A DNA stretch of 64,000 nt, from the NCBI GenBank assembly GCA_009697105.1, contig SIAQ01000002.1, forward strand, positions 1 to 64,000, in the 5' to 3' direction. Shown here piece after piece: positions 1 through 64,000 of the stretch (position 1 is the stretch's first letter; every line of letters starts with the position of its first letter). The notes under the pieces are model-generated. The model saw only the letters and a list, made by a program, of their open reading frames with translations, was not told the origin of the DNA and searched no databases. Source of the DNA: Gemmataceae bacterium (GTDB taxonomy: Bacteria > Planctomycetota > Planctomycetia > Gemmatales > Gemmataceae). The translations under genes and the position numbers were made by a program.

Positions 1-62
1 TCAAATTCGCCGAGATAATCGGCGAGTTGAGGACCAAGCGAAAGTATTTGATCGAGGGTCAT
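1..62 (-). CDS. Transposase N-terminus, IS701-like (partial, runs off window)
   Basis: An ATG at 62 opens a frame running off the left edge and encoding MTLDQILSLGPQLADYLGEF. This opening resembles planctomycete IS701/IS4-type transposases, which commonly start with MTLDQ-L-LGP. Only about 20 residues are visible, so the family call rests on the N-terminus alone and no DDE residue can be checked. The adjacent inverted repeat at 65-101 fits the edge of an insertion sequence that landed just upstream of the secreted-protein gene at 186. Confidence 0.45.
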   Translation of the reverse strand, partial: MTLDQILSLGPQLADYLGEF

Positions 63-64
63 CC

Positions 65-101
65 GTAACTCCTTGCAAACGTCCGTGGTTTAAGGAGTTA
101 C
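65..101. repeat. 10-bp inverted repeat at IS edge
   Basis: GTAACTCCTT (65-74) and AAGGAGTTAC (92-101) are perfect inverted arms around a 17-nt loop, just outside the start of the partial transposase. It could be part of the IS end or a hairpin that blocks outside transcription. The outer IS boundary cannot be fixed from one end. Confidence 0.45.
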
Positions 102-185
102 AGTGTACCATAACTGACAGCTGCAATGCAAGTAGCGCTGTCGTACTACGTTACTGTTTGTATCCTCACTACTTGCGAAAATTCC

Positions 186-1490
186 ATGCGATTCGGAATC
201 TCCTCGATTAGCGTAATCATTGTAGCGGTTATTTATACTACGCTGGGGCCCGTTGCGCAGAACGCGCTGTCCCAGGAGAAAAGCGAGCCGGCTCGCTGCA
301 TCGCGGCGAACGGCGTGGTATTGACGCCATCGTTGAAGGGTTCATGGGGCAGTTTGGTTGTCAACGCTGAGATCCCGGCCGATGTTCTCCTGATCGCGTT
401 GTTCGGTGCGGAGTTCACGCTTCCATCAGGCAACGTGAGCGTGCGAGCGATCGCCGATGTCGGCGAGCGTGGCCCCGTTCCCGTCCTCGAAGCGGCCCTT
501 CGGTTTCACGCGCCGAAGTCCGCCGATCTCGAGGTTTCCTTGGAGCGCGGCATACTCATCCTGACGAATACGAAGAAATCGGGGTCGGCACGGGTACGCC
601 TACGATTTCGGGCCGAGATCATCGAAATCACCTTGGACGAGCCAAAGGCTCGGCTCGCAATCCAGGTCTACGGTCGCCACGTGCCGGGGCCCGTGAAATT
701 GGACGATCCCAAAGAAGACGATCCGGTTGCCTACATTGTCTTCCTTGCCCTTGAAGGCCATGCCGTGATTACGACCGAGAAGCACGCTGCCCGTTTGCAT
801 GTGGCGCCTGGCCCCGGGCTTTACTGGTGGGACAGCGTGACGCGTGCCGGCGAGGTCGTCCGTTTTGAAAAAACGCCCGATTTTGCCAAGCCCATGACTG
901 AAGTTGAACGAAAGTCGTTTGAGACGATCTGCGGATTCGCCAAAGCGTGGGCTGGGGAACCAGGCGATATCGCCATGACGTTGCAAAACGCCGCCGGTAA
1001 GCCGAATGCAACGGAACGCAAGGCAGGGGTGGTAGCGCTGGGTGCTCTCGGCGAGTTGTCTCGTCTGATGCAAGTGTTCAACAACAAGGAACACGCTGAC
1101 ACGCGCGACATGGCGATCCTCGTCCTGAGACACTGGCTCGGCCGTGAGCCTGGGCAGGTATCTCGCCTTTATGGACACCTGACCAAAGTCGAGAAATATT
1201 CGTCAGCCCAGGCCAGGACCTTGCTTCACTTATTGAACGGAATCGAAGCTGAAAAGCGACACGAACCAGAGACGTATGATTTGTTGATCCAGGAGCTCAA
1301 ACATAGCAAGCTGCCGATCCGCGAGCTGGCACATTGGCATCTTGTTAGATTGGCGCCGGAAGGAAAGTCAATCGCATTTGACGCGGCGGGTGACGAATCG
1401 CAACGCTTGATGGCCGTCGAAGCCTGGCGTCGCCTGATTCCGGAGGGGCAACTGCCTCCTGCTCCCAAGAAAAAAGCGCCGGCCAAATAA
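186..1490 (+). CDS. Secreted hypothetical protein with helical C-terminal repeats
   Basis: Encodes 434 residues from the ATG at 186. This start is chosen over the upstream ATG at 126 because it opens directly into a signal peptide: MRFG, a hydrophobic stretch, and a cleavage region near QNALSQEK. The middle is beta-rich and carries FecR-like features (VTRAGEVVRF, GLYWWDSV). From about residue 250 the protein becomes alpha-helical with HEAT-like pairs (GALGELSRLMQVF, LAHWHLVRLAPEG) and ends in a Lys/Pro/Ala tail. Function is unknown; an envelope or periplasmic role is inferred. The neighbouring IS edge lies only about 85 bp upstream and may have altered its promoter. Confidence 0.7.
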   Translation: MRFGISSISVIIVAVIYTTLGPVAQNALSQEKSEPARCIAANGVVLTPSLKGSWGSLVVNAEIPADVLLIALFGAEFTLPSGNVSVRAIADVGERGPVPVLEAALRFHAPKSADLEVSLERGILILTNTKKSGSARVRLRFRAEIIEITLDEPKARLAIQVYGRHVPGPVKLDDPKEDDPVAYIVFLALEGHAVITTEKHAARLHVAPGPGLYWWDSVTRAGEVVRFEKTPDFAKPMTEVERKSFETICGFAKAWAGEPGDIAMTLQNAAGKPNATERKAGVVALGALGELSRLMQVFNNKEHADTRDMAILVLRHWLGREPGQVSRLYGHLTKVEKYSSAQARTLLHLLNGIEAEKRHEPETYDLLIQELKHSKLPIRELAHWHLVRLAPEGKSIAFDAAGDESQRLMAVEAWRRLIPEGQLPPAPKKKAPAK

Positions 1491-1683
1491 ACCTACGAGT
1501 TCGCCAGCGCTCCAGCGGAGAATTGGCCTGGATTCTTCGTAACAATGCGGCGGGCCTGGCCCTGCCGAATTCTCACGAATTCAGCTACGGCGCCCGATGA
1601 AGCAATGGCGTGTTAGACGATGCTACACCAATGACGATGCTACACCAATATTGACCACTCTGAACAAATTGGATGATGGTGCG

Positions 1684-2724
1684 ATGAAAACGTTGACCAT
1701 TTGTTTTCTTGGCGGATTGGCCGCCACCCTTACGATGCCAACCGCCCATGCCCAATTTTTTCCGGGTTATCGGCCGAACTTTCCCGTCATGCCGCAGCCG
1801 GGTTTTGGCAATCCCTTTTTTCCAATTGGGTCGCCTGGTTTCAACAAACTGAACGGGCAGGCCGATGTAATGCGTGCTTTCGGCGACGTTACGAATTCCT
1901 ACGAACAGGCACGCATCGCTCGCGAGAAAGCAAATCAAGCGAAAATCGAAACTAAGCGCCAGGCCTTCGATCAAATGTTGTATGAGAAAGCAAACACACC
2001 CACCTATCTCGAACAGTTGGCGAAAGACAAGTCGGATTACCTGACGCGCATCATGAATTTTCCGCAAAAGGCAGAGATCTATGATGGCCGATCTTTGAAT
2101 ACCATGCTGCCGCTATTGCAGAATCTCTCCGAATCGGGATCGCAAGGCCCTCCAATCGCCTTGCCAAAATTTGCCGTGAGCGCGCTGAATCTATCTGTCG
2201 GCGGTCAACCCAGCGTCGGTATGCTCGCCAATAAGGCACCGCTCCGTTGGCCTTCGGGATTGCGCGGCACCTACCAGAAAAATCTCGACAAACTCATTCC
2301 CGCAGCCGTGGAGTCCGTGATTGACGGAGCGCTCTCAATCAAATTGCTCAAAGACATCCGAGGCGAAATGAAGTCGCTTCGCGAAGACACCCGCGCAAAG
2401 CTCCAGCGTGACGAGATCGATTCAAGCTCCTACTTCCGCGCGATTGAATTCTACAACGACCTGGAACCGTCGATCAATGCCCTTGATCGCCCGGACGCCC
2501 GAAATCAACTATCCGGCGTCTACGAGTCCAAGGCGCGAAATGTGCCAGAGCTTGTCGAGTTTCTCTGGGACAACGGCCTAGGATTCGCGCCCGCATCTCC
2601 TGGAAACCAGAACGCCTATCAGGTGACTCATGACGCATTCGTCCGATTCGCCCGCACCGCCCAATCCAGCGCAGGATTCGCCTCGATCAACGCCCCCATT
2701 GCGCCAGTCGGAAAGAAAAAATAG
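1684..2724 (+). CDS. Secreted hypothetical protein
   Basis: Encodes 346 residues. The start at 1684 gives MKTLTICFLGGLAATLT followed by an AHAQ signal-peptidase site; the frame is open upstream but that extension looks non-coding. The N-terminal part of the mature protein is rich in Pro, Phe, Gly and Asn, then a long charged helix follows (SYEQARIAREKANQAKIETK), probably a coiled coil. The middle is helical (VESVIDGALSIKLLKDIRG). No catalytic motif is recognised. The gene shares direction with 186-1490 and 2771-3577, all encoding exported proteins of unknown role. Confidence 0.7.
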   Translation: MKTLTICFLGGLAATLTMPTAHAQFFPGYRPNFPVMPQPGFGNPFFPIGSPGFNKLNGQADVMRAFGDVTNSYEQARIAREKANQAKIETKRQAFDQMLYEKANTPTYLEQLAKDKSDYLTRIMNFPQKAEIYDGRSLNTMLPLLQNLSESGSQGPPIALPKFAVSALNLSVGGQPSVGMLANKAPLRWPSGLRGTYQKNLDKLIPAAVESVIDGALSIKLLKDIRGEMKSLREDTRAKLQRDEIDSSSYFRAIEFYNDLEPSINALDRPDARNQLSGVYESKARNVPELVEFLWDNGLGFAPASPGNQNAYQVTHDAFVRFARTAQSSAGFASINAPIAPVGKKK

Positions 2725-2770
2725 CTCAATCGCTTAAGTTCCAAATCACAAATCTGCGAGGATTGTACTC

Positions 2771-3577
2771 ATGCCGTTCACCTGGTTGCCATGTGTTGTG
2801 CTTTGCTTGGCGTCTGTTCAAGAAAACACTCTTGAAATCGTCAATACGCGGGTCACTTATGGCTACCTCGGGGCGTTGCGACCGAAACTCGCCGGCATCC
2901 TCCCTGGCGACACCGCGCACTTTACTTTTGAGATCAAAAACCTCAAACTCGATGCGAACGGCAAGGCATCCTACAGCATCGCCATCGAAATTCGCGATGC
3001 CGAGGGTAAGCTGTTCTTTGAACAAAAACCGCTTAATGCCGTCGCCCAGAATTATCTTGGCGGCAACTCGCTCCCCTGTGCGGCGCATGTCGAGCTGCCC
3101 CTTGATGCCAAGCCCGGCGCCGTGAATTGGAAAATCACGATCAAAGATCGTTCGACCGCACAAACCGTCAACGTCACTGGCAGCGGCAAAATTCTGCCCG
3201 CGGACTTCGGCATCGTCCATGTGGGGCTATTCGCCGATGTTGAGGCTCGCGCTCCCGTGTCCGCCATCGCCGTCGTGGGCGATTCCTTCTACCTGCAATT
3301 CGCCGCCGTCCGTTTCGCCCGTGACAAGGAAACCAAGCAACCCAATGTTCACCTCGCTTTGCGCATCCTCGACCAACAGGGAAAACCCACAATGGCCAAA
3401 CCGATCCTCGGCAAAGTCAATGCTGGCGTTCCAGAGGACGAACATTTTCTCACGAATCAGTTCGGCATAACGTTTAACCGCGAGGGCCGTTTCACCATTG
3501 AATTGAGCGCGCACGACCAAATCACCGGCAATCGCGCCCAGATCAGCTACACGATCCGTGTGCTTCCGCTGGAGTAG
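2771..3577 (+). CDS. Secreted hypothetical protein, beta-sandwich type
   Basis: Encodes 268 residues starting at the ATG at 2771. A short hydrophobic leader (MPFTWLPCVVLCLASV) is followed by alternating beta-strand segments typical of Ig-like or macroglobulin-like extracellular folds: HFTFEIKNLKLDANGKASY, VNWKITIKDRSTAQTVNV, NREGRFTIELSAHD, ISYTIRVLPLE. The two halves of the protein look similar in organisation. I do not recognise a named family; similar secreted proteins are frequent in planctomycetes. It lies 46 bp downstream of the preceding secreted-protein gene and may be co-transcribed. Confidence 0.7.
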   Translation: MPFTWLPCVVLCLASVQENTLEIVNTRVTYGYLGALRPKLAGILPGDTAHFTFEIKNLKLDANGKASYSIAIEIRDAEGKLFFEQKPLNAVAQNYLGGNSLPCAAHVELPLDAKPGAVNWKITIKDRSTAQTVNVTGSGKILPADFGIVHVGLFADVEARAPVSAIAVVGDSFYLQFAAVRFARDKETKQPNVHLALRILDQQGKPTMAKPILGKVNAGVPEDEHFLTNQFGITFNREGRFTIELSAHDQITGNRAQISYTIRVLPLE

Positions 3578-3584
3578 TGGCATT

Positions 3585-3776
3585 CTTGATACGTCCATCC
3601 CCGAGGCGGCTTGGATCGCTCAGCAGGCGGGCAATTTCAACGTACTCTCGGCTACCGAAGTGAATCCGCTCACGTACATCATTCACGATCTCGATACCAA
3701 GTTCACCAAGCAATTCGATGATATCCTTGAAGCGGATGGCGCGGAAATCGTCAAGGTTGAGTCGGATGCTATATGA
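3585..3776 (+). pseudogene. Integrase-core (DDE) transposase remnant
   Basis: A 190-bp open stretch translates to AAWIAQQAGNFNVLSATEV followed by HDLDTKFTKQFDDIL and EADGAEIVKVES. This matches the segment around the second catalytic Asp of integrase-core (rve) transposases, which typically reads W--QQ-RN ... R/HDRDTKF ... F---L---G-----V. Everything upstream (first Asp) and downstream (catalytic Glu) is missing, and the frame ends at a TGA that is also the first base group of the inverted-repeat element at 3774. This is therefore a degraded fragment, not a functional gene. Confidence 0.6.
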
Positions 3777-3847
3777 GGAAAGGTGTCAGGACCCTTTTTC
3801 ATGTAGGTGTATATGCCTGTCTTAATGGGCCCTAACACCTTTCCTCA
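3774..3847. repeat. 74-bp inverted-repeat element
   Basis: TGAGGAAAGGTGT (3774-3786) and ACACCTTTCCTCA (3835-3847) are perfect 13-bp terminal inverted repeats; the similarity continues inward as CAGGACCC versus GGGCCCTAA. The element directly abuts the transposase remnant. It looks like a small non-autonomous (MITE- or REP-like) element. Confidence 0.6.
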
Positions 3848-3873
3848 AACGATTCCTTGCGAATAGCGTCCAA

Positions 3874-4728
3874 TCACTTATCCTTCGGGTCTTCTTCGGG
3901 GCGAACAAAGCCTTTGAGTCCTAGTATTTCCTCCAGGCGGACCGTTTCCTCAAAGGACAAACTTCCGTGCCGTCGCGGCGATACCTTTGACAACGCACGC
4001 CGAAGCGCAGGTGTGTAACTGCTCTTTGGATGGGCTGCCAACACTTCGGCTAATTTGGGTACGATCGCTTTATGTTCTTCAGTCAATTCTCGGTCGGCTT
4101 GAATGAATATCAGGAAATCTCGTTTGTTGAGCTTCGCCCAAACCTTCGCATCCTCGCCGACGGGTTCTGTGATGTGCACCGTCACCACGCTGGACGCAAT
4201 GAGTACGCCCTGTGGCCCACCGGAAAGAGACAAAGGATAAACCGCGTAAACTTGGTATTCGCCGGGTTTCGGAAACGCCATGTGGAATTGAGGCTCCATC
4301 TGTACCAGGACGCGATATTGGTAATGCAAAGACTTGTTCGGTTCAAGCATTAATCCTCGGCGGTCCCGCTTTTCTGCGACCGAGAATTTCTGAAACTCTT
4401 GAAAAATATCGCCTTTAGCAGCAATCCAGAGCCGCGCTTCTGACCTGTGGGATTCTACGAATACCTCCAATACATTGATTGGGGCCTTCGACCTATTATG
4501 TAATCGCAAATCGAACAGCACTGGTTCGCCCAATACATATTCCTTGCGAGGAGGCGAAAACTCAAGCCGATCGTCGGCCTTCGGGGGAGCGACATACTCC
4601 TTTCGAGTCGGCAATTCATCCTTCGGCTTTTCGGAAATTGGAGGCGCAGGAATCGCCTGATCTCAATTGCAGCACGGCAAGGAAGAAATACAAACAACGG
4701 CCACAAACGCGATTCCAAAACTCTTCAT
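3874..4728 (-). pseudogene. Lipoprotein gene interrupted by in-frame TGA
   Basis: The ATG at 4728 starts MKSFGIAFVAVVCISSLPCCN, a convincing lipoprotein signal with a Cys lipobox, followed at once by TGA (4663-4665). In the same frame the reading continues as DQAIPAPPISEKPKDELPTR into a further 246-residue stretch of beta-rich protein (VLGEPVLFDLRLHNRSKAPI, PKPGEYQVYAVYPLSLSGG) with a helical end. The frame is otherwise intact, so this is a recent nonsense mutation, a recoded codon, or a sequencing error. A TTG at 4614 could restart a leaderless protein. Function is unknown; the N-terminal fold resembles secreted immunoglobulin-like domains. Confidence 0.6.
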
Positions 4729-4746
4729 GACAGATGCCTTTTTAGC

Positions 4747-5724
4747 CTACTGACTGTGTTGAGATTTAGCCGCTTGCGGCTTAGCGCTCGCAAGGCGCCA
4801 CGCGAGCGCTAAGCCGCAAGCGGCACCCCGTTCGCGATGCCCGAATGCGAACAATCGCGGATGAAATATCTCCGCGAGAATCTCCAAGGATTCGACGAGC
4901 CTCGGACCCGGACGGTTGAAATATTGGTTGCCATCGACAATGTAAACCTGGCCCGACTGCACTGCACGCAGCGCTTCCCATGCATTTCGTTGGGCGGTGT
5001 CGGCCAATTCGATCTGCGTTTTTTTGAGATCGAATCCGCACGGCATCGCAATGATAACGTCTGGATCACGCTCGAGCAACGCCTCGAACGTCATCCACGG
5101 CGAATGTTTGCCTGCCTCGCCGAACAGGTTTCGCCCGCCGGCGAGCGTGACCAGTTCCGGCACCCAGTTCCCCGCCGCCATGAACGGATCGAGCCATTCC
5201 AGACAGGCGACCGTCGGTTGCCGTGCCGCTGTCGCCGCCTGTTGTGCAATGTGTTCGACGCGCTGTTGCAGCGAACGAATCAGTTCTTCGCCACGAGATG
5301 ATACCTTCAGAGCGTCGGCGACGATTCGGATGCTCGTCCAAACCTCGGCCAAATTGTTCGGCGCCAGCGACACCACTGTCGGCGCTCGCGGCAACGCTTG
5401 TGCCAAGGCGCGATCGACATCCTTATCGCTGACCGCGCAAACTTCACAATGCGATTGTGTAATGATCACGTCGGGTCGCAGCGCTTCCAACATCACCGGA
5501 TCGACATGATAGATTGGCTGTGCCTCGCCGAGAAGCGCCTTGACGCGCTCATCGATCTCGCGGCTCGTGCCGTGAATTTCAAAGCGCGGCGCGGTGCAGA
5601 CGGGCAACGCCTTCACACTCGGCGGATAGTCGCATTCGTGCGATCGCCCAACGAGGTCCACTTCGCAACCGAGCGCGCAGACGATCTCCGTCGCGCTGGC
5701 GATCATCGTCACGATTCTTGGCAT
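4747..5724 (-). CDS. Cobalamin-binding protein, BtuF-like (periplasmic-binding fold)
   Basis: Encodes 325 residues from the ATG at 5724, which gives MPRIVTMIASATEIVCALGC, the classic N-terminus of BtuF-like proteins (S-ATE---ALG). Other family marks are VGRSHECDYPP, PDVIITQSHCEVCAVS and GQVYIVDGNQYFNRPGPRLV. There is no signal peptide, as in the cytoplasmic or unexported bacterial homologues that occur without an ABC transporter. No transporter partner lies nearby. The last 25 residues (301-325) are encoded by a family A palindromic repeat plus a short tail and do not resemble the family's normal end. Confidence 0.8.
   Translation of the reverse strand: MPRIVTMIASATEIVCALGCEVDLVGRSHECDYPPSVKALPVCTAPRFEIHGTSREIDERVKALLGEAQPIYHVDPVMLEALRPDVIITQSHCEVCAVSDKDVDRALAQALPRAPTVVSLAPNNLAEVWTSIRIVADALKVSSRGEELIRSLQQRVEHIAQQAATAARQPTVACLEWLDPFMAAGNWVPELVTLAGGRNLFGEAGKHSPWMTFEALLERDPDVIIAMPCGFDLKKTQIELADTAQRNAWEALRAVQSGQVYIVDGNQYFNRPGPRLVESLEILAEIFHPRLFAFGHRERGAACGLALAWRLASAKPQAAKSQHSQ
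4770..4823. repeat. Family A palindrome, in the 3' end of the cobalamin-binding gene
   Basis: CCGCTTGCGGCTTAGCGCT is followed by an 16-nt centre and its reverse complement AGCGCTAAGCCGCAAGCGG. The copy is read in frame on the minus strand and encodes the protein's residues 301-319 (ACGLALAWRLASAKPQA). Confidence 0.85.
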
Positions 5725-5760
5725 CGGGGTGCTCCTCCGTTCGCGGTCAAATTCAGGAAT

Positions 5761-5871
5761 CTCACCACAGAGAACACAGTGAGCACAGAGAGAGGCTAAT
5801 GAATGGAAGGACACGATTTACTCTATATTCTCCTCGCATTCCTCCGTGTTTTCTGTGCTCTCTGTGGTGAG
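5761..5871. repeat. Inverted repeat between eamA-like and cobalamin-binding genes
   Basis: CTCACCACAGAGAACACA at 5761 pairs with TGTGCTCTCTGTGGTGAG ending at 5871, with about 70 nt between. The CACCACAGAG...CACAGAG sequence type is known as a dispersed repeat in several bacterial groups. No T-tract follows the hairpin on the minus strand, so it is not a clear terminator for the genes here. Confidence 0.6.
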
Positions 5872-5892
5872 TTTTTTGGATTTGGGCTCGGT

Positions 5893-6858
5893 TCAATCTG
5901 GCTCTAGCTCGATTTCTTGCGATTGCGGCTTGTCGCTTCGGATCAAGTAAACACTGACAAGAATGATGACGATGCCGGCGAAAAGCCAGCCGTGGAGCGG
6001 TTCGCCAACGCAGGCGCCGATGAACACGGCGATGATCGGGTTGATGTAGGCATACGTTCCGACTTTCGCCGCCGATACATGGCCGAGCAGCCAATTGAAC
6101 GCGACGAAGCCGAGCAGCGAGCCGAACACGAGTAGATAGAGGAAGCATCCGATCGCGCGCGGACTGATGGTCTCCGGCAGCGTATGCCATTCGCCGAGGA
6201 GCGGGGCGGCGAGGCAGGCTTGGCTCAGTCCGCCGAACAACATCTGAAACCCCGCAGAGGTCAGGTGAGGCAGCGGTATCGCGAGATGGCGAGATAGCAG
6301 CGACCCGGCGGCCCACGACGCTGCGGAACCGACGACGAACAGCGTATGGAAATCGTTCAGCAAGCTGAATCCGCCGCGCAGAGCCGGCGCCATCGTAAAT
6401 AGCATGCCGACAAAGCCGAACGATAACCCCAGCCAACCGCGCCACGAGAGACGTTCGCCTGCCGGCATCAAGATGCCGAACAGCCCCATCCACAAAGGCG
6501 TGGTGGCGATGAGCACCGCTGCCACGCCGCTGGGGACTTCGCGCTGGCCAATGTTGATGAGGAGATTCGCGCCCAGGAACAAACACCAGCTTACGGCTAG
6601 CAATCCGCTCGCTTCGCGCATTGTGATTCTGAGCGATTGGCCACGACAGAACTGCACTGTGAGAAGGATCGTACCGGCGATGATCAAACGCACACCGCCG
6701 AACAGCGCCGCAGGCATATGCTCCTGGGCCATTGCGATGGTCGTCGCCAGGTAGGTCGTGCCCCAGGAGAGATAGATGATGGCAAACGCCGCGGCGATCT
6801 TCCAGGGTGGCGGCAGAGCTGGCAGGTGGGAACTCACATCAGGGGAATCGGTCATCAT
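5893..6858 (-). CDS. EamA-family permease (drug/metabolite transporter, YedA-like)
   Basis: Encodes 321 residues with ten predicted membrane segments in two EamA halves (about 25-150 and 165-300). Characteristic pieces are IYLSWGTTYLATTIAMAQE at the first helix, SGVAAVLIATTPLWMGLFG in the first half and KVGTYAYINPIIAVFIGA in the second. The length is normal for the family. Inner-membrane export of amino acids or other metabolites is the family role; the substrate cannot be read from sequence. It stops 10 bp before the small gene at 6869-7189 on the same strand, which is transcribed first. Confidence 0.85.
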   Translation of the reverse strand: MMTDSPDVSSHLPALPPPWKIAAAFAIIYLSWGTTYLATTIAMAQEHMPAALFGGVRLIIAGTILLTVQFCRGQSLRITMREASGLLAVSWCLFLGANLLINIGQREVPSGVAAVLIATTPLWMGLFGILMPAGERLSWRGWLGLSFGFVGMLFTMAPALRGGFSLLNDFHTLFVVGSAASWAAGSLLSRHLAIPLPHLTSAGFQMLFGGLSQACLAAPLLGEWHTLPETISPRAIGCFLYLLVFGSLLGFVAFNWLLGHVSAAKVGTYAYINPIIAVFIGACVGEPLHGWLFAGIVIILVSVYLIRSDKPQSQEIELEPD

Positions 6859-6868
6859 GCGGGATATT

Positions 6869-7189
6869 CTATGGTCCGATTCCTCGATTTGCGCCGGCGC
6901 TCTCCCAAGTCAGGATGCGGGCCATCAAATCGCAGGCGTCGGCATTACCCGTCGGCAGCGGCCAGGCGAGCCGTTCCGTTGCCGCCAATTGCAGTGCCGA
7001 ACTCGGCGATGCTTCGTAGCACCATAGAGCAACGAACCGCGCGATCAAGCGTCCGCGCCGGCACAGCGCCTGCACGGCACGATCGTCGCCGGCTTCCGCA
7101 TGCTCACACAGCCATTCAACGAGCATCCGCGCTTCGGCATCATCAAGGCCGCGCGTCAGGTGGTCGTCGTGCAGTATGGCGTTGAGCAT
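6869..7189 (-). CDS. Small hypothetical protein
   Basis: Encodes 106 residues starting at MLNAILHDDHLTRGLDDAEA. The ATG at 7189 is preferred because further upstream the frame reads into a family B repeat. It is helical and acidic, with LVEWLCEHAEAGDDRAVQAL, a CRRGR segment and DACDLMARILTWESAG. No known domain was recognised. It is 10 bp from the EamA permease gene and probably co-transcribed with it. Confidence 0.5.
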   Translation of the reverse strand: MLNAILHDDHLTRGLDDAEARMLVEWLCEHAEAGDDRAVQALCRRGRLIARFVALWCYEASPSSALQLAATERLAWPLPTGNADACDLMARILTWESAGANRGIGP

Positions 7190-7242
7190 GGTTCGGCTCC
7201 GTGATAGCACGAATGGCGTTAGGGGTATGAAATGAGAGCAAA

Positions 7243-7325
7243 CAAGCCCAGGGGCGAGGTACTCCGAACCCCTGGGATGAGTTCGTATGATCCCAGAGGT
7301 TCCGAACACCCCGCCCCTGGGCTTG
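7243..7325. repeat. Family B palindrome (intergenic)
   Basis: CAAGCCCAGGGGCGAGGTAC and a core of CTCCGAACCCCTGGGA are mirrored by TCCCAGAGGTTCCGAACACC and a final GGGCTTG. It lies in the divergent space between 6869-7189 and 7438-9762. Confidence 0.8.
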
Positions 7326-7360
7326 CTTCAACATCTACAACTTTGTCGGCAAGCACCCTC

Positions 7361-7389
7361 TTGACACGGCGTGTTAGTATGATTACCTT
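7361..7389 (+). promoter_or_regulatory. Candidate sigma-70 promoter for the acyltransferase/ligase gene
   Basis: TTGACA (7361-7366) is a perfect -35 box; 17 bp later TACCTT (7384-7389) is a partial -10 box. The start codon GTG lies 48 bp downstream of it. Confidence 0.4.
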
Positions 7390-7437
7390 GCTGACGTTAG
7401 CGGGTACTATCCTTTACAACCATCGTGGAGCGCACGC

Positions 7438-9762
7438 GTGGGTATTCTTTTTGCCAACGATTCCGCGCCGATCTGGACCAATCCCTGGTGGATCGCGTTG
7501 GGCGTTCTCATCGTCTTCATTGCTTTGGCGAGCGTGTTCCGCTTCTTCTTCCTCGTGCGCCTGCCGTTGTGGATTCTGACGCACACTATTTATCGTGCGC
7601 GCGTCGCCGGCATCGAGAACCTCCCGGCCACTGGCCCGGCGTTGCTCGTGTCGAATCACGTTAGCTACATCGACGCCTTGATGATAATGGCGGCGTCGAA
7701 ACGGCGAATCCGCTTTCTCGTCTGGGCGCCGTTCATGGGCATTCCCTTCGTGCGCATCATCCTCCGGACCATGAACGTTATCCCGATCCAGGGCAGCGCC
7801 GGGCCACGGGCGATCATTCAAGCTCTCCGCACGGCCAGCGAAGCACTCGCGCAAGGTGAACTTGTCTGCATCTTTGCTGAGGGCGGCATTACACGCACTG
7901 GGTTCCTGTTGCCGTTCCAACGCGGGTTCGAGCAGATCGTCAAGAAATACCCGGCGCCGATCATTCCCATCTGCGTCGATCACGTTTGGGGCAGCATCTT
8001 CAGCTTTCAAGGCGGCAAGTTACTTTGGAAGATTCCGCAACATATCCCTTACGTCATTCACGTAAGCTTCGGCAGGCCGTTGCCTCCCGACGCCAACGCC
8101 TTCGCGGTCCGCCAGGCGATTCAGAGGCTCTCGGCGGAGTCGGCGGTCCGGCGCTCGCAGTATCGCAAGCCGGTGCACCGCGAATTCGTTCGCCAGGCGG
8201 TCACGCATCCGTTCCGCTCGTGCATCATCGACCCGAATGCCGCGAAGCCCGAATTGACGTATGGCGAAACGCTCGTCGGCGTCAAACTCCTGCTCAAACG
8301 CTTGAAGCCACTGCTCGGCGACGACGCCATGGTCGGCATCTGGCTACCACCTTGTGCCGGCGGGGCCATGGCCAACATCATCATCGCTTGCCTGGGCAAG
8401 GTCTCCGTCAACCTCAATTACACTTCTGCGCCGAACCTGATTCAATCGTCGATTCGCCAGTGCAATATCAAAAAGGTCTTGTCCTCCAGGCTGTTCACGC
8501 GCAAAGTCCCGCTCGACCCCGGTCCTGGTGTCGAGTTCATTTACCTTGAAGATTTCCGCAAGGACATCGGCAAAGTCGAACGTACCCTCGCCTTCCTCGG
8601 CGTACTGCTCCTGCCTGGCTGGGTGCATGAATATTTGCTGATGCGCCTGGGCGGGCAAAAGATCGACGACCTGTGCACGATTATCTTTTCCAGCGGTTCG
8701 ACGGGCGATCCCAAGGGCATCATGCTCACGCACGCCAACATCGCCGCCAACGCCGAGTCCGTGATCCAGGCGATCGATCCGCAGCCCAAGGATCGCCTGC
8801 TTGGCATCTTGCCGTTCTTTCACAGCTTCGGCTTCACGATCACGCTGTGGCTTCCGTTACAGGTTGGCGCGTCGATTGTGTACTATCCGAATCCGCTGCA
8901 GCCTCGTGAGATCGGCGAGTTGTGCAAGAAGAATAAGTGCACGATTTTCCTGGCGACGCCGACGTTTCTGCGCCAATACTTGCGCCGGTGTGAAGTGGAC
9001 GATTTCAAATCGCTGCGCCTGATCGTGTGCGGCGCCGAGAAGATGCCGCCATCGCTCGCGCAGGAATTCAAGCAAAAGTTCGGCGTCGAGCCGTTGGAAG
9101 GTTACGGCTGCACCGAACTCTCGCCTGTCGCTTGCGTCAACGTGCCCGACTTCGCCGAGGGCAACGTCCGCCAGCAGGGCAACAAGCCCGGCACGATCGG
9201 CATGCCGATCCCCGGCGTGGCGGCACGCATCGTCCAGCGCGACACGCTTGTCGATCTGCCGCAGGGTAAGGAAGGCCTGCTGCTCATCCACGGCGCCAAC
9301 GTCATGAAGGGCTACCTGGGCCGTGACGATATGACGCAGAAGAAAGTCGTTGACGGCGGCTGGTACATCACCGGCGATTTGGCCTTCATCGACCCCGAAG
9401 GCTTCATCACCATCACGGGCCGCGAGGAACGCTTTGCCAAAGTCGGCGGCGAAATGGTGCCTCTGGAAAAAGTCGAAGACGAGCTGCACCTGATCCTGGG
9501 CACGAACGAAAAGATCTTTGCGGTGATGGCCATCACCGACGCGAAAAAAGGCGAGCGCGTCGTCGTCCTGCACCTCGCCATGGGCGAAAAGTCGGTGCAA
9601 GAAATCTGGAAAGGGCTAGGCGAACGCGGCTTGCCGAACATCTACATCCCTAGTCAACGCGATTTCTACCTGGTCACGGAACTGCCGATCCTGGGCAGCG
9701 GCAAGCTCGATCTGAAGAAGTGCAAGCAGATGGCGCAGGACATCGCCGGCGGCGGGGAGTGA
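7438..9762 (+). CDS. Bifunctional 1-acyl-glycerophosphate acyltransferase / AMP-dependent acyl ligase (Aas-like)
   Basis: Encodes 774 residues from a GTG. An N-terminal membrane helix (residues 18-40) precedes a PlsC acyltransferase domain with the HX4D motif (NHVSYID, H74-D79) and the EGGIT motif near residue 143. A linker leads to an AMP-binding enzyme domain with the P-loop FSSGSTGDPKGIMLTHAN near 416, a YGCTELSP adenylate motif, a YITGDLAFID aspartate motif and a C-terminal lysine region (GSGKLDLKK). This matches Aas, which re-acylates lysophospholipid using acyl-ACP. Unlike Escherichia coli Aas there is no MFS domain. The protein acts at the inner membrane. Confidence 0.88.
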   Translation: MGILFANDSAPIWTNPWWIALGVLIVFIALASVFRFFFLVRLPLWILTHTIYRARVAGIENLPATGPALLVSNHVSYIDALMIMAASKRRIRFLVWAPFMGIPFVRIILRTMNVIPIQGSAGPRAIIQALRTASEALAQGELVCIFAEGGITRTGFLLPFQRGFEQIVKKYPAPIIPICVDHVWGSIFSFQGGKLLWKIPQHIPYVIHVSFGRPLPPDANAFAVRQAIQRLSAESAVRRSQYRKPVHREFVRQAVTHPFRSCIIDPNAAKPELTYGETLVGVKLLLKRLKPLLGDDAMVGIWLPPCAGGAMANIIIACLGKVSVNLNYTSAPNLIQSSIRQCNIKKVLSSRLFTRKVPLDPGPGVEFIYLEDFRKDIGKVERTLAFLGVLLLPGWVHEYLLMRLGGQKIDDLCTIIFSSGSTGDPKGIMLTHANIAANAESVIQAIDPQPKDRLLGILPFFHSFGFTITLWLPLQVGASIVYYPNPLQPREIGELCKKNKCTIFLATPTFLRQYLRRCEVDDFKSLRLIVCGAEKMPPSLAQEFKQKFGVEPLEGYGCTELSPVACVNVPDFAEGNVRQQGNKPGTIGMPIPGVAARIVQRDTLVDLPQGKEGLLLIHGANVMKGYLGRDDMTQKKVVDGGWYITGDLAFIDPEGFITITGREERFAKVGGEMVPLEKVEDELHLILGTNEKIFAVMAITDAKKGERVVVLHLAMGEKSVQEIWKGLGERGLPNIYIPSQRDFYLVTELPILGSGKLDLKKCKQMAQDIAGGGE

Positions 9763-9771
9763 TGCCGTTTT

Positions 9772-9825
9772 CCGCGCGCGGCTTAGCGCTCGTGTCGAAT
9801 GTTCCGAACGCCAAGCCGCAAGCGG
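9772..9825. repeat. Family A palindrome, degenerate
   Basis: CCGCGCGCGGCTTAGCGCTC pairs imperfectly with GAACGCCAAGCCGCAAGCGG. It starts 10 bp after the acyltransferase/ligase stop codon. Confidence 0.7.
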
Positions 9826-9894
9826 AGAAACAGCGAGCTTTGTTGATGAGCGGCGGTAGATATGGTATCCTGGGTGATGGGATTCGTGTTTATG

Positions 9895-9923
9895 TTTAGC
9901 GCCCGCTCGGCGCCATGCGAGCG
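9895..9923. repeat. Family A' half-element upstream of the Uma2 gene
   Basis: GTTTAGCGCCCGCTCGGCGC and CATGCGAGCGC recall the GTTTAGCGCTCGC-GGCGCCATGCGAGCGC centre of the better preserved copy at 60758-60805. Confidence 0.45.
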
Positions 9924-9947
9924 CAAGGCCAAATCAGGGAACCGGAA

Positions 9948-10577
9948 ATGAGCAGCGGACTCACCATCTCCAGGCCGCGCGGCGTATTCACAACCGAACA
10001 GTATCTCGCCCTCGAACGCGCAGCCACCGAACGCCATGAGTATCTCGACGGCGAAATCATCGCGATGGCGGGTGAGAAGTTGCCGCACGGGCTAATCTCG
10101 ACGAATCTGATTGGGCTTTTCGTCACGCAATTGAAAGGCACGCCCTGCTTTGCCGTGTCCAAAGACACAAAGGTCCGCAGCGGTCTCGGCGTCGTGCCCG
10201 CGCGAAACGTCAGCGGGATGTTCTCGTATCCCGATATCCTCATTGTCTGCGGCGAGCCGGAATACTTAGACGACGTCGGGGACGTGATCGTCAACCCGTC
10301 GGCGATTGTCGAGGTGTTGTCGCCGTCAACCGAATCGTTCGATCGCGGCGAAAAGTTCCAGCGCTACCGCACCCGGAATGCGACGCTGAACGACTACCTT
10401 CTGGTCTCGCAAACGCGCCCATTCGTCGAGCATTTCCGTCGCCTACTCGACGGCACCTGGAACATGCGCGAATCGGTCGGCCTGGATGCGACCGTCACAA
10501 TCGAATCAATCGGCTGTGCGCTGAAGCTGGCGGAGGTTTATGATCGGATTGCGTTTGCGGACCAAGCCCAGGGGTGA
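9948..10577 (+). CDS. Uma2-family (DUF820) PD-(D/E)XK endonuclease-like protein
   Basis: Encodes 209 residues from the ATG at 9948; an ATG at 9915 is inside repeat sequence and less likely. Family marks in order: YLALERAATERHEYLDGEII, PHGLISTNLIGLF, the putative nuclease core YPDILIVCGEPEY, and IVEVLSPSTESFDRGEKFQR with the conserved Glu and Lys. Uma2 proteins are abundant in cyanobacteria and planctomycetes, and no cellular substrate is known. The final residues (DQAQG) read into a family B palindrome. It converges with serS. Confidence 0.85.
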   Translation: MSSGLTISRPRGVFTTEQYLALERAATERHEYLDGEIIAMAGEKLPHGLISTNLIGLFVTQLKGTPCFAVSKDTKVRSGLGVVPARNVSGMFSYPDILIVCGEPEYLDDVGDVIVNPSAIVEVLSPSTESFDRGEKFQRYRTRNATLNDYLLVSQTRPFVEHFRRLLDGTWNMRESVGLDATVTIESIGCALKLAEVYDRIAFADQAQG

Positions 10578-10646
10578 GCGTGAGCGAACCCCTGGGATAC
10601 GTATGACGTGATCCCAGGGGTTCGCTTCGCTCACCCCCTGGGCTTG
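10563..10646. repeat. Family B palindrome between Uma2 and serS
   Basis: CAAGCCCAGGGGTGAGCGTG, then AGCGAACCCCTGGGAT, is mirrored by ATCCCAGGGGTTCGCTTCGC and TCACCCCCTGGGCTTG. The two arms agree except for one indel and one mismatch. It overlaps the last five codons of the Uma2 gene and ends 5 bp before the serS stop codon, so it could act as a shared hairpin terminator. Confidence 0.85.
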
Positions 10647-10650
10647 TGGA

Positions 10651-11937
10651 CTACTTCTTCGCCGCGATCACCTCGCGCCCACTCATCCAAGGACGCAGCA
10701 CCTCCGGGACCAGCACCGTGCCGTCGGCTTGCTGATTGTTCTCGAGCAGCGCGACCAGGCATCGGCTGACGGCGACGGCGGTGCCGTTGAGCGTGTGAAC
10801 GAAGCGTGTGCCTTTGTGGTTCGGGCCTTTGTAGCGTATGTTGAGCCTGCGCGCTTGAAAATCGGTGCAGTTCGACGTGCTGGTGACTTCGCCGTACTCG
10901 CCTTCTTTGCCGCGGGCGGGCATCCAGGCTTCGAGATCGTACTTGCGATACGCCGGGCCGCCGAGATCGCCCGTGCAGGTGTCGATGACGTGGTACGGCA
11001 GCTTCAATCCCTGGAAGATCGATTCCTCGATGCCGAGAATTTCCTCGTGGATCGCGTCGGACTGTTCCGGCGTGCAGAACGCGAACATCTCGACCTTTGT
11101 GAATTGATGCACGCGATAAAGCCCGCGCGTGTCGCGCCCCGGCGCCCCGGCTTCGGTGCGGAAGCAATGCGATAGGCCGACGTATTTCAACGGCAGCTTC
11201 GGCTCCTCCATAATCTTGTCGCGATGCATGCCGCCGAGCGTGATCTCCGCCGTCGCGATCAGGCACAGGTCGCTGTCGGCGATCGAGTAAATCTGCGTGC
11301 CTTCGCCTCTCGGCATGAAACCGATGCCTTCGAGTACATCGACGCGCGCGACATCGGGCGTAATGATCGGCGTGTACCCGTGCTTGAGGAGCGTGTCCAT
11401 GGCGTAATGGATGAGGGCGAGTTCGAGCAGCACGGCTTCATTTTTGAGGAAGTAAAACTTCTGCCCCGCAACCGCCGCCCCTGCTTCAAAGTCGGCGAGA
11501 TCGAGCGTTTCGCAGAGGGCGACATGGTCCTTTGGCTTGAAGTCGAACTTCGTCGGTGTGCCCCAAACCTTGACGACCTTGTTGTCCTCGGGCAGTGCTC
11601 CAATCGGCGCAGCCGGGTGCGTCATATTGGGGATGGTCGAGACGACAGCTTTGAGATCGGCTTCGACCTGTTTGAGTTGAGCGTCAAACGCGCCGACCTC
11701 TTCGCGCAACTGCTTGCCACGCGCGATGAGTTCCTGCTTCTTGGCGGGATCCTTCTCGCCGCCGACCGATTTCGCGCTGGCGTTCGCTTCTTGCTGTCGG
11801 ACCTGCGCAAGCGAGATGATGCGCTTGCGTTCGTCATCGAGCGTGACGACCCGATCGACATCAGCGGTGACGTTGCGGTTTTTGCAGTTGGCTTTCACAG
11901 CCGCGAGGTTTTCACGGATGAAGTGGGTGTCGAGCAT
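10651..11937 (-). CDS. serS: Seryl-tRNA synthetase
   Basis: Encodes 428 residues, normal for bacterial SerRS. The N-terminal arm (about 25-105) is a charged coiled coil that holds the tRNA-Ser variable arm (VDRVVTLDDERKRIISLAQ, VGAFDAQLKQVEADLKAVVS). The class II catalytic domain follows, with motif 2 at SHCFRTEAGAPGRDTRGLYR and motif 3 at TLNGTAVAVSRCLVALLENN, ending PEVLRPWMSGREVI. It charges tRNA-Ser and supplies the Ser-tRNA precursor for selenocysteine if that pathway exists. The ATG at 11937 gives the typical start MLDTHFIRENLAAVKANC. Confidence 0.96.
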   Translation of the reverse strand: MLDTHFIRENLAAVKANCKNRNVTADVDRVVTLDDERKRIISLAQVRQQEANASAKSVGGEKDPAKKQELIARGKQLREEVGAFDAQLKQVEADLKAVVSTIPNMTHPAAPIGALPEDNKVVKVWGTPTKFDFKPKDHVALCETLDLADFEAGAAVAGQKFYFLKNEAVLLELALIHYAMDTLLKHGYTPIITPDVARVDVLEGIGFMPRGEGTQIYSIADSDLCLIATAEITLGGMHRDKIMEEPKLPLKYVGLSHCFRTEAGAPGRDTRGLYRVHQFTKVEMFAFCTPEQSDAIHEEILGIEESIFQGLKLPYHVIDTCTGDLGGPAYRKYDLEAWMPARGKEGEYGEVTSTSNCTDFQARRLNIRYKGPNHKGTRFVHTLNGTAVAVSRCLVALLENNQQADGTVLVPEVLRPWMSGREVIAAKK

Positions 11938-12219
11938 GATTCCCTTCTCTGATCGTAGTAATCGTAGACAGCTTTTTGTTGTATCGCTGCAATGACATCA
12001 GTATCATTATGGCCACCGTCCGGATTTTCCACTGTGCCGTACGAATTGGCCTATTTCCCAAAGAGAAGCGTTCGTGGACGGCGGTGACGGCATTCATTCC
12101 CGCGACATCGGGCAGGGGCGAGTCGATTTGCAGGTCCTCGCCAAGATGGCTTGCTTCGACTGAATCAATAGGCGGGCTGACTTGGAGTTGCTGTGTGGAA
12201 CTCTAAAGGAGGATCGCGC

Positions 12220-12378
12220 ATGGAGACAGCCGTCCTGATTCTCCGTTTGTCTGTGCTTTGTTTCGTGGTCGGTGCCGTTGCGTTCGGGTATTATCTTCGA
12301 ACCCGAAATCGTTGGGCGTGGACCATCGCCGTGGTGCTTTGGATTTTCGGCGGTCTTGGCGTCAGTTTGTGGTTCTAG
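12220..12378 (+). CDS. Small two-helix membrane protein
   Basis: Encodes 52 residues. The ATG at 12220 has a strong Shine-Dalgarno (AAAGGAGG at 12206-12213), which decides the start. The protein is almost entirely two membrane helices (ILRLSVLCFVVGAVAFGYYL and WTIAVVLWIFGGLGVSLWF) joined by RTRNRWA, a positively charged loop. Function is unknown. Its stop overlaps the stop region of the convergent gene at 12375 by 4 bp. Confidence 0.6.
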   Translation: METAVLILRLSVLCFVVGAVAFGYYLRTRNRWAWTIAVVLWIFGGLGVSLWF

Positions 12379-12992
12379 TGACAGGGACCGCATTGCGGCT
12401 CGCCGATCTTCCACCTCTCGACATGCTCGCGCAGTGCCGGGAAGAACTCCGCGAAGTCGTTGCGCAGCGCGTCGAAATTCGCAAGCAGTTCCGACACGGC
12501 TTTTTCCAGGGCGAACTCCTTGCCCGTGCGTGCGGCGAGGCGCATCGATACGCGCTGCAGGGCCGCGGCGATGCCGTCGATTTGGCGGTACGAGCCGAGC
12601 CGATCGTCTTCAAGCATTCGATTGAATGCCGCCTGAGCGTCCGCGGGCAGGGTGATGGGATGCGCCCGAATGTCAGCGTATAGGCGAGCCGTAAAGGCAT
12701 CGAGTGGTTCCGCTGCGTAGCGATCCCAATCGAGCGCGAGGTAGTGGTCGTAGAAGACATCGACGAGGATGCCGGTGAAGTGCCGATAGTCGCCATAGAT
12801 GCGAGCGCGACTGCGATGAACGACAGGGTGCGCGTCGGTGAAGATGTCGATCGCCTGATGCAGCCGCATGCCGCGCGTGAAGGACGCGGTCATGGTGCGG
12901 CGATCCGGTCCCTTGACGAGGTCCGCGAGCAAATTGCCCAGCCGCGCTTCGATGTCGGATTCCGCAAGATAGACGTGAGCTAGCCAGTTCAC
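12375..12992 (-). CDS. Acyl carrier protein phosphodiesterase-like protein (AcpH/DUF479)
   Basis: Encodes 205 residues. The start MNWLAHVYLAESDIEARLGN and GNLLADLVKG, then RGMRLHQAIDIFTDAHPVV and DYRHFTGILVDVFYDHYLA, are the conserved His/Asp-rich segments of the HD-like AcpH family. AcpH removes the 4'-phosphopantetheine arm from ACP, giving apo-ACP. The conserved Asp and His residues expected to bind metal are present. Length matches the family (about 190-200). Whether the enzyme still acts on ACP in this lineage is inference. Confidence 0.82.
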   Translation of the reverse strand: MNWLAHVYLAESDIEARLGNLLADLVKGPDRRTMTASFTRGMRLHQAIDIFTDAHPVVHRSRARIYGDYRHFTGILVDVFYDHYLALDWDRYAAEPLDAFTARLYADIRAHPITLPADAQAAFNRMLEDDRLGSYRQIDGIAAALQRVSMRLAARTGKEFALEKAVSELLANFDALRNDFAEFFPALREHVERWKIGEPQCGPCH

Positions 12993-13032
12993 GACGCCCC
13001 CTCTTGCGTGGCTGAGAGCTGACAGCTTCCCC

Positions 13033-14037
13033 CTACCACCCCAGTGTCCAAGCCGCGAGGCGAAGCTTGCCTGACATCGTCTTCATCGCCTCGTTGACGG
13101 CGCTGTGCTCGAAACCCGAGTGCATCTTGCAATTTTGGCAGCGGCTGTCCTCGCGGCTTTCCCAGTAGCTCCAGTTCGTCTTGGTCCAGAACTCCTCCCA
13201 TTCCTGGAAATAACCTTCGCCTTCGATCAGGTAGCACGGCGCCTTCCAGCCCTTCGGCGTGAAGTTTACCGTTGACCACGGCGAGCACGGCAGCTCCACC
13301 ATGCCGGCGGCGAACTCCAGGAACTTGGGCGTCGCATTGATGCGGTACTTCCGCGCCAACTCGCGGATCGCCTTGAACTTCTCGTGCGTCTGTTCCTTCG
13401 TCAAGAAAATGTCGTTCTCCACGCTCGCATAATCATAACCAGGCGACACGAGAATGCCGTCGGCTTTCAACGTGTCGGTGAGCTTGCACAGCTCCTCGAT
13501 CTCGGACACCTTCGTCTCTCGGTAGACGGTGGCGTTCAGGTAGATGCGATAGCCGAGCGATTTGCCTTGCTTGATCATCTCGACGGCTTTATCGAAGACG
13601 CCTTCGCGATTGCAGACGAAGTCGTGGGTTTCCTTCATGCCGTCAAGGTGGATCATGAGGAAGAGCCGCGAGCTGGGCTTGATGATGCCGTAGACTTTGG
13701 TGTCAAGTTTGAGAGCGTTGGTGCATAGGATGATGTGCTTATCGCGCTGGATCAGGCCGTCGAGGAGATCCTTGAGTTCGGGGTAGAGCGTTGGTTCGCC
13801 GCCGCAGATGTTGACGATGGGGGCGCCGCAGTCATCGACGGCTTTGAGGCAGCGTTCGACGGACATGCGGTCTTGCAGTTTGCCGGTGTAGCGTTCGACG
13901 GAACAGCCCAGGCAGGCGAGGTTGCACGTGTAGAGTGGCTCGAGCATCAGCACGGTCGGGTAGCGTTCGCGTTTGGCCTTCTCCATCTTTCGGCGATGGG
14001 TGAACTGGGCATAGGTAAAGCTAAGGGGAAAACGCAT
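13033..14037 (-). CDS. hpnH: HpnH-type radical SAM protein (adenosyl-hopene transferase family)
   Basis: Encodes 334 residues from the ATG at 14037, which gives MRFPLSFTYAQFTHR, the typical HpnH start. The radical SAM cluster motif is CNLACLGC (Cys38, Cys42, Cys45), followed by the SAM-binding GGEPTLYPEL. A C-terminal Cys-rich region (CQNCKMHSGFEHSAVNEA) matches HpnH. HpnH joins the adenosyl radical to diploptene, the first step to bacteriohopanetriol. The squalene-hopene cyclase at 54.7-56.6 kb supports a hopanoid role. The residues after the cluster (SVERYTG) differ from proteobacterial HpnH, so another radical SAM substrate is possible. Confidence 0.75.
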   Translation of the reverse strand: MRFPLSFTYAQFTHRRKMEKAKRERYPTVLMLEPLYTCNLACLGCSVERYTGKLQDRMSVERCLKAVDDCGAPIVNICGGEPTLYPELKDLLDGLIQRDKHIILCTNALKLDTKVYGIIKPSSRLFLMIHLDGMKETHDFVCNREGVFDKAVEMIKQGKSLGYRIYLNATVYRETKVSEIEELCKLTDTLKADGILVSPGYDYASVENDIFLTKEQTHEKFKAIRELARKYRINATPKFLEFAAGMVELPCSPWSTVNFTPKGWKAPCYLIEGEGYFQEWEEFWTKTNWSYWESREDSRCQNCKMHSGFEHSAVNEAMKTMSGKLRLAAWTLGW

Positions 14038-14123
14038 TGCCAGGAACCTCGGTATGGGAATCCACGATGGAGGAGAATGTACCAAACGAGTGCTGATTTT
14101 CCTACGTCAATTTCCGCATTGTT

Positions 14124-14192
14124 GTTTACGTTTAGCGCTCGCGCCAAAGCGCCATGGGTCACGGCGCTTTGGCGCGAGCGCTAAACGTAAAC
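14124..14192. repeat. Family A' palindrome with 30-bp perfect arms
   Basis: Left arm 14124-14153 begins GTTTACGTTTAGCGCTCGCG and continues CCAAAGCGCC; right arm 14163-14192 is its exact reverse complement; the loop is 9 nt. It sits between the haem protein gene's stop and the upstream region of the HpnH-type gene, both on the minus strand. Confidence 0.9.
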
Positions 14193-14196
14193 GAAT

Positions 14197-17100
14197 TCAC
14201 CGCAACGGCACGCTGCCATCGAGATAGCGCCAATCTTTCAGGAAACGCAGCAAATCCGCCATTTCGCGCACGTTGATCGTTTTCTCCAACCCCTCCGGCA
14301 TCAGCGAAATGCCCGTGGATGCGATTTCGTCGATGTCCTTGCGCAACACGACATCGACCTGATTCTCCGCCCGTTTGAGCGTGATGCTCGAGGCCGACTC
14401 GTTCGTCAACAGGCCGGTCAGAACTCGGCCATCCTTGGTAGCGACGACATAGTTGACATAATTCGTATCAATAGCGGCGTTCGGAGCGATGATGTCGAAC
14501 AACATCGCCGACTCCGTTTTCGTCCGCGTGTCGGCAATGTCCGGACCGACATCGACGCCCACGCCGGCGACGCGATGGCAGGTCGCGCAGTGTTTCTTGA
14601 AAATCTCGCGGCCATTCTTGGCGTCGCCTTTGATCGTCAACGAAGCCTGATACTCGGCCAGGGTCTTCTTCTGATCGGCGGGAATATTGCTGGCGAGCAG
14701 CTTCTTGGCCCGTTCGCGAATGGCGGGGTCCTTGTGATTGGCGAGTTGCCTGGTACGCAACGTGTCAAGTTCGCTGGCCTTCAGACGGTTCGCTTCGATC
14801 TCGTCGAGCAGCACATTGATCCGCGCCGGTTGCCGCAACATCGCTTCGAGGATTTCACGGCGCAACCCCGGCGTCGCCGCGGCCCAGAGCTTGATGAGCA
14901 GCGCGGGCACTTCCTTGTCCTGCTGTTGCGCGAGTGCGCGCAGGGCGGCGATGCGGAGTTCCTGGGAGGGCTCTTTTTCGATTATTGGGCGAAGTGAATC
15001 TTTAGCGGTATTCCAAGGTGCGAATGACAAGACATTCACCGTCAACAAGCGAATTGACTGTTTCGCATTCGAGTCACGAGATACCTTGGCGGCGTCGGAA
15101 AAAACGTCCGTTACGGTTTTTAGGTAGAGTTTTTTCCCAGCAGGCGGCAGGTCCTCGGCCAGATTTTCAAACCGGACGCCTCGACGTTGCAAACCAGTTG
15201 CGAGTCCCTGCAATCCACTCCATCGAAGTGTTGGATGATTCCGATCGTTGATGAGGTCGAAAGTGAATCCAATGTTTCCGTATTTTTCGAAGCTAGCGAT
15301 TAGAGTCGCCATCTCTTGTACCATCAGCGCATCATTGCCCTGCGCGCCAAGCTGATCTAATGCTGAAAGCTCAACCCAAGATAAGAAAACGGGGTTCGCA
15401 TATGGCGGAAGTGCGGATTGCAATGCGATACGCATCCATCTATCTAGTTCTCTTTTGTGTGCTATCCATGCCAAAACCGGCACGGCGGATTTTTCGTTGC
15501 CTCCAATGGATAACGCCAATTGAAAACAAAAACGGTCATCCCGTCCTGAAATCGTTCCTCCAATTGCAACGGCATCCAGAACGCGCTTTCCTGGTTTTTC
15601 AAAACGAGGCTCAAGTAAACGCAGAGCGTGCTCGCCAACACGCGGGTTTTTGTGCTCCATCATCTTCTCAAGCTGTTCATCGCTCAGCCTCCCCAACCGA
15701 TCCAGCATCCACGCCGCGAGAATCTTCGCATGCGGACTCTTCGTCGTCTCCAGCAGTTTCGTCAACGGTTCCACCATCGCCTTGTCGTTGCGTTCCAGCA
15801 ACAGCCGCTGAGCCGTTTGGCGGTACCACGGTTCCTCGTGCTCCAGCGTTTTGACGAGTTCCGCGATCGATGCTTTTGCCAAACCCGGTCGCGGCGTCTT
15901 CGTCTTGTGGTCCTTGGGCACGATGCGCCAGATGCGGCCTTTGTCTTTGCCGAGCGAAAGATCAGGGCGGTTCTTCAGCTCCGGCGGCATGAAGTCGGGG
16001 TGCTCGATCACCGCGCGATACATGTCGGCGATGTACAGCGCGCCTTCGGGGCCATGCGTCAGAAACACCGGGCGGAACCAGTCGTCGGTCGTGGCGAGAA
16101 ACTCGACGCCTTGCTTGTGCGGCTTGGCGCTGAAGGTGGCCCCTTTGGGCGTGAGGATCTCCATGTGGACGAGGTTGCCGGTCGGTTCGCAAGTGAAGGC
16201 GGCGCCGCGATACAGTTTTCCTAGCGCTTCGCCGTGGTAGATGAAAACGCCACACGCGGCGGTGAATCGGCCTTCGTGCAGGCTGGATGTCGTCCAATTT
16301 TTCGAGAGCGGATAGACCTTGCCGCCTGACGATAGCGGGCCGTCGTCGAGCACGCTGACATCTTCGAGCAGCGACGGGGCGGCGAGATACGGATTGCGTT
16401 TGATGTAGCGGTTTTCCATCACGACATGGCGCAGGTGATGGCGGTTGTCGCAGACGAAGCGGTTGCCCCATTCGTCGAATGTGTTGCCAAATTGGCCCGG
16501 GCCGGTGATGGCTTCGTATTTGTGCGGGTTGACCGGGTCGAAGCGGAAGTCCATGCCGGAGAGATCGACGGGCGACCCCGCAGGCTCCTTCGTCGCCTGC
16601 GGGCTTGGCGGATGGATCACCTTGCCGCCGCGCAGGCCGTTGGCGCAGTATATCCAGCCGTCGAGGCCGAGGTTCGGATGGCTGACGCGCAGTTGCGGGT
16701 TCTGCTCGGCGAAACCGGTGTATAAGACATTTTCCGTATCGGCTTTTCCCCCGCCCTTGGTGTCGCGCAGATGCGTGATCTTCGGGGCCATGGTGACGAT
16801 CGCGCCGTCCTTCCAGAGCAATAGGCCGTTGGCGAACAGCAGGTTGTCGGCCCAGATCGTCGAGGTCTCGAAGAACCCGTCGCCGTCTTTGTCCTCGAGA
16901 ATGCGAATTCGGCCCGCGGGCTTCTCGCCTTTGCCTGGCCCGTTCGGGTAGTCGCGCATCTCGACGACCCAGAGCCTGCCGTCGGGATCGAACTGCATCG
17001 CCACGGGGCTTTCGATTTGCGGCTCACACGCGACCAGCTCAATGCGCAGGCCATCGTCGAGCTTGAACAGCTTCTGCGCGTCTTGAGGCGATAGCGCCTT

Positions 17101-17208
17101 GCCTGGCCCCGACCCTTTTTGCGGCAACGCCGGCGGCGGTTGCTGGGCGTACGTGAAAACACCGATGCCGATGAACGCCAACGCCAAAATCGCGATTGCT
17201 CTGCGCAT
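14197..17208 (-). CDS. PVC-type haem-binding CxxCH protein: beta-propeller, HEAT repeats, cytochrome c
   Basis: Encodes 1003 residues with a signal peptide (MRRAIAILALAFIGIGVFTY). Residues about 40-430 form a membrane-bound-dehydrogenase-like propeller (FDPDGRLWVVEMRDYPNG, LLFANGLLLWKDG, EWGNRFVCDNRHHLRHV, GPEGALYIADMYR). Residues about 440-860 are helical HEAT-like repeats. The C-terminal cytochrome c domain has HCATCHR (Cys874, Cys877, His878) and a likely Met ligand in ISLMPEGLEK. Such proteins are typical of planctomycetes and probably take part in periplasmic oxidation of sugars or polysaccharides; the substrate is not known. Residues 201-212 (PPSPQATKEPAG) are encoded by a family C palindrome. 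Confidence 0.9.
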   Translation of the reverse strand: MRRAIAILALAFIGIGVFTYAQQPPPALPQKGSGPGKALSPQDAQKLFKLDDGLRIELVACEPQIESPVAMQFDPDGRLWVVEMRDYPNGPGKGEKPAGRIRILEDKDGDGFFETSTIWADNLLFANGLLLWKDGAIVTMAPKITHLRDTKGGGKADTENVLYTGFAEQNPQLRVSHPNLGLDGWIYCANGLRGGKVIHPPSPQATKEPAGSPVDLSGMDFRFDPVNPHKYEAITGPGQFGNTFDEWGNRFVCDNRHHLRHVVMENRYIKRNPYLAAPSLLEDVSVLDDGPLSSGGKVYPLSKNWTTSSLHEGRFTAACGVFIYHGEALGKLYRGAAFTCEPTGNLVHMEILTPKGATFSAKPHKQGVEFLATTDDWFRPVFLTHGPEGALYIADMYRAVIEHPDFMPPELKNRPDLSLGKDKGRIWRIVPKDHKTKTPRPGLAKASIAELVKTLEHEEPWYRQTAQRLLLERNDKAMVEPLTKLLETTKSPHAKILAAWMLDRLGRLSDEQLEKMMEHKNPRVGEHALRLLEPRFEKPGKRVLDAVAIGGTISGRDDRFCFQLALSIGGNEKSAVPVLAWIAHKRELDRWMRIALQSALPPYANPVFLSWVELSALDQLGAQGNDALMVQEMATLIASFEKYGNIGFTFDLINDRNHPTLRWSGLQGLATGLQRRGVRFENLAEDLPPAGKKLYLKTVTDVFSDAAKVSRDSNAKQSIRLLTVNVLSFAPWNTAKDSLRPIIEKEPSQELRIAALRALAQQQDKEVPALLIKLWAAATPGLRREILEAMLRQPARINVLLDEIEANRLKASELDTLRTRQLANHKDPAIRERAKKLLASNIPADQKKTLAEYQASLTIKGDAKNGREIFKKHCATCHRVAGVGVDVGPDIADTRTKTESAMLFDIIAPNAAIDTNYVNYVVATKDGRVLTGLLTNESASSITLKRAENQVDVVLRKDIDEIASTGISLMPEGLEKTINVREMADLLRFLKDWRYLDGSVPLR
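16576..16608. repeat. Family C palindrome inside the haem protein gene
   Basis: CCCCGCAGGCTCCTTCGTCG followed by CCTGCGGGCTTGG: the arms CCCGCAGGC and GCCTGCGGG pair. The copy is in frame and stop-free, and encodes part of the loop between GGKVIH and VDLSGMDFRFDP. Confidence 0.75.
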
Positions 17209-17242
17209 GAAAGCCTCCTGAATCGTTGTCGTATTTTGTATT

Positions 17243-17296
17243 CCGCTTGCGGCTTAGTGCTCGGATAATTCCACTTGAGCGCTAAGCCGCAAGCGG
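17243..17296. repeat. Family A palindrome
   Basis: CCGCTTGCGGCTTAGTGCTC pairs with AGCGCTAAGCCGCAAGCGG (one mismatch). It lies between the haem protein start and the SDR stop, both on the minus strand. Confidence 0.85.
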
Positions 17297-17303
17297 AGGA
17301 AGG

Positions 17304-18059
17304 TCAACTATCCGGTGCATAGATCGAACGCCCGCCATCGACCGGAATGCATACGCCCGTCACGAAGTCGTTGTCGATGAGAAACATCACCGCCTGGGCG
17401 ATGTTCTCCGGTCGGCCTTCGCGTTTCACGAGCGTGGCGTCGATCGCCTGACGTTTTTCAGCCTCGGGCAGGTCGGGCGGGAGCATGACGGGGCCGGGCA
17501 GAATGCAGTTGACGCGCACGGCCGGGTTGCGCGTGCCAAGCTCAACGGCCATGACGCGCGTGAGTGTCGGGATGGCGCCTTTGGACGCGAAATAGGCGGC
17601 GTAATTGAGGTAAGGCCGATGCGTCGCCCAATCGCCGACGGTGATGATGCTGCCGCCTTCGGGTTGCTTGACCATCGCCAGGCCGGCGTGCTGCGTGCAG
17701 AGGAAGGTGCCGAGTGTGTTAATGTCGAAGAATTGGCGCACATCTGCAGCAGTGACATCTTCGAGTGGCTTGCTGCTCCATGTGGCGGCACAGTTGACGA
17801 GGACATCAAGCCGGCCAAAGCGATCGAGCGTCGCCCGGATCAATTCGCGCACGGCCGCTTCATCCCCGAGATCGGCAGGCAGTGCGATCGCCTCCACGCC
17901 TTGGCGTTGATAGCGTTCGACAGCTGCGGCCGCCTCGTCACCAGACGTACGATAGTGGATCGCCAGAGCATAGCCGCGCTCCGCCAGCGCGTCGGCAACA
18001 TGCGCGCCGACGCGGCGTTTGCCGCTACCTGTCACAAGTGCGATCTGTCGATTCGGCAT
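17304..18059 (-). CDS. Short-chain dehydrogenase/reductase
   Basis: Encodes 251 residues from the ATG at 18059 (MPNRQIALVTGSGKRRVGAH). The Rossmann nucleotide motif is TGSGKRRVG, as in pteridine reductase-like SDRs; DVLVNCAATWS is the NNAG-equivalent region (here NCAA), and YAAYFASKGAIPTL supplies the YxxxK catalytic pair. NCILPGPV and VTGVCIPVDGGRSI are the standard late SDR segments. It reduces a carbonyl with NAD(P)H; the substrate cannot be read. The variants RRVG and NCAA suggest a folate/pteridine-reductase-like subgroup. Confidence 0.85.
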   Translation of the reverse strand: MPNRQIALVTGSGKRRVGAHVADALAERGYALAIHYRTSGDEAAAAVERYQRQGVEAIALPADLGDEAAVRELIRATLDRFGRLDVLVNCAATWSSKPLEDVTAADVRQFFDINTLGTFLCTQHAGLAMVKQPEGGSIITVGDWATHRPYLNYAAYFASKGAIPTLTRVMAVELGTRNPAVRVNCILPGPVMLPPDLPEAEKRQAIDATLVKREGRPENIAQAVMFLIDNDFVTGVCIPVDGGRSIYAPDS

Positions 18060-18316
18060 GTCAGTTAGTGGTTCGTTGTAAATTCTTATCTGGCCGTTAA
18101 ACACTATTGTATCGCGCAGCGTTCGGCGATTTCATGGTTGTCGGTGGCGTCAATAATAAGTCGTCGGGACAAGTTTTCCACTCGTGTTGGTGCTCCGGGC
18201 GGGCTGCCAAGCCTGTCCCCAGGAAAACTGCGCTGTAGTATGAGACCATTGGCTTCCGGTGTTCTACGATCTCTATCGTGCGTCGCGCTTACTGGGTTAC
18301 ACATTCGAGGATTCAC

Positions 18317-19189
18317 ATGCCGCTTTGGCAAGCCGTTTTGCTTGGCGTGATCCAGGGGCTGACGGAGTTCCTGCCAATCAGCAGTACCGCACATCTGCTG
18401 GTTGTTCAGGAGTTGCTGGGCCGATCACGCCAGGAACTCAAGGACGATCCATTCACCGTCGTCATTCAGCTCGGTACACTGGTCGCGGTATACTGGTATT
18501 TTCGTGGCGACGTCGCTCGCCTAGTGCGCGGGTTTATTCGCGACATCGCCGAGCGCCGGCTGTTTACGAGCGCGACGCCGGAAGGCAGGACGGCCAAGCA
18601 GATACTCGTCGGCACGTTGCCGGTGGTTGTCGTGGGGCTATTTTTTCACCGCTGGTTGAAGGAAACGTTCTACGATCCGCAGTCGATCGCTTGGGCCGCC
18701 ATTACCTTTTCATTGATGATGGCGATTTCCGAATGGCGGTCGGCCCGGCGGCAGACCTGGCGCGGCGACGACGATCTTACCTACTTCGACGCCTTCGTCA
18801 TTGGCTGCTTTCAGGCGCTCGCCTTCATGCCTGGCGGGTCGCGTTCCGGCACAACCATAACCGCCGGGCTGTTTGTCGGCCTGTCCAGGCCGACGGCGGC
18901 GCGGTTCTCGTTCCTCTTGTCGCTGCCCAGCGTCCTCGCCGCCGGCATGAAGGAACTCTACGATTGGCTTAAAGTCGCCCGTGCCGAGCCGGCCATGCAA
19001 GAACGCATGACCGATCAAGCGATCGCTATGCTCGTCGGCGGCGTGGTATCAGCCATCGTCGGCTACCTCGCGATCGCCTGGCTACTGCGTTACCTGAGCG
19101 AGAATTCGATGCTGGTTTTCATCCTCTATCGCATCGCGCTGGGCGCCGCCATCTTCGCGATGATTGCTGTAGGCTGGCTGCGGGCGTGA
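18317..19189 (+). CDS. uppP: Undecaprenyl-diphosphatase
   Basis: Encodes 290 residues starting MPLWQAVLLGVIQGLTEFLP at the ATG at 18317. The two signature motifs of the BacA/UppP family are present: EFLPISSTAHL (Glu17 region) and MPGGSRSGTTITAGL. About eight membrane helices cover the whole protein. It recycles undecaprenyl diphosphate to the monophosphate lipid carrier at the inner membrane, and confers bacitracin resistance when overexpressed. The gene is transcribed divergently from the SDR gene. Confidence 0.95.
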   Translation: MPLWQAVLLGVIQGLTEFLPISSTAHLLVVQELLGRSRQELKDDPFTVVIQLGTLVAVYWYFRGDVARLVRGFIRDIAERRLFTSATPEGRTAKQILVGTLPVVVVGLFFHRWLKETFYDPQSIAWAAITFSLMMAISEWRSARRQTWRGDDDLTYFDAFVIGCFQALAFMPGGSRSGTTITAGLFVGLSRPTAARFSFLLSLPSVLAAGMKELYDWLKVARAEPAMQERMTDQAIAMLVGGVVSAIVGYLAIAWLLRYLSENSMLVFILYRIALGAAIFAMIAVGWLRA

Positions 19190-19271
19190 TGGGCGTGAGC
19201 TCAAAAGGCGGAGGATGCCTGGGAAGCGGCGTGCGACGTGACGGCACGATCGCCGCCGCTTCGTGACGCGG

Positions 19272-19531
19272 TCAATCGCCGTAATGGTGGCGGCATGCGA
19301 TGACAATCACGTCGTCGGCCTTGACCGTGTAAACCAAACGATGTTCGTCGTTGATGCGTCGTGACCAATATCCCGACAGATCGCCCTTGAGCGCTTCCGG
19401 CTTGCCGATCCCCCGAACGGGGCGCGCAGAATATCCTGAATCAGCTGGTTGATTCGCTTGACCAGCTTGCGGTCATGCTGCACAAACCATTGGTAATCGT
19501 CCCAGCCCGATGGGGTGAAGGTCAGATTCAT
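19272..19531 (-). pseudogene. yoeB: YoeB/RelE-type toxin, frameshifted
   Basis: The ATG at 19531 overlaps the antitoxin stop by 4 bp (ATGA). The protein starts [20 protein letters not shown] and continues [15 protein letters not shown], standard YoeB. After APFGG the frame is lost at a run of five C (19410-19414). Restoring one base gives [20 protein letters not shown] and [10 protein letters not shown], ending ACRHHYGD at 19272, which holds the catalytic Glu/Arg/His region. As read, the toxin ends in a nonsense tail of about 28 residues. This is a genuine inactivating deletion or a homopolymer sequencing error. Confidence 0.8.
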
Positions 19532-19782
19532 TCGGGACTCAACTCTCGGTTTTCCGCCTTGCCTGCGTCCGCCTCGGCAATCGAACGCCGAAGATGCGCC
19601 GCATTGGCTGGGCTGGACAAGAGATACAACGTCTCTTTCCACGTGTTGAATTCGTCCAGAGGCATGACCACGACCTGCCCGCCCTGGTCCGTGACGACGA
19701 TGCACGCCTCCGCATCTGCTAGAACCTGTTCGACGAGCCGCGGCAGGTTCCGCTTGGCCTCTTTCAACGTGATGGCTTGCAT
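19528..19782 (-). CDS. yefM: YefM/Phd-type antitoxin
   Basis: Encodes 84 residues: MQAITLKEAKRNLPRLVEQV, CIVVTDQGGQVVVMPLDEFN and WKETLYLLSSPANAAHLRRS. This is the full DNA-binding N-terminus and toxin-neutralising C-terminus of YefM. It would bind its own promoter with YoeB. Its stop codon overlaps the toxin start by 4 bp. The partner toxin is broken, so the antitoxin may be an orphan. Confidence 0.88.
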   Translation of the reverse strand: MQAITLKEAKRNLPRLVEQVLADAEACIVVTDQGGQVVVMPLDEFNTWKETLYLLSSPANAAHLRRSIAEADAGKAENRELSPE

Positions 19783-19876
19783 GGCAGACTCCGTGATACT
19801 TGCGGCGAACAGGGCGGGTGCACTATACCAGATTCATGTCTCGGCAGCGACGTACCAGGAGAGGGCGCAACTCGAA

Positions 19877-20383
19877 TCACGCCTTCGGTCCGAGCCGCTT
19901 GAGCGCCGCCACGGCGTCGTTGTCGCCTTGCTCGGCGGCCTTGCGATACCATGCCACCGCTTCCGCATCGTCCTTCGCCACGCCCTGACCAGTGGCGTAC
20001 GCCACACCCAAGTTGGACTGCGCGATTGCAGTTCCTTGCGCGGCGGCCTTGCGATACCATGCCACCGCTTCAGTAAAGTTTTGATTGATGCCGATGCCCC
20101 AGACGAGACATGCACCGTACAGATTCTGTGCGGCACTCAAGCCGTTTTGCGCCGCCTCTTTCCATCGCGTAATGCGTTGAGATGCCCGCTTGTGGACGAA
20201 TTCTTCGGGACTGTTTTTGATCCTAAATCCGAGTAGATATTCGCGTTCGTCCTCGCGGATATCGGCATTCGGATCGATCTTGGCGGGCGGCGGCGGAGCA
20301 ACAACGGGCGGTGGTGTTTGCACCCGTCCCTTGGGCGTAAGCTTGGCGAGCGCTTCGAACACGCATTGAAAGAAGAGCCACAT
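19877..20383 (-). CDS. Sel1-repeat (TPR-like) protein
   Basis: Encodes 168 residues. The N-terminus MWLFFQCVFEALAKLTPKGR leads to a Pro-rich linker (TPPPVVAPPPPAKIDPN). Three SEL1 repeats follow: NGLSAAQNLYGACLVWGIGI, FTEAVAWYRKAAAQGTAIAQ, NLGVAYATGQGVAKDDAEAV, and a final AWYRKAAEQGDNDAVAAL. SEL1 repeats mediate protein-protein contacts. No enzymatic domain is present. It lies between the YefM/YoeB module and glnS on the same strand. Confidence 0.8.
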   Translation of the reverse strand: MWLFFQCVFEALAKLTPKGRVQTPPPVVAPPPPAKIDPNADIREDEREYLLGFRIKNSPEEFVHKRASQRITRWKEAAQNGLSAAQNLYGACLVWGIGINQNFTEAVAWYRKAAAQGTAIAQSNLGVAYATGQGVAKDDAEAVAWYRKAAEQGDNDAVAALKRLGPKA

Positions 20384-20545
20384 GGGAGAACTCCGTAGAT
20401 CGCGAATGACGCAATGTTATTCGCCGGCCGCGATGGGCCATTGTAACGCATGTGGCTGGAAAGGGAAACAAAATCGGAGCGAGGTCATTGCCGTTTGCCG
20501 TGCTGGATCGCGGGGGTTCGCTGCGTTCACCTACGAGCTTGGGTT

Positions 20546-22264
20546 TCACTTCCCCTTCCGCTCCATCTTAGCCCACGTGTCCGCGAGTGTCACGGCGCGG
20601 TTGAAGACGAGTTTTCCTGCTGCCGAGTCCTTGTCCACGCTGAAGTAACCGAGCCGCTCGAACTGGACCTTTACGGTCTCCCTCACCCCCTGCCCCTCTC
20701 CCGGGGGGAGAAGGATATTGGAGAGGCTCGGCTCCAGCATGGCCGTCAGCACTTCCAGCGAGTTCGGGTTCAGGTTCGCGGTGAAGTCCTGGCCTTCGGG
20801 CACTTCATCCGGGAACGCGACCTTGCACAGGTGATCGTACAGCCGAACCTCGGCGGGGAGCGCGTGCTCGGCACTGACCCAGTGGATTGTGCCTTTCACC
20901 TTGCGGCCATCGGGTGAGTTGCCGCCTTTGGTCGCGGGGTCATAGGTGCAGCGCAGCTCGGCGATGTTGCCCGCGGCATCTTTGACGACTTCGTTGCATT
21001 TGACGAAATACGCCCAGCGCAGCCGAACCTCTTTGCCCGGCGCGAGGCGGAAGAAGCCCTTCGGGGCGTCCTCGCGAAAGTCGTCGCGCTCGATGTACAA
21101 TACGCGCGCGAACGGAACCTTGCGCGTGCCGGCGGCGGGATCCTCGGGATTGTTGACCGCGTCGAGTTCCTCAACTTGGCCCTCGGGATAGTTGTCGATC
21201 ACCACCTTGATCGGCCTCAACACCGCCATGCGGCGCTCGGCTTTCTTGTTCAGGTCGGCGCGCAGGGCGTCCTCCAGCCAGGCCATCTCGATCGTGCCTT
21301 CGTATTTCGATACGCCAATCCGCTCGCAAAACGCCCGGATCGCTTCCGGCGTGTAGCCTCGGCGGCGCAGGCCGGAGATCGTTGGCATGCGCGGGTCGTC
21401 CCAGCCGGATAGGTGTTTTTCCTTAACAAGCGTCAGCAGCTTGCGCTTGCTCATGACGGTGTAGGTAAGGTTGAGCCGGGAGAATTCGATCTGTTGCGGC
21501 GAATAGATGCCGAGCTCTCTGATGAACCATTCGTACAGAGGCCGATGGTGCTCGAACTCGAGCGTGCAGATCGAGTGCGTGATTTGCTCGATGGAATCGC
21601 ATTGGCCATGGGCCCAGTCGTACATCGGGTAGATGCACCATTTGTCTCCCGTGCGATGATGGTGGGCACGCAGGATGCGATACAGGATCGGATCGCGCAG
21701 GTTGATGTTGGCGTGGCCCATGTCGATCTTGGCTCGCAGCGTGCGTGAGCCGTCGGCGAATTCGCCGGCCTTCATGCCCTCGAATAGTTTGAGGTTCTCT
21801 TCAACGGAGCGATCGCGAAACGGACTGTTCTCGCCGGCGCGGTTTGGTGTGCCCCGGGTCTCGCGAACCTGATCAGGCGTCTGATCGCAGACAAACGCCT
21901 TGCCATTTTTGACGAGCACGATGGCCCATTGATAGATCTGCTCGAAGTAGTCAGATGCGTAGTATAGGCCATCCCACTGAAAGCCGACCCAGCGAACATC
22001 GTCCATGATCGAATCGACGTATTCTTGCTCTTCCTTCGACGGGTTGGTGTCGTCGAAGCGCAGGTTGCACGTGCCGCCGTACTTCTTGGCGATGCCGAAG
22101 TTCAGGCAGATCGACTTCGCATGCCCAATGTGCAAGTAGCCGTTCGGCTCCGGCGGAAACCGCGTAGCAACACGCCCCGCGAATTTGCCGTTGGCGTTGT
22201 GCTCGTCGATGAGCTGGAGGATGAAGTTGGAAGCGGGGGTGGGTGTGGGTTCATTCGCGGACAT
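20546..22264 (-). CDS. glnS: Glutaminyl-tRNA synthetase
   Basis: Encodes 572 residues. The start at 22264 gives [20 protein letters not shown]. Class I signatures are [16 protein letters not shown] (HIGH at 45-48) and VMSKRKLL (the KMSKS equivalent), with the class Ic segments [18 protein letters not shown] and [19 protein letters not shown]. The C-terminal anticodon-binding beta-barrels are complete. The enzyme charges tRNA-Gln directly. Between EPSL and QFERLGYF the protein is about ten residues longer than the Escherichia coli enzyme because of an in-frame repeat at 20679-20713 (residues 518-529). Confidence 0.96.
20679..20713. repeat. Family D repeat inside glnS
   Basis: CCCTCACCCCCTGCCCCTCT followed by CCCGGGGGGAGAAGG is a widely dispersed bacterial repeat type. 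Here it is stop-free on the minus strand and encodes [13 protein letters not shown]. Confidence 0.65.
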
Positions 22265-22405
22265 TACAGTGACTCCATGCCAGGGAAACAAGCTGCGGAC
22301 GGAAGCCGTGAGGCATCGGCAGTTCGTCCGTTGGGATTATGTTAGTGGAGAGCGGGGGTTCGTGAAAAGTTCACTCACCAAAGGTGCAACAGTTTTGGCG
22401 GATGT

Positions 22406-22618
22406 CTACACAAGAAAAACTTCTGTTCGTTCGATGAGAATCTCATCTTGCGGGATGAGAGGGGCTTTACGCAGCATTACTTTCAGGAATTCAAAAATCC
22501 GGTCACTCGCCTCTACGGGATTGGCGTAAATTGTGATGAACGTGTGATAGTCTCGAACCGGCGCGTTCTGTGAGCAACTTGGACACGCGGGCGAAAAGTC
22601 TGGTTTCTTGAGAGTCAA
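22406..22618 (-). CDS. Possible small hypothetical protein
   Basis: A 70-codon frame translates MTLKKPDFSPACPSCSQNAP followed by VRDYHTFITIYANPVEASDR, with one CPSC pair and a helical end. The codon pattern is plausible, but no Shine-Dalgarno or homologue is recognised and the frame lies in a 750-bp region otherwise made of repeats. Treat as doubtful. Confidence 0.25.
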   Translation of the reverse strand: MTLKKPDFSPACPSCSQNAPVRDYHTFITIYANPVEASDRIFEFLKVMLRKAPLIPQDEILIERTEVFLV

Positions 22619-22625
22619 ATTTCCG

Positions 22626-22684
22626 TCAGAGGCTGAAGCGTAAGCGAGGCATTCAGGTGGCCTCGCTTATCCTTCAGCCTCGGA
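22626..22684. repeat. Family F palindrome
   Basis: GAGGCTGAAGCGTAAGCGAGGC is mirrored by GGCCTCGCTTATCCTTCAGCCTC with a short centre. Confidence 0.8.
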
Positions 22685-22692
22685 AATCCAGT

Positions 22693-22834
22693 TTTGTCGG
22701 TGGCGTCAACTTTGACACGCCCGACAAAAGTACGAGCCGGAAGCGTAAGCGACGGATTTCTCCAGCCCGTCGCTTACGCTTCCGGCTCGTAAAGCGACTT
22801 TTGTCGGTTGTTTCAACTTTGACAGGAGTCGTAC
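22693..22834. repeat. Family F compound palindrome
   Basis: The inner arms TACGAGCCGGAAGCGTAAGC plus GACGG (22731-22755) and the exact reverse complement (22767-22791) are flanked by two direct copies of TTTTGTCGGT and CAACTTTGACA. The outer direct copies suggest that one palindrome inserted into, or duplicated, a longer repeat. No gene is visible from 22684 to 23011. Confidence 0.75.
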
Positions 22835-23011
22835 CATCAAACAACCCCAGTAGCATGGCGAGGAAAGTACAACCCTATGGCGAACGACGGGCCATGATCG
22901 TTGCTTGCAGGAATGCGTGGAGGCAGTAGTTTATCCTGGTCGTTGATTTCCGCAAATCGCAAATCTCACCCCAAGAGCAGCTGATGGAAAAAACTTTGGA
23001 GTACGATCGAT

Positions 23012-23950
23012 ATGGCGGATGACAAATGGATTGCGGAGTTGCGAGCCGAGATGCCGTTGGTGGAGGCGGCCCGGATCGCGCTGAAACGTCGGTTGCCGAT
23101 CGTTCGCGAACGACTGCCGGCGGCGGTGTTCCAGTCGGCGGAGGATGTCGAGCATGTCCATCAGTTGCGCGTGAGCACTCGGCGGGCGGCGGCGGCGCTG
23201 CGAATCTTTACCGACTGCCTTCCCGCTCGGCTGCATAAACGAACGCGCCAGTCGCTGCGCCGCATTCGCCGATCCGCCGGCGAGGCACGCGATTGGGATG
23301 TGTTTCTCGAAATGATTGAAGGGCGAATGTCGCGCGCTGCCAACACGCATCGCCCGGGGCTTATCTTCCTCGCCGGCGTCGCCCAGAGCCGACGACTCGC
23401 TGCCCAGGAGCATCTCGTCGCCGCTCACGCCGACGAAGCCGGCCCGTTCGCAGGCTGGATCGACGAGGTTCTGCAAACGCTCATCCAGGCAAAGCTCGGC
23501 GACAGCACGCTGCGCTCGCTCGCCCAGTCCATGCTGCCGACGCTATTGCGTGAACTGCACGCCGCGACCCAGGACGACCTGCGCGAATACGAATCGCTGC
23601 ATCAGATTCGCATCATGGGCAAGCAACTTCGCTATGCCATGGAGCTGCTGGCGAATTGCTTCCCGCCGGAGTTTCGCGAGGTTCACTATGCAGCCGTCGT
23701 CGAGATGCAAGAAATCCTGGGCCTGGCCAATGACAGCTGGACCGCCTGGAAATGGCTGGACGATCTTCGCCGGCAGATGGCTGGGCGCGAACGGCGCTAC
23801 TGGAAATCGTGCACGACGGGCATCGACGCGCTTTCACGCTTTCACGAGCAGCGCTTACTAACACAACGCCGCAAGTTCGAGACCTGGTGGCGCGCCTGGC
23901 AGAAGACCGGCGCCGAGGAAGCCTTCGCCGAAATGCTGCGGACGGCGTGA
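23012..23950 (+). CDS. CHAD-domain protein
   Basis: Encodes 312 residues that are nearly all alpha-helical. The CHAD hallmarks are the conserved His and basic residues in HVHQLRVSTRRAAAALRIF, TRQSLRRIRRSAGEARDWDV and LHQIRIMGKQLRYAMELLAN. CHAD proteins bind inorganic polyphosphate through these basic patches and are often linked to CYTH triphosphatases; none is seen here. Inferred to bind polyphosphate or associate with polyP granules. It converges with the broken MazF-type toxin gene, ending 2 bp before it. Confidence 0.88.
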   Translation: MADDKWIAELRAEMPLVEAARIALKRRLPIVRERLPAAVFQSAEDVEHVHQLRVSTRRAAAALRIFTDCLPARLHKRTRQSLRRIRRSAGEARDWDVFLEMIEGRMSRAANTHRPGLIFLAGVAQSRRLAAQEHLVAAHADEAGPFAGWIDEVLQTLIQAKLGDSTLRSLAQSMLPTLLRELHAATQDDLREYESLHQIRIMGKQLRYAMELLANCFPPEFREVHYAAVVEMQEILGLANDSWTAWKWLDDLRRQMAGRERRYWKSCTTGIDALSRFHEQRLLTQRRKFETWWRAWQKTGAEEAFAEMLRTA

Positions 23951-23952
23951 AT

Positions 23953-24288
23953 TCACGCCACGGCAATCGCGAGCCGCAACCGCGCCTGGACTTCGAGCCA
24001 ATCGCGATCGCTGAGCTAGCCGATGGTCGAGAGGATGTCGCTGGCATCGGAGCATTCAAAGTAAGCACGAAAGGCAGACGGATAGCGCAGGCCCGCAGGT
24101 GCCCAATCCTGTAAGATGTAGTCGGTCGGCGTATTCGCTACGGGTAGATTCGTCGTCAACACAGCAACGATAATATCCGGCCGCGTTGCGTGATAGAGAT
24201 CCGTAGATACGACCAAAGCAGGTCGCCGCTTCGGCGTGTGCGCGCCTTCAAAATAGACGGTGACGACCATACCCGGCGAGAGATTCAT
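23953..24288 (-). pseudogene. PemK/MazF-type toxin truncated by an in-frame TAG
   Basis: The ATG at 24288 (Shine-Dalgarno AAGG upstream) starts MNLSPGMVVTVYFEGAHTPK, followed by RRPALVVSTDLYHATRPDII, the MazF/PemK SH3-like core. The frame stops at TAG (24016-24018) after FECSDASDILSTIG. Reading through it continues LSDRDWLEVQARLRLAIAVA to a TGA at 23953, exactly the expected MazF C-terminus. The toxin therefore lost its last 20 residues by a nonsense mutation, or the codon is a sequencing error. Confidence 0.8.
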
Positions 24289-24307
24289 TTTCGTACCTTG
24301 CACTCAG

Positions 24308-24571
24308 CTATTTTTCAGGAGTCGTCACAGTGCCGTTCGCTGCCGTCGTTGCAGGTTCATCCCATGGGGCACGATCGTGTAGTTTCTTTTGGCAGTGCAA
24401 TTTGAAGTCCCGCAAGTCTTCCTCGGTCCATTCGTCGCTGACATCGACCGTGGCAAGCGGATTGGCACGCGCGTTCAGGAAATCGACGAAATCCTTCACT
24501 GCCGGCAGCTTGTCCTTGGGCAGCGAATGCAGTGCTTCCGTGATTTCGTCGATCGGATTGCGTACGACCAT
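24308..24571 (-). CDS. Antitoxin of the PemK/MazF-type pair
   Basis: Encodes 87 residues from MVVRNPIDEITEALHSLPKD; an upstream frame extends to 24625 but lacks a good start. The helical N-terminus (KLPAVKDFVDFLNARANP) and the acidic Trp-containing tail (VSDEWTEEDLRDFKLHCQKK) fit antitoxins of MazF toxins. No DNA-binding domain is obvious. The stop is 19 bp before the toxin start. Its partner is truncated. Confidence 0.65.
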   Translation of the reverse strand: MVVRNPIDEITEALHSLPKDKLPAVKDFVDFLNARANPLATVDVSDEWTEEDLRDFKLHCQKKLHDRAPWDEPATTAANGTVTTPEK

Positions 24572-24634
24572 GGGAACCTCGGTCGGATTGTGAGTTTCGA
24601 TCTCAACACTATCATCATACCGCATCGGGATTTG

Positions 24635-24733
24635 GTTTCTTCCGCTTGCGGCTTAGCGCTCAATAGAATCCATTCGAGCGTTTATCGCGCACCGTAGAAT
24701 CCATTTGAGCGCTAAGCCGCAAGCGGAAGAAAC
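24635..24733. repeat. Family A palindrome with 28-bp perfect arms
   Basis: GTTTCTTCCGCTTGCGGCTT plus AGCGCTCA (24635-24662) and its exact complement (24706-24733) surround 43 nt that carry a further partial copy (GAATCCATTCGAGCG / GAATCCATTTGAGCG). Confidence 0.85.
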
Positions 24734-24741
24734 AAACCACG

Positions 24742-27700
24742 CTACTTCTTGCGTGCCTCGCGCAATGTCACCAGGTACTCGACAACATCGGAGAGTTCCT
24801 GCGTCGTCATCGATTGATGCAGATCGGCTGGCATGAGCGAGATGGCCGACTTTGTTAGTGATTCGACTTCCGCCATCTTGAAGGTTCGCACGATCGATTC
24901 AGCGTCCTTGATCGACACTTCGTCAGGCGTTTTGCTGACGAGCAAGCCGCTGGCGTTGGTGCCTTTCTTTGTTTCAACGACCCATGTTTCGAAGCTGTGG
25001 GCGATGCCCGCACTGGGGTAAAGGATCGACTCGAACAGCGCCTCGCGGGCCAGCTTCTTGCCGATCTCGGAGAGATCGGGGCCGACGTTCTTATGCTCGC
25101 CGTTTATCTGATGGCACTTCGCACACGTCCCTTGCTTGGCGAAAACGATCGCGCCGTTCGTGGCATTGCCCTTACTCTTGACGAGTTCGCTGATGGCGGA
25201 CAACGGCTTCTTGTCCTTGGTCGTCGGCTGCGGGAAGAGCTTCGCTGCCTGCTCGCGGATGTCCTTCGCCGACGACAGACTGAGCACGCTGCCGGCGGCG
25301 ATTTCGAGTTCCTTGGCTAGCTGCTTTGATTGTGCGAGCTTGAGCAATTCGCGAGCACCGGGCTGATTCCGCGCCAATGCACGGGTTGCCTGGCGACGCA
25401 GTTCTAGGTCGGCCTTGGCGTCTTGAACAATCGGCAACAGCAGCGAGTTGCCGTTGACGTGGGCCGAGTTGCCCATCGCTTGCACCGTGGCCAGGGCCGC
25501 GGCGATTTGCTTGTGCGTCAGGCCAGGCAGGGCGAGCTTGGCGTTGCGTTCCAGGAGCAGCGTCATCGCATCGATGCCCAGCTGCTCGCTCGGCTGATTC
25601 TGGGCGATGGCGAGCAATGATCCGTAACGATCGGCAAGGTTGAACTTGCCGACCAACTCGACATACAGCGGCGTGTTGAGCGACTGGTCGAGCAGCTTGT
25701 TCACGGCGACGGCATACTTCGGATTCTTGATGTCGAAGTTCTTGAGCCGACTGATCGCTTCCGTTGTGATGAGCTTGCGGCGAGCGGGATCTTCGTACAC
25801 GCCGAACGCGAGCTTGACGAGGGCTTCGGTTTTGATGTCGCTGTCCTTCTGGAAGTCGAAGGCGCGGAAGTAACGGGGGAGTTCGTCGCCTGGCGTTTTG
25901 TCTAATGTAATGATTTCGGACAGCAATTGCGGTGTCTTGCTCGCTCGGGATCGCCAGATGACTTCACGGTACGCAAGCGGAAAATCCGGGAACGATTTGG
26001 CCTTTCGCATTTTCAAATAAGCATCGAGATAGGCATCCCAGTTTCGGTCGGCACCAATGCCGAGGGCTTCCAGGTACCATCGGTCCAGCGTACCGCTCGA
26101 ACCGGTGAGGCCTGCGAGATTTGCCCATGCGTCTGGCGCTTTAGGAGACTTACTGTGCCGGAGAGCGATCGCGCATTCCCTGCGGACTGCCGCATCTTGG
26201 TCGAACACCCCAGCCGCAACCCACGGAAGCGGATCAAGCTTATGTTGTCTCGCGATGCGAAGTCCGACGATTCTTAGGTTCGGGTCCTCGTTCCGAAAAG
26301 CTAGTGTTACGGTCGATTCCGCATTGTCAGGAATCTGTGCAAGTAGCCAGAGTGCGCGTGCTTGTTCTTGCGGAACCTTTGACTTGACGTAGAGCCCAAT
26401 CAGGGCGTCCTCGGCTTTCTTGCCCGCTTTGTTCAGGTTTGTCCAGGCGATGTAGCGCGTTGCCAGGTTCGGGCTTTTCAGCGCTTCGATGTTGCCTTCG
26501 ATGGTGTCAAAGTTAACCTTCGGCACGCTGTACTTCACGCCCGGTGGAGCGACGCGGAAGATACGGCCACGGTCGGAATCGCGCTGAGCGTGACCGCCGA
26601 CGCCGGGATCGTACCAGTCGGTGACGAAGATCGAGCCGTCGGGAGCCGTGCAAACATCGGCTGGGCGGAACCAGTTATTCTTCTTCGCGCCGTCAAGGAT
26701 GTTGACGATGCTTGCCTTGTATCCCGCGCCATCGGTCGTCACCGGATACGCACGCACGATGCTCGGGCCGGCGTCGCAGTGAATCATCTGATTCTGGAAC
26801 ACCTTCGGCAGCAAGTTGCCTTCATAGACGCAGATGCCGGTCGGCGAACCTTGATACGTCTGAAGCAGATTGGGCACGACGCCGGGGTCGTTGAGATGCC
26901 AATGCTTGAGCGGAATTTCCTTTTCCATATTGGTGCGCGGCTTCTGCCAGCCGGCGCCGGTCATTTCATCGACGTAGCCGTAGTTGCCATACTCCATGAC
27001 GAAGTTGATGCGCACGCCGCGGTTGCCGTCGTCATCGTTATCGGACTGCCAAAGCGTGCCGAAAGAATCGACGGCGACTTCGAAGTTGTTGCGGAAGTTA
27101 TGGCCGAGCACTTCGAAGTTCGAGCCGTCCATCTCGCAGCGAAAGACCATGCCCTGGCGATAGGGTTTGGCCTTGTCGTTGACGACATTGCCGGCGAGAT
27201 CGACGACGGGTTTGCCGTTCTTGTCGTGAACGGCCCCACCGGTGTTGCCGAAGTTCCAGTAGAGCCGGCCATCGGGTCCGAAGACGAACGAGTGGGAGGA
27301 ATGATCGTGTTGCGCGTTGCCGGTCTTGGTGAAGAGGAATTCCTTGTTGATGACTTTGTCGTTGTCGTCCTTGGTGAAGACGATGATGTTAGCCGGCGCG
27401 GAGACGATGACCTTGTTGCCGAGGACGCAGACGCCCATGGCGGAGTCGATATCGCGGCCCTGGTAAAAGGTAGTGACTTTGTCGGCGACGCCGTCGCCGT
27501 CGGTGTCGTCGAGGATGAGGATGCGATCGCCCGCTGGCCGTTTGCCGTTGTTGCCTCGGTAGTTGACGATGTCGCAGATCCACACTCGGCCACGGTGGTC
27601 GATGTCGAGGTTGACGGGGTTGGTGATCTTTGGCTCAGAGGTGAAGAGCGACGCCTGGAGATCGGGATGCACGTCGAGGTTTTTGACGGCGACTGCGGGG

Positions 27701-27819
27701 TCGTGCACCGCGTCGTTGGAAGTAGCAGGCGGGGCCTTCTTCTTTTGGGCAATGGTGTTGATCGAGAAGATGGCGAGCAATGCTAGCGCGAGCGCGGGCA
27801 GGAGAAATCGACGAAACAT
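24742..27819 (-). CDS. PVC-type haem-binding CxxCH protein (HEAT repeats, cytochrome c), second copy type
   Basis: Encodes 1025 residues with a signal peptide (FLLPALALALLAIFSINTIAQ). The N-terminal propeller has NPVNLDIDHRGRVWICDIVN, NIIVFTKDDNDKVINKE and FVFGPDGRLYWNFGNTGG, a different subfamily from the 14.2-kb protein; NNWFRPADVCTAPDGSIFVT ends it. HEAT-like helices fill about 430-880. The cytochrome c motif is GTCAKCHQ (Cys899, Cys902, His903) and a likely Met ligand lies in SAISLMPADLHQ. It probably oxidises an extracellular substrate and passes electrons through c-type haem. Confidence 0.9.
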   Translation of the reverse strand: MFRRFLLPALALALLAIFSINTIAQKKKAPPATSNDAVHDPAVAVKNLDVHPDLQASLFTSEPKITNPVNLDIDHRGRVWICDIVNYRGNNGKRPAGDRILILDDTDGDGVADKVTTFYQGRDIDSAMGVCVLGNKVIVSAPANIIVFTKDDNDKVINKEFLFTKTGNAQHDHSSHSFVFGPDGRLYWNFGNTGGAVHDKNGKPVVDLAGNVVNDKAKPYRQGMVFRCEMDGSNFEVLGHNFRNNFEVAVDSFGTLWQSDNDDDGNRGVRINFVMEYGNYGYVDEMTGAGWQKPRTNMEKEIPLKHWHLNDPGVVPNLLQTYQGSPTGICVYEGNLLPKVFQNQMIHCDAGPSIVRAYPVTTDGAGYKASIVNILDGAKKNNWFRPADVCTAPDGSIFVTDWYDPGVGGHAQRDSDRGRIFRVAPPGVKYSVPKVNFDTIEGNIEALKSPNLATRYIAWTNLNKAGKKAEDALIGLYVKSKVPQEQARALWLLAQIPDNAESTVTLAFRNEDPNLRIVGLRIARQHKLDPLPWVAAGVFDQDAAVRRECAIALRHSKSPKAPDAWANLAGLTGSSGTLDRWYLEALGIGADRNWDAYLDAYLKMRKAKSFPDFPLAYREVIWRSRASKTPQLLSEIITLDKTPGDELPRYFRAFDFQKDSDIKTEALVKLAFGVYEDPARRKLITTEAISRLKNFDIKNPKYAVAVNKLLDQSLNTPLYVELVGKFNLADRYGSLLAIAQNQPSEQLGIDAMTLLLERNAKLALPGLTHKQIAAALATVQAMGNSAHVNGNSLLLPIVQDAKADLELRRQATRALARNQPGARELLKLAQSKQLAKELEIAAGSVLSLSSAKDIREQAAKLFPQPTTKDKKPLSAISELVKSKGNATNGAIVFAKQGTCAKCHQINGEHKNVGPDLSEIGKKLAREALFESILYPSAGIAHSFETWVVETKKGTNASGLLVSKTPDEVSIKDAESIVRTFKMAEVESLTKSAISLMPADLHQSMTTQELSDVVEYLVTLREARKK

Positions 27820-27933
27820 GGCGTAGAGCCTCCGAAACGGGGAACGAGGGATTCTTGAGGTAGATGTTAGCGAAAAGCCCAGAGGCGGTCGCTGAAATTT
27901 ATGGCGAGGCGTGCTCAGCGAATGTCGCTCAAT

Positions 27934-27992
27934 GAGCCGGCAGCGTAAGCGACAGTCAGGTGATAATTACCGTCGCTTACGCTTCAGCCTCG
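27934..27992. repeat. Family F palindrome
   Basis: GAGCCGGCAGCGTAAGCGAC pairs with GTCGCTTACGCTTCAGCCTC. It lies in the 420-bp divergent region between 24742-27819 and 28241-30628. Confidence 0.75.
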
Positions 27993-28199
27993 TACTTTTG
28001 ACGGGAAGCATCAAAGAATGAGGCGAAGAAGCGCGGCCATGTGGGAGCGTCTCGGATTGGCTGGCATCAGGACGCTCGGCTCATGAGTCAAATCCACTTG
28101 CGTGCAGTGTAGCCAAGGAACAAACGCCGAAAATAGAGAGAGCGTTAAAGAGTTAGTACACTAGGCCAATCGACCCTATTCCGAATCCCGTTCGGCGTG

Positions 28200-28205
28200 T
28201 ATAAT
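28200..28205 (+). promoter_or_regulatory. Candidate -10 box for the DUF1592 gene
   Basis: A perfect TATAAT lies 35 bp before the ATG at 28241. No clear -35 box is seen at the right distance. Confidence 0.4.
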
Positions 28206-28240
28206 ATCTCAAACCACCCTCCGTTTGGACTCTTTTGAAT

Positions 28241-30628
28241 ATGCGACGATTCATCCTTGCAGTCTCTTCGTTTCTGGTCCTCGGCGGCATCGTGATTGGC
28301 GCACGGCGAGCCGACGCACAACCCGCGATTTCAGCGAAGGCGAACGAGCCGATCGAGAAGATCGTCGTGCCGTTCTTGAACAAGCACTGTGTGCAATGTC
28401 ACGGTCCGAAGAAGAAAAACGCCGACCTTGTGTTACACATCTACGCCGATGCGAAGTCGATTCTGAAAGACCGCAAGCGCTGGCATGAAGTGTTGCGCAT
28501 GGTGCACATGGGCGAGATGCCGCCGGTGAAGCAGCCGCGGCCCGATCTCAAGGACACCGATGCGTTCCTCAAGGCGGTGAACGATCTCTTTACGTTGGCG
28601 GATTCCTCGGGGCCCCGCGATCCGGGCCGCGTGACGATGCGGCGACTTAATCGCACGGAGTACAACAACACGATCCGCGATCTCGTCGGCGTCGATTTCA
28701 AACCGGCGGACGACTTCCCGGCCGACGATGTTGGCCACGGTTTCGACAACATCGGCGATGTGCTGTCGCTCTCACCGGTGTTGATGGAGCGCTACCTCGC
28801 CGCCGCTGAAACGATCACGCAACAGGCGATTCTCGTCGGCACGGCGCCGAAGCCGCCGACGCGCACGGTCATCTCGCGCTTCACCGAGCCAAGCGTGCCG
28901 AACCCGGACAAAGTGGGTAAGTTCCGCGCGATCACGCAGACCAAGATTCCGCTGCACACGCAGCAAAACCTCACGCAGGAGGGCGAATTCAAGGCTCGCA
29001 TCCGTGGTTATGGCGTGCAAGTCGGCACGGAACCGATCAAAATCGCGCTGACTATCAACGGCAAGCAGGTCCAAGTTTTCGAGGTTAATGCGAAAGACCC
29101 GAAGCTGCCGCAGTCCTACGAGGTGAAACTCGAACTTGCCAAAGGCCCGCAGCGCATGGGCGCGGTGTTGCTCAATGAGGGTAAAGACGAAGCGAGCAAG
29201 AAAGACCGCACCTTCATGCTCGAGATGTTCCAACTCGAAGGCCCGCTTGACACCAGGCCGATCCCGCACAAAAAGATCATGGCCCACAAAGAGGGTGCCG
29301 CCAAGCCCGATGCGGCGCGCGAGATTCTTACGCGCTTTGTATCGAAGGCATATCGCCGACCGGTTACTAAGGCCGAGGTGGATCGCTTGATTGGACTCGT
29401 CGAGAAAACGGAAAAAGCGGGCGAACCCTGGGAGGCCGGCATTCAGATCGCGCTGCAAGCCGTTCTGTGCTCGCCGAAGTTCTTGTTCCGCGTCGAACTC
29501 GACCATCGGCCCGATAGCAAAGACCCGCACCCGATCGACGAATATCAACTCGCCTCACGGCTATCGTACTTCCTGTGGAGCACGATGCCCGACGACGAGT
29601 TGCTCGATTTGGCAGCCAAGAACCAACTGCACGCGAACCTCGAAACGCAAGCGAAACGCATGCTGGCCGACCCGCGCTCGTATGCGATGGTCGAAAACTT
29701 TGCCGGGCAATGGTTGCAGTTGCGATTGCTCAAGTCGCACGCGCCGGATGCGAAGTTGTTTCCCGATTTCGATGAATCGCTGCGCCGGGCGATGATCAAG
29801 GAAACCGAATTATTCTTCAACGCCATCATGAAGGAAGACCGCAACATCCTCGACCTGATCGATAGCAATTTCAGCTTCATGAACGAACGACTCGCACGCC
29901 ATTATGGCATCGCCGACACGAACGGCAATCGGCTGTACCAGAAGCCGATCACCAAGCCGGGCACGCCGTTCGTGCGTAAGTTCGGCGGCGGCGGCGAGGG
30001 AAGCGACCAGTTCGTCCGCGTGACGTTCGCCGACAACGAGCGCGGCGGTATCCTGACGCATGCGAGCATTCTGACGCTGACCTCGAACCCGACGCGCACG
30101 TCGCCGGTGAAGCGAGGCAAATGGGTATTGGAGCAAGTGCTCGGCACGCCGCCCCCGCCCCCGCCGCCCAACGTGCCCGAACTCGAAGAGAAGGGCGTGC
30201 TGAAGGGCACGCTGCGCGAACGCATGGAGCAGCATCGCAAGAACCCGGCGTGCACCAACTGCCACAATCGCCTCGATCCACCGGGCTTCGCGTTCGAGAA
30301 TTACAACGCGATTGGCAAGTTCCGTTCCAAGGAAGGTGAGCATCCGATCGACGCTTCGGGCGAACTGCCTGGCGGACAGAAGTTCAACGGGCCGAAGGAA
30401 CTCAAGCAGATCTTGCTACAGAATAACGAGCTGTTCAGCCGAAATCTGACCGAGAAGATGATGACCTATGGCATCGGCAGGGGTCTGGAATACTACGATA
30501 AATCGGCCGTGGACCGGATCGTCACCGTGCTCGCCAAAAACGATTTCCGCTTTTCCACCCTGGTGGTCGAGATAACCAAAAGCGATCCCTTCCGCATGCG
30601 ACGTGGCAAGGACCAAAAGGACAACTAG
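28241..30628 (+). CDS. Planctomycete cytochrome c / DUF1587-DUF1592-DUF1588-DUF1585 protein
   Basis: Encodes 795 residues from MRRFILAVSSFLVLGGIVIG (signal peptide). A cytochrome c-like motif HCVQCHG (Cys50, Cys53, His54) opens the mature protein. Then DUF1587 (RRLNRTEYNNTIRDLVGVDF), DUF1592 (YQLASRLSYFLWSTMPDDEL), DUF1588 (ACTNCHNRLDPPGFAFENYN, a second CxxCH) and DUF1585 (FSRNLTEKMMTYGIGRGLEY) follow in the standard order. These proteins always accompany DUF1552 proteins; a role in extracellular polymer oxidation is suspected but unproven. The last codons (FRMRRGKDQKDN) recur before the DUF1552 gene. Confidence 0.92.
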   Translation: MRRFILAVSSFLVLGGIVIGARRADAQPAISAKANEPIEKIVVPFLNKHCVQCHGPKKKNADLVLHIYADAKSILKDRKRWHEVLRMVHMGEMPPVKQPRPDLKDTDAFLKAVNDLFTLADSSGPRDPGRVTMRRLNRTEYNNTIRDLVGVDFKPADDFPADDVGHGFDNIGDVLSLSPVLMERYLAAAETITQQAILVGTAPKPPTRTVISRFTEPSVPNPDKVGKFRAITQTKIPLHTQQNLTQEGEFKARIRGYGVQVGTEPIKIALTINGKQVQVFEVNAKDPKLPQSYEVKLELAKGPQRMGAVLLNEGKDEASKKDRTFMLEMFQLEGPLDTRPIPHKKIMAHKEGAAKPDAAREILTRFVSKAYRRPVTKAEVDRLIGLVEKTEKAGEPWEAGIQIALQAVLCSPKFLFRVELDHRPDSKDPHPIDEYQLASRLSYFLWSTMPDDELLDLAAKNQLHANLETQAKRMLADPRSYAMVENFAGQWLQLRLLKSHAPDAKLFPDFDESLRRAMIKETELFFNAIMKEDRNILDLIDSNFSFMNERLARHYGIADTNGNRLYQKPITKPGTPFVRKFGGGGEGSDQFVRVTFADNERGGILTHASILTLTSNPTRTSPVKRGKWVLEQVLGTPPPPPPPNVPELEEKGVLKGTLRERMEQHRKNPACTNCHNRLDPPGFAFENYNAIGKFRSKEGEHPIDASGELPGGQKFNGPKELKQILLQNNELFSRNLTEKMMTYGIGRGLEYYDKSAVDRIVTVLAKNDFRFSTLVVEITKSDPFRMRRGKDQKDN
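30589..30619 (+). repeat. Direct repeat R1 flanking the Rpn nuclease gene
   Basis: CTTCCGCATGCGACGTGGCA and AGGACCAAAAG form the coding 3' end of the DUF1592 gene; a copy with two mismatches lies at 31759-31789. Confidence 0.85.
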
Positions 30629-30653
30629 CCGAAGCGTTAACGCGAGATACGCC

Positions 30654-31604
30654 ATGACCGATGACAGCGACAGCCCGTGGAAAGACTCGCTGGATAAGTA
30701 CCTGGCCGAGTTCTTCGAGCTTTGCCTGCTGGAAATTTTTGCGCAGATTGAGTGGATCGTCGGTTACGAAGCACTCGACAGTGAATTGCGTAAACTCGTG
30801 CCTCGTTCACGGACGGGGAATCAGCATCTGGATCGGCTGTACCGAGTGACGCTGAAGAACGGGCGCAAGGCGGTACTGCTGATTCACATCGAAATTCAAG
30901 CGCAGAAAGACAAGCAGTTCGGCAAGCGGATGCTAAGATATCGTTGCGCGTTGCATTTGAAGTTCCAACTGCCGATCGTGAGCGTGGCGATCTTGGCGGA
31001 CGAGAGCAAGGATTGGCGACCGAGCGAGCACGAGGAATCGGTGCTGGGATTTGGCTTAAAGCTGACGATGGCGACGGTGAAATTGCAGGATTATGCGGAT
31101 CGCATCGACGAGTTGGAGGCGAGCGACAATCCGTTCGCATCGGTGATCCTGGCCCATCTGAAAGCGCAAGCGACGAAGCACGACCCAGAGAGCCGAGCGA
31201 CGTGGAAGGTGCGATTCATCCGCAATCTGTACGAACGGAAATTCAGCAAGGAACGAGTGAAGGAACTGTTTCGCCTGATCGATTGGCTGATGCAATTGCC
31301 GGACGATTGGGACAAAGTCGTTGAAGAGGAAATCGACAAATTTGAAAAGGAGAAGAAGATGCCGTATGTCACCGGAATCGAACGTCGCGCAATCGCACGC
31401 GGCGAAGCGCGCGGCGAGTTGGTCGGCAACTTGCTGACGGCGATGGAGTTGCGCTTTGGCGGTGCGAATCGGCAGGACGTCGCAGCCGTTCGCAAGATCG
31501 ACGACGTGGGGGCGCTTAGCCGCCTCGTCGAATTTGCAAAGAAAGCCGAGACGCTGGAGCAAGTGCGTGCCGAGTTGAAGCTGGTTTCCAAGCCGAAGCG
31601 ATGA
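30654..31604 (+). CDS. Rpn/YhgA-family recombination-promoting nuclease-like protein
   Basis: Encodes 316 residues from the ATG at 30654. N-terminal PD-(D/E)XK marks are DSPWKDSLDKYLAEFFELCL, NQHLDRLYRVTLKNGRKAVL and LLIHIEIQAQKDKQFGKRML (HxExQ). The rest is helical (YADRIDELEASDNPFASVIL, MPYVTGIERRAIARGEARGE). Similar proteins in Gemmata-like genomes are multicopy and annotated as Rpn or DUF4351 relatives. It separates the DUF1592 gene from its usual DUF1552 partner and lies between two direct repeats, which suggests insertion. Confidence 0.75.
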   Translation: MTDDSDSPWKDSLDKYLAEFFELCLLEIFAQIEWIVGYEALDSELRKLVPRSRTGNQHLDRLYRVTLKNGRKAVLLIHIEIQAQKDKQFGKRMLRYRCALHLKFQLPIVSVAILADESKDWRPSEHEESVLGFGLKLTMATVKLQDYADRIDELEASDNPFASVILAHLKAQATKHDPESRATWKVRFIRNLYERKFSKERVKELFRLIDWLMQLPDDWDKVVEEEIDKFEKEKKMPYVTGIERRAIARGEARGELVGNLLTAMELRFGGANRQDVAAVRKIDDVGALSRLVEFAKKAETLEQVRAELKLVSKPKR

Positions 31605-31758
31605 TAATGCACTTCGGTTCAGCCAGCATAACCACACCCCCGAAAATCCTGCGGATTGCCATATTTGACCTTTCGACTGGACGAAAAACGTGGTATCCTA
31701 TGTAATTAAGCATGAGTATCCCGCCGGCTTTCGTTTTTCGCCTTACCCCACCGATATT

Positions 31759-31789
31759 CTTCCGCATGCGACGCGGAAAGGACCAAAAG
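31759..31789 (+). repeat. Direct repeat R2, supplying the DUF1552 leader
   Basis: CTTCCGCATGCGACGCGGAA and AGGACCAAAAG match R1 at 30589-30619 with two differences. R2 now carries the Shine-Dalgarno-like AAAGGACC directly before the ATG at 31791. Confidence 0.85.
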
Positions 31790-31790
31790 A

Positions 31791-33125
31791 ATGACTAACC
31801 ATTTGTCACGCCGAACTGTGCTCAAAGGCCTCGGTGCTTCTATTGCCCTGCCCTGGCTCGAAGCGATGGGCCCCTTGCAAGCGTGGGCCAGTCAGGCGCC
31901 GGCGGCGAATCGCGTGCCGACTCGCGTCGCCTTCTTGTACGTTCCGAACGGCAAGAACATGGCCGACTGGACCCCGACCGCCGAAGGCACCGGCTTCACG
32001 CTGCCTCGCATCCTCGAACCGCTGGCGGAAGTGCGCGAGTACGTCAACGTGCTCACCGGCCTGACCGCCGACAAGGCCCGCGCGAATGGCGACGGCGCCG
32101 GCGATCACGCTCGCGCCATGGCTGCCTTCCTCACCGGCGCGCAACCGCGCAAGACCGATGGCACCGACATCCGCTGCGGGACGTCTGTCGATCAGGTCGC
32201 CGCGACCAGGCTTGGCAACGAAACTCGCTTGTCGTCACTTGAAATCGGTGCCGATCCCAGCGCCATGGCCGGCAACTGCGACTCCGGCTACAGCTGTGTT
32301 TACTCCTCCACGATCTCCTGGCGATCCGCCACGACGCCCGTGCCCAAGCTTAACAATCCGCGTTTGATCTTTGAACGTTTGTTCGCGACAGGCAACGACG
32401 CCGATCGCGCTCGCCGGGAACGCAATCGCCGCAGCATTCTCGATTTCGTCCGCGAGGACGCCAACACGCTCGTGCCGAACCTCAGCGCCAACGACCGCCG
32501 ACGGATGGATGAATATCTGACATCGATCCGCGATATCGAGCAACGCATCGAACGCGCCGCCCGCATGCCCGAATCCGCACGCCCGACGATGACGCAGCCG
32601 ACCGGCATTCCGGGCAACTACCAGGATCACATTCGCCTACTCGCCGATCTCTTGGTCCTCGCCTTCCAGGCCGACATCACCCGCGTCAGCACGTTTGTTT
32701 TCGCCAACGAAGGCAGCAATCGGCCCTACTCGGTCATCGGCGTGCCCGAAGGCCATCACGATCTTTCGCATCACGGCAACGACCGCGCGAAGATGACGAA
32801 GATCGCGAACATCAACCGCTTCCATGTCACGCAACTCGCCTACATGCTCAACCGCATGAAGAACATCCGCGAAGGCGAAGGCACGCTGCTCGACAATTGC
32901 ATGATCGCCTACGGTTCGGGCAACAGCGACGGCAACCGCCACAACCACGACGACTTGCCGATCCTACAAATCGGTCGCGGCTCCGGCACGATCCGCACCG
33001 GTCGCCACCTCCGCTACGCCAACAACACGCCGCTCAACAACCTTTGGCTGTCGATGCTCGATCGCGTCAACAGTGCCGTTGACCGTCTCGGCGATAGCAG
33101 CGGTCGCCTGGCGAATCTGGTGTGA
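31791..33125 (+). CDS. DUF1552 protein
   Basis: Encodes 444 residues. The N-terminus has a twin-arginine-like start (HLSRRTVLKGLGASIALPWL). Family segments are RVAFLYVPNGKNMADWTPTA, AMAAFLTGAQPRKTDGTDIR, CDSGYSCVYSSTISWRSATT, and VSTFVFANEGSNRPYSVIGV with a GHHDLSHHG stretch. DUF1552 proteins are sulfatase/DUF1501-like in fold, exported, and always paired with DUF1592 cytochrome proteins. Function is unknown. Confidence 0.92.
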   Translation: MTNHLSRRTVLKGLGASIALPWLEAMGPLQAWASQAPAANRVPTRVAFLYVPNGKNMADWTPTAEGTGFTLPRILEPLAEVREYVNVLTGLTADKARANGDGAGDHARAMAAFLTGAQPRKTDGTDIRCGTSVDQVAATRLGNETRLSSLEIGADPSAMAGNCDSGYSCVYSSTISWRSATTPVPKLNNPRLIFERLFATGNDADRARRERNRRSILDFVREDANTLVPNLSANDRRRMDEYLTSIRDIEQRIERAARMPESARPTMTQPTGIPGNYQDHIRLLADLLVLAFQADITRVSTFVFANEGSNRPYSVIGVPEGHHDLSHHGNDRAKMTKIANINRFHVTQLAYMLNRMKNIREGEGTLLDNCMIAYGSGNSDGNRHNHDDLPILQIGRGSGTIRTGRHLRYANNTPLNNLWLSMLDRVNSAVDRLGDSSGRLANLV

Positions 33126-33134
33126 TCCCGTTTC

Positions 33135-33223
33135 GTTTAGCCGCTCGCCTTTGGCGAGCGCGGACACGCGTCCTTAAGAAATAATGCGCCGCGCCCGCGC
33201 TCGCCAAACGCGAGCGGCTAAAC
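33135..33223. repeat. Family A'' palindrome between DUF1552 and DUF1501 genes
   Basis: GTTTAGCCGCTCGCCTTTGG plus CGAGCGCG pairs with CGCGCTCGCCAAACGCGAGC plus GGCTAAAC, with about 33 nt in the centre. Confidence 0.8.
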
Positions 33224-33236
33224 ATGAGGCCAACCC

Positions 33237-34643
33237 ATGCTCACGATCCCCGGTCCAGGCAATGGTCTCACACGCCGCAGCTGGCTTAAGATCGGCGCGC
33301 TCGGCATGGGCGGACTTGCGCTGCCCGATCTGCTCCGCGCGCAAGCGAAAACGCCACGAACAGATTCCGGTCGGCTCAAAGGCGTCATCATGGTCCTGCT
33401 GCCTGGCGGGCCCTCACACATCGATTCCTTCGATCTCAAGCCCGATGCTCCAGCCGAGATTCGCGGCGAATTTCGGCCCATCGCGACCAACGTCCCCGGC
33501 ACACAAATATGCGAACTGTTCCCGCGTCTCGCCCGTGCCGCGGACAAGATGACGATTCTGCGGTCACTCACGGGTTTTCGCGACGATCACAATCTGCACT
33601 GGTGCACGACAGGCTGGGAGTCGCACCCGGCGATGGACTCGTCGCCGATCGTGCCGGGCTTTCCGCAAGGCGATTGGCCGTCGTTTGGTAGCGTGCTGTC
33701 ACGATCGCTCGGCCCGCGCGTCGCAGGTGTGCCCACGAGCGTTGACTTGACGCCGACTGACGCCGACGCACGCTTTATCTTGCGCACGCCGCCGGGCCAG
33801 CCAGGTTATCTTGGTGTTGCGCATGCGGGGTTCGTGTCACAGGCCGTGGATCGCCGCAATATCACGTTGGGCGGCATCACGCTCGATCGCCTGCGCGATC
33901 GCCAATCGATGCTGGCGAGTTTCGACAACTATCGCCGTGAGACCGATGCGGCCAATGTCGTCAGCGGCGTCGATTCGTATCAGCGGCAGGCAATCGAGAT
34001 GCTGACGTCGGCACGCTTGGCGAACGCCTTGGATTTGACCCGCGAGGACGCCCAAACATGCTCACGCTATGGCCTGGACCGTGCGTATCCGAACGAGCGC
34101 GATGGGAAGCACTATCTCGACCAGTTCCTATTGGCACGCCGTGTCATCGAGGCCGGCGCTCGCTGTGTGACATTAGCGTTCACGCAATGGCCGTTCGGAC
34201 GGGTGTTGCGCGGCGATTACAATTACGATTGGCATCGCGATCTCTTCCCGGCGGCGCGCGGTACGTTTCCGCTGCTCGATCTCGGCTTGTCGGCGCTCAT
34301 TCAGGATTTGCAGGAACGCGATCTGTTCAACGATGTCGCGGTGGTCGTGTGGGGCGAGTTCGGCCGCACGCCGCGGATCAACGCTAATGCCGGCCGCGAC
34401 CATTGGCCGCGAGTGTGTAGCGCGCTTGTCGCCGGCGGTGGGTTGCGGATGGGCCAAGTGATTGGCGAGACGAGCCGCTTGGCGGACGAACCGCGCGTTC
34501 GTCCGGTGCATTTCCGCGAAGTGTTCGCGACGTTGTATCAGCGACTCGGCATTGATGTGACGACGACACATTACATCGACATGGCAGGCCGCCCGCAGTT
34601 CCTCGTCGGCGAACATCGCCCCATGCGGGAACTGCTGGGCTAA
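33237..34643 (+). CDS. DUF1501 protein (sulfatase-like fold)
   Basis: Encodes 468 residues. The Tat-like leader is TRRSWLKIGALGMGGLALPD. DUF1501 marks are VIMVLLPGGPSHIDSFDLKP, PAEIRGEFRPIATNVPGTQI, MTILRSLTGFRDDHNLHW and VVVWGEFGRTPRINANAGRD followed by HWPRV. The fold relates to alkaline phosphatases/sulfatases, with metal-binding Asp/His conserved. In planctomycetes these proteins usually sit beside a DUF1549/DUF1553 cytochrome gene; here they follow DUF1592/DUF1552. Function is not established. Confidence 0.92.
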   Translation: MLTIPGPGNGLTRRSWLKIGALGMGGLALPDLLRAQAKTPRTDSGRLKGVIMVLLPGGPSHIDSFDLKPDAPAEIRGEFRPIATNVPGTQICELFPRLARAADKMTILRSLTGFRDDHNLHWCTTGWESHPAMDSSPIVPGFPQGDWPSFGSVLSRSLGPRVAGVPTSVDLTPTDADARFILRTPPGQPGYLGVAHAGFVSQAVDRRNITLGGITLDRLRDRQSMLASFDNYRRETDAANVVSGVDSYQRQAIEMLTSARLANALDLTREDAQTCSRYGLDRAYPNERDGKHYLDQFLLARRVIEAGARCVTLAFTQWPFGRVLRGDYNYDWHRDLFPAARGTFPLLDLGLSALIQDLQERDLFNDVAVVVWGEFGRTPRINANAGRDHWPRVCSALVAGGGLRMGQVIGETSRLADEPRVRPVHFREVFATLYQRLGIDVTTTHYIDMAGRPQFLVGEHRPMRELLG

Positions 34644-34680
34644 ACTGTACAGGAACAGGTACGGCCTCGGTCAAGCTAAC

Positions 34681-35499
34681 TCATTCGCGTAGGCGCTCGA
34701 AAAAACTTCGCAAACGCGGGAATCGACGTACTTCGACATAGTTTGTCTCGATCGCGGGTGGCAGAATCGCCGCGGTGTTGGAACTCGGTGCTGCGGGTTT
34801 CTTCTCGACGGCGGGTTTTTTTTCCACGTCTGCGGGTTTCTTCTTTTCTTGATGGCTCAACCATTCAATATTGCCGGTCTTAAGAGAGTAGACCGCGGTG
34901 ACGATGTTGACCTTCTTGTCCTTGATTTTTTCGTGGATAAGGTTGCTACGTTCTTCGAGATCTTTCGCCGCGGCACGGACGTTGTTGCGTACGGCTGCCG
35001 CGAGTTTGGCGTCCTTGTCGGCCGGCAGGTTGTCTCCCACTTTGACCTGTTTGATGAGCCAGCCGAGGTCGCCCGGCAATTTCGCGCCGTTCACCGCCGC
35101 CGTCACTGCGCCACACGAATCATGGCCGAGTACGACGATCAACGGTGCGTGCAAATGTTCGATGGCATATTCGATTGAACCGAGGATGGCCTTATCGGTG
35201 ATATTGCCGGCGACTGCCAACTCGAACAGGTCGCCCAGACCGGCGTCGAACAGTAGCGCCGGAACTACCCGCGCATCTGCACACGTCAGAACCACCGCGA
35301 ATGGCTTATGCTCTTTCACCAGTTCCTTGCGCCGATCGGCTCCGACCGCGCCTATCCTCGGCTTGTCGGCGGCGAACCGTGCGTTGCCTTCGAGTAGGCG
35401 TTTGAGCGCCGCGGTCGGTGGGGATTCTTGTGCCTGTAATCTCGTTATACAAATCAGCGACAGGAGAGCAGCAACACTGCATTTGTGCAGCAAGTTCAT
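34681..35499 (-). CDS. Exported beta-class carbonic anhydrase
   Basis: Encodes 272 residues with a signal peptide (MNLLHKCSVAALLSLICITR, then LQAQE). Zinc ligands and catalytic pair are in TCADARVVP (Cys73, Asp75, Arg77) and GHDSCGAV (His126, Cys129). FELAVAGNITDKAILGSIEY is the family core. The C-terminal 40 residues are a Lys/Pro-rich extension (KKPADVEKKPAVEKKPAAPS). It interconverts CO2 and bicarbonate, here probably in the periplasm. It converges with the DUF1501 gene. Confidence 0.92.
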   Translation of the reverse strand: MNLLHKCSVAALLSLICITRLQAQESPPTAALKRLLEGNARFAADKPRIGAVGADRRKELVKEHKPFAVVLTCADARVVPALLFDAGLGDLFELAVAGNITDKAILGSIEYAIEHLHAPLIVVLGHDSCGAVTAAVNGAKLPGDLGWLIKQVKVGDNLPADKDAKLAAAVRNNVRAAAKDLEERSNLIHEKIKDKKVNIVTAVYSLKTGNIEWLSHQEKKKPADVEKKPAVEKKPAAPSSNTAAILPPAIETNYVEVRRFPRLRSFFERLRE

Positions 35500-35613
35500 T
35501 CGATTCCTTCCAAAAAAGATGTAGCATTTTTCTACTGCGGATTGTGATAAACAATTCCGTCTGGACAGGCAAGAGGCAATTGTAATCGTGATGCCGCCGA
35601 CAAAACTGAATTT

Positions 35614-35669
35614 CCGAGGCTGAAGCGTAAGCGAGGCAGCTTGAATGCCTCGCCTACGCTTCAGCCTCC
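35614..35669. repeat. Family F palindrome
   Basis: CCGAGGCTGAAGCGTAAGCG plus AGGCA pairs with TGCCTCGCCTACGCTTCAGC plus CTCCG. The same TTTTGTCGGTGGCGTCAA flank as at 22.7 kb follows it. Confidence 0.85.
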
Positions 35670-35745
35670 GACGGGAAATCGACTTTTGTCGGTGGCGTCA
35701 ATCGTGTGCCGGTAAAGAGTTCCGCGCTTTCCTCGTGTTTTCCGC

Positions 35746-35774
35746 TTGGCAAACGGACGGTTATCTGCTCTAAT
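35746..35774 (+). promoter_or_regulatory. Candidate sigma-70 promoter for the second DUF1501 gene
   Basis: TTGGCA (35746-35751), a 17-bp spacer and TCTAAT (35769-35774) lie 22 bp before the ATG at 35797, with a Shine-Dalgarno-like AAGGGGG between them. Confidence 0.5.
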
Positions 35775-35796
35775 ACAGGGTAAGGGGGCTTACCCA

Positions 35797-37131
35797 ATGA
35801 CCGCGAATCGACTTTGCAACGGTATCAATCGTCGTGACTTCATCCATATGGGGGCCGCCGGTGCGTTTGGGCTTGGCCTAAACCTGCCGACCATCCTTCA
35901 GGCACAAGAGCGCGCCCGCGCGAACGGCCACGAGACGCGCGATGTCTCGCTGATCTTCTTGTTTCTGCACGGCGGCCTAAGCACCATCGACACCTGGGAT
36001 ATGAAGCCGAACGCGCCCGCCGAGTTTCGCGGCGAGTTCAATCCCATCGCGACCAACGTACCCGGCATCCAGGTCTGCGAGCATTTGCCATTGTCGGCAC
36101 GGCAGCAAGACAAGTTCTCGTTGATCCGGTCGTTTCGGCATCATAACTCCGATCACGGCGCATCCGACCATTACATCTTCACCGGCTATTTTCCTCAGGC
36201 GGGATTCAATCCCAGCATGTCGCCGAACAACCAGAAGCCGGCGCTTGGGTCGGTCATTGCGCGGAAGCTTGGCCCGCGCGCCGGCGTGCCACCCTACGTC
36301 TGCTTGCCGCGAATTCATCCGAGCGGCGGGCCGGCGTACCTCGGTTCGAGCGTGGCGCCGTTCGTGATCGATGCTGACCCGAACGCACCGAATTTCACCG
36401 TGCCCGACATCGTCCCGCCGCCCGCGTTGGCGACGAGTCGGCTCGAATCGCGGCGCGAATTGCTGCGTCAGCTGGATCGTTATCAGGAATCCGCCGAGCG
36501 CGACGCCAATCGTCATGCTCGCGCCGTCAGCGATTATCAGCGCGACGCGTTCAACCTCATGGTCTCGCCGGAAGCTCGGCGAGCGTTCGATCTGCAAGCC
36601 GAATCGCCACGGTTGCGCGACGAGTATGGCCGCAACACGCTCGGGCAATCGTGCTTGATGGCGCGGCGCCTGGTCGAAGCGGGCGTGCGCTGCGTGACGA
36701 TCGACCACTCGAACTGGGACACGCACGATAACAACTTCGCGACGCTTCGCCGGGAGCTGCTGCCGCATCTTGATTCGGGCATCGCTGCTTTGTTCCGCGA
36801 TCTCGCCGACCGCGGCATGCTCGAACGCACGTTGGTCTGCATCACCGGCGAGTTTGGCCGCACGCCACGAATCAACCCCAACGCCGGCCGCGACCACTGG
36901 GGCCCGTCGTTCACGGTAGCGCTTGGCGGCGGCGGCATCCGCGGCGGTCGGGCCATCGGAGCGTCCGACGCCCGAGCCGAACGCCCTGCGGGCAACCCGC
37001 ACGGGCCGGAAAACATGGCGGCGACGATCTATCACCTCATGGGCATCGACATCGCCGACGAATTCCTCACCCCGGAAGGTCGGCCTGTTGCCATCGTCAA
37101 TGGCGGACGGATCATGCGCGAGTTGCTGTAA
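35797..37131 (+). CDS. DUF1501 protein, second copy
   Basis: Encodes 444 residues. The leader INRRDFIHMGAAGAFGLGLN is twin-arginine-like. Family segments are VSLIFLFLHGGLSTIDTWDM, KPNAPAEFRGEFNPIATNVP, GYFPQAGFNPSMSPNNQKPA and CITGEFGRTPRINPNAGRDH. It is diverged from the 33.2-kb copy but has the same order of conserved blocks. No DUF1549/DUF1553 partner gene is adjacent. Function is unknown. Confidence 0.9.
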   Translation: MTANRLCNGINRRDFIHMGAAGAFGLGLNLPTILQAQERARANGHETRDVSLIFLFLHGGLSTIDTWDMKPNAPAEFRGEFNPIATNVPGIQVCEHLPLSARQQDKFSLIRSFRHHNSDHGASDHYIFTGYFPQAGFNPSMSPNNQKPALGSVIARKLGPRAGVPPYVCLPRIHPSGGPAYLGSSVAPFVIDADPNAPNFTVPDIVPPPALATSRLESRRELLRQLDRYQESAERDANRHARAVSDYQRDAFNLMVSPEARRAFDLQAESPRLRDEYGRNTLGQSCLMARRLVEAGVRCVTIDHSNWDTHDNNFATLRRELLPHLDSGIAALFRDLADRGMLERTLVCITGEFGRTPRINPNAGRDHWGPSFTVALGGGGIRGGRAIGASDARAERPAGNPHGPENMAATIYHLMGIDIADEFLTPEGRPVAIVNGGRIMRELL

Positions 37132-37157
37132 TCGCATGGATGCAAATTAAACACGCA

Positions 37158-37193
37158 CCAAGCCCCATCATGAGCGCAGCGATTGGTGGGGAT
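37158..37193. repeat. Family E repeat (intergenic, one arm)
   Basis: ACCAAGCCCCATCATGAGCG plus CAGCGATTGGTGGGG matches the arm of the palindrome found inside squalene-hopene cyclase at 56238-56315. It lies in the 94-bp gap before 37226. Confidence 0.8.
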
Positions 37194-37225
37194 AGCGTTC
37201 ATTGTCTCCCCAAGGGGCAATCCAA

Positions 37226-37906
37226 ATGCGGCAATCAACCAGATACGAAATCAGTGCTGTATTCTTGGCGGCTATCGGTGTGCTTGGTTTTGGATTTGCT
37301 GTTTCTCCGATCGTCAGTCCTGTCCAGTATGAGTACATATTCGGCCCTGAGTTTCCTCTAGCGTGCTTGTTGAGTTTGCCTGTTTCGTTGCTCATTTTGT
37401 GGGCAGCCTTGCGGCTAACGACGAAGGCGCGCCATCTAAAAACAGCAGGAAGACTCCACGGCCAATCGGTAGGGAGCGTCAAACGCCGACGCACCATGAA
37501 CCCGCAAACGTCTGGTGCGCTAGCGCTTGACGCACACTACTTGAACCTTACGAGGGATGTCGTTTTGCAACCCGTGGCTGAGATGCGTTTGCAATTGCTG
37601 CGGCCTGGCGCAAAGCGCAAGGTGGCCCTTCACCTGTGCGTGGGCGCTCCGCAGCCTGAGAGTGATGATTGGTACTGTCCGGTTCTGCTCAAGGGACTGA
37701 TTGACAATAAAGAACGGCGGATCGTTGGTGTCGATTCGTGGCAAGCGCTAATCCTGGCTCTCGGCTTTGTTGAGTCGCTACTGCAGAGCGAGATTCGCAA
37801 CGGCGCTCAGTTGTTTCAATTGGGCCACAGGACGTCGATCCGTAGTCTGTTCGGAAGTCGCGTCCGAGGACAAAAATTCGCTGCCGAATCGCCACCCATC
37901 TCCTGA
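37226..37906 (+). CDS. Membrane protein fused to a DUF6968-like domain
   Basis: Encodes 226 residues from the ATG at 37226 (Shine-Dalgarno-like AAGGGG upstream). Residues 1-90 contain two membrane helices (ISAVFLAAIGVLGFGFAVSP and PLACLLSLPVSLLILWAALR). A second Met at residue 91 (37496) begins a soluble domain: WYCPVLLKGLIDNKERRIVG and VDSWQALILALGFVESLLQS, similar to the small DUF6968-type proteins that stand alone elsewhere. The whole may be a natural fusion or two genes joined by loss of a stop. Function is unknown. Confidence 0.55.
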   Translation: MRQSTRYEISAVFLAAIGVLGFGFAVSPIVSPVQYEYIFGPEFPLACLLSLPVSLLILWAALRLTTKARHLKTAGRLHGQSVGSVKRRRTMNPQTSGALALDAHYLNLTRDVVLQPVAEMRLQLLRPGAKRKVALHLCVGAPQPESDDWYCPVLLKGLIDNKERRIVGVDSWQALILALGFVESLLQSEIRNGAQLFQLGHRTSIRSLFGSRVRGQKFAAESPPIS

Positions 37907-38030
37907 CGTGCAAGGCAGGATTCTTTCACCGCGGCGACTCGCCGAGAATTCCCGCGTCGTTGGGACACGTGCAATTATTTCCTCCCGCCTCCATAAAACA
38001 ACTTCAATCACTACGCTCGGAGGTTTCCGC

Positions 38031-39128
38031 ATGCGTTACTTGCTCTGTCTGATCTTTTGCATCATTACCGTACTCTCCGTGCCGGCGCAACCGGCGACCG
38101 AATGGCGCGAGGTGACGCAGAAGCCGTACGCGAATGCCAAGATTCCCTATCTCGGTTTGAAGCCGTTGCTCGCACATGACGGCAAGCCGATTACGACGAA
38201 GGACGCCTGGCCGGCGAAACGCCAGGAACTCGCCGAGCTTTGGCAGACCAAGCTTGGCACGTTTCCGAAGAAGTCCGCCGGTCTGGAAGTGAAGATCGAA
38301 TCGACCGAGCAATGTGACGGCTACCAACGCCAACTGTTGAGCTTTGCGAGTGCCGTAGGCGATCGCGTGTCGGCCTATTTGCTGATACCCGATGGCATCA
38401 AGAAAGGCGAGAAACGCCCCGCCGTCGTCGTCTTTCACCAGACCACGGCCGACACGCTGAAAGAGCCTGCGGGACTCGGCAAGAAACCCGCGCTCGCGCT
38501 TGGCGTGCATCTCGTCAAACGCGGCTATGTCGTGCTGTCGCCGGAATGCTACATCATGAAAGCCGGCGGGCCAGGTAAACAGGCGGCGGCGGTCAGCGTG
38601 CAATGGGCCGGCCTTACCGGCATGGGCAAAATGGTCTTCGACGCCATCCGCTGCGTTGACTTCCTTGAATCGCTGGCCTACGTCGATGCGCAACGCATCG
38701 GCTGCATCGGTTTCTCGCTCGGCGCCAAAGAGGTGCTCTATGCGATGGCGTTCGAGTCACGTTACAAAGCCGGCGTGTTCAACGAAGGCGGCATCGGGCT
38801 GAAAATGAGCAACTGGACCGCTCCGTGGTATCTCACCGAGAAAATGAAGGAGCACATCCCCACGATGGAAAATCATCAGGTGCTCGCGCTCTGCGCACCC
38901 AGGCCGATCTTGCTGCTTGGCGGCGATAGCGCCGACGGCGACGCCAGCTGGCCGTTCGTCCATGCCGTGCTGCCGGTCTATCGCTTGCTCGGCGCGGAGG
39001 AGCGCATCGGGTTGATCAATCATCGCGGCAAGCATAGCTATCCGCAAGAAGGCCGTCGGCAGTCCTACCGCTGGCTCGACCATTGGCTGGAGCATCGCCC
39101 CACCAGCGACGAGGTTGGGCCGTCGTGA
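38031..39128 (+). CDS. Secreted alpha/beta-hydrolase (dienelactone/acetyl-xylan-esterase type)
   Basis: Encodes 365 residues from the ATG at 38031 (Shine-Dalgarno GGAGG), with a signal peptide MRYLLCLIFCIITVLSVPAQ. The nucleophile elbow is GFSLG (Ser229). The acid and base are likely Asp in LLGGDSADGDASWP and His in NHRGKHSYPQEG. It resembles secreted hydrolases of planctomycete polysaccharide-degrading gene sets (ester removal from plant or algal polymers). The substrate is inferred only. Confidence 0.8.
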   Translation: MRYLLCLIFCIITVLSVPAQPATEWREVTQKPYANAKIPYLGLKPLLAHDGKPITTKDAWPAKRQELAELWQTKLGTFPKKSAGLEVKIESTEQCDGYQRQLLSFASAVGDRVSAYLLIPDGIKKGEKRPAVVVFHQTTADTLKEPAGLGKKPALALGVHLVKRGYVVLSPECYIMKAGGPGKQAAAVSVQWAGLTGMGKMVFDAIRCVDFLESLAYVDAQRIGCIGFSLGAKEVLYAMAFESRYKAGVFNEGGIGLKMSNWTAPWYLTEKMKEHIPTMENHQVLALCAPRPILLLGGDSADGDASWPFVHAVLPVYRLLGAEERIGLINHRGKHSYPQEGRRQSYRWLDHWLEHRPTSDEVGPS

Positions 39129-39233
39129 GTAGTAATCTCGCGCAAAGGCGCAGAGACGCAAAGAAATACCCAAGAAACGAGGTAGGATAATACCAGGTCC
39201 ATTCCTCGCGCTTCCGACAGGAGTAATAATCGC

Positions 39234-40136
39234 ATGAACCGCAATCATGAGAGCGCTCTGGCGCGGTTTGCCTTGGCCTTGCTTGCCGGATGCCTGTGTG
39301 GCCTGGATGCCAACGCCCAGACGTTGTTGCGCTGGACTCTGAAGCCGGGCACGGCTTATGACGTGGAGCGAACGATCGCGCAGAAGCAGATCGTGGAGAT
39401 TCAAGGCAAGGCGACTACCGAAGAGCGCAAGAGTATCTGGCGCGTTCGGCTGCAAGCGACCGAGCAGCGCGGCGATGAATTTATCGTGCAGGCCACGTTA
39501 GCCGAGGTTCGCCATCATCTCGCCGGCATCGCCAAGGATGAGTTGCTCGGCGCGAAATTGCACGAGAAGATTCAAGGCGCGAACTTCACGATGCGCGTCG
39601 CTCCCGATGGGCGGATTGTCGAATTCGGTGGATACGAAGACTTCCTGATGCGCGTCGCCGGCGGCAGGAAGGGTGCCACGAAGGTGGTTCGGCAGGCGTA
39701 CCCCGAGGTGATGCTGCGCGACGCCTTTGGCGACATCTTCGTTCAACTGCCCGATAAGGCGGTCAAGCCAGGCGATTCGTGGCAGCGGGCGTTTGTCGAG
39801 CCGATCCCACATTTCGGGACGCTTCAGGCGAAGGCGACCTATACCTATGAGTCGGACAAGGACAATACCGCACGAATCGCCACGGCGATCGCCACGAAGT
39901 ATGAGTTACCCAAGAACGAATCGGCCGTGGTGTTTCGCGTAGTGCAAGGGACGATCGAAACCGAGAAGAGCGAAGGAATGCTGACGTTCAATCGCCAGGC
40001 GGGGCATGTCGCCCAACACGACCGCCGATGGTTGTTGCAGGGCAAGCTGGTGATCGAAGCCGCGAATCAACGGCAGACGGTTGTGTTTACGAGCGAAAGC
40101 ATGACCTCGATATTGATTGCCGTTGTGAAGAAATGA
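39234..40136 (+). CDS. Secreted DUF6263-type protein
   Basis: Encodes 300 residues, with a signal peptide ending near CGLDANAQ. A Shine-Dalgarno-like CAGGAG precedes the ATG. Marks are RWTLKPGTAYDVERTIAQKQ, NFTMRVAPDGRIVEFGGYED, LPDKAVKPGDSWQRAFVEPI and GMLTFNRQAGHVAQHDRRWL, the repeating beta pattern of DUF6263. Function is unknown. A dispersed repeat (CGCAAAGGCGCAGAGACGCA) lies just upstream at 39141-39165. Confidence 0.75.
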   Translation: MNRNHESALARFALALLAGCLCGLDANAQTLLRWTLKPGTAYDVERTIAQKQIVEIQGKATTEERKSIWRVRLQATEQRGDEFIVQATLAEVRHHLAGIAKDELLGAKLHEKIQGANFTMRVAPDGRIVEFGGYEDFLMRVAGGRKGATKVVRQAYPEVMLRDAFGDIFVQLPDKAVKPGDSWQRAFVEPIPHFGTLQAKATYTYESDKDNTARIATAIATKYELPKNESAVVFRVVQGTIETEKSEGMLTFNRQAGHVAQHDRRWLLQGKLVIEAANQRQTVVFTSESMTSILIAVVKK

Positions 40137-40258
40137 AATGGTGCCTAGCGAGTAGTGAACGGAATTGCCCCGACGGTTGATTGCTCTTCACGGGTAGACG
40201 TCAATTCGTTAGGCTATAGGAATCGCTATTCGTTGATCGGGATCTTAGGACAACATCG

Positions 40259-40300
40259 TGGCGTTCGCAAGGGATTATCCGAGCGCTAAGCCGCAAGCGG
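40259..40300. repeat. Family A half-element
   Basis: GAGCGCTAAGCCGCAAGCGG is the right arm; the left arm is missing. It lies 50 bp before the start of 40351-41475 and does not form a full palindrome. Confidence 0.65.
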
Positions 40301-40350
40301 AATGCAGAAAAGCGTCCGCGTTGATCGAACCTCATGGAGCAAGCGGATTG

Positions 40351-41475
40351 ATGGAAACCGTTCAACTGCAATGTGGACAATGTAAGAAGGTGATGGCGAT
40401 CGGCGTGGAGCATCTGGGTGGGCAGGTGCAATGTCCGCACTGCCGATGCGTCGTGCAGACGCCGCCGCGCTCGGCATTCTCCGCCGCCGTGACCGAGGCA
40501 CCCAGCGTGGACGCCAACGGCGAAAGCATCTTCTCGCCGCAGGACGCTACCGATGTCGTGTTCGGCAACAAGGCGGCGCCGAAAGTCGAGTTGCCGACGA
40601 AAGCGCTGCACGAGGACATCGACGAGACGCTGAAGATCGATCCGCGGGCGAAAGAGGTTTCTCGCCCGCGCAAGCCCGCGCCGAAGGCCGAGGAAGCTGC
40701 CGAGCCTGTCGATGAAGCCGACCTCTCGACATTGAAGCGCGAACGCCCGGTGTACGATCGCGGCGTGATGCCGTTGATCGCCATGATCTTCTTGATTCCG
40801 TATGCGATCGTGACCACGACGTTTATTGTGTATCTGGTCTTTTTCGCAAAACAAGGCAGCAACGATCCCTACGAGTTTCTCAATGATCCGATGCCGAACC
40901 CGAACAAAGGCGGAGCCAAGCGGGTGTCCAAGGCTCAGCCGGTGCATAATCATCCGTTGCTGGCGCATCGCGTCGTGCCGATCGGCAAACCAATCCAGGT
41001 CGGCGATCTCCTCGTCACGCCCGAGAGAATTCAGCTCACTTCGGAGGGAGACCTTCGGCTTATTCTTCGCGCGAAGAACACGTCGTCGAACACCGCCTTT
41101 GAGCCGATGAGCGATAACTACGTGCGCTACGTCGCCAATCGCGACAGCAAACCATTCACCTTTCTGGAATCGAAATCCCGCAGCGTCAGCGACGTTCTCG
41201 GCGGCTATCTCGGTTACGCCAAGGCGTTGAACGCCAACGAGCACACGGGCAACGGCTATATTCGACCAAATGAACAGGTCTTCGTCATCCTCACCACGCA
41301 CGAGGCCTATCGTGCCCAAGAGGTGGCCCAGATCGCCGCGAAAAACGAGAGTTTTCTTTGGCGCGTGCAGCTTCGCCGCGGACTTGTGAAGTTATCCGGC
41401 AAGGATGTGTCGGCGACGTCGGTCATCGGCGTGGAGTTTTCCAATGCCGAAATTGTGCGGGAAAAGAAGACGTGA
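40351..41475 (+). CDS. Zinc-ribbon membrane protein of unknown function
   Basis: Encodes 374 residues from METVQLQCGQCKKVMAIGVE; an ATG at 40258 upstream lies in repeat sequence. Cys8, Cys11, Cys28 and Cys31 form an N-terminal zinc ribbon (CGQC ... CPHC). An acidic/Lys-rich linker leads to one membrane helix near residues 139-165 (LIAMIFLIPYAIVTTTFIVY). The C-terminal 190 residues are beta-rich and extracytoplasmic (RLILRAKNTSSNTAFEPMSD). This architecture recurs in planctomycetes, and its role is unknown. Confidence 0.7.
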   Translation: METVQLQCGQCKKVMAIGVEHLGGQVQCPHCRCVVQTPPRSAFSAAVTEAPSVDANGESIFSPQDATDVVFGNKAAPKVELPTKALHEDIDETLKIDPRAKEVSRPRKPAPKAEEAAEPVDEADLSTLKRERPVYDRGVMPLIAMIFLIPYAIVTTTFIVYLVFFAKQGSNDPYEFLNDPMPNPNKGGAKRVSKAQPVHNHPLLAHRVVPIGKPIQVGDLLVTPERIQLTSEGDLRLILRAKNTSSNTAFEPMSDNYVRYVANRDSKPFTFLESKSRSVSDVLGGYLGYAKALNANEHTGNGYIRPNEQVFVILTTHEAYRAQEVAQIAAKNESFLWRVQLRRGLVKLSGKDVSATSVIGVEFSNAEIVREKKT

Positions 41476-41503
41476 GAAAGATAGTTTTCTGAGTAAAGCA
41501 CAC

Positions 41504-43255
41504 TCATCTTGTTGTGTCCAGGAATGTCACGTTCGGGCATACCTGCCGTGCCACTTTCGACAGATAATTCCGCACTTTCTTGTAGGTTCGCAGACGTACC
41601 ACGCGAACCGCCGTCTCTTCGGCGATTTCCCGCGGCGTGCAGCGCACCAGCTCCTTGATGGTCGGCACGAACGCCGGGCTCATGCTGAAGCGTCGCAGGC
41701 CCATGCCGAAGAGTGGCAGGAAGCAGCGCGGTCGGCCTGCCATTTCGCCGCACAATGTCACCGGCTTTTTATGCTTCAGGCATGCTCGGATAATATAACG
41801 CATCAGTCGAAATACCGCCGGGCTAAACGGCTCGCACAGATGCGCGACCTTCGGATTGTCGCGGTCGGCGGCCATCACGTACTGCGTCAGATCATTCGAC
41901 CCGATCGACACGAAATCGACCTCGCGAAGCAACGAATAGACACATAACGCCGCTGCCGGCACTTCGAGCATGATGCCGAAGGGCACGTCTTTCGCGAACG
42001 GAATCTTGTCGCGCTCAAGTTGCTCGATCGTTTGCCGCAGCATTTTCTTGATCGTGCGAACTTCTTCCAGCGTGCTGATCATTGGTACGAGCAGGCTGAC
42101 CTTGCCATGCACTGCAGCCCGAAGAATTGCTCGCAGCTGTGTTTGAAAAAAGTCCGGGTAGGACGACGTGATACGAATGCTCCGCCAGCCCATGAAAGGA
42201 TTGGCCTCGCGCTCATGCCCGAAGTACGGAACCAGTTTGTCGCCGCCGATGTCGAGCGTGCGAATCGTGACCGTCCGATTCGGCGCCGCCTGGATCACCG
42301 CGGTATAGGTGGCAAGCTGATCCTCCTCGGTCGGAACGCTGGTATGCGTGAGGAACAGGTACTCGGTGCGATAAAGTCCCACGCCTGTTGCGCCCATCCG
42401 GACGGCGGCTTCCGCGTCGGCGACGCTGTTGACGTTCGCCAGCAGTTCGGGTCTTGTGCCATCGGGCGTGACGGCCTCCTGGTCGCGGTTTTCGACGAGT
42501 CGATCACGCAAGTGAAAGTATTCGCGCTGCAATTTGCGATATGCCGCCTCGGTCTCGCGATCGGGCTTTAGGTGCACGAATCCCGCTCGGCCATCGAGCG
42601 CGATCAAGTCGCCGGTGACGACTTCCTTTAAGATGCCGCGCAACCCGGATACCGCCGGTATGCCCAGCGACCGCGCCAGAATCGCGGCATGCCCGGTGCT
42701 TCCGCCGGCCTCGGTGATGATGCCGACGACGTAAAGTTTTTCGAGCAACAACGCCTGCGACGGCAGAATCTCCGGTGCGACGAGAATGATCGGCTCATGG
42801 CCAGTCAAGCTCTGCGGCTTTTCGTCCATCGTCAAATGATTCATGATCCGTGTGACGACGTCGCGGATGTCACTCATGCGTTCTTTGAGATATTCGTCTT
42901 GGATCTTGTCGAAGAGAATTGCGTATTCGTCGATTAATTCATGCAGCGCCGTTCGCGCATCAACGTGGCGTTGTAAGATCGTCGATTTGACTTTGGAGAC
43001 CAAGGCCGGATCGCGAAGCAATTGGCGATGCCCGCGAAAAATGTCGGCCTCGCTCTCGCCGAGTTGTTGTTGCACGCGTGTGATGACGGCATCCATCTCC
43101 AGACCGGCGGCGTGGCAGGCGGCGTCGAAACGCCCTACTTCATCCGATAGCGCCGCCGCACTCAGATGTTGCGGTTCTCGCTGCGCAAGCGCCGTATCAA
43201 CGCAGTAGGCCCGCGCCACGGCGACTCCGGGAGATACCGCAACCCCTTTGAGCAT
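41504..43255 (-). CDS. ptsI: Phosphoenolpyruvate-protein phosphotransferase (PTS enzyme I)
   Basis: Encodes 583 residues. Order: N-terminal helical HPr-binding domain; the swivelling phosphohistidine domain with TEAGGSTGHAAILARSLGIP (active His189); then the PEP-binding barrel with GVGLYRTEYLFLTHTSVP, IRTLDIGGDKLVPYF, FMGWRSIRI, and the C-terminal IGSNDLTQYVMAADRDNPKV. It transfers phosphate from PEP to HPr or a paralogue. No HPr or sugar permease gene is next to it, so a regulatory phosphotransfer chain is possible. The 3' neighbour is convergent. Confidence 0.93.
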   Translation of the reverse strand: MLKGVAVSPGVAVARAYCVDTALAQREPQHLSAAALSDEVGRFDAACHAAGLEMDAVITRVQQQLGESEADIFRGHRQLLRDPALVSKVKSTILQRHVDARTALHELIDEYAILFDKIQDEYLKERMSDIRDVVTRIMNHLTMDEKPQSLTGHEPIILVAPEILPSQALLLEKLYVVGIITEAGGSTGHAAILARSLGIPAVSGLRGILKEVVTGDLIALDGRAGFVHLKPDRETEAAYRKLQREYFHLRDRLVENRDQEAVTPDGTRPELLANVNSVADAEAAVRMGATGVGLYRTEYLFLTHTSVPTEEDQLATYTAVIQAAPNRTVTIRTLDIGGDKLVPYFGHEREANPFMGWRSIRITSSYPDFFQTQLRAILRAAVHGKVSLLVPMISTLEEVRTIKKMLRQTIEQLERDKIPFAKDVPFGIMLEVPAAALCVYSLLREVDFVSIGSNDLTQYVMAADRDNPKVAHLCEPFSPAVFRLMRYIIRACLKHKKPVTLCGEMAGRPRCFLPLFGMGLRRFSMSPAFVPTIKELVRCTPREIAEETAVRVVRLRTYKKVRNYLSKVARQVCPNVTFLDTTR

Positions 43256-43271
43256 ACGTGGCCTCCAAATT

Positions 43272-43583
43272 CAAGCCCAAGGGTGAGGTACTCCGAACCC
43301 TTGGGATGGGCGCACGCCCCCGAGTTATCCCTGTGAAGTTGCGCATTCTTCGACCATCGCCTCGGATCGATACGAAGCGAACGTCAATAACGATAAATAG
43401 TAAACGGTAAATAGTGAATGATAAATGATGATACGTCCCAGCAGTGCCTCTCGTGCCAGCGATTTACTTTATCATTTCTCGCTTACTATTCACTATTTAT
43501 CGTTGTTACCTGAATGACGTAGAAAACCGCGCAACTTCAAAAAGTTATCCCAGGGGTTCGGAGTACCTCACCCACTGGGCTTG
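43272..43583. repeat. Family B palindrome split by a nested repeat
   Basis: The left arm (43272-43308, CAAGCCCAAGGGTGAGGTAC then TCCGAACCCTTGGGA) and right arm (43547-43583, TCCCAGGGGTTCGGAGTACC then TCACCCACTGGGCTTG) are separated by 238 bp instead of a few nt. The insert has its own inverted arms (about 43386-43508) built on TAACGATAAATAGT. The 337-bp gap between ptsI and rny holds nothing else. Confidence 0.75.
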
Positions 43584-43592
43584 AGTCATGCG

Positions 43593-45158
43593 TCACCGCG
43601 CGAACTCCACTGAGCGCGTCTCGCGCACGACCGTTACCTTAATCTCGCCCGGATAATTCAACTGCTGCTCGATCGATTTCGCAATTTCACGACACGTCTT
43701 CAACGCTTCGCTGTCGGACAGCGTGTGCGCATTCGCGATAACGCGCAACTCTCGGCCTGCCTGGATCGCGAACGCATGTTCGACGCCCGGAAAGCCTTGC
43801 GCCAGGGCTTCCAGCTCCTCGAGTCGTTTTACATATTTTTCGAGCGTTTCACGCCGCGCACCGGGCCGAGCGGCACTGATGGCGTCGGCGGCGGCGACGA
43901 GCACCGTGTAAATGTGGTCCACCGTCACGTCATCATGATGCCCGATGATCGCGTGCAATACCTCTTTCGAGGTCTCGCCGTAGCGCTTCGCCAACTCCGC
44001 GCCGATCTTCGGATGTCCGCCTTCCATCTCGTGGTCTGCCGCCTTGCCGATATCGTGAAGCAACCCGCAGCGGCGTGCCAGGCGACCGTCCAGCCCGATT
44101 TCATCGGCCAGCATGCCGGTGAGATAGGCTACTTCAAGACTGTGATTCAATACGTTCTGGCTGTAGCTGGTGCGAAACTTGAGGCGACCGAGAAGATGCA
44201 CGAGCTTCTCGTGGAGATGCCCGACGTTCGCCTCCATCACCGCGGCCTTGCCGATCTCTATAATATTGCGGTCCATCTCCTCGGCGGTTTCCTTGACGAC
44301 TTCCTCGATGCGCGAGGGATGGATGCGGCCGTCCTGAATCAGCTTGCCCAGCGAAATCCTGGCGATCTCCCGGCGAACATTGTCGAACGCGCTGACGATG
44401 ACCACGCCGGGCGTGTCGTCAACGATCACGTCTACGCCGGTCGCTTTCTCAAATGTGCGGATGTTGCGACCTTCGCGGCCAATGATTCGGCCCTTCATGT
44501 CGTCGGACGGGATGTCAACCGTGCTCACGGTCGTGTCGGCAGTATGGTCGGCGGCGTAGCGGTGGATCGACGTGGCGATGATTCGGCGTGCCTTCTCCTC
44601 GCTCACCAACTTGATCGCTTCTTCGTGCTTCTGAATACGCGATGCCACCTCGTCCGCCAACTCATGGCCTAGCCGGTCGAGCAGCGTCTTCTCGGCTTCG
44701 TCGCGTGACATGCCGGTGATGTCGTGCAGTTTTCGCGCTTGGTCCTCGGCCAATTTTTCGGTGTCCTGGATTTTTTTGTCGAGATGTTCCTTGCGTTCGT
44801 GCAGCTTCTTTTCAGTGTGCTGGTTATTCTTTTCTTTTTTGAGCAGAATTTCGTTTTGCTGTTCGAGCAGGCCTTCCTTCTTATCGAGCCGACGCTCTTG
44901 ATCGCGTTGCTGATTGCGCGATTGCTCCAGGTCGCGATTGAGTTCCTCGCGGCGTTTGAAGAATTCGTCCTTGGCCTTCAGTTCTGATTCCTTGAGGATG
45001 TTCTCGGAATTGCGCTCCGCCTGCGAGATGATCTCTTTCGAGCGGGCCTCGGCGTTGAGGTGATTTTGATTCTCGACTCGGCGAAGCCAAACGAAACAGA
45101 TGGCGACGCCCGCGATCAAACCGATCGCCGAACCGACTAAACCCCAGACAATTTCCAT
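43593..45158 (-). CDS. rny: Ribonuclease Y
   Basis: Encodes 521 residues. A membrane helix ([20 protein letters not shown]) anchors it. A long coiled coil covers about 30-190 ([20 protein letters not shown]). A KH domain follows ([20 protein letters not shown]), then the HD domain ([40 protein letters not shown]) with its metal-binding His-Asp. It begins mRNA decay at the membrane. The length is normal. A 769-bp region without a good gene lies upstream. Confidence 0.95.
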
Positions 45159-45857
45159 GAATAAGCCACTCCCAAATCGTGGCCCGAAAATGCTATTGCG
45201 ATGGGAATCGACTGCCAGCGCGTGAGTTCACACCGGTATGTCTTGAGAACGCTCGAATTCCGCCAATGCAGATGACCAGGCAAGCTCGGATTCGGACTTC
45301 CGCGAAATAAAATAATGTGCGGAAAGGCCTACCGTTCTGTCGGGTTGCAACGTACACGGACAGTTCAAGCCATTCGATTATCAAGTACGCCGAAACGGAT
45401 GGGACCGGCGCGTTTGGGCACGATGCCCATCTGGTGGAGCCATGATTGGATAAAGCCACCAGGTGGCTGTCGTGAAAGCACGGCAACGCCCGCCCCGACG
45501 AATCGGCACGAGCGCTGGTGGGCGAACGAACGAAATCAGTGTCTCGATGGCAGCCTTGTCAAACCGGTAGACGATCCCGGCCAGGATAAGAAACGCCAGC
45601 AAGAATCCCAAAAGCGTCAATAGCATCGCTAATTGCTCGGTACAAGTTTCGGCAGTTCTTGTTATCCCATCGCCAGGCGAATTTTTCGGGCCTGTCGATG
45701 TTTTTCGTAAACCACCAACCGTCCTTGGCAACCGATTCAAGCCGTCCCGCGGACGACCGCAAGCCGTCCACGATCCGTGCGGTTGGCTCTTGCTAACATC
45801 ATACGTGAAGAAATTGCGAATCCCAGGGCAGGCGGAAAAAGTCATGTATTTTGTATT
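45159..45857. other. Gene-poor region with one weak membrane-protein frame
   Basis: Between rny and the family A repeat I see no gene with family support. On the minus strand, codons from about 45629 read MLLTLLGFLLAFLILAGIVYR, one plausible membrane helix, but the rest (RGGRCRAFTTATWWLYPIMA) looks non-coding. Another frame includes VAKDGWWFTKNIDRPEKFAW, which I do not recognise. Confidence 0.3.
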
Positions 45858-45911
45858 CCGCTTGCGGCTTAGCGCTCAGATCATCGCACGCGAACGCTAA
45901 GCCGCAAGCGG
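45858..45911. repeat. Family A palindrome
   Basis: CCGCTTGCGGCTTAGCGCT pairs with AACGCTAAGCCGCAAGCGG around a 16-nt centre, one mismatch. It ends 17 bp before the oxidoreductase stop codon. Confidence 0.85.
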
Positions 45912-45927
45912 CGGAGATCGACGTACC

Positions 45928-48168
45928 TCACCCCCCAACCATCGCCAGCGGAATGCGATCCGACGCTGCCGTGGGCCGATCGATGTTCACCGTCACCAGC
46001 ACCGATTTGAACGCCGGCGTCTTCGACGCTGGATCAACGGTCGTCGGCACGAGGACGTTCGCCTCGGGGAAATACATCGCGGCATTGCCCGGCGTAATGT
46101 CCACCGCACGCACGAGGATGTTCGCCATCTCGCCCGTCGCGCTCGTCACGAAGACACGTTGGTCGATCTTCAGGCCGAGCCGATCGATGTCAGCTTGTGC
46201 CATCAGAATCACATCGCGCCGCTCTTGGCCACGGTAGATGTCCTCTTCCTCGTAGACAACGGTGTTGAACTGCCCTTCGGAGCGGATCGTCATCAAGCGC
46301 AGCTGTTCGCCTCGACCGCGCAAGGGCGGCATCGGTACGGCGCGAAACTGTGCCTTGCCTGTCGCGGTCTTGAACGTCGGCACGTGGAACGTTCGGCCCT
46401 CGATCTGGAACTCGCGCTTGGTCGCATCGATCTCGCCGATCGCGGCATATCCGGGAATGATCTTCGCGATCATCTGGCGGACGTTGCAATGCGTGCGCAG
46501 CGAGCGCCAATCGACCGGTCCCGTGGAGCCAAGCAGACGATCAGCGATGTCGCACAATATCTGCACCTCCCCGCGCGTCCCCAAGCCCGCAGGCGAGCGC
46601 AGCGAGCCTGCGGGGTTCCCCCCATCCGACATACGCACGAAGTTGAACATCGATTCCTGCGTCGTCGCTTCCGGCTCCTCGTCACGCGCTATCACCGGCA
46701 GAATCAGCGTCTCGCGGCCCCGGCCCCAGGCATGACCCGTGTTCAGCGTCGTGTTGAGATACGTCACCAGTTCGAGCTTGCCCAACGCGCGATGCGCATA
46801 TTTCGCATCGGGGTTGCTGCCGAACAGGTTCCCGCCGAGACAAATCGCCGAGCGCACGCGGCCCTGGTCTGCGGCGTCGATGCAAGCCATCGTGTCCAGG
46901 CCGGGCGTGGTAGGTAATTTTACGTTCAGATATTTTTCGAGGTTGTTGAACACCGCCTCTTTGAGGTTCGGTGCCACGCCCATCGAGCCGATGCCCTGCA
47001 CGTTGGAATGCCCGCGGATCGGCAACAGCCCAGCGCCGGCTCGGCCGACCATGCCGCGCAACAGCGCGAGGTTGACGATGGCGTGCACGTTCTCGACGCC
47101 GTGCGTGTGATGCGTGATGCCCATAGTCCAACCGAAGATGACGTTCTTGGCACCGCAATAAGCGTCGCCGGTTCGCTCGATGTCGGCTCGCTTAACGCCG
47201 CTGTTGCGTTCGATTTCGTCCCAGGTCGTTGCGTGCACTTGTTCAAGGAATGCCTCGACGTTTTCGGTGTGAGCGAAGAACGCACGCTCCTCGGAACCTT
47301 TTTCAAGCACGCGTTTGGCGATGCCGAGTAGGAGCGCGATGTCGCCGCCGATGTGCGGCTGCAGATATTGGCTGGCGATTTTCGAACCGAACAGGAGACT
47401 GCGCACATCGGAAGGCACGCTGAAGTTGACGAGGCCGACTTCCTTGATCGGGTTGATGACGATGACCTGCCCGCCACGCCGTTTGAGGAGCATGAGCGTG
47501 CGCATTAGGCGCGGATGGTTCGATGCCGGGTTGCCGCCGATGAGAAAGAAGAGGTCGGAGTGTTCGACATCATCGAGCGTGACGGTCGCCGTGCCTGTGC
47601 CAAGCGCGCTCGATAAAGCGACGCCGCTCGCTTGATGGCAGTAGAACGAGCAGTTGTTGACGTAGTTCGTGCCATAGAGCCGCGAGAAGAGTTGCAGCAC
47701 GAAGGCCGCCTCGTTCGACGATCGCCCGCTGCAATAGAAGAAGTTCTCGTCGGGTTGCGTCCGCTTGAGTTGCTCGACGATCCGTGACAGTGCGAAATCC
47801 CAATCGATTTCGCGATAGTGCGTATCGCCCGGCCCGGCATAGCGCGGCGACGTGAGCCGACCGCACCATTCGAGTTCGCGTGGCGAAAGCGTCTGCATCT
47901 GGGCAAGCGACATCTTCGCGAAGAACTCCGGCGTGATGCCGGCCTGCATGTCGGCGACCATTGCCTGGAACGATTTTTTGCAGACCTCAGGCCAATGACC
48001 AAGTTCGTTACGCATCCCGCCCGACTGCCCGCCCATGCCGAGCGCGCAGGTCTTGCACGCGTTCTTCGAGCGCATCGCCTTCCACAGTCGGCGAAAGCCA
48101 ACCCGCCGAGCCATGCGAAGTGTATACCAGATGGCGGCCCAACCACCGCCGGACGTTTTCGGTCGCAT
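45928..48168 (-). CDS. YdeP/FdhF-type molybdopterin oxidoreductase
   Basis: Encodes 746 residues from the ATG at 48168 (MRPKTSGGGWAAIWYTLRMA). A Cys pair CKTCALGMGGQSGGM (Cys38, Cys41) replaces the usual four-Cys cluster motif, as in YdeP. The bis-MGD binding blocks are FFLIGGNPASNHPRLMRTLM, GWTMGITHHTHGVENVHAIV, RGMVGRAGAGLLPIRGHSNV and ICLGGNLFGSNPDAKYAHRA, with a C-terminal dinucleotide domain (MAQADIDRLGLKIDQRVFVT). Its electron partner is not encoded nearby. Residues 517-530 (NPAGSLRSPAGLGTR) come from a family C palindrome. Confidence 0.88.
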   Translation of the reverse strand: MRPKTSGGGWAAIWYTLRMARRVGFRRLWKAMRSKNACKTCALGMGGQSGGMRNELGHWPEVCKKSFQAMVADMQAGITPEFFAKMSLAQMQTLSPRELEWCGRLTSPRYAGPGDTHYREIDWDFALSRIVEQLKRTQPDENFFYCSGRSSNEAAFVLQLFSRLYGTNYVNNCSFYCHQASGVALSSALGTGTATVTLDDVEHSDLFFLIGGNPASNHPRLMRTLMLLKRRGGQVIVINPIKEVGLVNFSVPSDVRSLLFGSKIASQYLQPHIGGDIALLLGIAKRVLEKGSEERAFFAHTENVEAFLEQVHATTWDEIERNSGVKRADIERTGDAYCGAKNVIFGWTMGITHHTHGVENVHAIVNLALLRGMVGRAGAGLLPIRGHSNVQGIGSMGVAPNLKEAVFNNLEKYLNVKLPTTPGLDTMACIDAADQGRVRSAICLGGNLFGSNPDAKYAHRALGKLELVTYLNTTLNTGHAWGRGRETLILPVIARDEEPEATTQESMFNFVRMSDGGNPAGSLRSPAGLGTRGEVQILCDIADRLLGSTGPVDWRSLRTHCNVRQMIAKIIPGYAAIGEIDATKREFQIEGRTFHVPTFKTATGKAQFRAVPMPPLRGRGEQLRLMTIRSEGQFNTVVYEEEDIYRGQERRDVILMAQADIDRLGLKIDQRVFVTSATGEMANILVRAVDITPGNAAMYFPEANVLVPTTVDPASKTPAFKSVLVTVNIDRPTAASDRIPLAMVGG
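46580..46620. repeat. Family C palindrome inside the oxidoreductase gene
   Basis: CCCAAGCCCGCAGGCGAGCG and CAGCGAGCCTGCGGGGTTCC carry the arms CCCGCAGGC/GCCTGCGGGG. It is in frame and stop-free on the minus strand. Confidence 0.75.
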
Positions 48169-48179
48169 GAATATTCCCA

Positions 48180-48255
48180 AGCCCAGGGGCGAGCGAATCA
48201 GCCGCTTGCGGCTTAGCGCTCGCGTGGCGTTCACTGAGCGCTAAGCCGCAAGCGG
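48180..48255. repeat. Composite: family B half followed by family A palindrome
   Basis: AAGCCCAGGGGCGAGCGAAT (from 48180) is a family B left arm that stops abruptly where CCGCTTGCGGCTTAGCGCTC begins (48202). The right A arm AGCGCTAAGCCGCAAGCGG ends at 48255. Confidence 0.75.
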
Positions 48256-48291
48256 CGAATTCAAATCGGGAGATAATTTCGTGATCGTCGA

Positions 48292-49521
48292 TTACTTAAT
48301 CTCCGCGATGCGGAAGTTGCGGAAGCTCAGGTCAGTCGTCGGGTCATGGCCTTGGATGCTAATGTGACCAGCTTCGAGCCTGCAGCCGGTGCGGGCGTTG
48401 TCGCTCTTGGGGCGGTGATCGGTCCAGTCGGTGACCTGGATGCCGTTGACCCAGGTGGCGAAACGGTTGCCCTGGGCGACGACGGTCATGCCGAACCATT
48501 CGCCGTCCTTCGACATTTGCTTACGCGCGGGCACTCGGCGATAGATGGCGCCGGTGCCGAAATCAGTGGCGGTGTAGTGCGTCTCTTTCTTGCCGATCAG
48601 CTTGTTCGTTTTCGGGTCGTATTCTTCGAGTAGGTATTTCTTCGGTGTCTCCGCGAAGCCGTTGTGAATCTGCGCTTCGTAGCCGTTCTGATATTCGCCA
48701 TCGCGGCAACGGAAGAAGAGGCCGCTGTTGAGATGCTTGCCGTTCGAGATCGCGTCGAGTTGCAGCACGAAGTCCTTGTACTTGCCAACGGTCTGCAAAT
48801 CGCCCGGCCCGTCCTTGACGTTGATCGCGTTATCGATGACGGCGAACTTCGACTTCTTGCCTGGGAAGACGTTCCAGCCGGCGAGGTCTTTGCCGTTGAA
48901 GAACGAGGTCATCGGAAACGTGCGTGGTCTATAGTCCTCGGCCTTTGGCGCAAATGTGATTCTCGCAAGAGGCAGGAGCTTAATGTTGCGAACTTCAAGT
49001 TTTGCGTCTCGGAATGTTAAGAAGCCAAATTGATCGGTGGGAGAATTTCCCAGCCGCTTCTGCGCAACGCGACCATATCCCTCGGCCGCGATGTCTGGCA
49101 ATTCGATTGCGTCCCGGTACTGGAACACGAACCGGTTGGTTTTCGGATCGAAATCATAATAAACACGCGAACCCTGCCATTTACCCTTCTCGCCTGCCAA
49201 TTGACCTCCCGCTCCGCTTTTCATGCCTAGATTTCCCGATCCTTTATTTTTCCGATTATCTAGACGATAATCGAATTTAAGCTCGAAACTTCCCCAGCCC
49301 GTACCGTGAAAGGCACTCGATTTTTCCCCTGACAGAATTAACGATCCATCCGCAACGCTTACCTCTCCGTCATGGCTCCACCCGAACGTCGTCTCGCCGT
49401 CGAAGAGCAAAATCCAGCCGTCGGCGATTTCCTTCGGCGTCAGCGTGTTTGGCTTGGCCTGCGCGCGGCAAGGCACGGCGATGGCAACAACGAATAGCAA
49501 TGTCAAGAATAAGCGGGACAT
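48292..49521 (-). CDS. Secreted DUF1080 protein, two concanavalin-like domains
   Basis: Encodes 409 residues from the ATG at 49521 (MSRLFLTLLFVVAIAVPCRA, signal peptide). Two DUF1080 (3-keto-disaccharide hydrolase-like) domains occur in tandem: ADGWILLFDGETTFGWSHDG near residue 35 and FPMTSFFNGKDLAGWNVFPG near 210. The second has the typical EYQNGYEAQIHNGF and GHISIQGHDPTTDLSFRNFR. DUF1080 proteins are numerous in planctomycetes and relate to 3-keto-glycoside hydrolysis and other sugar-processing steps. Location is probably periplasmic. Confidence 0.88.
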   Translation of the reverse strand: MSRLFLTLLFVVAIAVPCRAQAKPNTLTPKEIADGWILLFDGETTFGWSHDGEVSVADGSLILSGEKSSAFHGTGWGSFELKFDYRLDNRKNKGSGNLGMKSGAGGQLAGEKGKWQGSRVYYDFDPKTNRFVFQYRDAIELPDIAAEGYGRVAQKRLGNSPTDQFGFLTFRDAKLEVRNIKLLPLARITFAPKAEDYRPRTFPMTSFFNGKDLAGWNVFPGKKSKFAVIDNAINVKDGPGDLQTVGKYKDFVLQLDAISNGKHLNSGLFFRCRDGEYQNGYEAQIHNGFAETPKKYLLEEYDPKTNKLIGKKETHYTATDFGTGAIYRRVPARKQMSKDGEWFGMTVVAQGNRFATWVNGIQVTDWTDHRPKSDNARTGCRLEAGHISIQGHDPTTDLSFRNFRIAEIK

Positions 49522-49590
49522 GAATCGACTCCAATCGGATATCACGCATGTAGCAGTTATATTCCACACGGACGAATTGAGCCCATCCGG

Positions 49591-49666
49591 GCGAGCCTAG
49601 CCGCGTAAGCGGCAGGTTGAACATACGATTGCTGATTCAACCTGCCGCTTACGCGGCTAGGCTCGC
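49591..49666. repeat. Family F-like palindrome with 30-bp perfect arms
   Basis: GCGAGCCTAGCCGCGTAAGC plus GGCAGGTTGA (49591-49620) and its exact reverse complement (49637-49666) enclose 16 nt. It lies in the divergent gap between 48292-49521 and 49769-50881. Confidence 0.9.
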
Positions 49667-49768
49667 CGAGGTGTCATTGTCAACCGCGCGAGCTATACAC
49701 AACGACGGATGCTCCCAAACAATACACTATGGAATTATCAACCAACTTCGTTTTCGGAGATCCATGCC

Positions 49769-50881
49769 ATGCGAATGCCTGCTCTCACCCTGTGCGTACT
49801 GTTCTCACTGACCCAGACCGTTCACGCTCAGGAAAAGCTCGATCCGAAAAAAGCCGTACCGGAAAAAGACCTACTCTGGTACGACGTGAAAAACCTCGAC
49901 GTCGAAGGCAAGGCCTTCGCCGACACCAAGACGTACTACGATCGCCTGCCCGAACGCGCGGAGAAGCTCGTGCGGCCGCCGGTGTGGTCACTGAGCCGGC
50001 ATTCGGCGGGGTTATGCGTGCGGTTCACGACCGATGCGACGGCGATCCAGGCACGCTGGAAGCTGACGTCGCCAAAGGTCGCCATGCCGCACATGGCCGC
50101 CACGGGTGTTAGCGGATTGGACCTTTATGTGAAAACCGAGAAAGGCTGGCGCTGGCTGGGCGTGGGCCAGCCGACGCAGCTGGAAAACACCGCGACGCTT
50201 GCCACGGGCATCCCCGCCGGCACGCGCGAGTACATGGTGTATCTGCCGCTCTATAACGGTGTCACCTCGGTCGAGATCGGCATCGCCAAGGACAAGATTC
50301 TCGCCAAGGGCGCGACGTATCCCGCTGACCGCAAGCCGATCGTTTTCTATGGCACGTCGATCACGCAAGGCGGCTGTGCGTCGCGCACCGGCATGGTCCA
50401 CACCGCGATTCTCGGGCGTCGGCTGGGCTATCCCGTCGTCAACCTTGGGTTCTCGGGCAATGGGCGAATGGAGGAGGAGGTCGTCAAACTGATCGCCGAG
50501 ATCGATGCGTCCGTGTACGTGATCGACTGCCTGCCCAACATGAGCGCGAAGGAAGTCGCCACGAATACCGAGCCGTTGGTGAAGTTGCTGCGTGCGAAAC
50601 GCCCGACGACGCCGATCTTGCTCGTCGAGGATCGCATCTACGACAACGCGCATCTCCTGCCCGGCCCGAAGCAGCGCAATCTATCAAGCCAGGCGGCGTT
50701 GAAGTCGATCTACGAAGGATTGGAAAAAACCGGCGTGAAAGGCTTGCACTACTTACCCGGTGCGAATCTGCTTGGCGACGACAACGAAGGCACGGTGGAC
50801 GCATCGCACCCCACCGACCTCGGCTTTCTGCGGCATGCTGATGTGTTCGAGAAAGCGCTGCGGCCAATCTTGAAGCAGTGA
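49769..50881 (+). CDS. Secreted SGNH/GDSL hydrolase
   Basis: Encodes 370 residues from the ATG at 49769, with a signal peptide (MRMPALTLCVLFSLTQTVHA). A beta-rich N-terminal domain (PPVWSLSRHSAGLCVRFTTD) precedes the SGNH fold: block I GTSITQGGCASR with the nucleophile Ser, the oxyanion Gly region GFSGNGRMEEEV, and block V DASHPTDLGFLRHA with the Asp-His pair. The combination matches SGNH_hydro plus its N-terminal companion domain, an esterase family of polysaccharide-degrading bacteria. Confidence 0.88.
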   Translation: MRMPALTLCVLFSLTQTVHAQEKLDPKKAVPEKDLLWYDVKNLDVEGKAFADTKTYYDRLPERAEKLVRPPVWSLSRHSAGLCVRFTTDATAIQARWKLTSPKVAMPHMAATGVSGLDLYVKTEKGWRWLGVGQPTQLENTATLATGIPAGTREYMVYLPLYNGVTSVEIGIAKDKILAKGATYPADRKPIVFYGTSITQGGCASRTGMVHTAILGRRLGYPVVNLGFSGNGRMEEEVVKLIAEIDASVYVIDCLPNMSAKEVATNTEPLVKLLRAKRPTTPILLVEDRIYDNAHLLPGPKQRNLSSQAALKSIYEGLEKTGVKGLHYLPGANLLGDDNEGTVDASHPTDLGFLRHADVFEKALRPILKQ

Positions 50882-50891
50882 CGATTTAATA

Positions 50892-50963
50892 CCAAGCCCG
50901 CAGGCGACGCAGGAGCCTGCGCGGGTCGAACCCTGCAGGCTCCTGCGTCGCCTGCGGACTTGG
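50892..50963. repeat. Family C palindrome (intergenic, complete)
   Basis: CCAAGCCCGCAGGCGACGCA plus GGAGCCTGC pairs with GCAGGCTCCTGCGTCGCCTG plus CGGACTTGG. It begins 11 bp after the SGNH hydrolase stop and may end transcription. The 266 bp between it and 51230 show no gene. Confidence 0.85.
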
Positions 50964-51229
50964 AAATCATTTCTTCCCGTGGGTAATATGGACGGATGCG
51001 CCAGCGACGGCGAGCGAGACGCGCCATCGCACTACATACAGAATATTCACGAATTGGCAATATTATTTTCAAACTGCCCTATCTTTTTTTTCGCCGATGC
51101 GATTCAATGCACTTGAAGGCACATAATGCGATTGCTCGGGGCGGCCCGTTGGGTTGGCCTCGGCCTAGTCAGGAGGTGCTTCGCTAGCTTTTCCAATCGC
51201 ATTTCATCCTCATTTTTTGGGAGGCCAAC

Positions 51230-52228
51230 ATGGGTAGGATTCCATTGGCATTGGCATCGTCTTTGTTCATCGCATTGGCCGTTTCATCTCGAAGCCCGGC
51301 TCAAGAATCAACCAGCTCTCCCTCGCCGAAGTTTCTCTCCGAAGTTCGCTTTCACGACGGCAGCGTCGTGCGCATGACGCTGCTCGAACCGTCGCTGGAT
51401 GTGAAGACGAAGTACGGCAAGCTGACGATCCCGCTGCAGGATATTCGCCGCATCGAACTTGGCTTGCATATCCCCGTTGATGTGCATCAACAGATCACGA
51501 GTTCGATCAAACGGCTATCCAGCCAGGTCTACAAGGAACGCGACGGCGCAGGCAAGGACCTTGTCCTCGCCGGGCATTTCGCGCTGCCTTCGCTGCAAAA
51601 GGCGTCGCGCAGCGGCGATCAAGAAGTCGCTTATCGTGCCACCGGTCTGGTCAAACAGATTTCCGAGCGCGTGCAGTCCGATCTGTTAAAGCTGCGCGAT
51701 GAAGACGTGATCCACACGGCCGAGTTCGTCGTTATCGGTCGCATCGACGCGGCGGCGCTAAAGGCGAGTTCGCCTCATTTCGGGCAGGTGATGCTCAAGC
51801 TTAGCGAACTGCGTGCGGTCCACGTGAAGCAGCAAGCCGGGAGACAGGAGTTGGTCGTCGATGCCACCAAGCACGGCAGTTCGCTGGATCAGTGGTGCGA
51901 TTCCAATATTAACATCGACGCCGCGCAACGTGTCATCGTGACGGGGGAAGGCCAAGTCGAACTTTGGCCTCAGGGGCCTGGGCAGTACGTTTCTGCTCCG
52001 AAGGGATATAATACCGCAGGCAAAGGCGGGCAATTTCTGGCGGGCTCGTTGATCGGCAAGATCGGCGAGAACGGCAAGGCGTTCTACATCGGCGACCGCT
52101 ACGACGGCGTTGCCACTGAAGAAGGTCGACTGTACTTACTGATCGTTCCCAGTCCGTGGAATAACGCATCCACCGGTTCCTACCGCATCCGCGTGGAGAC
52201 CGACAGCGTTGCAGGGGGCGGACGCTAA
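51230..52228 (+). CDS. Secreted protein with a lectin-like (PA-IL type) C-terminal domain
   Basis: Encodes 332 residues; GGGAGG lies just before the ATG. The signal peptide is IPLALASSLFIALAVSSRSP. Residues 35-150 hold a strand-rich segment (VRFHDGSVVRMTLLEPSLDV) that recurs in planctomycete proteins, then a helical region. The C-terminal 110 residues (VELWPQGPGQYVSAPKGYN, GSLIGKIGENGKAFYIGD, RLYLLIVPSPWNNASTGSYR) resemble the galactose-binding PA-IL fold. It could bind sugars at the surface. It converges with 52237. Confidence 0.65.
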   Translation: MGRIPLALASSLFIALAVSSRSPAQESTSSPSPKFLSEVRFHDGSVVRMTLLEPSLDVKTKYGKLTIPLQDIRRIELGLHIPVDVHQQITSSIKRLSSQVYKERDGAGKDLVLAGHFALPSLQKASRSGDQEVAYRATGLVKQISERVQSDLLKLRDEDVIHTAEFVVIGRIDAAALKASSPHFGQVMLKLSELRAVHVKQQAGRQELVVDATKHGSSLDQWCDSNINIDAAQRVIVTGEGQVELWPQGPGQYVSAPKGYNTAGKGGQFLAGSLIGKIGENGKAFYIGDRYDGVATEEGRLYLLIVPSPWNNASTGSYRIRVETDSVAGGGR

Positions 52229-52236
52229 CAACCGCA

Positions 52237-52761
52237 TCACTTCGGCGTTACGATCTCCAAGAGTTCGATCGCCGGTTTTTCGTCGCAGTAGATCAGCGCG
52301 AGTCGGCCGTACGCGGGTGCGTCGGTGCCGAACCAGCCGACCATTTCGGGGCCGGGCGCCACGCGCAGGTAGTCGGTCGGTTCGATACGGCGGAGCACGT
52401 TGTGATGGATGAGAATCCGCCCAAGCGGCGTTTTTTCCGCGAGTATTTCCGCACGCACTTCCGGACTGCAATAGTGCAGCCAAATCAGCACCAGACCGAA
52501 CTGCACGATTCGGCCATCGCTCTGTTTGGACAGGAGGATTTTGCGAGCGTATTTGTCGCCATCGCGGATGCGTTCGAGAACCTTGACGTCGACCAGCGAT
52601 CGGTGGTGCGCTTCCACCGTCACAGTCATGTGCTGTTCGTGAACGAGCAAATCGTGATACGGTTGCGGAACCTGATCGGGCGAGACGACGTCGAAATTGC
52701 GCAGAAAGGACGCTGGTGGGAAGAGCTGAAACAATGTGGCAATATCGGGACCGACCGACAT
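52237..52761 (-). CDS. Chorismate-lyase-like (UbiC/DUF98 fold) protein
   Basis: Encodes 174 residues from the ATG at 52761. The segments VTVEAHHRSLVDVKVLERIR, ILLSKQSDGRIVQFGLVLIW, LHYCSPEVRAEILAEKTPLG and RILIHHNVLRRIEPTDYLRV follow the UbiC/DUF98 pattern, which ends in a strand and LLEIVTP. UbiC releases pyruvate from chorismate to give 4-hydroxybenzoate for ubiquinone-type quinones. Fold similarity is a judgement from the pattern; enzymatic activity is unproven. It is the last gene of a five-gene isoprenoid-type run. Confidence 0.55.
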   Translation of the reverse strand: MSVGPDIATLFQLFPPASFLRNFDVVSPDQVPQPYHDLLVHEQHMTVTVEAHHRSLVDVKVLERIRDGDKYARKILLSKQSDGRIVQFGLVLIWLHYCSPEVRAEILAEKTPLGRILIHHNVLRRIEPTDYLRVAPGPEMVGWFGTDAPAYGRLALIYCDEKPAIELLEIVTPK

Positions 52762-52764
52762 TGG

Positions 52765-52833
52765 CAAGCCCAAGGGAGAGGTACTCCGAACCCTTGGGAG
52801 CCCAGAGGTTCGGAGTACCTCACCTGTGGGCTT
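52765..52833. repeat. Family B palindrome, compact copy
   Basis: CAAGCCCAAGGGAGAGGTAC plus TCCGAACCCTTGGGA pairs with CCCAGAGGTTCGGAGTACCT plus CACCTGTGGGCTT. It fills the gap before the chorismate-lyase-like gene's start. Confidence 0.85.
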
Positions 52834-52844
52834 ACATCAAAATA

Positions 52845-54659
52845 CTACACATTCACCAACGGCAACGACAGCGACACCATCACCGGCTCGGCATCGTTGT
52901 GCTCCGCTTCCGGGCGGTCGAGCACCGTATCAACGAGATAATACAACAGCTCGCGCAACTCCAACGGTTCGACTTCGTCGGCGATTGCCTCGGCACGAGC
53001 GCGATATTTCTCGATCAACTTCTCGGTCTTCTCGAACACGTTCGCTTTGGCGAACAACTGGCGAACGCGAGGCAACAAGTCCTCGTTGCGGCGCGGATGC
53101 TCGCCTTGCACGATCGCCAGCAGCTCCTCGCGATCGCCGCCCGACAGCGATTCAAGGGCCAGCGCCAGCAACAACGTCGGCCGACCGGCGAGCACATCCT
53201 GGCCGGCGACCATCTTGTTGTCGGCATCGCCCTGCCAATCTTTGAGGTCGTTGATAATCTGGAACGCCACGCCCAGGTGCCGACTGAAATCGGTGACCAT
53301 CTTCTCGTACTTGTCTGCCGCACCCGCAAGCCGAACACCCGAATAGAGTGCGGCTTCAAACGCCGGCGAGGTCTTCAGAGCGTAAATCTTCATCGCTTCG
53401 AGCGTGTTGATCGTCTTGTCTTTGGCGTCGCGCCACAGCAACTCGGCACCTTGGCCTTCACTCAGCTTCAGATGCGCGTCGGCGAGTTTATCGAGGATGT
53501 CCGCGGCGATCTCGGAGCCGAGCACCTTGCGTTCGCGGCTGACGAGCCGATAGCCCAGGCCAATGAGGTAGTCGCCGACGTTGATCGCCGTGCCGATGCC
53601 GTATTTGCGGTGCAGTGTCTGTTGGCCATAGCGGTAGGTGTCGTCGTCTTCGATGTCGTCATGGACAAGCGATGCCTTGTGGAACGTCTCGATTGCAAGA
53701 GCCGAGCGTTTGACGGAATCGGAAAGTTCAAGTCCTTCTGCCGACAGCGTGCCCTTGCCGCCCGTCAGCGCGTCATAGGTGGCGAGCGTAATGAAGGGGC
53801 GCGAGCGCTTGCCGCCCTGCATCAGCCAATCGTAGGAAATATTTTCGTGTAGCGTCAACGGGTCTTCCGATTGCACGCCGTCGAGCGGGTTCTTGTTGCG
53901 TTGTCGGGGCGCGAGCTTGTTCAAATTGGCAGGCTCGAACATCTGATTCGACGCACGCATCAGATGCACATACGTCTTCGTCTTCTTTTCCGGCGGCGCG
54001 GTCTTTAGGCCAATCATCTCGAAGACCCAATCGTTATCCACCGACGTGCTCTTGCAATTGCTCGACAACAGCGGGGCGGCGACGCACGGGATGCCGGCCA
54101 TCAGAATCTTGTCGATTGCTTTTTCCAGCACGTTCAAGCAGGCCACGCCGACGATCGCATCGACATGCCCGCTGACGATGATTTTGAGCACGATCGGCGT
54201 GCCTTCCGATACCAGCACCTTGTAGCCGAGGTCTTCCGCCTTGGTCTTGAAGTCGGCGACTTCGCACGCGCCGCACTTACGGCAATCGAGGCCGAACTCG
54301 TCGTAGTCGGCGGGGCAGCCTTCCGCGTTCTTCAAGCAGTGCGGCAAGAGCAACAACCGTCGCTTGAAATCGACCGCGCTGACCTGCTCGCGCCAGAACT
54401 CGTTCGAGATCGACACCATCGAGAAGCCGAGGAATTCTTCCGGCAAGCGGGTGTCGCGCAGAAGATCCTCGCCCATCTTTTGTAAGATCGGCTTCGTCAG
54501 CGTCTTTGACCGGTCAATATTCTTGACGAATTGCACCGCCTCGGCACGGATGCGATCACGCATCTCGCGTTCTTGCGGCACATTCTTGAGATGCGCGTTG
54601 TTGACTTTTTTGGCTTTGTCTACGGGAGGTTCTACCACGTGCGGTGTCCTCTGAAGCAT
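52845..54659 (-). CDS. DUF116-polyprenyl diphosphate synthase fusion
   Basis: Encodes 604 residues. Residues about 75-260 are a DUF116-like domain with a Cys cluster (LLLLPHCLKNAEGCPADYDE and LDCRKCGACEVADF). Residues about 280-600 are a trans-prenyl diphosphate synthase: GGKRSRPFITLATYDALTGG, first Asp-rich motif VHDDIEDDDTYR, and second Asp-rich motif INDLKDWQGDADN. It should chain-elongate IPP onto DMAPP. It sits 21 bp downstream of the squalene-hopene cyclase gene, transcribed the same way, so it may feed hopanoid synthesis. The fusion of these domains is the unusual point. Confidence 0.88.
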   Translation of the reverse strand: MLQRTPHVVEPPVDKAKKVNNAHLKNVPQEREMRDRIRAEAVQFVKNIDRSKTLTKPILQKMGEDLLRDTRLPEEFLGFSMVSISNEFWREQVSAVDFKRRLLLLPHCLKNAEGCPADYDEFGLDCRKCGACEVADFKTKAEDLGYKVLVSEGTPIVLKIIVSGHVDAIVGVACLNVLEKAIDKILMAGIPCVAAPLLSSNCKSTSVDNDWVFEMIGLKTAPPEKKTKTYVHLMRASNQMFEPANLNKLAPRQRNKNPLDGVQSEDPLTLHENISYDWLMQGGKRSRPFITLATYDALTGGKGTLSAEGLELSDSVKRSALAIETFHKASLVHDDIEDDDTYRYGQQTLHRKYGIGTAINVGDYLIGLGYRLVSRERKVLGSEIAADILDKLADAHLKLSEGQGAELLWRDAKDKTINTLEAMKIYALKTSPAFEAALYSGVRLAGAADKYEKMVTDFSRHLGVAFQIINDLKDWQGDADNKMVAGQDVLAGRPTLLLALALESLSGGDREELLAIVQGEHPRRNEDLLPRVRQLFAKANVFEKTEKLIEKYRARAEAIADEVEPLELRELLYYLVDTVLDRPEAEHNDAEPVMVSLSLPLVNV

Positions 54660-54680
54660 CGTCCCGCCATAAATGGCGGG

Positions 54681-56642
54681 CTATATTTGTTTTCGTACGC
54701 GACCAAGGGCGGATACGCTGAAGATTATCGGATACAATTTCTCAAAATACCAGAGTTTCGCGAAATAAAACCCGATCGGGGTAGGGTGGGAAAGACCGTT
54801 ATTCTCAATTCTCTCGACGAGCCAGGCGATGGCTTTATTCACGGCAAGCCCAGGGGTGAGGTACTCCGAACCCCTGGGCTTCGCGGACTCCAGGGGTTCG
54901 GGAGTACCCTCACCCCTGGACTTACTCACATCAACCAAAATATCCAACGCCAGCGCCGTCTCTTCGATGCTCGAAGGCGAGCCGAGGCCACCGCCCCAAC
55001 CGCCGTCAAGATTTTGGTTCTGGAGAAGCCAGGCAATTCCACGTTGCGCGGGTAACGTGTTCATCATACCAAGATCGCGGTAACTTGCTAGCACTCGGCT
55101 AGTGCCATATAGCGGATTTTCATCATTTGGCATGTGCTGATTGCCAAACCAGAGCGGCAGCCAGGAGCCATCCGAACGCTGCGTGCGGGCGAGGTAGGCG
55201 AGGGAACGTGGAATAGCCGTAACGCAAGTCCAATAGATAACTGGCAATCGTTTCGCATCACTCGGCCATCTAATCTTTGGTGCATTGCCATGAGCCAATT
55301 GGAATGTGCAATCCAGTCCAATGACGTTAATGAGCGATCGCAAGAAATGGGCAGTCAAGTCCGTACCGCTGCGGTCGAAAGGAAGGTGTCCCCACCCACG
55401 ACAGAATGTCGGCATCCCGCCATCACGATTCTGCAATCCAAGCAACCACATTGTTGCGTCCTGAATCGGGTCTTCCACCGCATGCAGATGTGAAATCGCC
55501 AAAATCGCCCCCGGCGTGTCGTCCGCGTCCGGCACGCCGCCGGGCAAATCGGTCCAGGCCCAACCGCCGGGGTCGGCGCCGGTATAGGGGTGGCGCGTTT
55601 TATATTGCTGGTTTAGAATCCAGTCGCGCAGCTGATCCTTGCGATCGAGCGATTGCAGTTCTCCGGCGGCAGCCAGCGCGTTGACGGCCAGCGTCGTCAC
55701 CCAGGTGGCGAGATTCGTGTCGATCGGCCAGCTGCCGTCGGGCCTGACCGAGTTGACGATGAACCGAACGCCTTCCCGCGCGACCGGATGATCCGCGTGC
55801 CCGATCGACGCCAGGCTCATCGTCACGAAGCTCGTCAGCGGGATCGCTTCGAGGTAGCCGCCCGACGATGGCTGAATGTTTTGGAGTACCCGCAAAGTTC
55901 TTGCGAGCGCTAAACGACGAGCAATGCGTGCGAACGGGTTCCACGGTTTCTTGTGATGATAGATGCACTGCCCAATCGCGATCAACGCCGGCAACGCATA
56001 ACTGACGACGTGCATCTTCACGAAACGGAACCACGATTGAGGCAGCACCGCCAACTCGAAAGGCAACGGCGGCACCTCGTCCCACGACACCAGGCTCGCC
56101 AGCGCGCACGTCGTCAAGATCGGCGTCGCAAACGTGCGGTCCTTGCCATAACGCTGGCGGATGGCTTCGGGCCATTGGTCCGGCTGGCCGTAGTGTTGGG
56201 TGAGCCAGGCTTCGGCGCGGGTTATTGTGTTTGCATACCCCCACCAATCGCTGCGCTCATGGTGGGGCTTGAGGTTAGCGCCAAGCCCCACCATGAGCGC
56301 AGCGATTGGTGGGGGTGAACCGTCCATCGGCTTCGTTAAATAAAACGCCGATCGGCACAGCATCGTCGTCGAGATGTTGCTCAGGCTGACCGTCGTATCG
56401 CCCCACCCGCCGTCGGGATTCTGATGGTCCGCCAACCACTTCAATCCACTGGCGATGAGCGACGGATGCGCCGGCCCACCGTTCGCCTGCACGAGGTGCA
56501 GCGCCATGACCGCCGTTGCTGTGGAGAGCGAGGATGTGGACAGCTCGCCGACCCAATGGCCGTCCGGCGTGCGTTCCGTCAGCAGAGCCGACAGCGCGGT
56601 CTGATAGGCAGCTTCGATGCGTTCGGTGGTGGCGGGTTGCAT
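54681..56642 (-). CDS. shc: Squalene-hopene cyclase
   Basis: Encodes 653 residues. The protonating motif DADD (Asp372, Asp374, Asp375) lies in VPDADDTPG. QW repeats are seen at NPDGGWGDTTV, NRDGGMPTF, RSDGSWLPLWFGNQ and NLDGGWGG; the protein ends at HPTPIGFYFAKLWYFEKLYP with the family C-terminal segment. It cyclises squalene to hopene at the membrane. Two in-frame repeat insertions are present: residues 110-135 from a family E palindrome and about 574-600 from a family B palindrome. Both lie in variable loops between conserved helices, so the enzyme may still fold. Confidence 0.95.
   Translation of the reverse strand: MQPATTERIEAAYQTALSALLTERTPDGHWVGELSTSSLSTATAVMALHLVQANGGPAHPSLIASGLKWLADHQNPDGGWGDTTVSLSNISTTMLCRSAFYLTKPMDGSPPPIAALMVGLGANLKPHHERSDWWGYANTITRAEAWLTQHYGQPDQWPEAIRQRYGKDRTFATPILTTCALASLVSWDEVPPLPFELAVLPQSWFRFVKMHVVSYALPALIAIGQCIYHHKKPWNPFARIARRLALARTLRVLQNIQPSSGGYLEAIPLTSFVTMSLASIGHADHPVAREGVRFIVNSVRPDGSWPIDTNLATWVTTLAVNALAAAGELQSLDRKDQLRDWILNQQYKTRHPYTGADPGGWAWTDLPGGVPDADDTPGAILAISHLHAVEDPIQDATMWLLGLQNRDGGMPTFCRGWGHLPFDRSGTDLTAHFLRSLINVIGLDCTFQLAHGNAPKIRWPSDAKRLPVIYWTCVTAIPRSLAYLARTQRSDGSWLPLWFGNQHMPNDENPLYGTSRVLASYRDLGMMNTLPAQRGIAWLLQNQNLDGGWGGGLGSPSSIEETALALDILVDVSKSRGEGTPEPLESAKPRGSEYLTPGLAVNKAIAWLVERIENNGLSHPTPIGFYFAKLWYFEKLYPIIFSVSALGRVRKQI
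54845..54923. repeat. Family B palindrome inside shc
   Basis: CAAGCCCAGGGGTGAGGTAC to CAGGGGTTCGGGAGTACCCT and a final CTTACT. The minus strand reads SKSRGEGTPEPLESAKPRGS and EYLTPGLAV without a stop. Four of the six frames of the element are open. Confidence 0.85.
56238..56315. repeat. Family E palindrome inside shc, 33-bp perfect arms
   Basis: CCCCCACCAATCGCTGCGCT plus CATGGTGGGGCTT (56238-56270) and its exact reverse complement (56283-56315) span 78 bp, exactly 26 codons. The minus strand encodes residues 110-135, starting PPPIAALMVGLG and ending ERSDWWG. Confidence 0.9.
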
Positions 56643-56729
56643 GGGTGGGGAGGGTTACCAGATGCCGGTTGAGAAAGCGCATGGATATCGAATCGCGTGC
56701 TAGCGTACATTGTAACACGCGTTTCGCAG

Positions 56730-56987
56730 TTATTTGTCGACCTCCCCGTCGCGGCCTCGGCCACTCGCATCAGCATCCGATTTCGGCGCCGTCATCACGA
56801 GCATCAACCCCACTCCGGCGATAATCAGCGACAACACGCCGCACACCGCGCCGGGGATGATGCCCATCATCGCCTCGCTCCAACTCGCCCGCGGCCCATT
56901 AATGATCGGCATACTTGCGGACACGCCGACCACGCACAGGCTCAGAACGAAACAGACGATACCAATGATGAGGGTGGCGGTTCGCAT
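56730..56987 (-). CDS. Small membrane protein
   Basis: Encodes 85 residues with two membrane helices: ATLIIGIVCFVLSLCVVGVS and IIPGAVCGVLSLIIAGVGLM, with a loop containing PRASWSEAM and a charged tail (SDADASGRGRDGEVDK). No family recognised. It lies between the radical SAM gene and shc with the same direction, so it may belong to the same operon. Confidence 0.6.
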   Translation of the reverse strand: MRTATLIIGIVCFVLSLCVVGVSASMPIINGPRASWSEAMMGIIPGAVCGVLSLIIAGVGLMLVMTAPKSDADASGRGRDGEVDK

Positions 56988-57045
56988 GAGTTGTTCTCGA
57001 GTGAAGTCGATGAGTGCCTGCCGGCTCTGGAGTCTAACAAACGCG

Positions 57046-58314
<1,269 letters not shown>

Positions 58315-58489
58315 GTAGGGGGTGCTTTCGTGTAGGGAGCGAGGCCAACATTTGCGGGTGAGGTGTATTATAATGGGTGGAGGGCAGTTTCGCGAATTTT
58401 TGCCGGCGGGAGGACCAGCATGGATGATGAATACTTGGCCGCGAGGCGCTTTGTCGTTCAAGCAGAGACATGACAAACAAACGTCATCG

Positions 58490-59707
58490 CTATCTGCCCG
58501 CTATTTTCCGTAAGCGGCTTGCCAAATCCGAAGCAGCCACAAAATTGAAGCGCCGGCCTTTGCGATTGCCCACCAGCAAACCCAGTTTTTCAAGTTCCAA
58601 GAGATCGGCGCGAGCGGTCTGCGGTGTCACCTTGCATAGCCGGGCATGCGATTCATAGGAAAAAGTCGCACCGACCTCGCGCTGCGCCTCGACCAAAACG
58701 GCTTGCTGGCGTTCGTTGAACATCGCAGGCAACAATGTCCGGGAAAGCCGCTTTTTCTCTTCGACTTTCTTCGCCAAATACTTCTGAAAGGCGCGAATGC
58801 TCTGTTCGATTGTTGTCAAATGATAAAAAAGGAAATAGGTGAGGTCGTTCTCGTCCTGCTCCGTGTCGAGGTATGCGCGGGCATACTTTTTGGGGTGTTG
58901 GCGAATAATGGATGAGATCGTCAGGTATTCCACAAGCCAATAGCGATTGCGCAACATCGACCAGTAGAAAAGCGCCCGCGCGGTTCGGCCATTGCCATCG
59001 ACAAACGGATGATCGTAGGCAAGCCAAAAGTGCAAGACGATGGCACGAACGACGGGATGGATGAACTCGCCTTGTTTGGTTCCGTTATTATTTGCGAATT
59101 GACACAAGCACCGTAATCGCTCAGCCAATTTCTCTGCGGGCGGCGGAATGTGCAGGGCTTGCTGATCTTCCTCATCCCAGACTTTGATTGATTCGTCAGA
59201 TCGACGGAATCGGCCGCAATCACGCGGATCGTCTATCGCGTTCTCCGTCAACTCACGCTGGATTTCTTGCAACAGCTCCACCGTCATCTTTTCGTTCTTT
59301 CGACCGTTGAGCATCTGAATCGTGCGGAAATTATTCACGATCATTTGTTGATCGCGATCCTTCGGCTTCCGATTTTGCAGAAGCATCTCCTTGGCCTCCT
59401 TGCGCGTGACGACAGCTCCTTCGATCTCGCTTGAAGCGATCGCTTCCTCGCACAATGAACTGATGAGATACCGCTGTTGATCTGCTTCAGATTCAAGCTC
59501 TGGCCAGGGCGATTGGACCGATCCGCCGAGATTCGTGTCGATAAGGTGCAATAGCTCAAGCACGGAGCCAGGTAGGCGAAACGTGAACGGTCGGCCGTGA
59601 ACATCCGTCAATAATCCGATTTTGAATGCTGGCCCGGCGCGAGAGAATTTGACAAAGTTCAAAATTGTTCGCTTGTTAGCCCTGCCAAACTCGCATGATT
59701 GGCACAT
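58490..59707 (-). CDS. Fic-domain AMPylase-like protein
   Basis: Encodes about 405 residues. The inhibitory helix SSEIEG is near residue 90; the catalytic FIC motif HPFVDGNGRTAR is complete; the C-terminus is a winged helix (ATFSYESHARLCKVTPQTAR). The start is uncertain: GTG at 59722, ATG at 59707, or TTG at 59662, whose TTGA overlaps the stop of the small gene upstream. It probably AMPylates a target protein and is self-inhibited through the SSEIEG helix. The winged helix suggests that it binds DNA, for example the palindrome at 59863. Confidence 0.85.
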   Translation of the reverse strand: MCQSCEFGRANKRTILNFVKFSRAGPAFKIGLLTDVHGRPFTFRLPGSVLELLHLIDTNLGGSVQSPWPELESEADQQRYLISSLCEEAIASSEIEGAVVTRKEAKEMLLQNRKPKDRDQQMIVNNFRTIQMLNGRKNEKMTVELLQEIQRELTENAIDDPRDCGRFRRSDESIKVWDEEDQQALHIPPPAEKLAERLRCLCQFANNNGTKQGEFIHPVVRAIVLHFWLAYDHPFVDGNGRTARALFYWSMLRNRYWLVEYLTISSIIRQHPKKYARAYLDTEQDENDLTYFLFYHLTTIEQSIRAFQKYLAKKVEEKKRLSRTLLPAMFNERQQAVLVEAQREVGATFSYESHARLCKVTPQTARADLLELEKLGLLVGNRKGRRFNFVAASDLASRLRKIAGR

Positions 59708-59844
59708 TGCTCCCAATTCCACATCTCATTGTTAGCTTTTTTCACCCATTCCTGAATGTCAGGTTCGGCGTAACGCACCAGAAAATCAGGCTTTGCATCT
59801 TCGAGCACAGCACGAAGCGATTTGCCTTGTTTGGGTTTTTTCAT
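59659..59844 (-). CDS. Small protein coupled to the Fic gene
   Basis: Encodes 61 residues from the ATG at 59844: MKKPKQGKSLRAVLEDAKPD, FLVRYAEPDIQEWVKKANNE, MWNWEQCANHASLAGLTSEQ. It ends where the Fic coding region begins, which suggests translational coupling. The family is not recognised. A regulator, adaptor or antitoxin of the Fic protein is possible. Confidence 0.5.
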   Translation of the reverse strand: MKKPKQGKSLRAVLEDAKPDFLVRYAEPDIQEWVKKANNEMWNWEQCANHASLAGLTSEQF

Positions 59845-59862
59845 GACGGCACGGACACTAAA

Positions 59863-59929
59863 TATCTTTAAATTATTCAATAATTTAAAGATACCATTCG
59901 GGTCACGAATGGCAATATCTTTAAATAAT
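59863..59929. promoter_or_regulatory. AT-rich operator of the Fic module
   Basis: TATCTTTAAATTATT (59863-59877) and AATAATTTAAAGATA (59879-59893) are perfect 15-bp arms around one base. A further half site TATCTTTAAATAAT follows at 59916-59929 and CCATTCG/CGAATGG lies between. The block is far more AT-rich than the surrounding sequence and sits 19 bp upstream of the small gene. Confidence 0.6.
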
Positions 59930-59971
59930 AGAAAAATTTAAAGTTGCGCCCTTCGGCCTGTTTGCGCAATC

Positions 59972-60012
59972 ACGCTCGCCCGGGATGGTGCGAGCGCTAA
60001 ACCGCCAGCGGC
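59972..60012. repeat. Family A palindrome, degenerate
   Basis: ACGCTCGCCCGGGATGGTGC and GAGCGCTAAACCGCCAGCGG. It lies just before the RraA-like gene's stop. Confidence 0.5.
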
Positions 60013-60014
60013 AA

Positions 60015-60740
60015 TCACTTCCCCTTCAGCCGTTTCGCCAGGGCGTCGATTTGGGCTTTGCATGCCTTGCGCGCTTCGCCATAACCCTTCGGGTTGATTT
60101 TCGGCGTCTTCAGGTAATCGAGCACAATTTGCTCGGCGGCGACGAGTTCGGCACACGCATGCGCGGTTTCCGACGCGACTTCGTTCGGGATCGTCGTCAC
60201 GCCGTTGCGGTCGCCATGCAGCAGTTGGCCGGGCGTGATCTGGATGCCGCCGACATGCACCGGGACATGAACCTGCAAGATATGGCAGAAGCCGTGGGCG
60301 CAGATCGCGCCGTCGGCGAAGCACGGGAAGCTCATCGCCTCGACTTGATCAAGATCGCGTGCCGCCCCGCTCGTGATGAGACCGGCCGCGCCGAACGCCT
60401 TGTAGGTGGTGCACATGACCTCGCCGAACGTCGCTGACATCACCGGCGTGTCGAGATCCTGGAACACGACGATCGGCGGCCCCGGAATCTCGGCGAAGGC
60501 GGCGACTTGCTGATCCAGGCCCGAGTAGACGTTGCCCGATGTCGGCGGAAAAGCCGAGCGGAACGTCGCCGTCGAGGCGTATCCGACCATCGGTGGAAGC
60601 TTCGGGTAACACGCCTGGATGCGCTTGTCCATGTAGAAAGCCGTGCGCGAGCAGAGATCGAACAACTCGACGACGTTGCAAATCGTCGGCGTGTCGTACT
60701 TCTTCAGTAGGGCGAGGTCGGCGGCGGAAATTGGAGACAT
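60015..60740 (-). CDS. RraA-family protein (HMG/CHA aldolase-like)
   Basis: Encodes 241 residues. RraA-fold marks are KKYDTPTICNVVELFDLCSR, GEVMCTTYKAFGAAGLITSG, AARDLDQVEAMSFPCFADG with the conserved Arg-Asp, and QLLHGDRNGVTTIPNEVASE with the second Asp. Some members are metal-dependent 4-hydroxy-4-methyl-2-oxoglutarate aldolases, and others are regulators of RNase E. The short, soluble protein is typical; which activity applies is open. No dedicated pathway gene is adjacent. Confidence 0.85.
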   Translation of the reverse strand: MSPISAADLALLKKYDTPTICNVVELFDLCSRTAFYMDKRIQACYPKLPPMVGYASTATFRSAFPPTSGNVYSGLDQQVAAFAEIPGPPIVVFQDLDTPVMSATFGEVMCTTYKAFGAAGLITSGAARDLDQVEAMSFPCFADGAICAHGFCHILQVHVPVHVGGIQITPGQLLHGDRNGVTTIPNEVASETAHACAELVAAEQIVLDYLKTPKINPKGYGEARKACKAQIDALAKRLKGK

Positions 60741-60757
60741 AGGTAAGATTCCTCTTG

Positions 60758-60805
60758 GTTTACGTTTAGCGCTCGCAGGGCGCCATGCGAGCGCTAAACG
60801 TAAAC
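60758..60805. repeat. Family A' palindrome with 20-bp perfect arms
   Basis: GTTTACGTTTAGCGCTCGCA and TGCGAGCGCTAAACGTAAAC surround GGGCGCCA. It lies between the RraA-like gene's start and the lipA stop. Confidence 0.9.
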
Positions 60806-60821
60806 GAATAACGTAAACGGG

Positions 60822-61715
60822 TCAAACCATCTCATCAGCATGATAACTCGAACGCACAAACGGCCCGCTGGCGACTTCGCGGAAGCCGAGCGATCGCGCC
60901 AGCACCGCGAGTTGATCGAACTCCTCCGGTGGCAGGTAGCGAGCGACCGGAATGTGCTTCAGCGTCGGCGACAGGTATTGGCCAAGCGTCAGGACATCGC
61001 AACCTGCGGAGCGCAGGTCGCCGAATACGTCGAGCAATTCCTCGCGTGTCTCGCCCAGGCCGAGCATCAAGCCGGACTTCGTCACAATGTGCGGCGCCTT
61101 CGCTTTGACGCGCGCCAGCAGATCGAGCGAGCGCTGGTACTCCGCTCGGCCTCGTACTTTCTTGTAAAAGCGTGGCACGGTTTCGGTGTTGTGGTTGAAG
61201 ACCTCCGGCTGGGCTTCGATGACGCGATCGATCGCCGCGGTGTCGCCGAGGAAATCAGGCGTGAGCACTTCGATGCGAGCCGAGGTCCGAGCGCGAACGG
61301 CGAGCACGCATTGATAGAAATGCTCGGCCCCGCCATCGCTGAGATCGTCGCGCGTGACCGAGGTAATGACGACGTGCTTCAGACCAAGCCGATGGGCCGC
61401 CTCGGCGACGCGGGCGGGTTCGTCCGTTTCAAGGGCCTCCGGTGTGCCACGAGGAACGGAGCAGAAACCGCATGGCCGGGTGCACAGGTTGCCCATGACC
61501 ATGAACGTGGCCGTACGGCGCGACCAACACTCGGGGCGGTTGGGACAGCGTGCGCTTTCGCAGACTGTCTCCAGGCCGAGTTCGTGGATGAGATTGTTGG
61601 TAAAGAAATTCTCGTTGCCAACGGGCAGCGGGCGTTTCAACCAATCGGGCAGACGGCGCGCGGGCTCGGCGGGCGGCGCGGCGAGTTCCGAGATGATCAT
61701 GGGAAGGGTCAGCAT
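60822..61715 (-). CDS. lipA: Lipoyl synthase
   Basis: Encodes 297 residues from the ATG at 61715 (a second ATG at 61700 is an alternative start). The auxiliary cluster motif CESARCPNRPECW and the radical SAM motif CTRPCGFCSV are complete, as is the C-terminal RSSY (FVRSSYHADEMV). Other blocks are RTATFMVMGNLCTRPCGFCS and VVITSVTRDDLSDGGAEHFY. It inserts two sulfurs into octanoyl groups on lipoyl domains. The companion lipB is not adjacent. Confidence 0.96.
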   Translation of the reverse strand: MLTLPMIISELAAPPAEPARRLPDWLKRPLPVGNENFFTNNLIHELGLETVCESARCPNRPECWSRRTATFMVMGNLCTRPCGFCSVPRGTPEALETDEPARVAEAAHRLGLKHVVITSVTRDDLSDGGAEHFYQCVLAVRARTSARIEVLTPDFLGDTAAIDRVIEAQPEVFNHNTETVPRFYKKVRGRAEYQRSLDLLARVKAKAPHIVTKSGLMLGLGETREELLDVFGDLRSAGCDVLTLGQYLSPTLKHIPVARYLPPEEFDQLAVLARSLGFREVASGPFVRSSYHADEMV

Positions 61716-61864
61716 AAATACCGCAGTTTCGCTTTCGTCACCAAATCCACTAGGTTGCAAAAATTCGCTGGTTTCCGTCCTTCCGCCAAACCGATTATTA
61801 CAGTGGCGGCGCAAAGAATAGTTTATGGGAGCGACGAACCAACGCAAACGCGGGTTTGGAATTC

Positions 61865-61919
61865 CGCCGCTTGCGGGTTAGCGCTCACAGCATCCCGCGC
61901 GATCGCTACCGGGTAAACG
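61865..61919. repeat. Family A palindrome, degenerate
   Basis: CCGCCGCTTGCGGGTTAGCG pairs poorly with GCGATCGCTACCGGGTAAAC. It lies in the 360-bp divergent gap between lipA and the HEAT protein; the rest of the gap holds no gene. Confidence 0.5.
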
Positions 61920-62075
61920 AAAGAGAAACCCTATCCTTCGCAACGAGATAGTTTGGAAAAACGCGAAATTTGGATAAAATGGGACTGCGCCCGCTCGCCC
62001 CTCCCAGCACATAGATTCGTTGCGAAGATGCCTCGACGGACCGCGATTCTTCCTCGATTGAAGGATGCCGATTCC

Positions 62076-63896
62076 ATGATTGTCGTTATGAAACCTCGTC
62101 GATCGCCTACGAGCCGCTCGGTCATCACGATCGTAACGGCGGCGTTGGTGCTTGCGTTCACGTTGGGCGCAGCCGACTGCCTCGCCAACGATCCGGTGGA
62201 TAGACTGCGCGACGCCCTGAACCCCGGCGTCACCGAGCCGACGCCTCAGCAAATCGCCCTGCGCAACAAGAGCATTACGCAAATCATTACCGGCCTGCGC
62301 TACCTCGGTGACCTTCGCCGGGCTTACTTCCTCCGCGAGTGGGGAAACCCGGCTGACGCCGGCGAGAAGAAATCCGATCTCGAAGCCTTTAAGAAGCTCA
62401 TCGGCGAACGCATCAAGTCAACGATCCGCGCCGGCGCCGACGGCAGCGAACCACACCAACTCGCCGCAGCCATGCACATTGCCGAAGTCGCCGAGAGCGA
62501 CATCCCGTCCGAACGCAAAGCCGACGGCAAGTTCGCTGCGGGCTTCGCCAACGTCCTCCTCGGCGACAAGGGCCTTTTGAAAAACCCCAGCATCACGGTT
62601 CGCCAAGCGGCGATCCACGCCCTTGGCAAAATCACACCGCTGCCCGACCCAGCTCTCGACGCCTTGACCAATGTTATTCGCAATGACCAACTTGGCCCGC
62701 GACGATTGGCGGCGTATGCACTCTACGATCTCGTCAAAAACGCCTATTTCCTCGACCGTGAAAGCGAGCTGCGCACCATCGAACGCGCTATCCAGGTCGC
62801 CACCGCCGGTCTTACCGATGCCGACGATCACGTGCGTGGCCACTGCCTCGAAGCTATCAAGCTCGCCGCCGAGCGCAACCTCGATTATCCCTGGCTGATC
62901 GACCCGATGCGGTTGAACGCGAAAGACAGCAAGATCGCGCCCGAGAAGGAATTCGTCAAAGTCCTTGAGGCCTACGCACTCGCCATACCGAAGCTGCTTC
63001 AAGCACTGAGCGACCAGAACGTGAACATCAAGTTGACGGCGATGATGGCACTGGAAAAGATCAGTGTCGCCCGCGCCCGCCTCATCGCCAAAATCGACGA
63101 GAAGGCGGCGGAACTCAATCCGGATAAGTTCTGGCCAAAGTATCAATTGCTCAAGAGCAACGGTATCGCCGACCCGCTGGGCAACATGGTCGAACGCGGC
63201 TGGATCGCCATTGCGCATCTGTTGCAGCGCGGGTCCGAAAAGGAATCGGTTGACGTTCGTCGGAGCGCCGCTCAGCTTTTGGAAATCCTTGCGGAGGATA
63301 TCGATCGCACATCAGCGGAGTTGCACAAGAACAAACCATCCGAACGCCGACGCTTTGTCGGTGCGATTATGGCGGGCCTAATCGACACCGATCGCTTTGT
63401 GCGGCTAACATCGACTCGCGCATTGCGTGCCATCGATTCGGCTCAGATTGATCGCGAGACCGTGCTGGCGATTGGTTACATCCTGATCGACAACAAGCAA
63501 AACGATGCCGACCTATCCGAAGCAGCCGTGAAGACCGTGGAAGCGATCGCCGGCAATGCGAACGCCAAAGCCGCTATCCCGTTTCTGAAAGCCGTGCTGG
63601 TCGATTCGCTGAAGGACGCCGAGACGCGCGTTGGCGCGATGCAAGCGCTCATCGCGATCGGCGGCGTGGAAGCGAACGACGCCGTTCCGCAAATCATCGC
63701 TGCGCTCAGCGACTCGGATGTCCGCGTCCGTCGAACCGCCGCGGAAGCGCTCGGTCGTTTGGCCAGGCCGACGACGCGCGAAATCGCTGCCGACGCCCTG
63801 CGAGCGTTACGAGCCGCCCTGCGCGACGACGATTCGGAAGTGCGGCTCCATGCGACCGAAGCGATTCTAAGCATCATTGTGCCGAAAGCGCTATAG
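62076..63896 (+). CDS. Exported HEAT-repeat protein
   Basis: Encodes 606 residues from the ATG at 62076; an ATG at 62088 is equally possible. A membrane/signal segment (SVITIVTAALVLAFTLGAAD) precedes a solenoid of HEAT/PBS-lyase-like repeats: VRQAAIHALGKITPL, VRGHCLEAIKLAAER, VRRSAAQLLEILAED, VGAMQALIAIGGVEAN, VRRTAAEALGRLARP. HEAT solenoids serve as scaffolds for protein-protein contacts. No enzymatic domain is present. The length and the leader fit a periplasmic or membrane-associated scaffold. Confidence 0.75.
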   Translation: MIVVMKPRRSPTSRSVITIVTAALVLAFTLGAADCLANDPVDRLRDALNPGVTEPTPQQIALRNKSITQIITGLRYLGDLRRAYFLREWGNPADAGEKKSDLEAFKKLIGERIKSTIRAGADGSEPHQLAAAMHIAEVAESDIPSERKADGKFAAGFANVLLGDKGLLKNPSITVRQAAIHALGKITPLPDPALDALTNVIRNDQLGPRRLAAYALYDLVKNAYFLDRESELRTIERAIQVATAGLTDADDHVRGHCLEAIKLAAERNLDYPWLIDPMRLNAKDSKIAPEKEFVKVLEAYALAIPKLLQALSDQNVNIKLTAMMALEKISVARARLIAKIDEKAAELNPDKFWPKYQLLKSNGIADPLGNMVERGWIAIAHLLQRGSEKESVDVRRSAAQLLEILAEDIDRTSAELHKNKPSERRRFVGAIMAGLIDTDRFVRLTSTRALRAIDSAQIDRETVLAIGYILIDNKQNDADLSEAAVKTVEAIAGNANAKAAIPFLKAVLVDSLKDAETRVGAMQALIAIGGVEANDAVPQIIAALSDSDVRVRRTAAEALGRLARPTTREIAADALRALRAALRDDDSEVRLHATEAILSIIVPKAL

Positions 63897-63901
63897 ATCC
63901 C

Positions 63902-63945
63902 CGCTTGTCGTTTAGCGCTCGCATCGCGCCATGCGGGCCCTGAAC
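63902..63945. repeat. Family A palindrome, degenerate
   Basis: CCGCTTGTCGTTTAGCGCTC and CATGCGGGCCCTGAACG are the recognisable arms, 5 bp after the HEAT gene stop. Confidence 0.5.
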
Positions 63946-63952
63946 GAAACAA

Positions 63953-64000
63953 GTGGGGCAGACATTCTTGTCTGCCTTTGTAGCCTTGGCAGACAGGAAT
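63953..64000. repeat. Edge repeat with GGCAGACA arms
   Basis: GGCAGACATTCTTGTCTGCC is itself palindromic and GGCAGACAGGAAT begins a second copy at the window end, so a third repeat class continues to the right. Confidence 0.55.

Follow-up and report, generated by a model that had tools for sequence, protein, structure and literature searches.

In the planctomycete genome studied here (G000, a 5.4-Mb draft), a DUF1592-type gene and a DUF1552 gene are separated by an rpn-like gene with similar sequences on both sides, which raises the question of how this gene came to lie there and whether its own product made the duplication. A first-pass annotation, made from the sequence alone, had noticed that about 31 bp at the end of the DUF1592 gene recur before the DUF1552 gene, and had proposed that the cassette inserted with target duplication or arose by recombination promoted by the Rpn product. 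In the window, the 64,000-nucleotide stretch of contig SIAQ01000002.1 that was analysed, the genes follow in the order DUF1592, rpn, a 154-bp spacer and DUF1552 (Table 1). The repeat was indeed present and extends over 42 bp, with 36 of the 42 positions identical and no gap, where about 9e-9 such matches would be expected by chance in 2.5 kb. Up to the ATG of DUF1552, the right copy belongs to no present-day gene; it directly precedes and overlaps this start and supplies the DUF1552 ribosome-binding site, as had been suggested. Read in the DUF1592 frame, it still encodes FFRMRRGKDQKND, followed by a stop codon within the DUF1552 start region.

Table 1. Features of the DUF1592/rpn/DUF1552 region, in coordinates of the window.
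Feature	Position	Strand	Basis and remarks
DUF1592-type gene (DUF1592/PSD)	28235..30628	+	Pfam: PSD2-PSD5, PSCyt1, PSCyt3; upstream half of the putative ancestral overlapping pair
Left repeat copy, the DUF1592 C-terminus (..FRMRRGKDQKDN, stop)	30589..30630	+	Compared with the single-copy sites L060 and L062
rpn gene (RpnL), 316 aa, ATG at 30654	30654..31604	+	Predicted PD-(D/E)XK-like N-terminal core; invariant D60, E80, Q82, R92
Internal Shine-Dalgarno AAGGAG inside rpn	31347..31352	+	SD-like stretch at this place in 14/14 rpn copies of the genus
Predicted RpnS, 81 aa, in-frame internal ATG start	31359..31604	+	ATG or GTG at the start in 14/14
Spacer, candidate DUF1552 promoter region	31605..31758	+	Found only in G000 and G013; conservation
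Right repeat copy, fossil DUF1592 end (FFRMRRGKDQKND, stop) with DUF1552 ribosome-binding site and start	31759..31800	+	Identical in G000 and G013
DUF1552 (HXXSHH) gene	31791..33125	+	Pfam; orthologues found; downstream half of the putative ancestral pair

Related genomes without the rpn gene were expected to carry a single copy of the repeat, and this was found. In two congeneric genomes, G061 (locus L060) and G062 (L062), neither of which gave an rpn match at E<=1e-40, the repeat is present once and the DUF1592 stop overlaps the DUF1552 start by 8 bases. The junction of L060 reads ...CGCATGCGCCGAGGAAAGGACCAAAAGAATGACTAG, so that the end of DUF1592 passes straight into DUF1552. None of the genomes compared had both copies without the nuclease gene. 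Compared with these single-copy sites, the left copy in the window has an altered version of the former DUF1552 start codon, AATG having become GACA. The sister genome G013 (L059) contains the rpn gene and both repeat copies; its insert and copies are about 90% identical to those of G000 at the nucleotide level, and the DUF1592 proteins are 95% identical. Since G013 shares the gene and both copies while G061 and G062 have one copy, the comparison indicates that rpn entered an overlapping DUF1592/DUF1552 junction before the split of G000 and G013. An assembly artefact of a single genome is not a suitable explanation, because G013 has the same arrangement at about 10% nucleotide difference. The event is old, so that the original insert no longer has sharp boundaries.

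A survey of the order Gemmatales gave the direction of the change. DUF1592 lies directly upstream of DUF1552 at 89 of 99 further DUF1552 loci, in agreement with the earlier statement that the two genes are normally neighbours. The pair overlaps in 28 of these 89 cases, and in all overlapping pairs except one (27/28) an SD-like motif stands inside the DUF1592 end. Because the overlap is so widespread, it is taken as the older state and the insertion as the derived one. In a further congener, G054 (L218/L061, L215), DUF1592 and DUF1552 are on separate contigs with unrelated neighbours, and a GAAAGGACC leader is kept at DUF1552.

Assignment of the inserted gene to the Rpn family (YhgA-like) is reasonable, although its product scores below the curated thresholds: TIGR01784 was matched with E 3e-7 and 30 bits (cut-off 52.1), and PF04754 with 20.3-20.5 bits (cut-off 21). 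TIGR01784 was also matched by 11 of 12 relatives. Residues D60, E80, Q82 and R92 are invariant in the 12 relatives and are spaced by 20, 2 and 10 positions, compared with 19, 2 and 10 for the residues that matter in RpnA, D63, E82, Q84 and R94 (PMC5350276). An AlphaFold2 model of the whole protein reached a pLDDT of 83.8. Structural alignment of residues 1-147 (VIA-align 2) returned several rows of nucleases (EndoMS, Card1, EcoO109I, BspD6I) with Z from 4.3 to 6.8, and the predicted model had no Foldseek match at E<=0.001. Alignments at Z 4-7 are only suggestive of a PD-(D/E)XK-like N-terminal fold. PADLOC gave no match for the nuclease, and no convincing solved homologue was found by sequence search.

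The gene also carries signals for a second, internal product. In all 14 rpn copies of the genus that were examined, an SD-like stretch precedes an ATG or GTG that occupies the same position in the alignment, and wherever the residue at the internal start is a valine its codon is GTG. No SD is evident at the full-length start at 30654. Some 14 residues downstream of the internal Met, four-residue repeats begin, and the rpn gene of G013 (L059) is longer than that of G000 by 72 bp, which is six four-residue units within the repeat region. An internal start with hypervariable four-residue repeats 8-20 residues after it is the hallmark of RpnL/RpnS genes (PMC10327210). Taken together, the signals observed suggest that this single gene forms a toxin-antitoxin unit, which would be expressed, toxic and possibly used in defence.

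To ask whether Rpn itself makes duplications of this kind, the other rpn loci of the genus can be consulted. At 13 of them no direct repeat longer than 13 bp was found between the flanks; the fourteenth is a fragment only. For the copy on C17 an empty site is available in G013 (C49), and no duplication was seen there. The loci on C52 and C6 were also compared with relatives, and their intergenic ends are too diverged and too rich in small repeats to place a junction. Thus, among the rpn loci examined, target duplication is present at the DUF1592/DUF1552 locus only. No inverted repeats were found in 30000-32500 of the window. The loci without comparable repeats and the C17 site without a duplication together speak against a self-mobilising Rpn element. 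Some rpn loci of G000 showed features of their own. A palindromic repeat some 120 bp long splits the rpn copy on C6 (L006 reverse complement, ~1381-1510); it matches dozens of sites in G013 and resembles a small mobile repeat. Immediately upstream of the copy on C52 (L004 reverse complement, ~1319-1464) stands a member of another repeat family, about 140 bp long, for which G013 gave many matches and G062 some. The copy on C142 (L003/L007), 66% identical over the matched part, is disrupted by a frameshift or stop, and rpn copies are therefore both gained and lost here.

The spacer behind rpn is strongly constrained together with the right copy. G000 and G013 differ in the spacer at 5 of 154 positions, and spacer and right copy together show 5 differences in 196 bp, where about 37 would be expected at a four-fold-site rate of 0.19. 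For comparison, 12-26% of the four-fold sites differ in the genes nearby (DUF1592, DUF1552 and DUF1501). Such constraint is expected of a leader or promoter of DUF1552, which is now cut off from DUF1592, and the conserved spacer probably drives DUF1552 as a candidate promoter. The sequence TGGTATCCT at 31691-31699 resembles an extended -10 element; a scan of the spacer found no standard sigma-70 promoter or terminator. A structured RNA was also considered and rejected, since the spacer folds no better than its shuffles (z 0.41). No match to the spacer was found at E<=0.001 in 93 other genomes of the family. Its segment 31640-31690 and positions 1657-1720 of L079, where a DUF1552 gene of another genus that stands alone is preceded by similar sequence, have in common the blocks CCGAAAATCCTGC, CGACTG and AAAACGTG in the same order (p ~0.006, L079 being one of seven loci compared). 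These blocks may belong to a common promoter and are a lead to the origin of the spacer.

Junctions of this kind have received other genes as well. As the SD-like motif of DUF1552 lies within the last DUF1592 codons, an insert spares both genes only if the overlap stretch stands on both sides of it, or if one of the genes rebuilds its end. At L217, a paralogous pair in G013, an FGE-sulfatase-like gene is inserted with GGAAAGGACCAAnnATGAA on both sides (p ~0.0005). At L063 (G041), the inserted DUF433 and DUF5615 genes are flanked on either side by a ribosome-binding motif (local similarity p ~0.02; right side against the L060 junction, p 0.002). These p-values, obtained by shuffling short stretches, are rough, and retained or convergent ribosome-binding sequence can add to the weaker ones; the similarity at L063 is weak and may be of this kind. 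Duplication is not the sole outcome, because at L068/L223 (G039) MazEF is inserted without duplication and the tail of DUF1592 is changed. In G080 a PDDEXK_3 gene stands between DUF1592 and DUF1552 (L298:2833-3378), and this pair need not have overlapped. The PDDEXK_3 gene is flanked by inverted CACAGAG-type repeats, and at L069, L073 and L078 the same gap is filled by similar palindromes in the absence of the gene.

The reading that we favour, with a probability of roughly 0.68, is that of an illegitimate insertion of rpn whose duplication was retained because DUF1552 has its ribosome-binding site encoded within the 3' end of DUF1592. In the common ancestor of G000 and G013 the two genes would have overlapped by 8 bases, and the RGKDQ codons near the DUF1592 end (GGAAAGGACCAA) would have doubled as the ribosome-binding site of DUF1552. 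As the empty sites show, about 42 bp of junction sequence remained on either side of the insert, and the duplication would have been kept because both genes needed this stretch, DUF1592 for its C-terminus and DUF1552 for its start signal. The left copy would later have lost its spare start codon, and the right copy would have been frozen as the DUF1552 leader behind the conserved spacer, the probable carrier of a promoter. The inserted gene would give the full-length nuclease RpnL from a weak start and the antitoxin RpnS from a strong internal start. Its insertion need not have been catalysed by Rpn. Retention of a duplicated overlap accounts for the rpn locus at DUF1592/DUF1552 and for the two non-Rpn inserts with motifs on both sides.

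The same arrangement could be explained by Rpn acting as the insertion enzyme, cutting the two strands about 40 bp apart, joining its own gene and leaving a target-site duplication after fill-in. In favour of this, rpn lies precisely between the copies, RpnA acts on DNA as an unspecific endonuclease and increases recombination that does not depend on RecA (PMC5350276), and rpnC entered the panC-panD gap twice (PMC5350276). Nevertheless, we regard this explanation as quite unlikely: the 13 other loci lack comparable repeats, the C17 empty site lacks a duplication, inserts other than Rpn show motif duplication at such junctions too, and a published survey found rpn genes without target-site duplications and argues against transposition (PMC10327210). 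The insertion of the cassette between the flank copies, as proposed in the first-pass annotation, is thus supported by the single-copy, overlapping empty sites, whereas Rpn-promoted recombination as the source of the duplication is not supported. Some part of Rpn in the insertion event is possible; nothing here requires it. It is very improbable that Rpn nucleases can place their own gene into translationally overlapping junctions and thereby create duplications of about 40 bp; if true, this would be a kind of gene mobility that has not been described for a PD-(D/E)XK nuclease acting without a partner transposase.

The duplication could also have come first, by slippage or unequal exchange in tandem, with rpn arriving later between the copies and adding no duplication of its own. 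The three changes in four bases at the spare start codon, found in both genomes, leave room for such a two-step history; however, no tandem duplication without an insert was found among the surveyed junctions, and this order of events is unlikely. Alternatively, rpn, spacer and right copy might have been imported together by recombination from a relative with rpn before DUF1552, with the crossover in shared junction sequence. The blocks in common with L079 fit an import, but no donor was found: the cassette occurs in no other of 102 genomes of the order at E<=1e-85, except for a 59% paralogue in G000 itself. Since the right copy, moreover, still carries the DUF1592 fossil, we consider an import distinctly unlikely. 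Finally, GAAAGGAC-type leaders recur at DUF1552 genes, and two similar flanks might be put down to chance or to convergent ribosome-binding sites. Against this stand the identity at 36 of 42 positions including the silent FFRMRRGKDQKND fossil and its stop, the exact geometry of the overlap and the single-copy sites L060 and L062, and chance or convergence can practically be dismissed.

With regard to known systems, the locus belongs to familiar kinds, since it combines a probable Rpn toxin-antitoxin gene with an insertion that duplicated its target, and is unusually clear as an example. Like other Rpn (PF04754/TIGR01784, COG5464) and RpnL/RpnS genes (PMC5350276, PMC10327210), the inserted gene has a predicted PD-(D/E)XK-like core with D-E-Q-R at matching spacing, an internal SD and start for a predicted small C-terminal protein, hypervariable four-residue repeats soon after this start and a patchy pattern of gain. 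It differs from them in its scores below the curated cut-offs and in the long target duplication at its flanks, which is said to be absent from published rpn genes. As with rpnC of Escherichia coli between panC and panD (PMC5350276), the insertion separated functionally linked operon neighbours; the target of rpnC was an intergenic gap, whereas here it was an overlapping stop and start of which 42 bp were duplicated. A literature search for insertions into overlapping genes with duplication of the junction found nothing relevant. Insertion sequences likewise have direct target copies on both sides, but the present insert is without terminal inverted repeats and other rpn loci are without repeats. 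The usual target duplication of an insertion sequence is far shorter than 42 bp.

The locus thus documents, with the states before and after resolved, how a selfish or defence-like gene can settle within a densely packed operon. If the second gene has its ribosome-binding site inside the first, an insert that duplicates this stretch would be tolerated, and a duplicated flank at such a junction is therefore not to be taken as a signature of transposition. At the level of start signals, the gene-within-gene layout of RpnL and RpnS is extended to a divergent branch of the planctomycetes. In different lineages, one operon junction has received an Rpn gene, MazEF, a DUF433/DUF5615 pair and a PDDEXK_3 gene.
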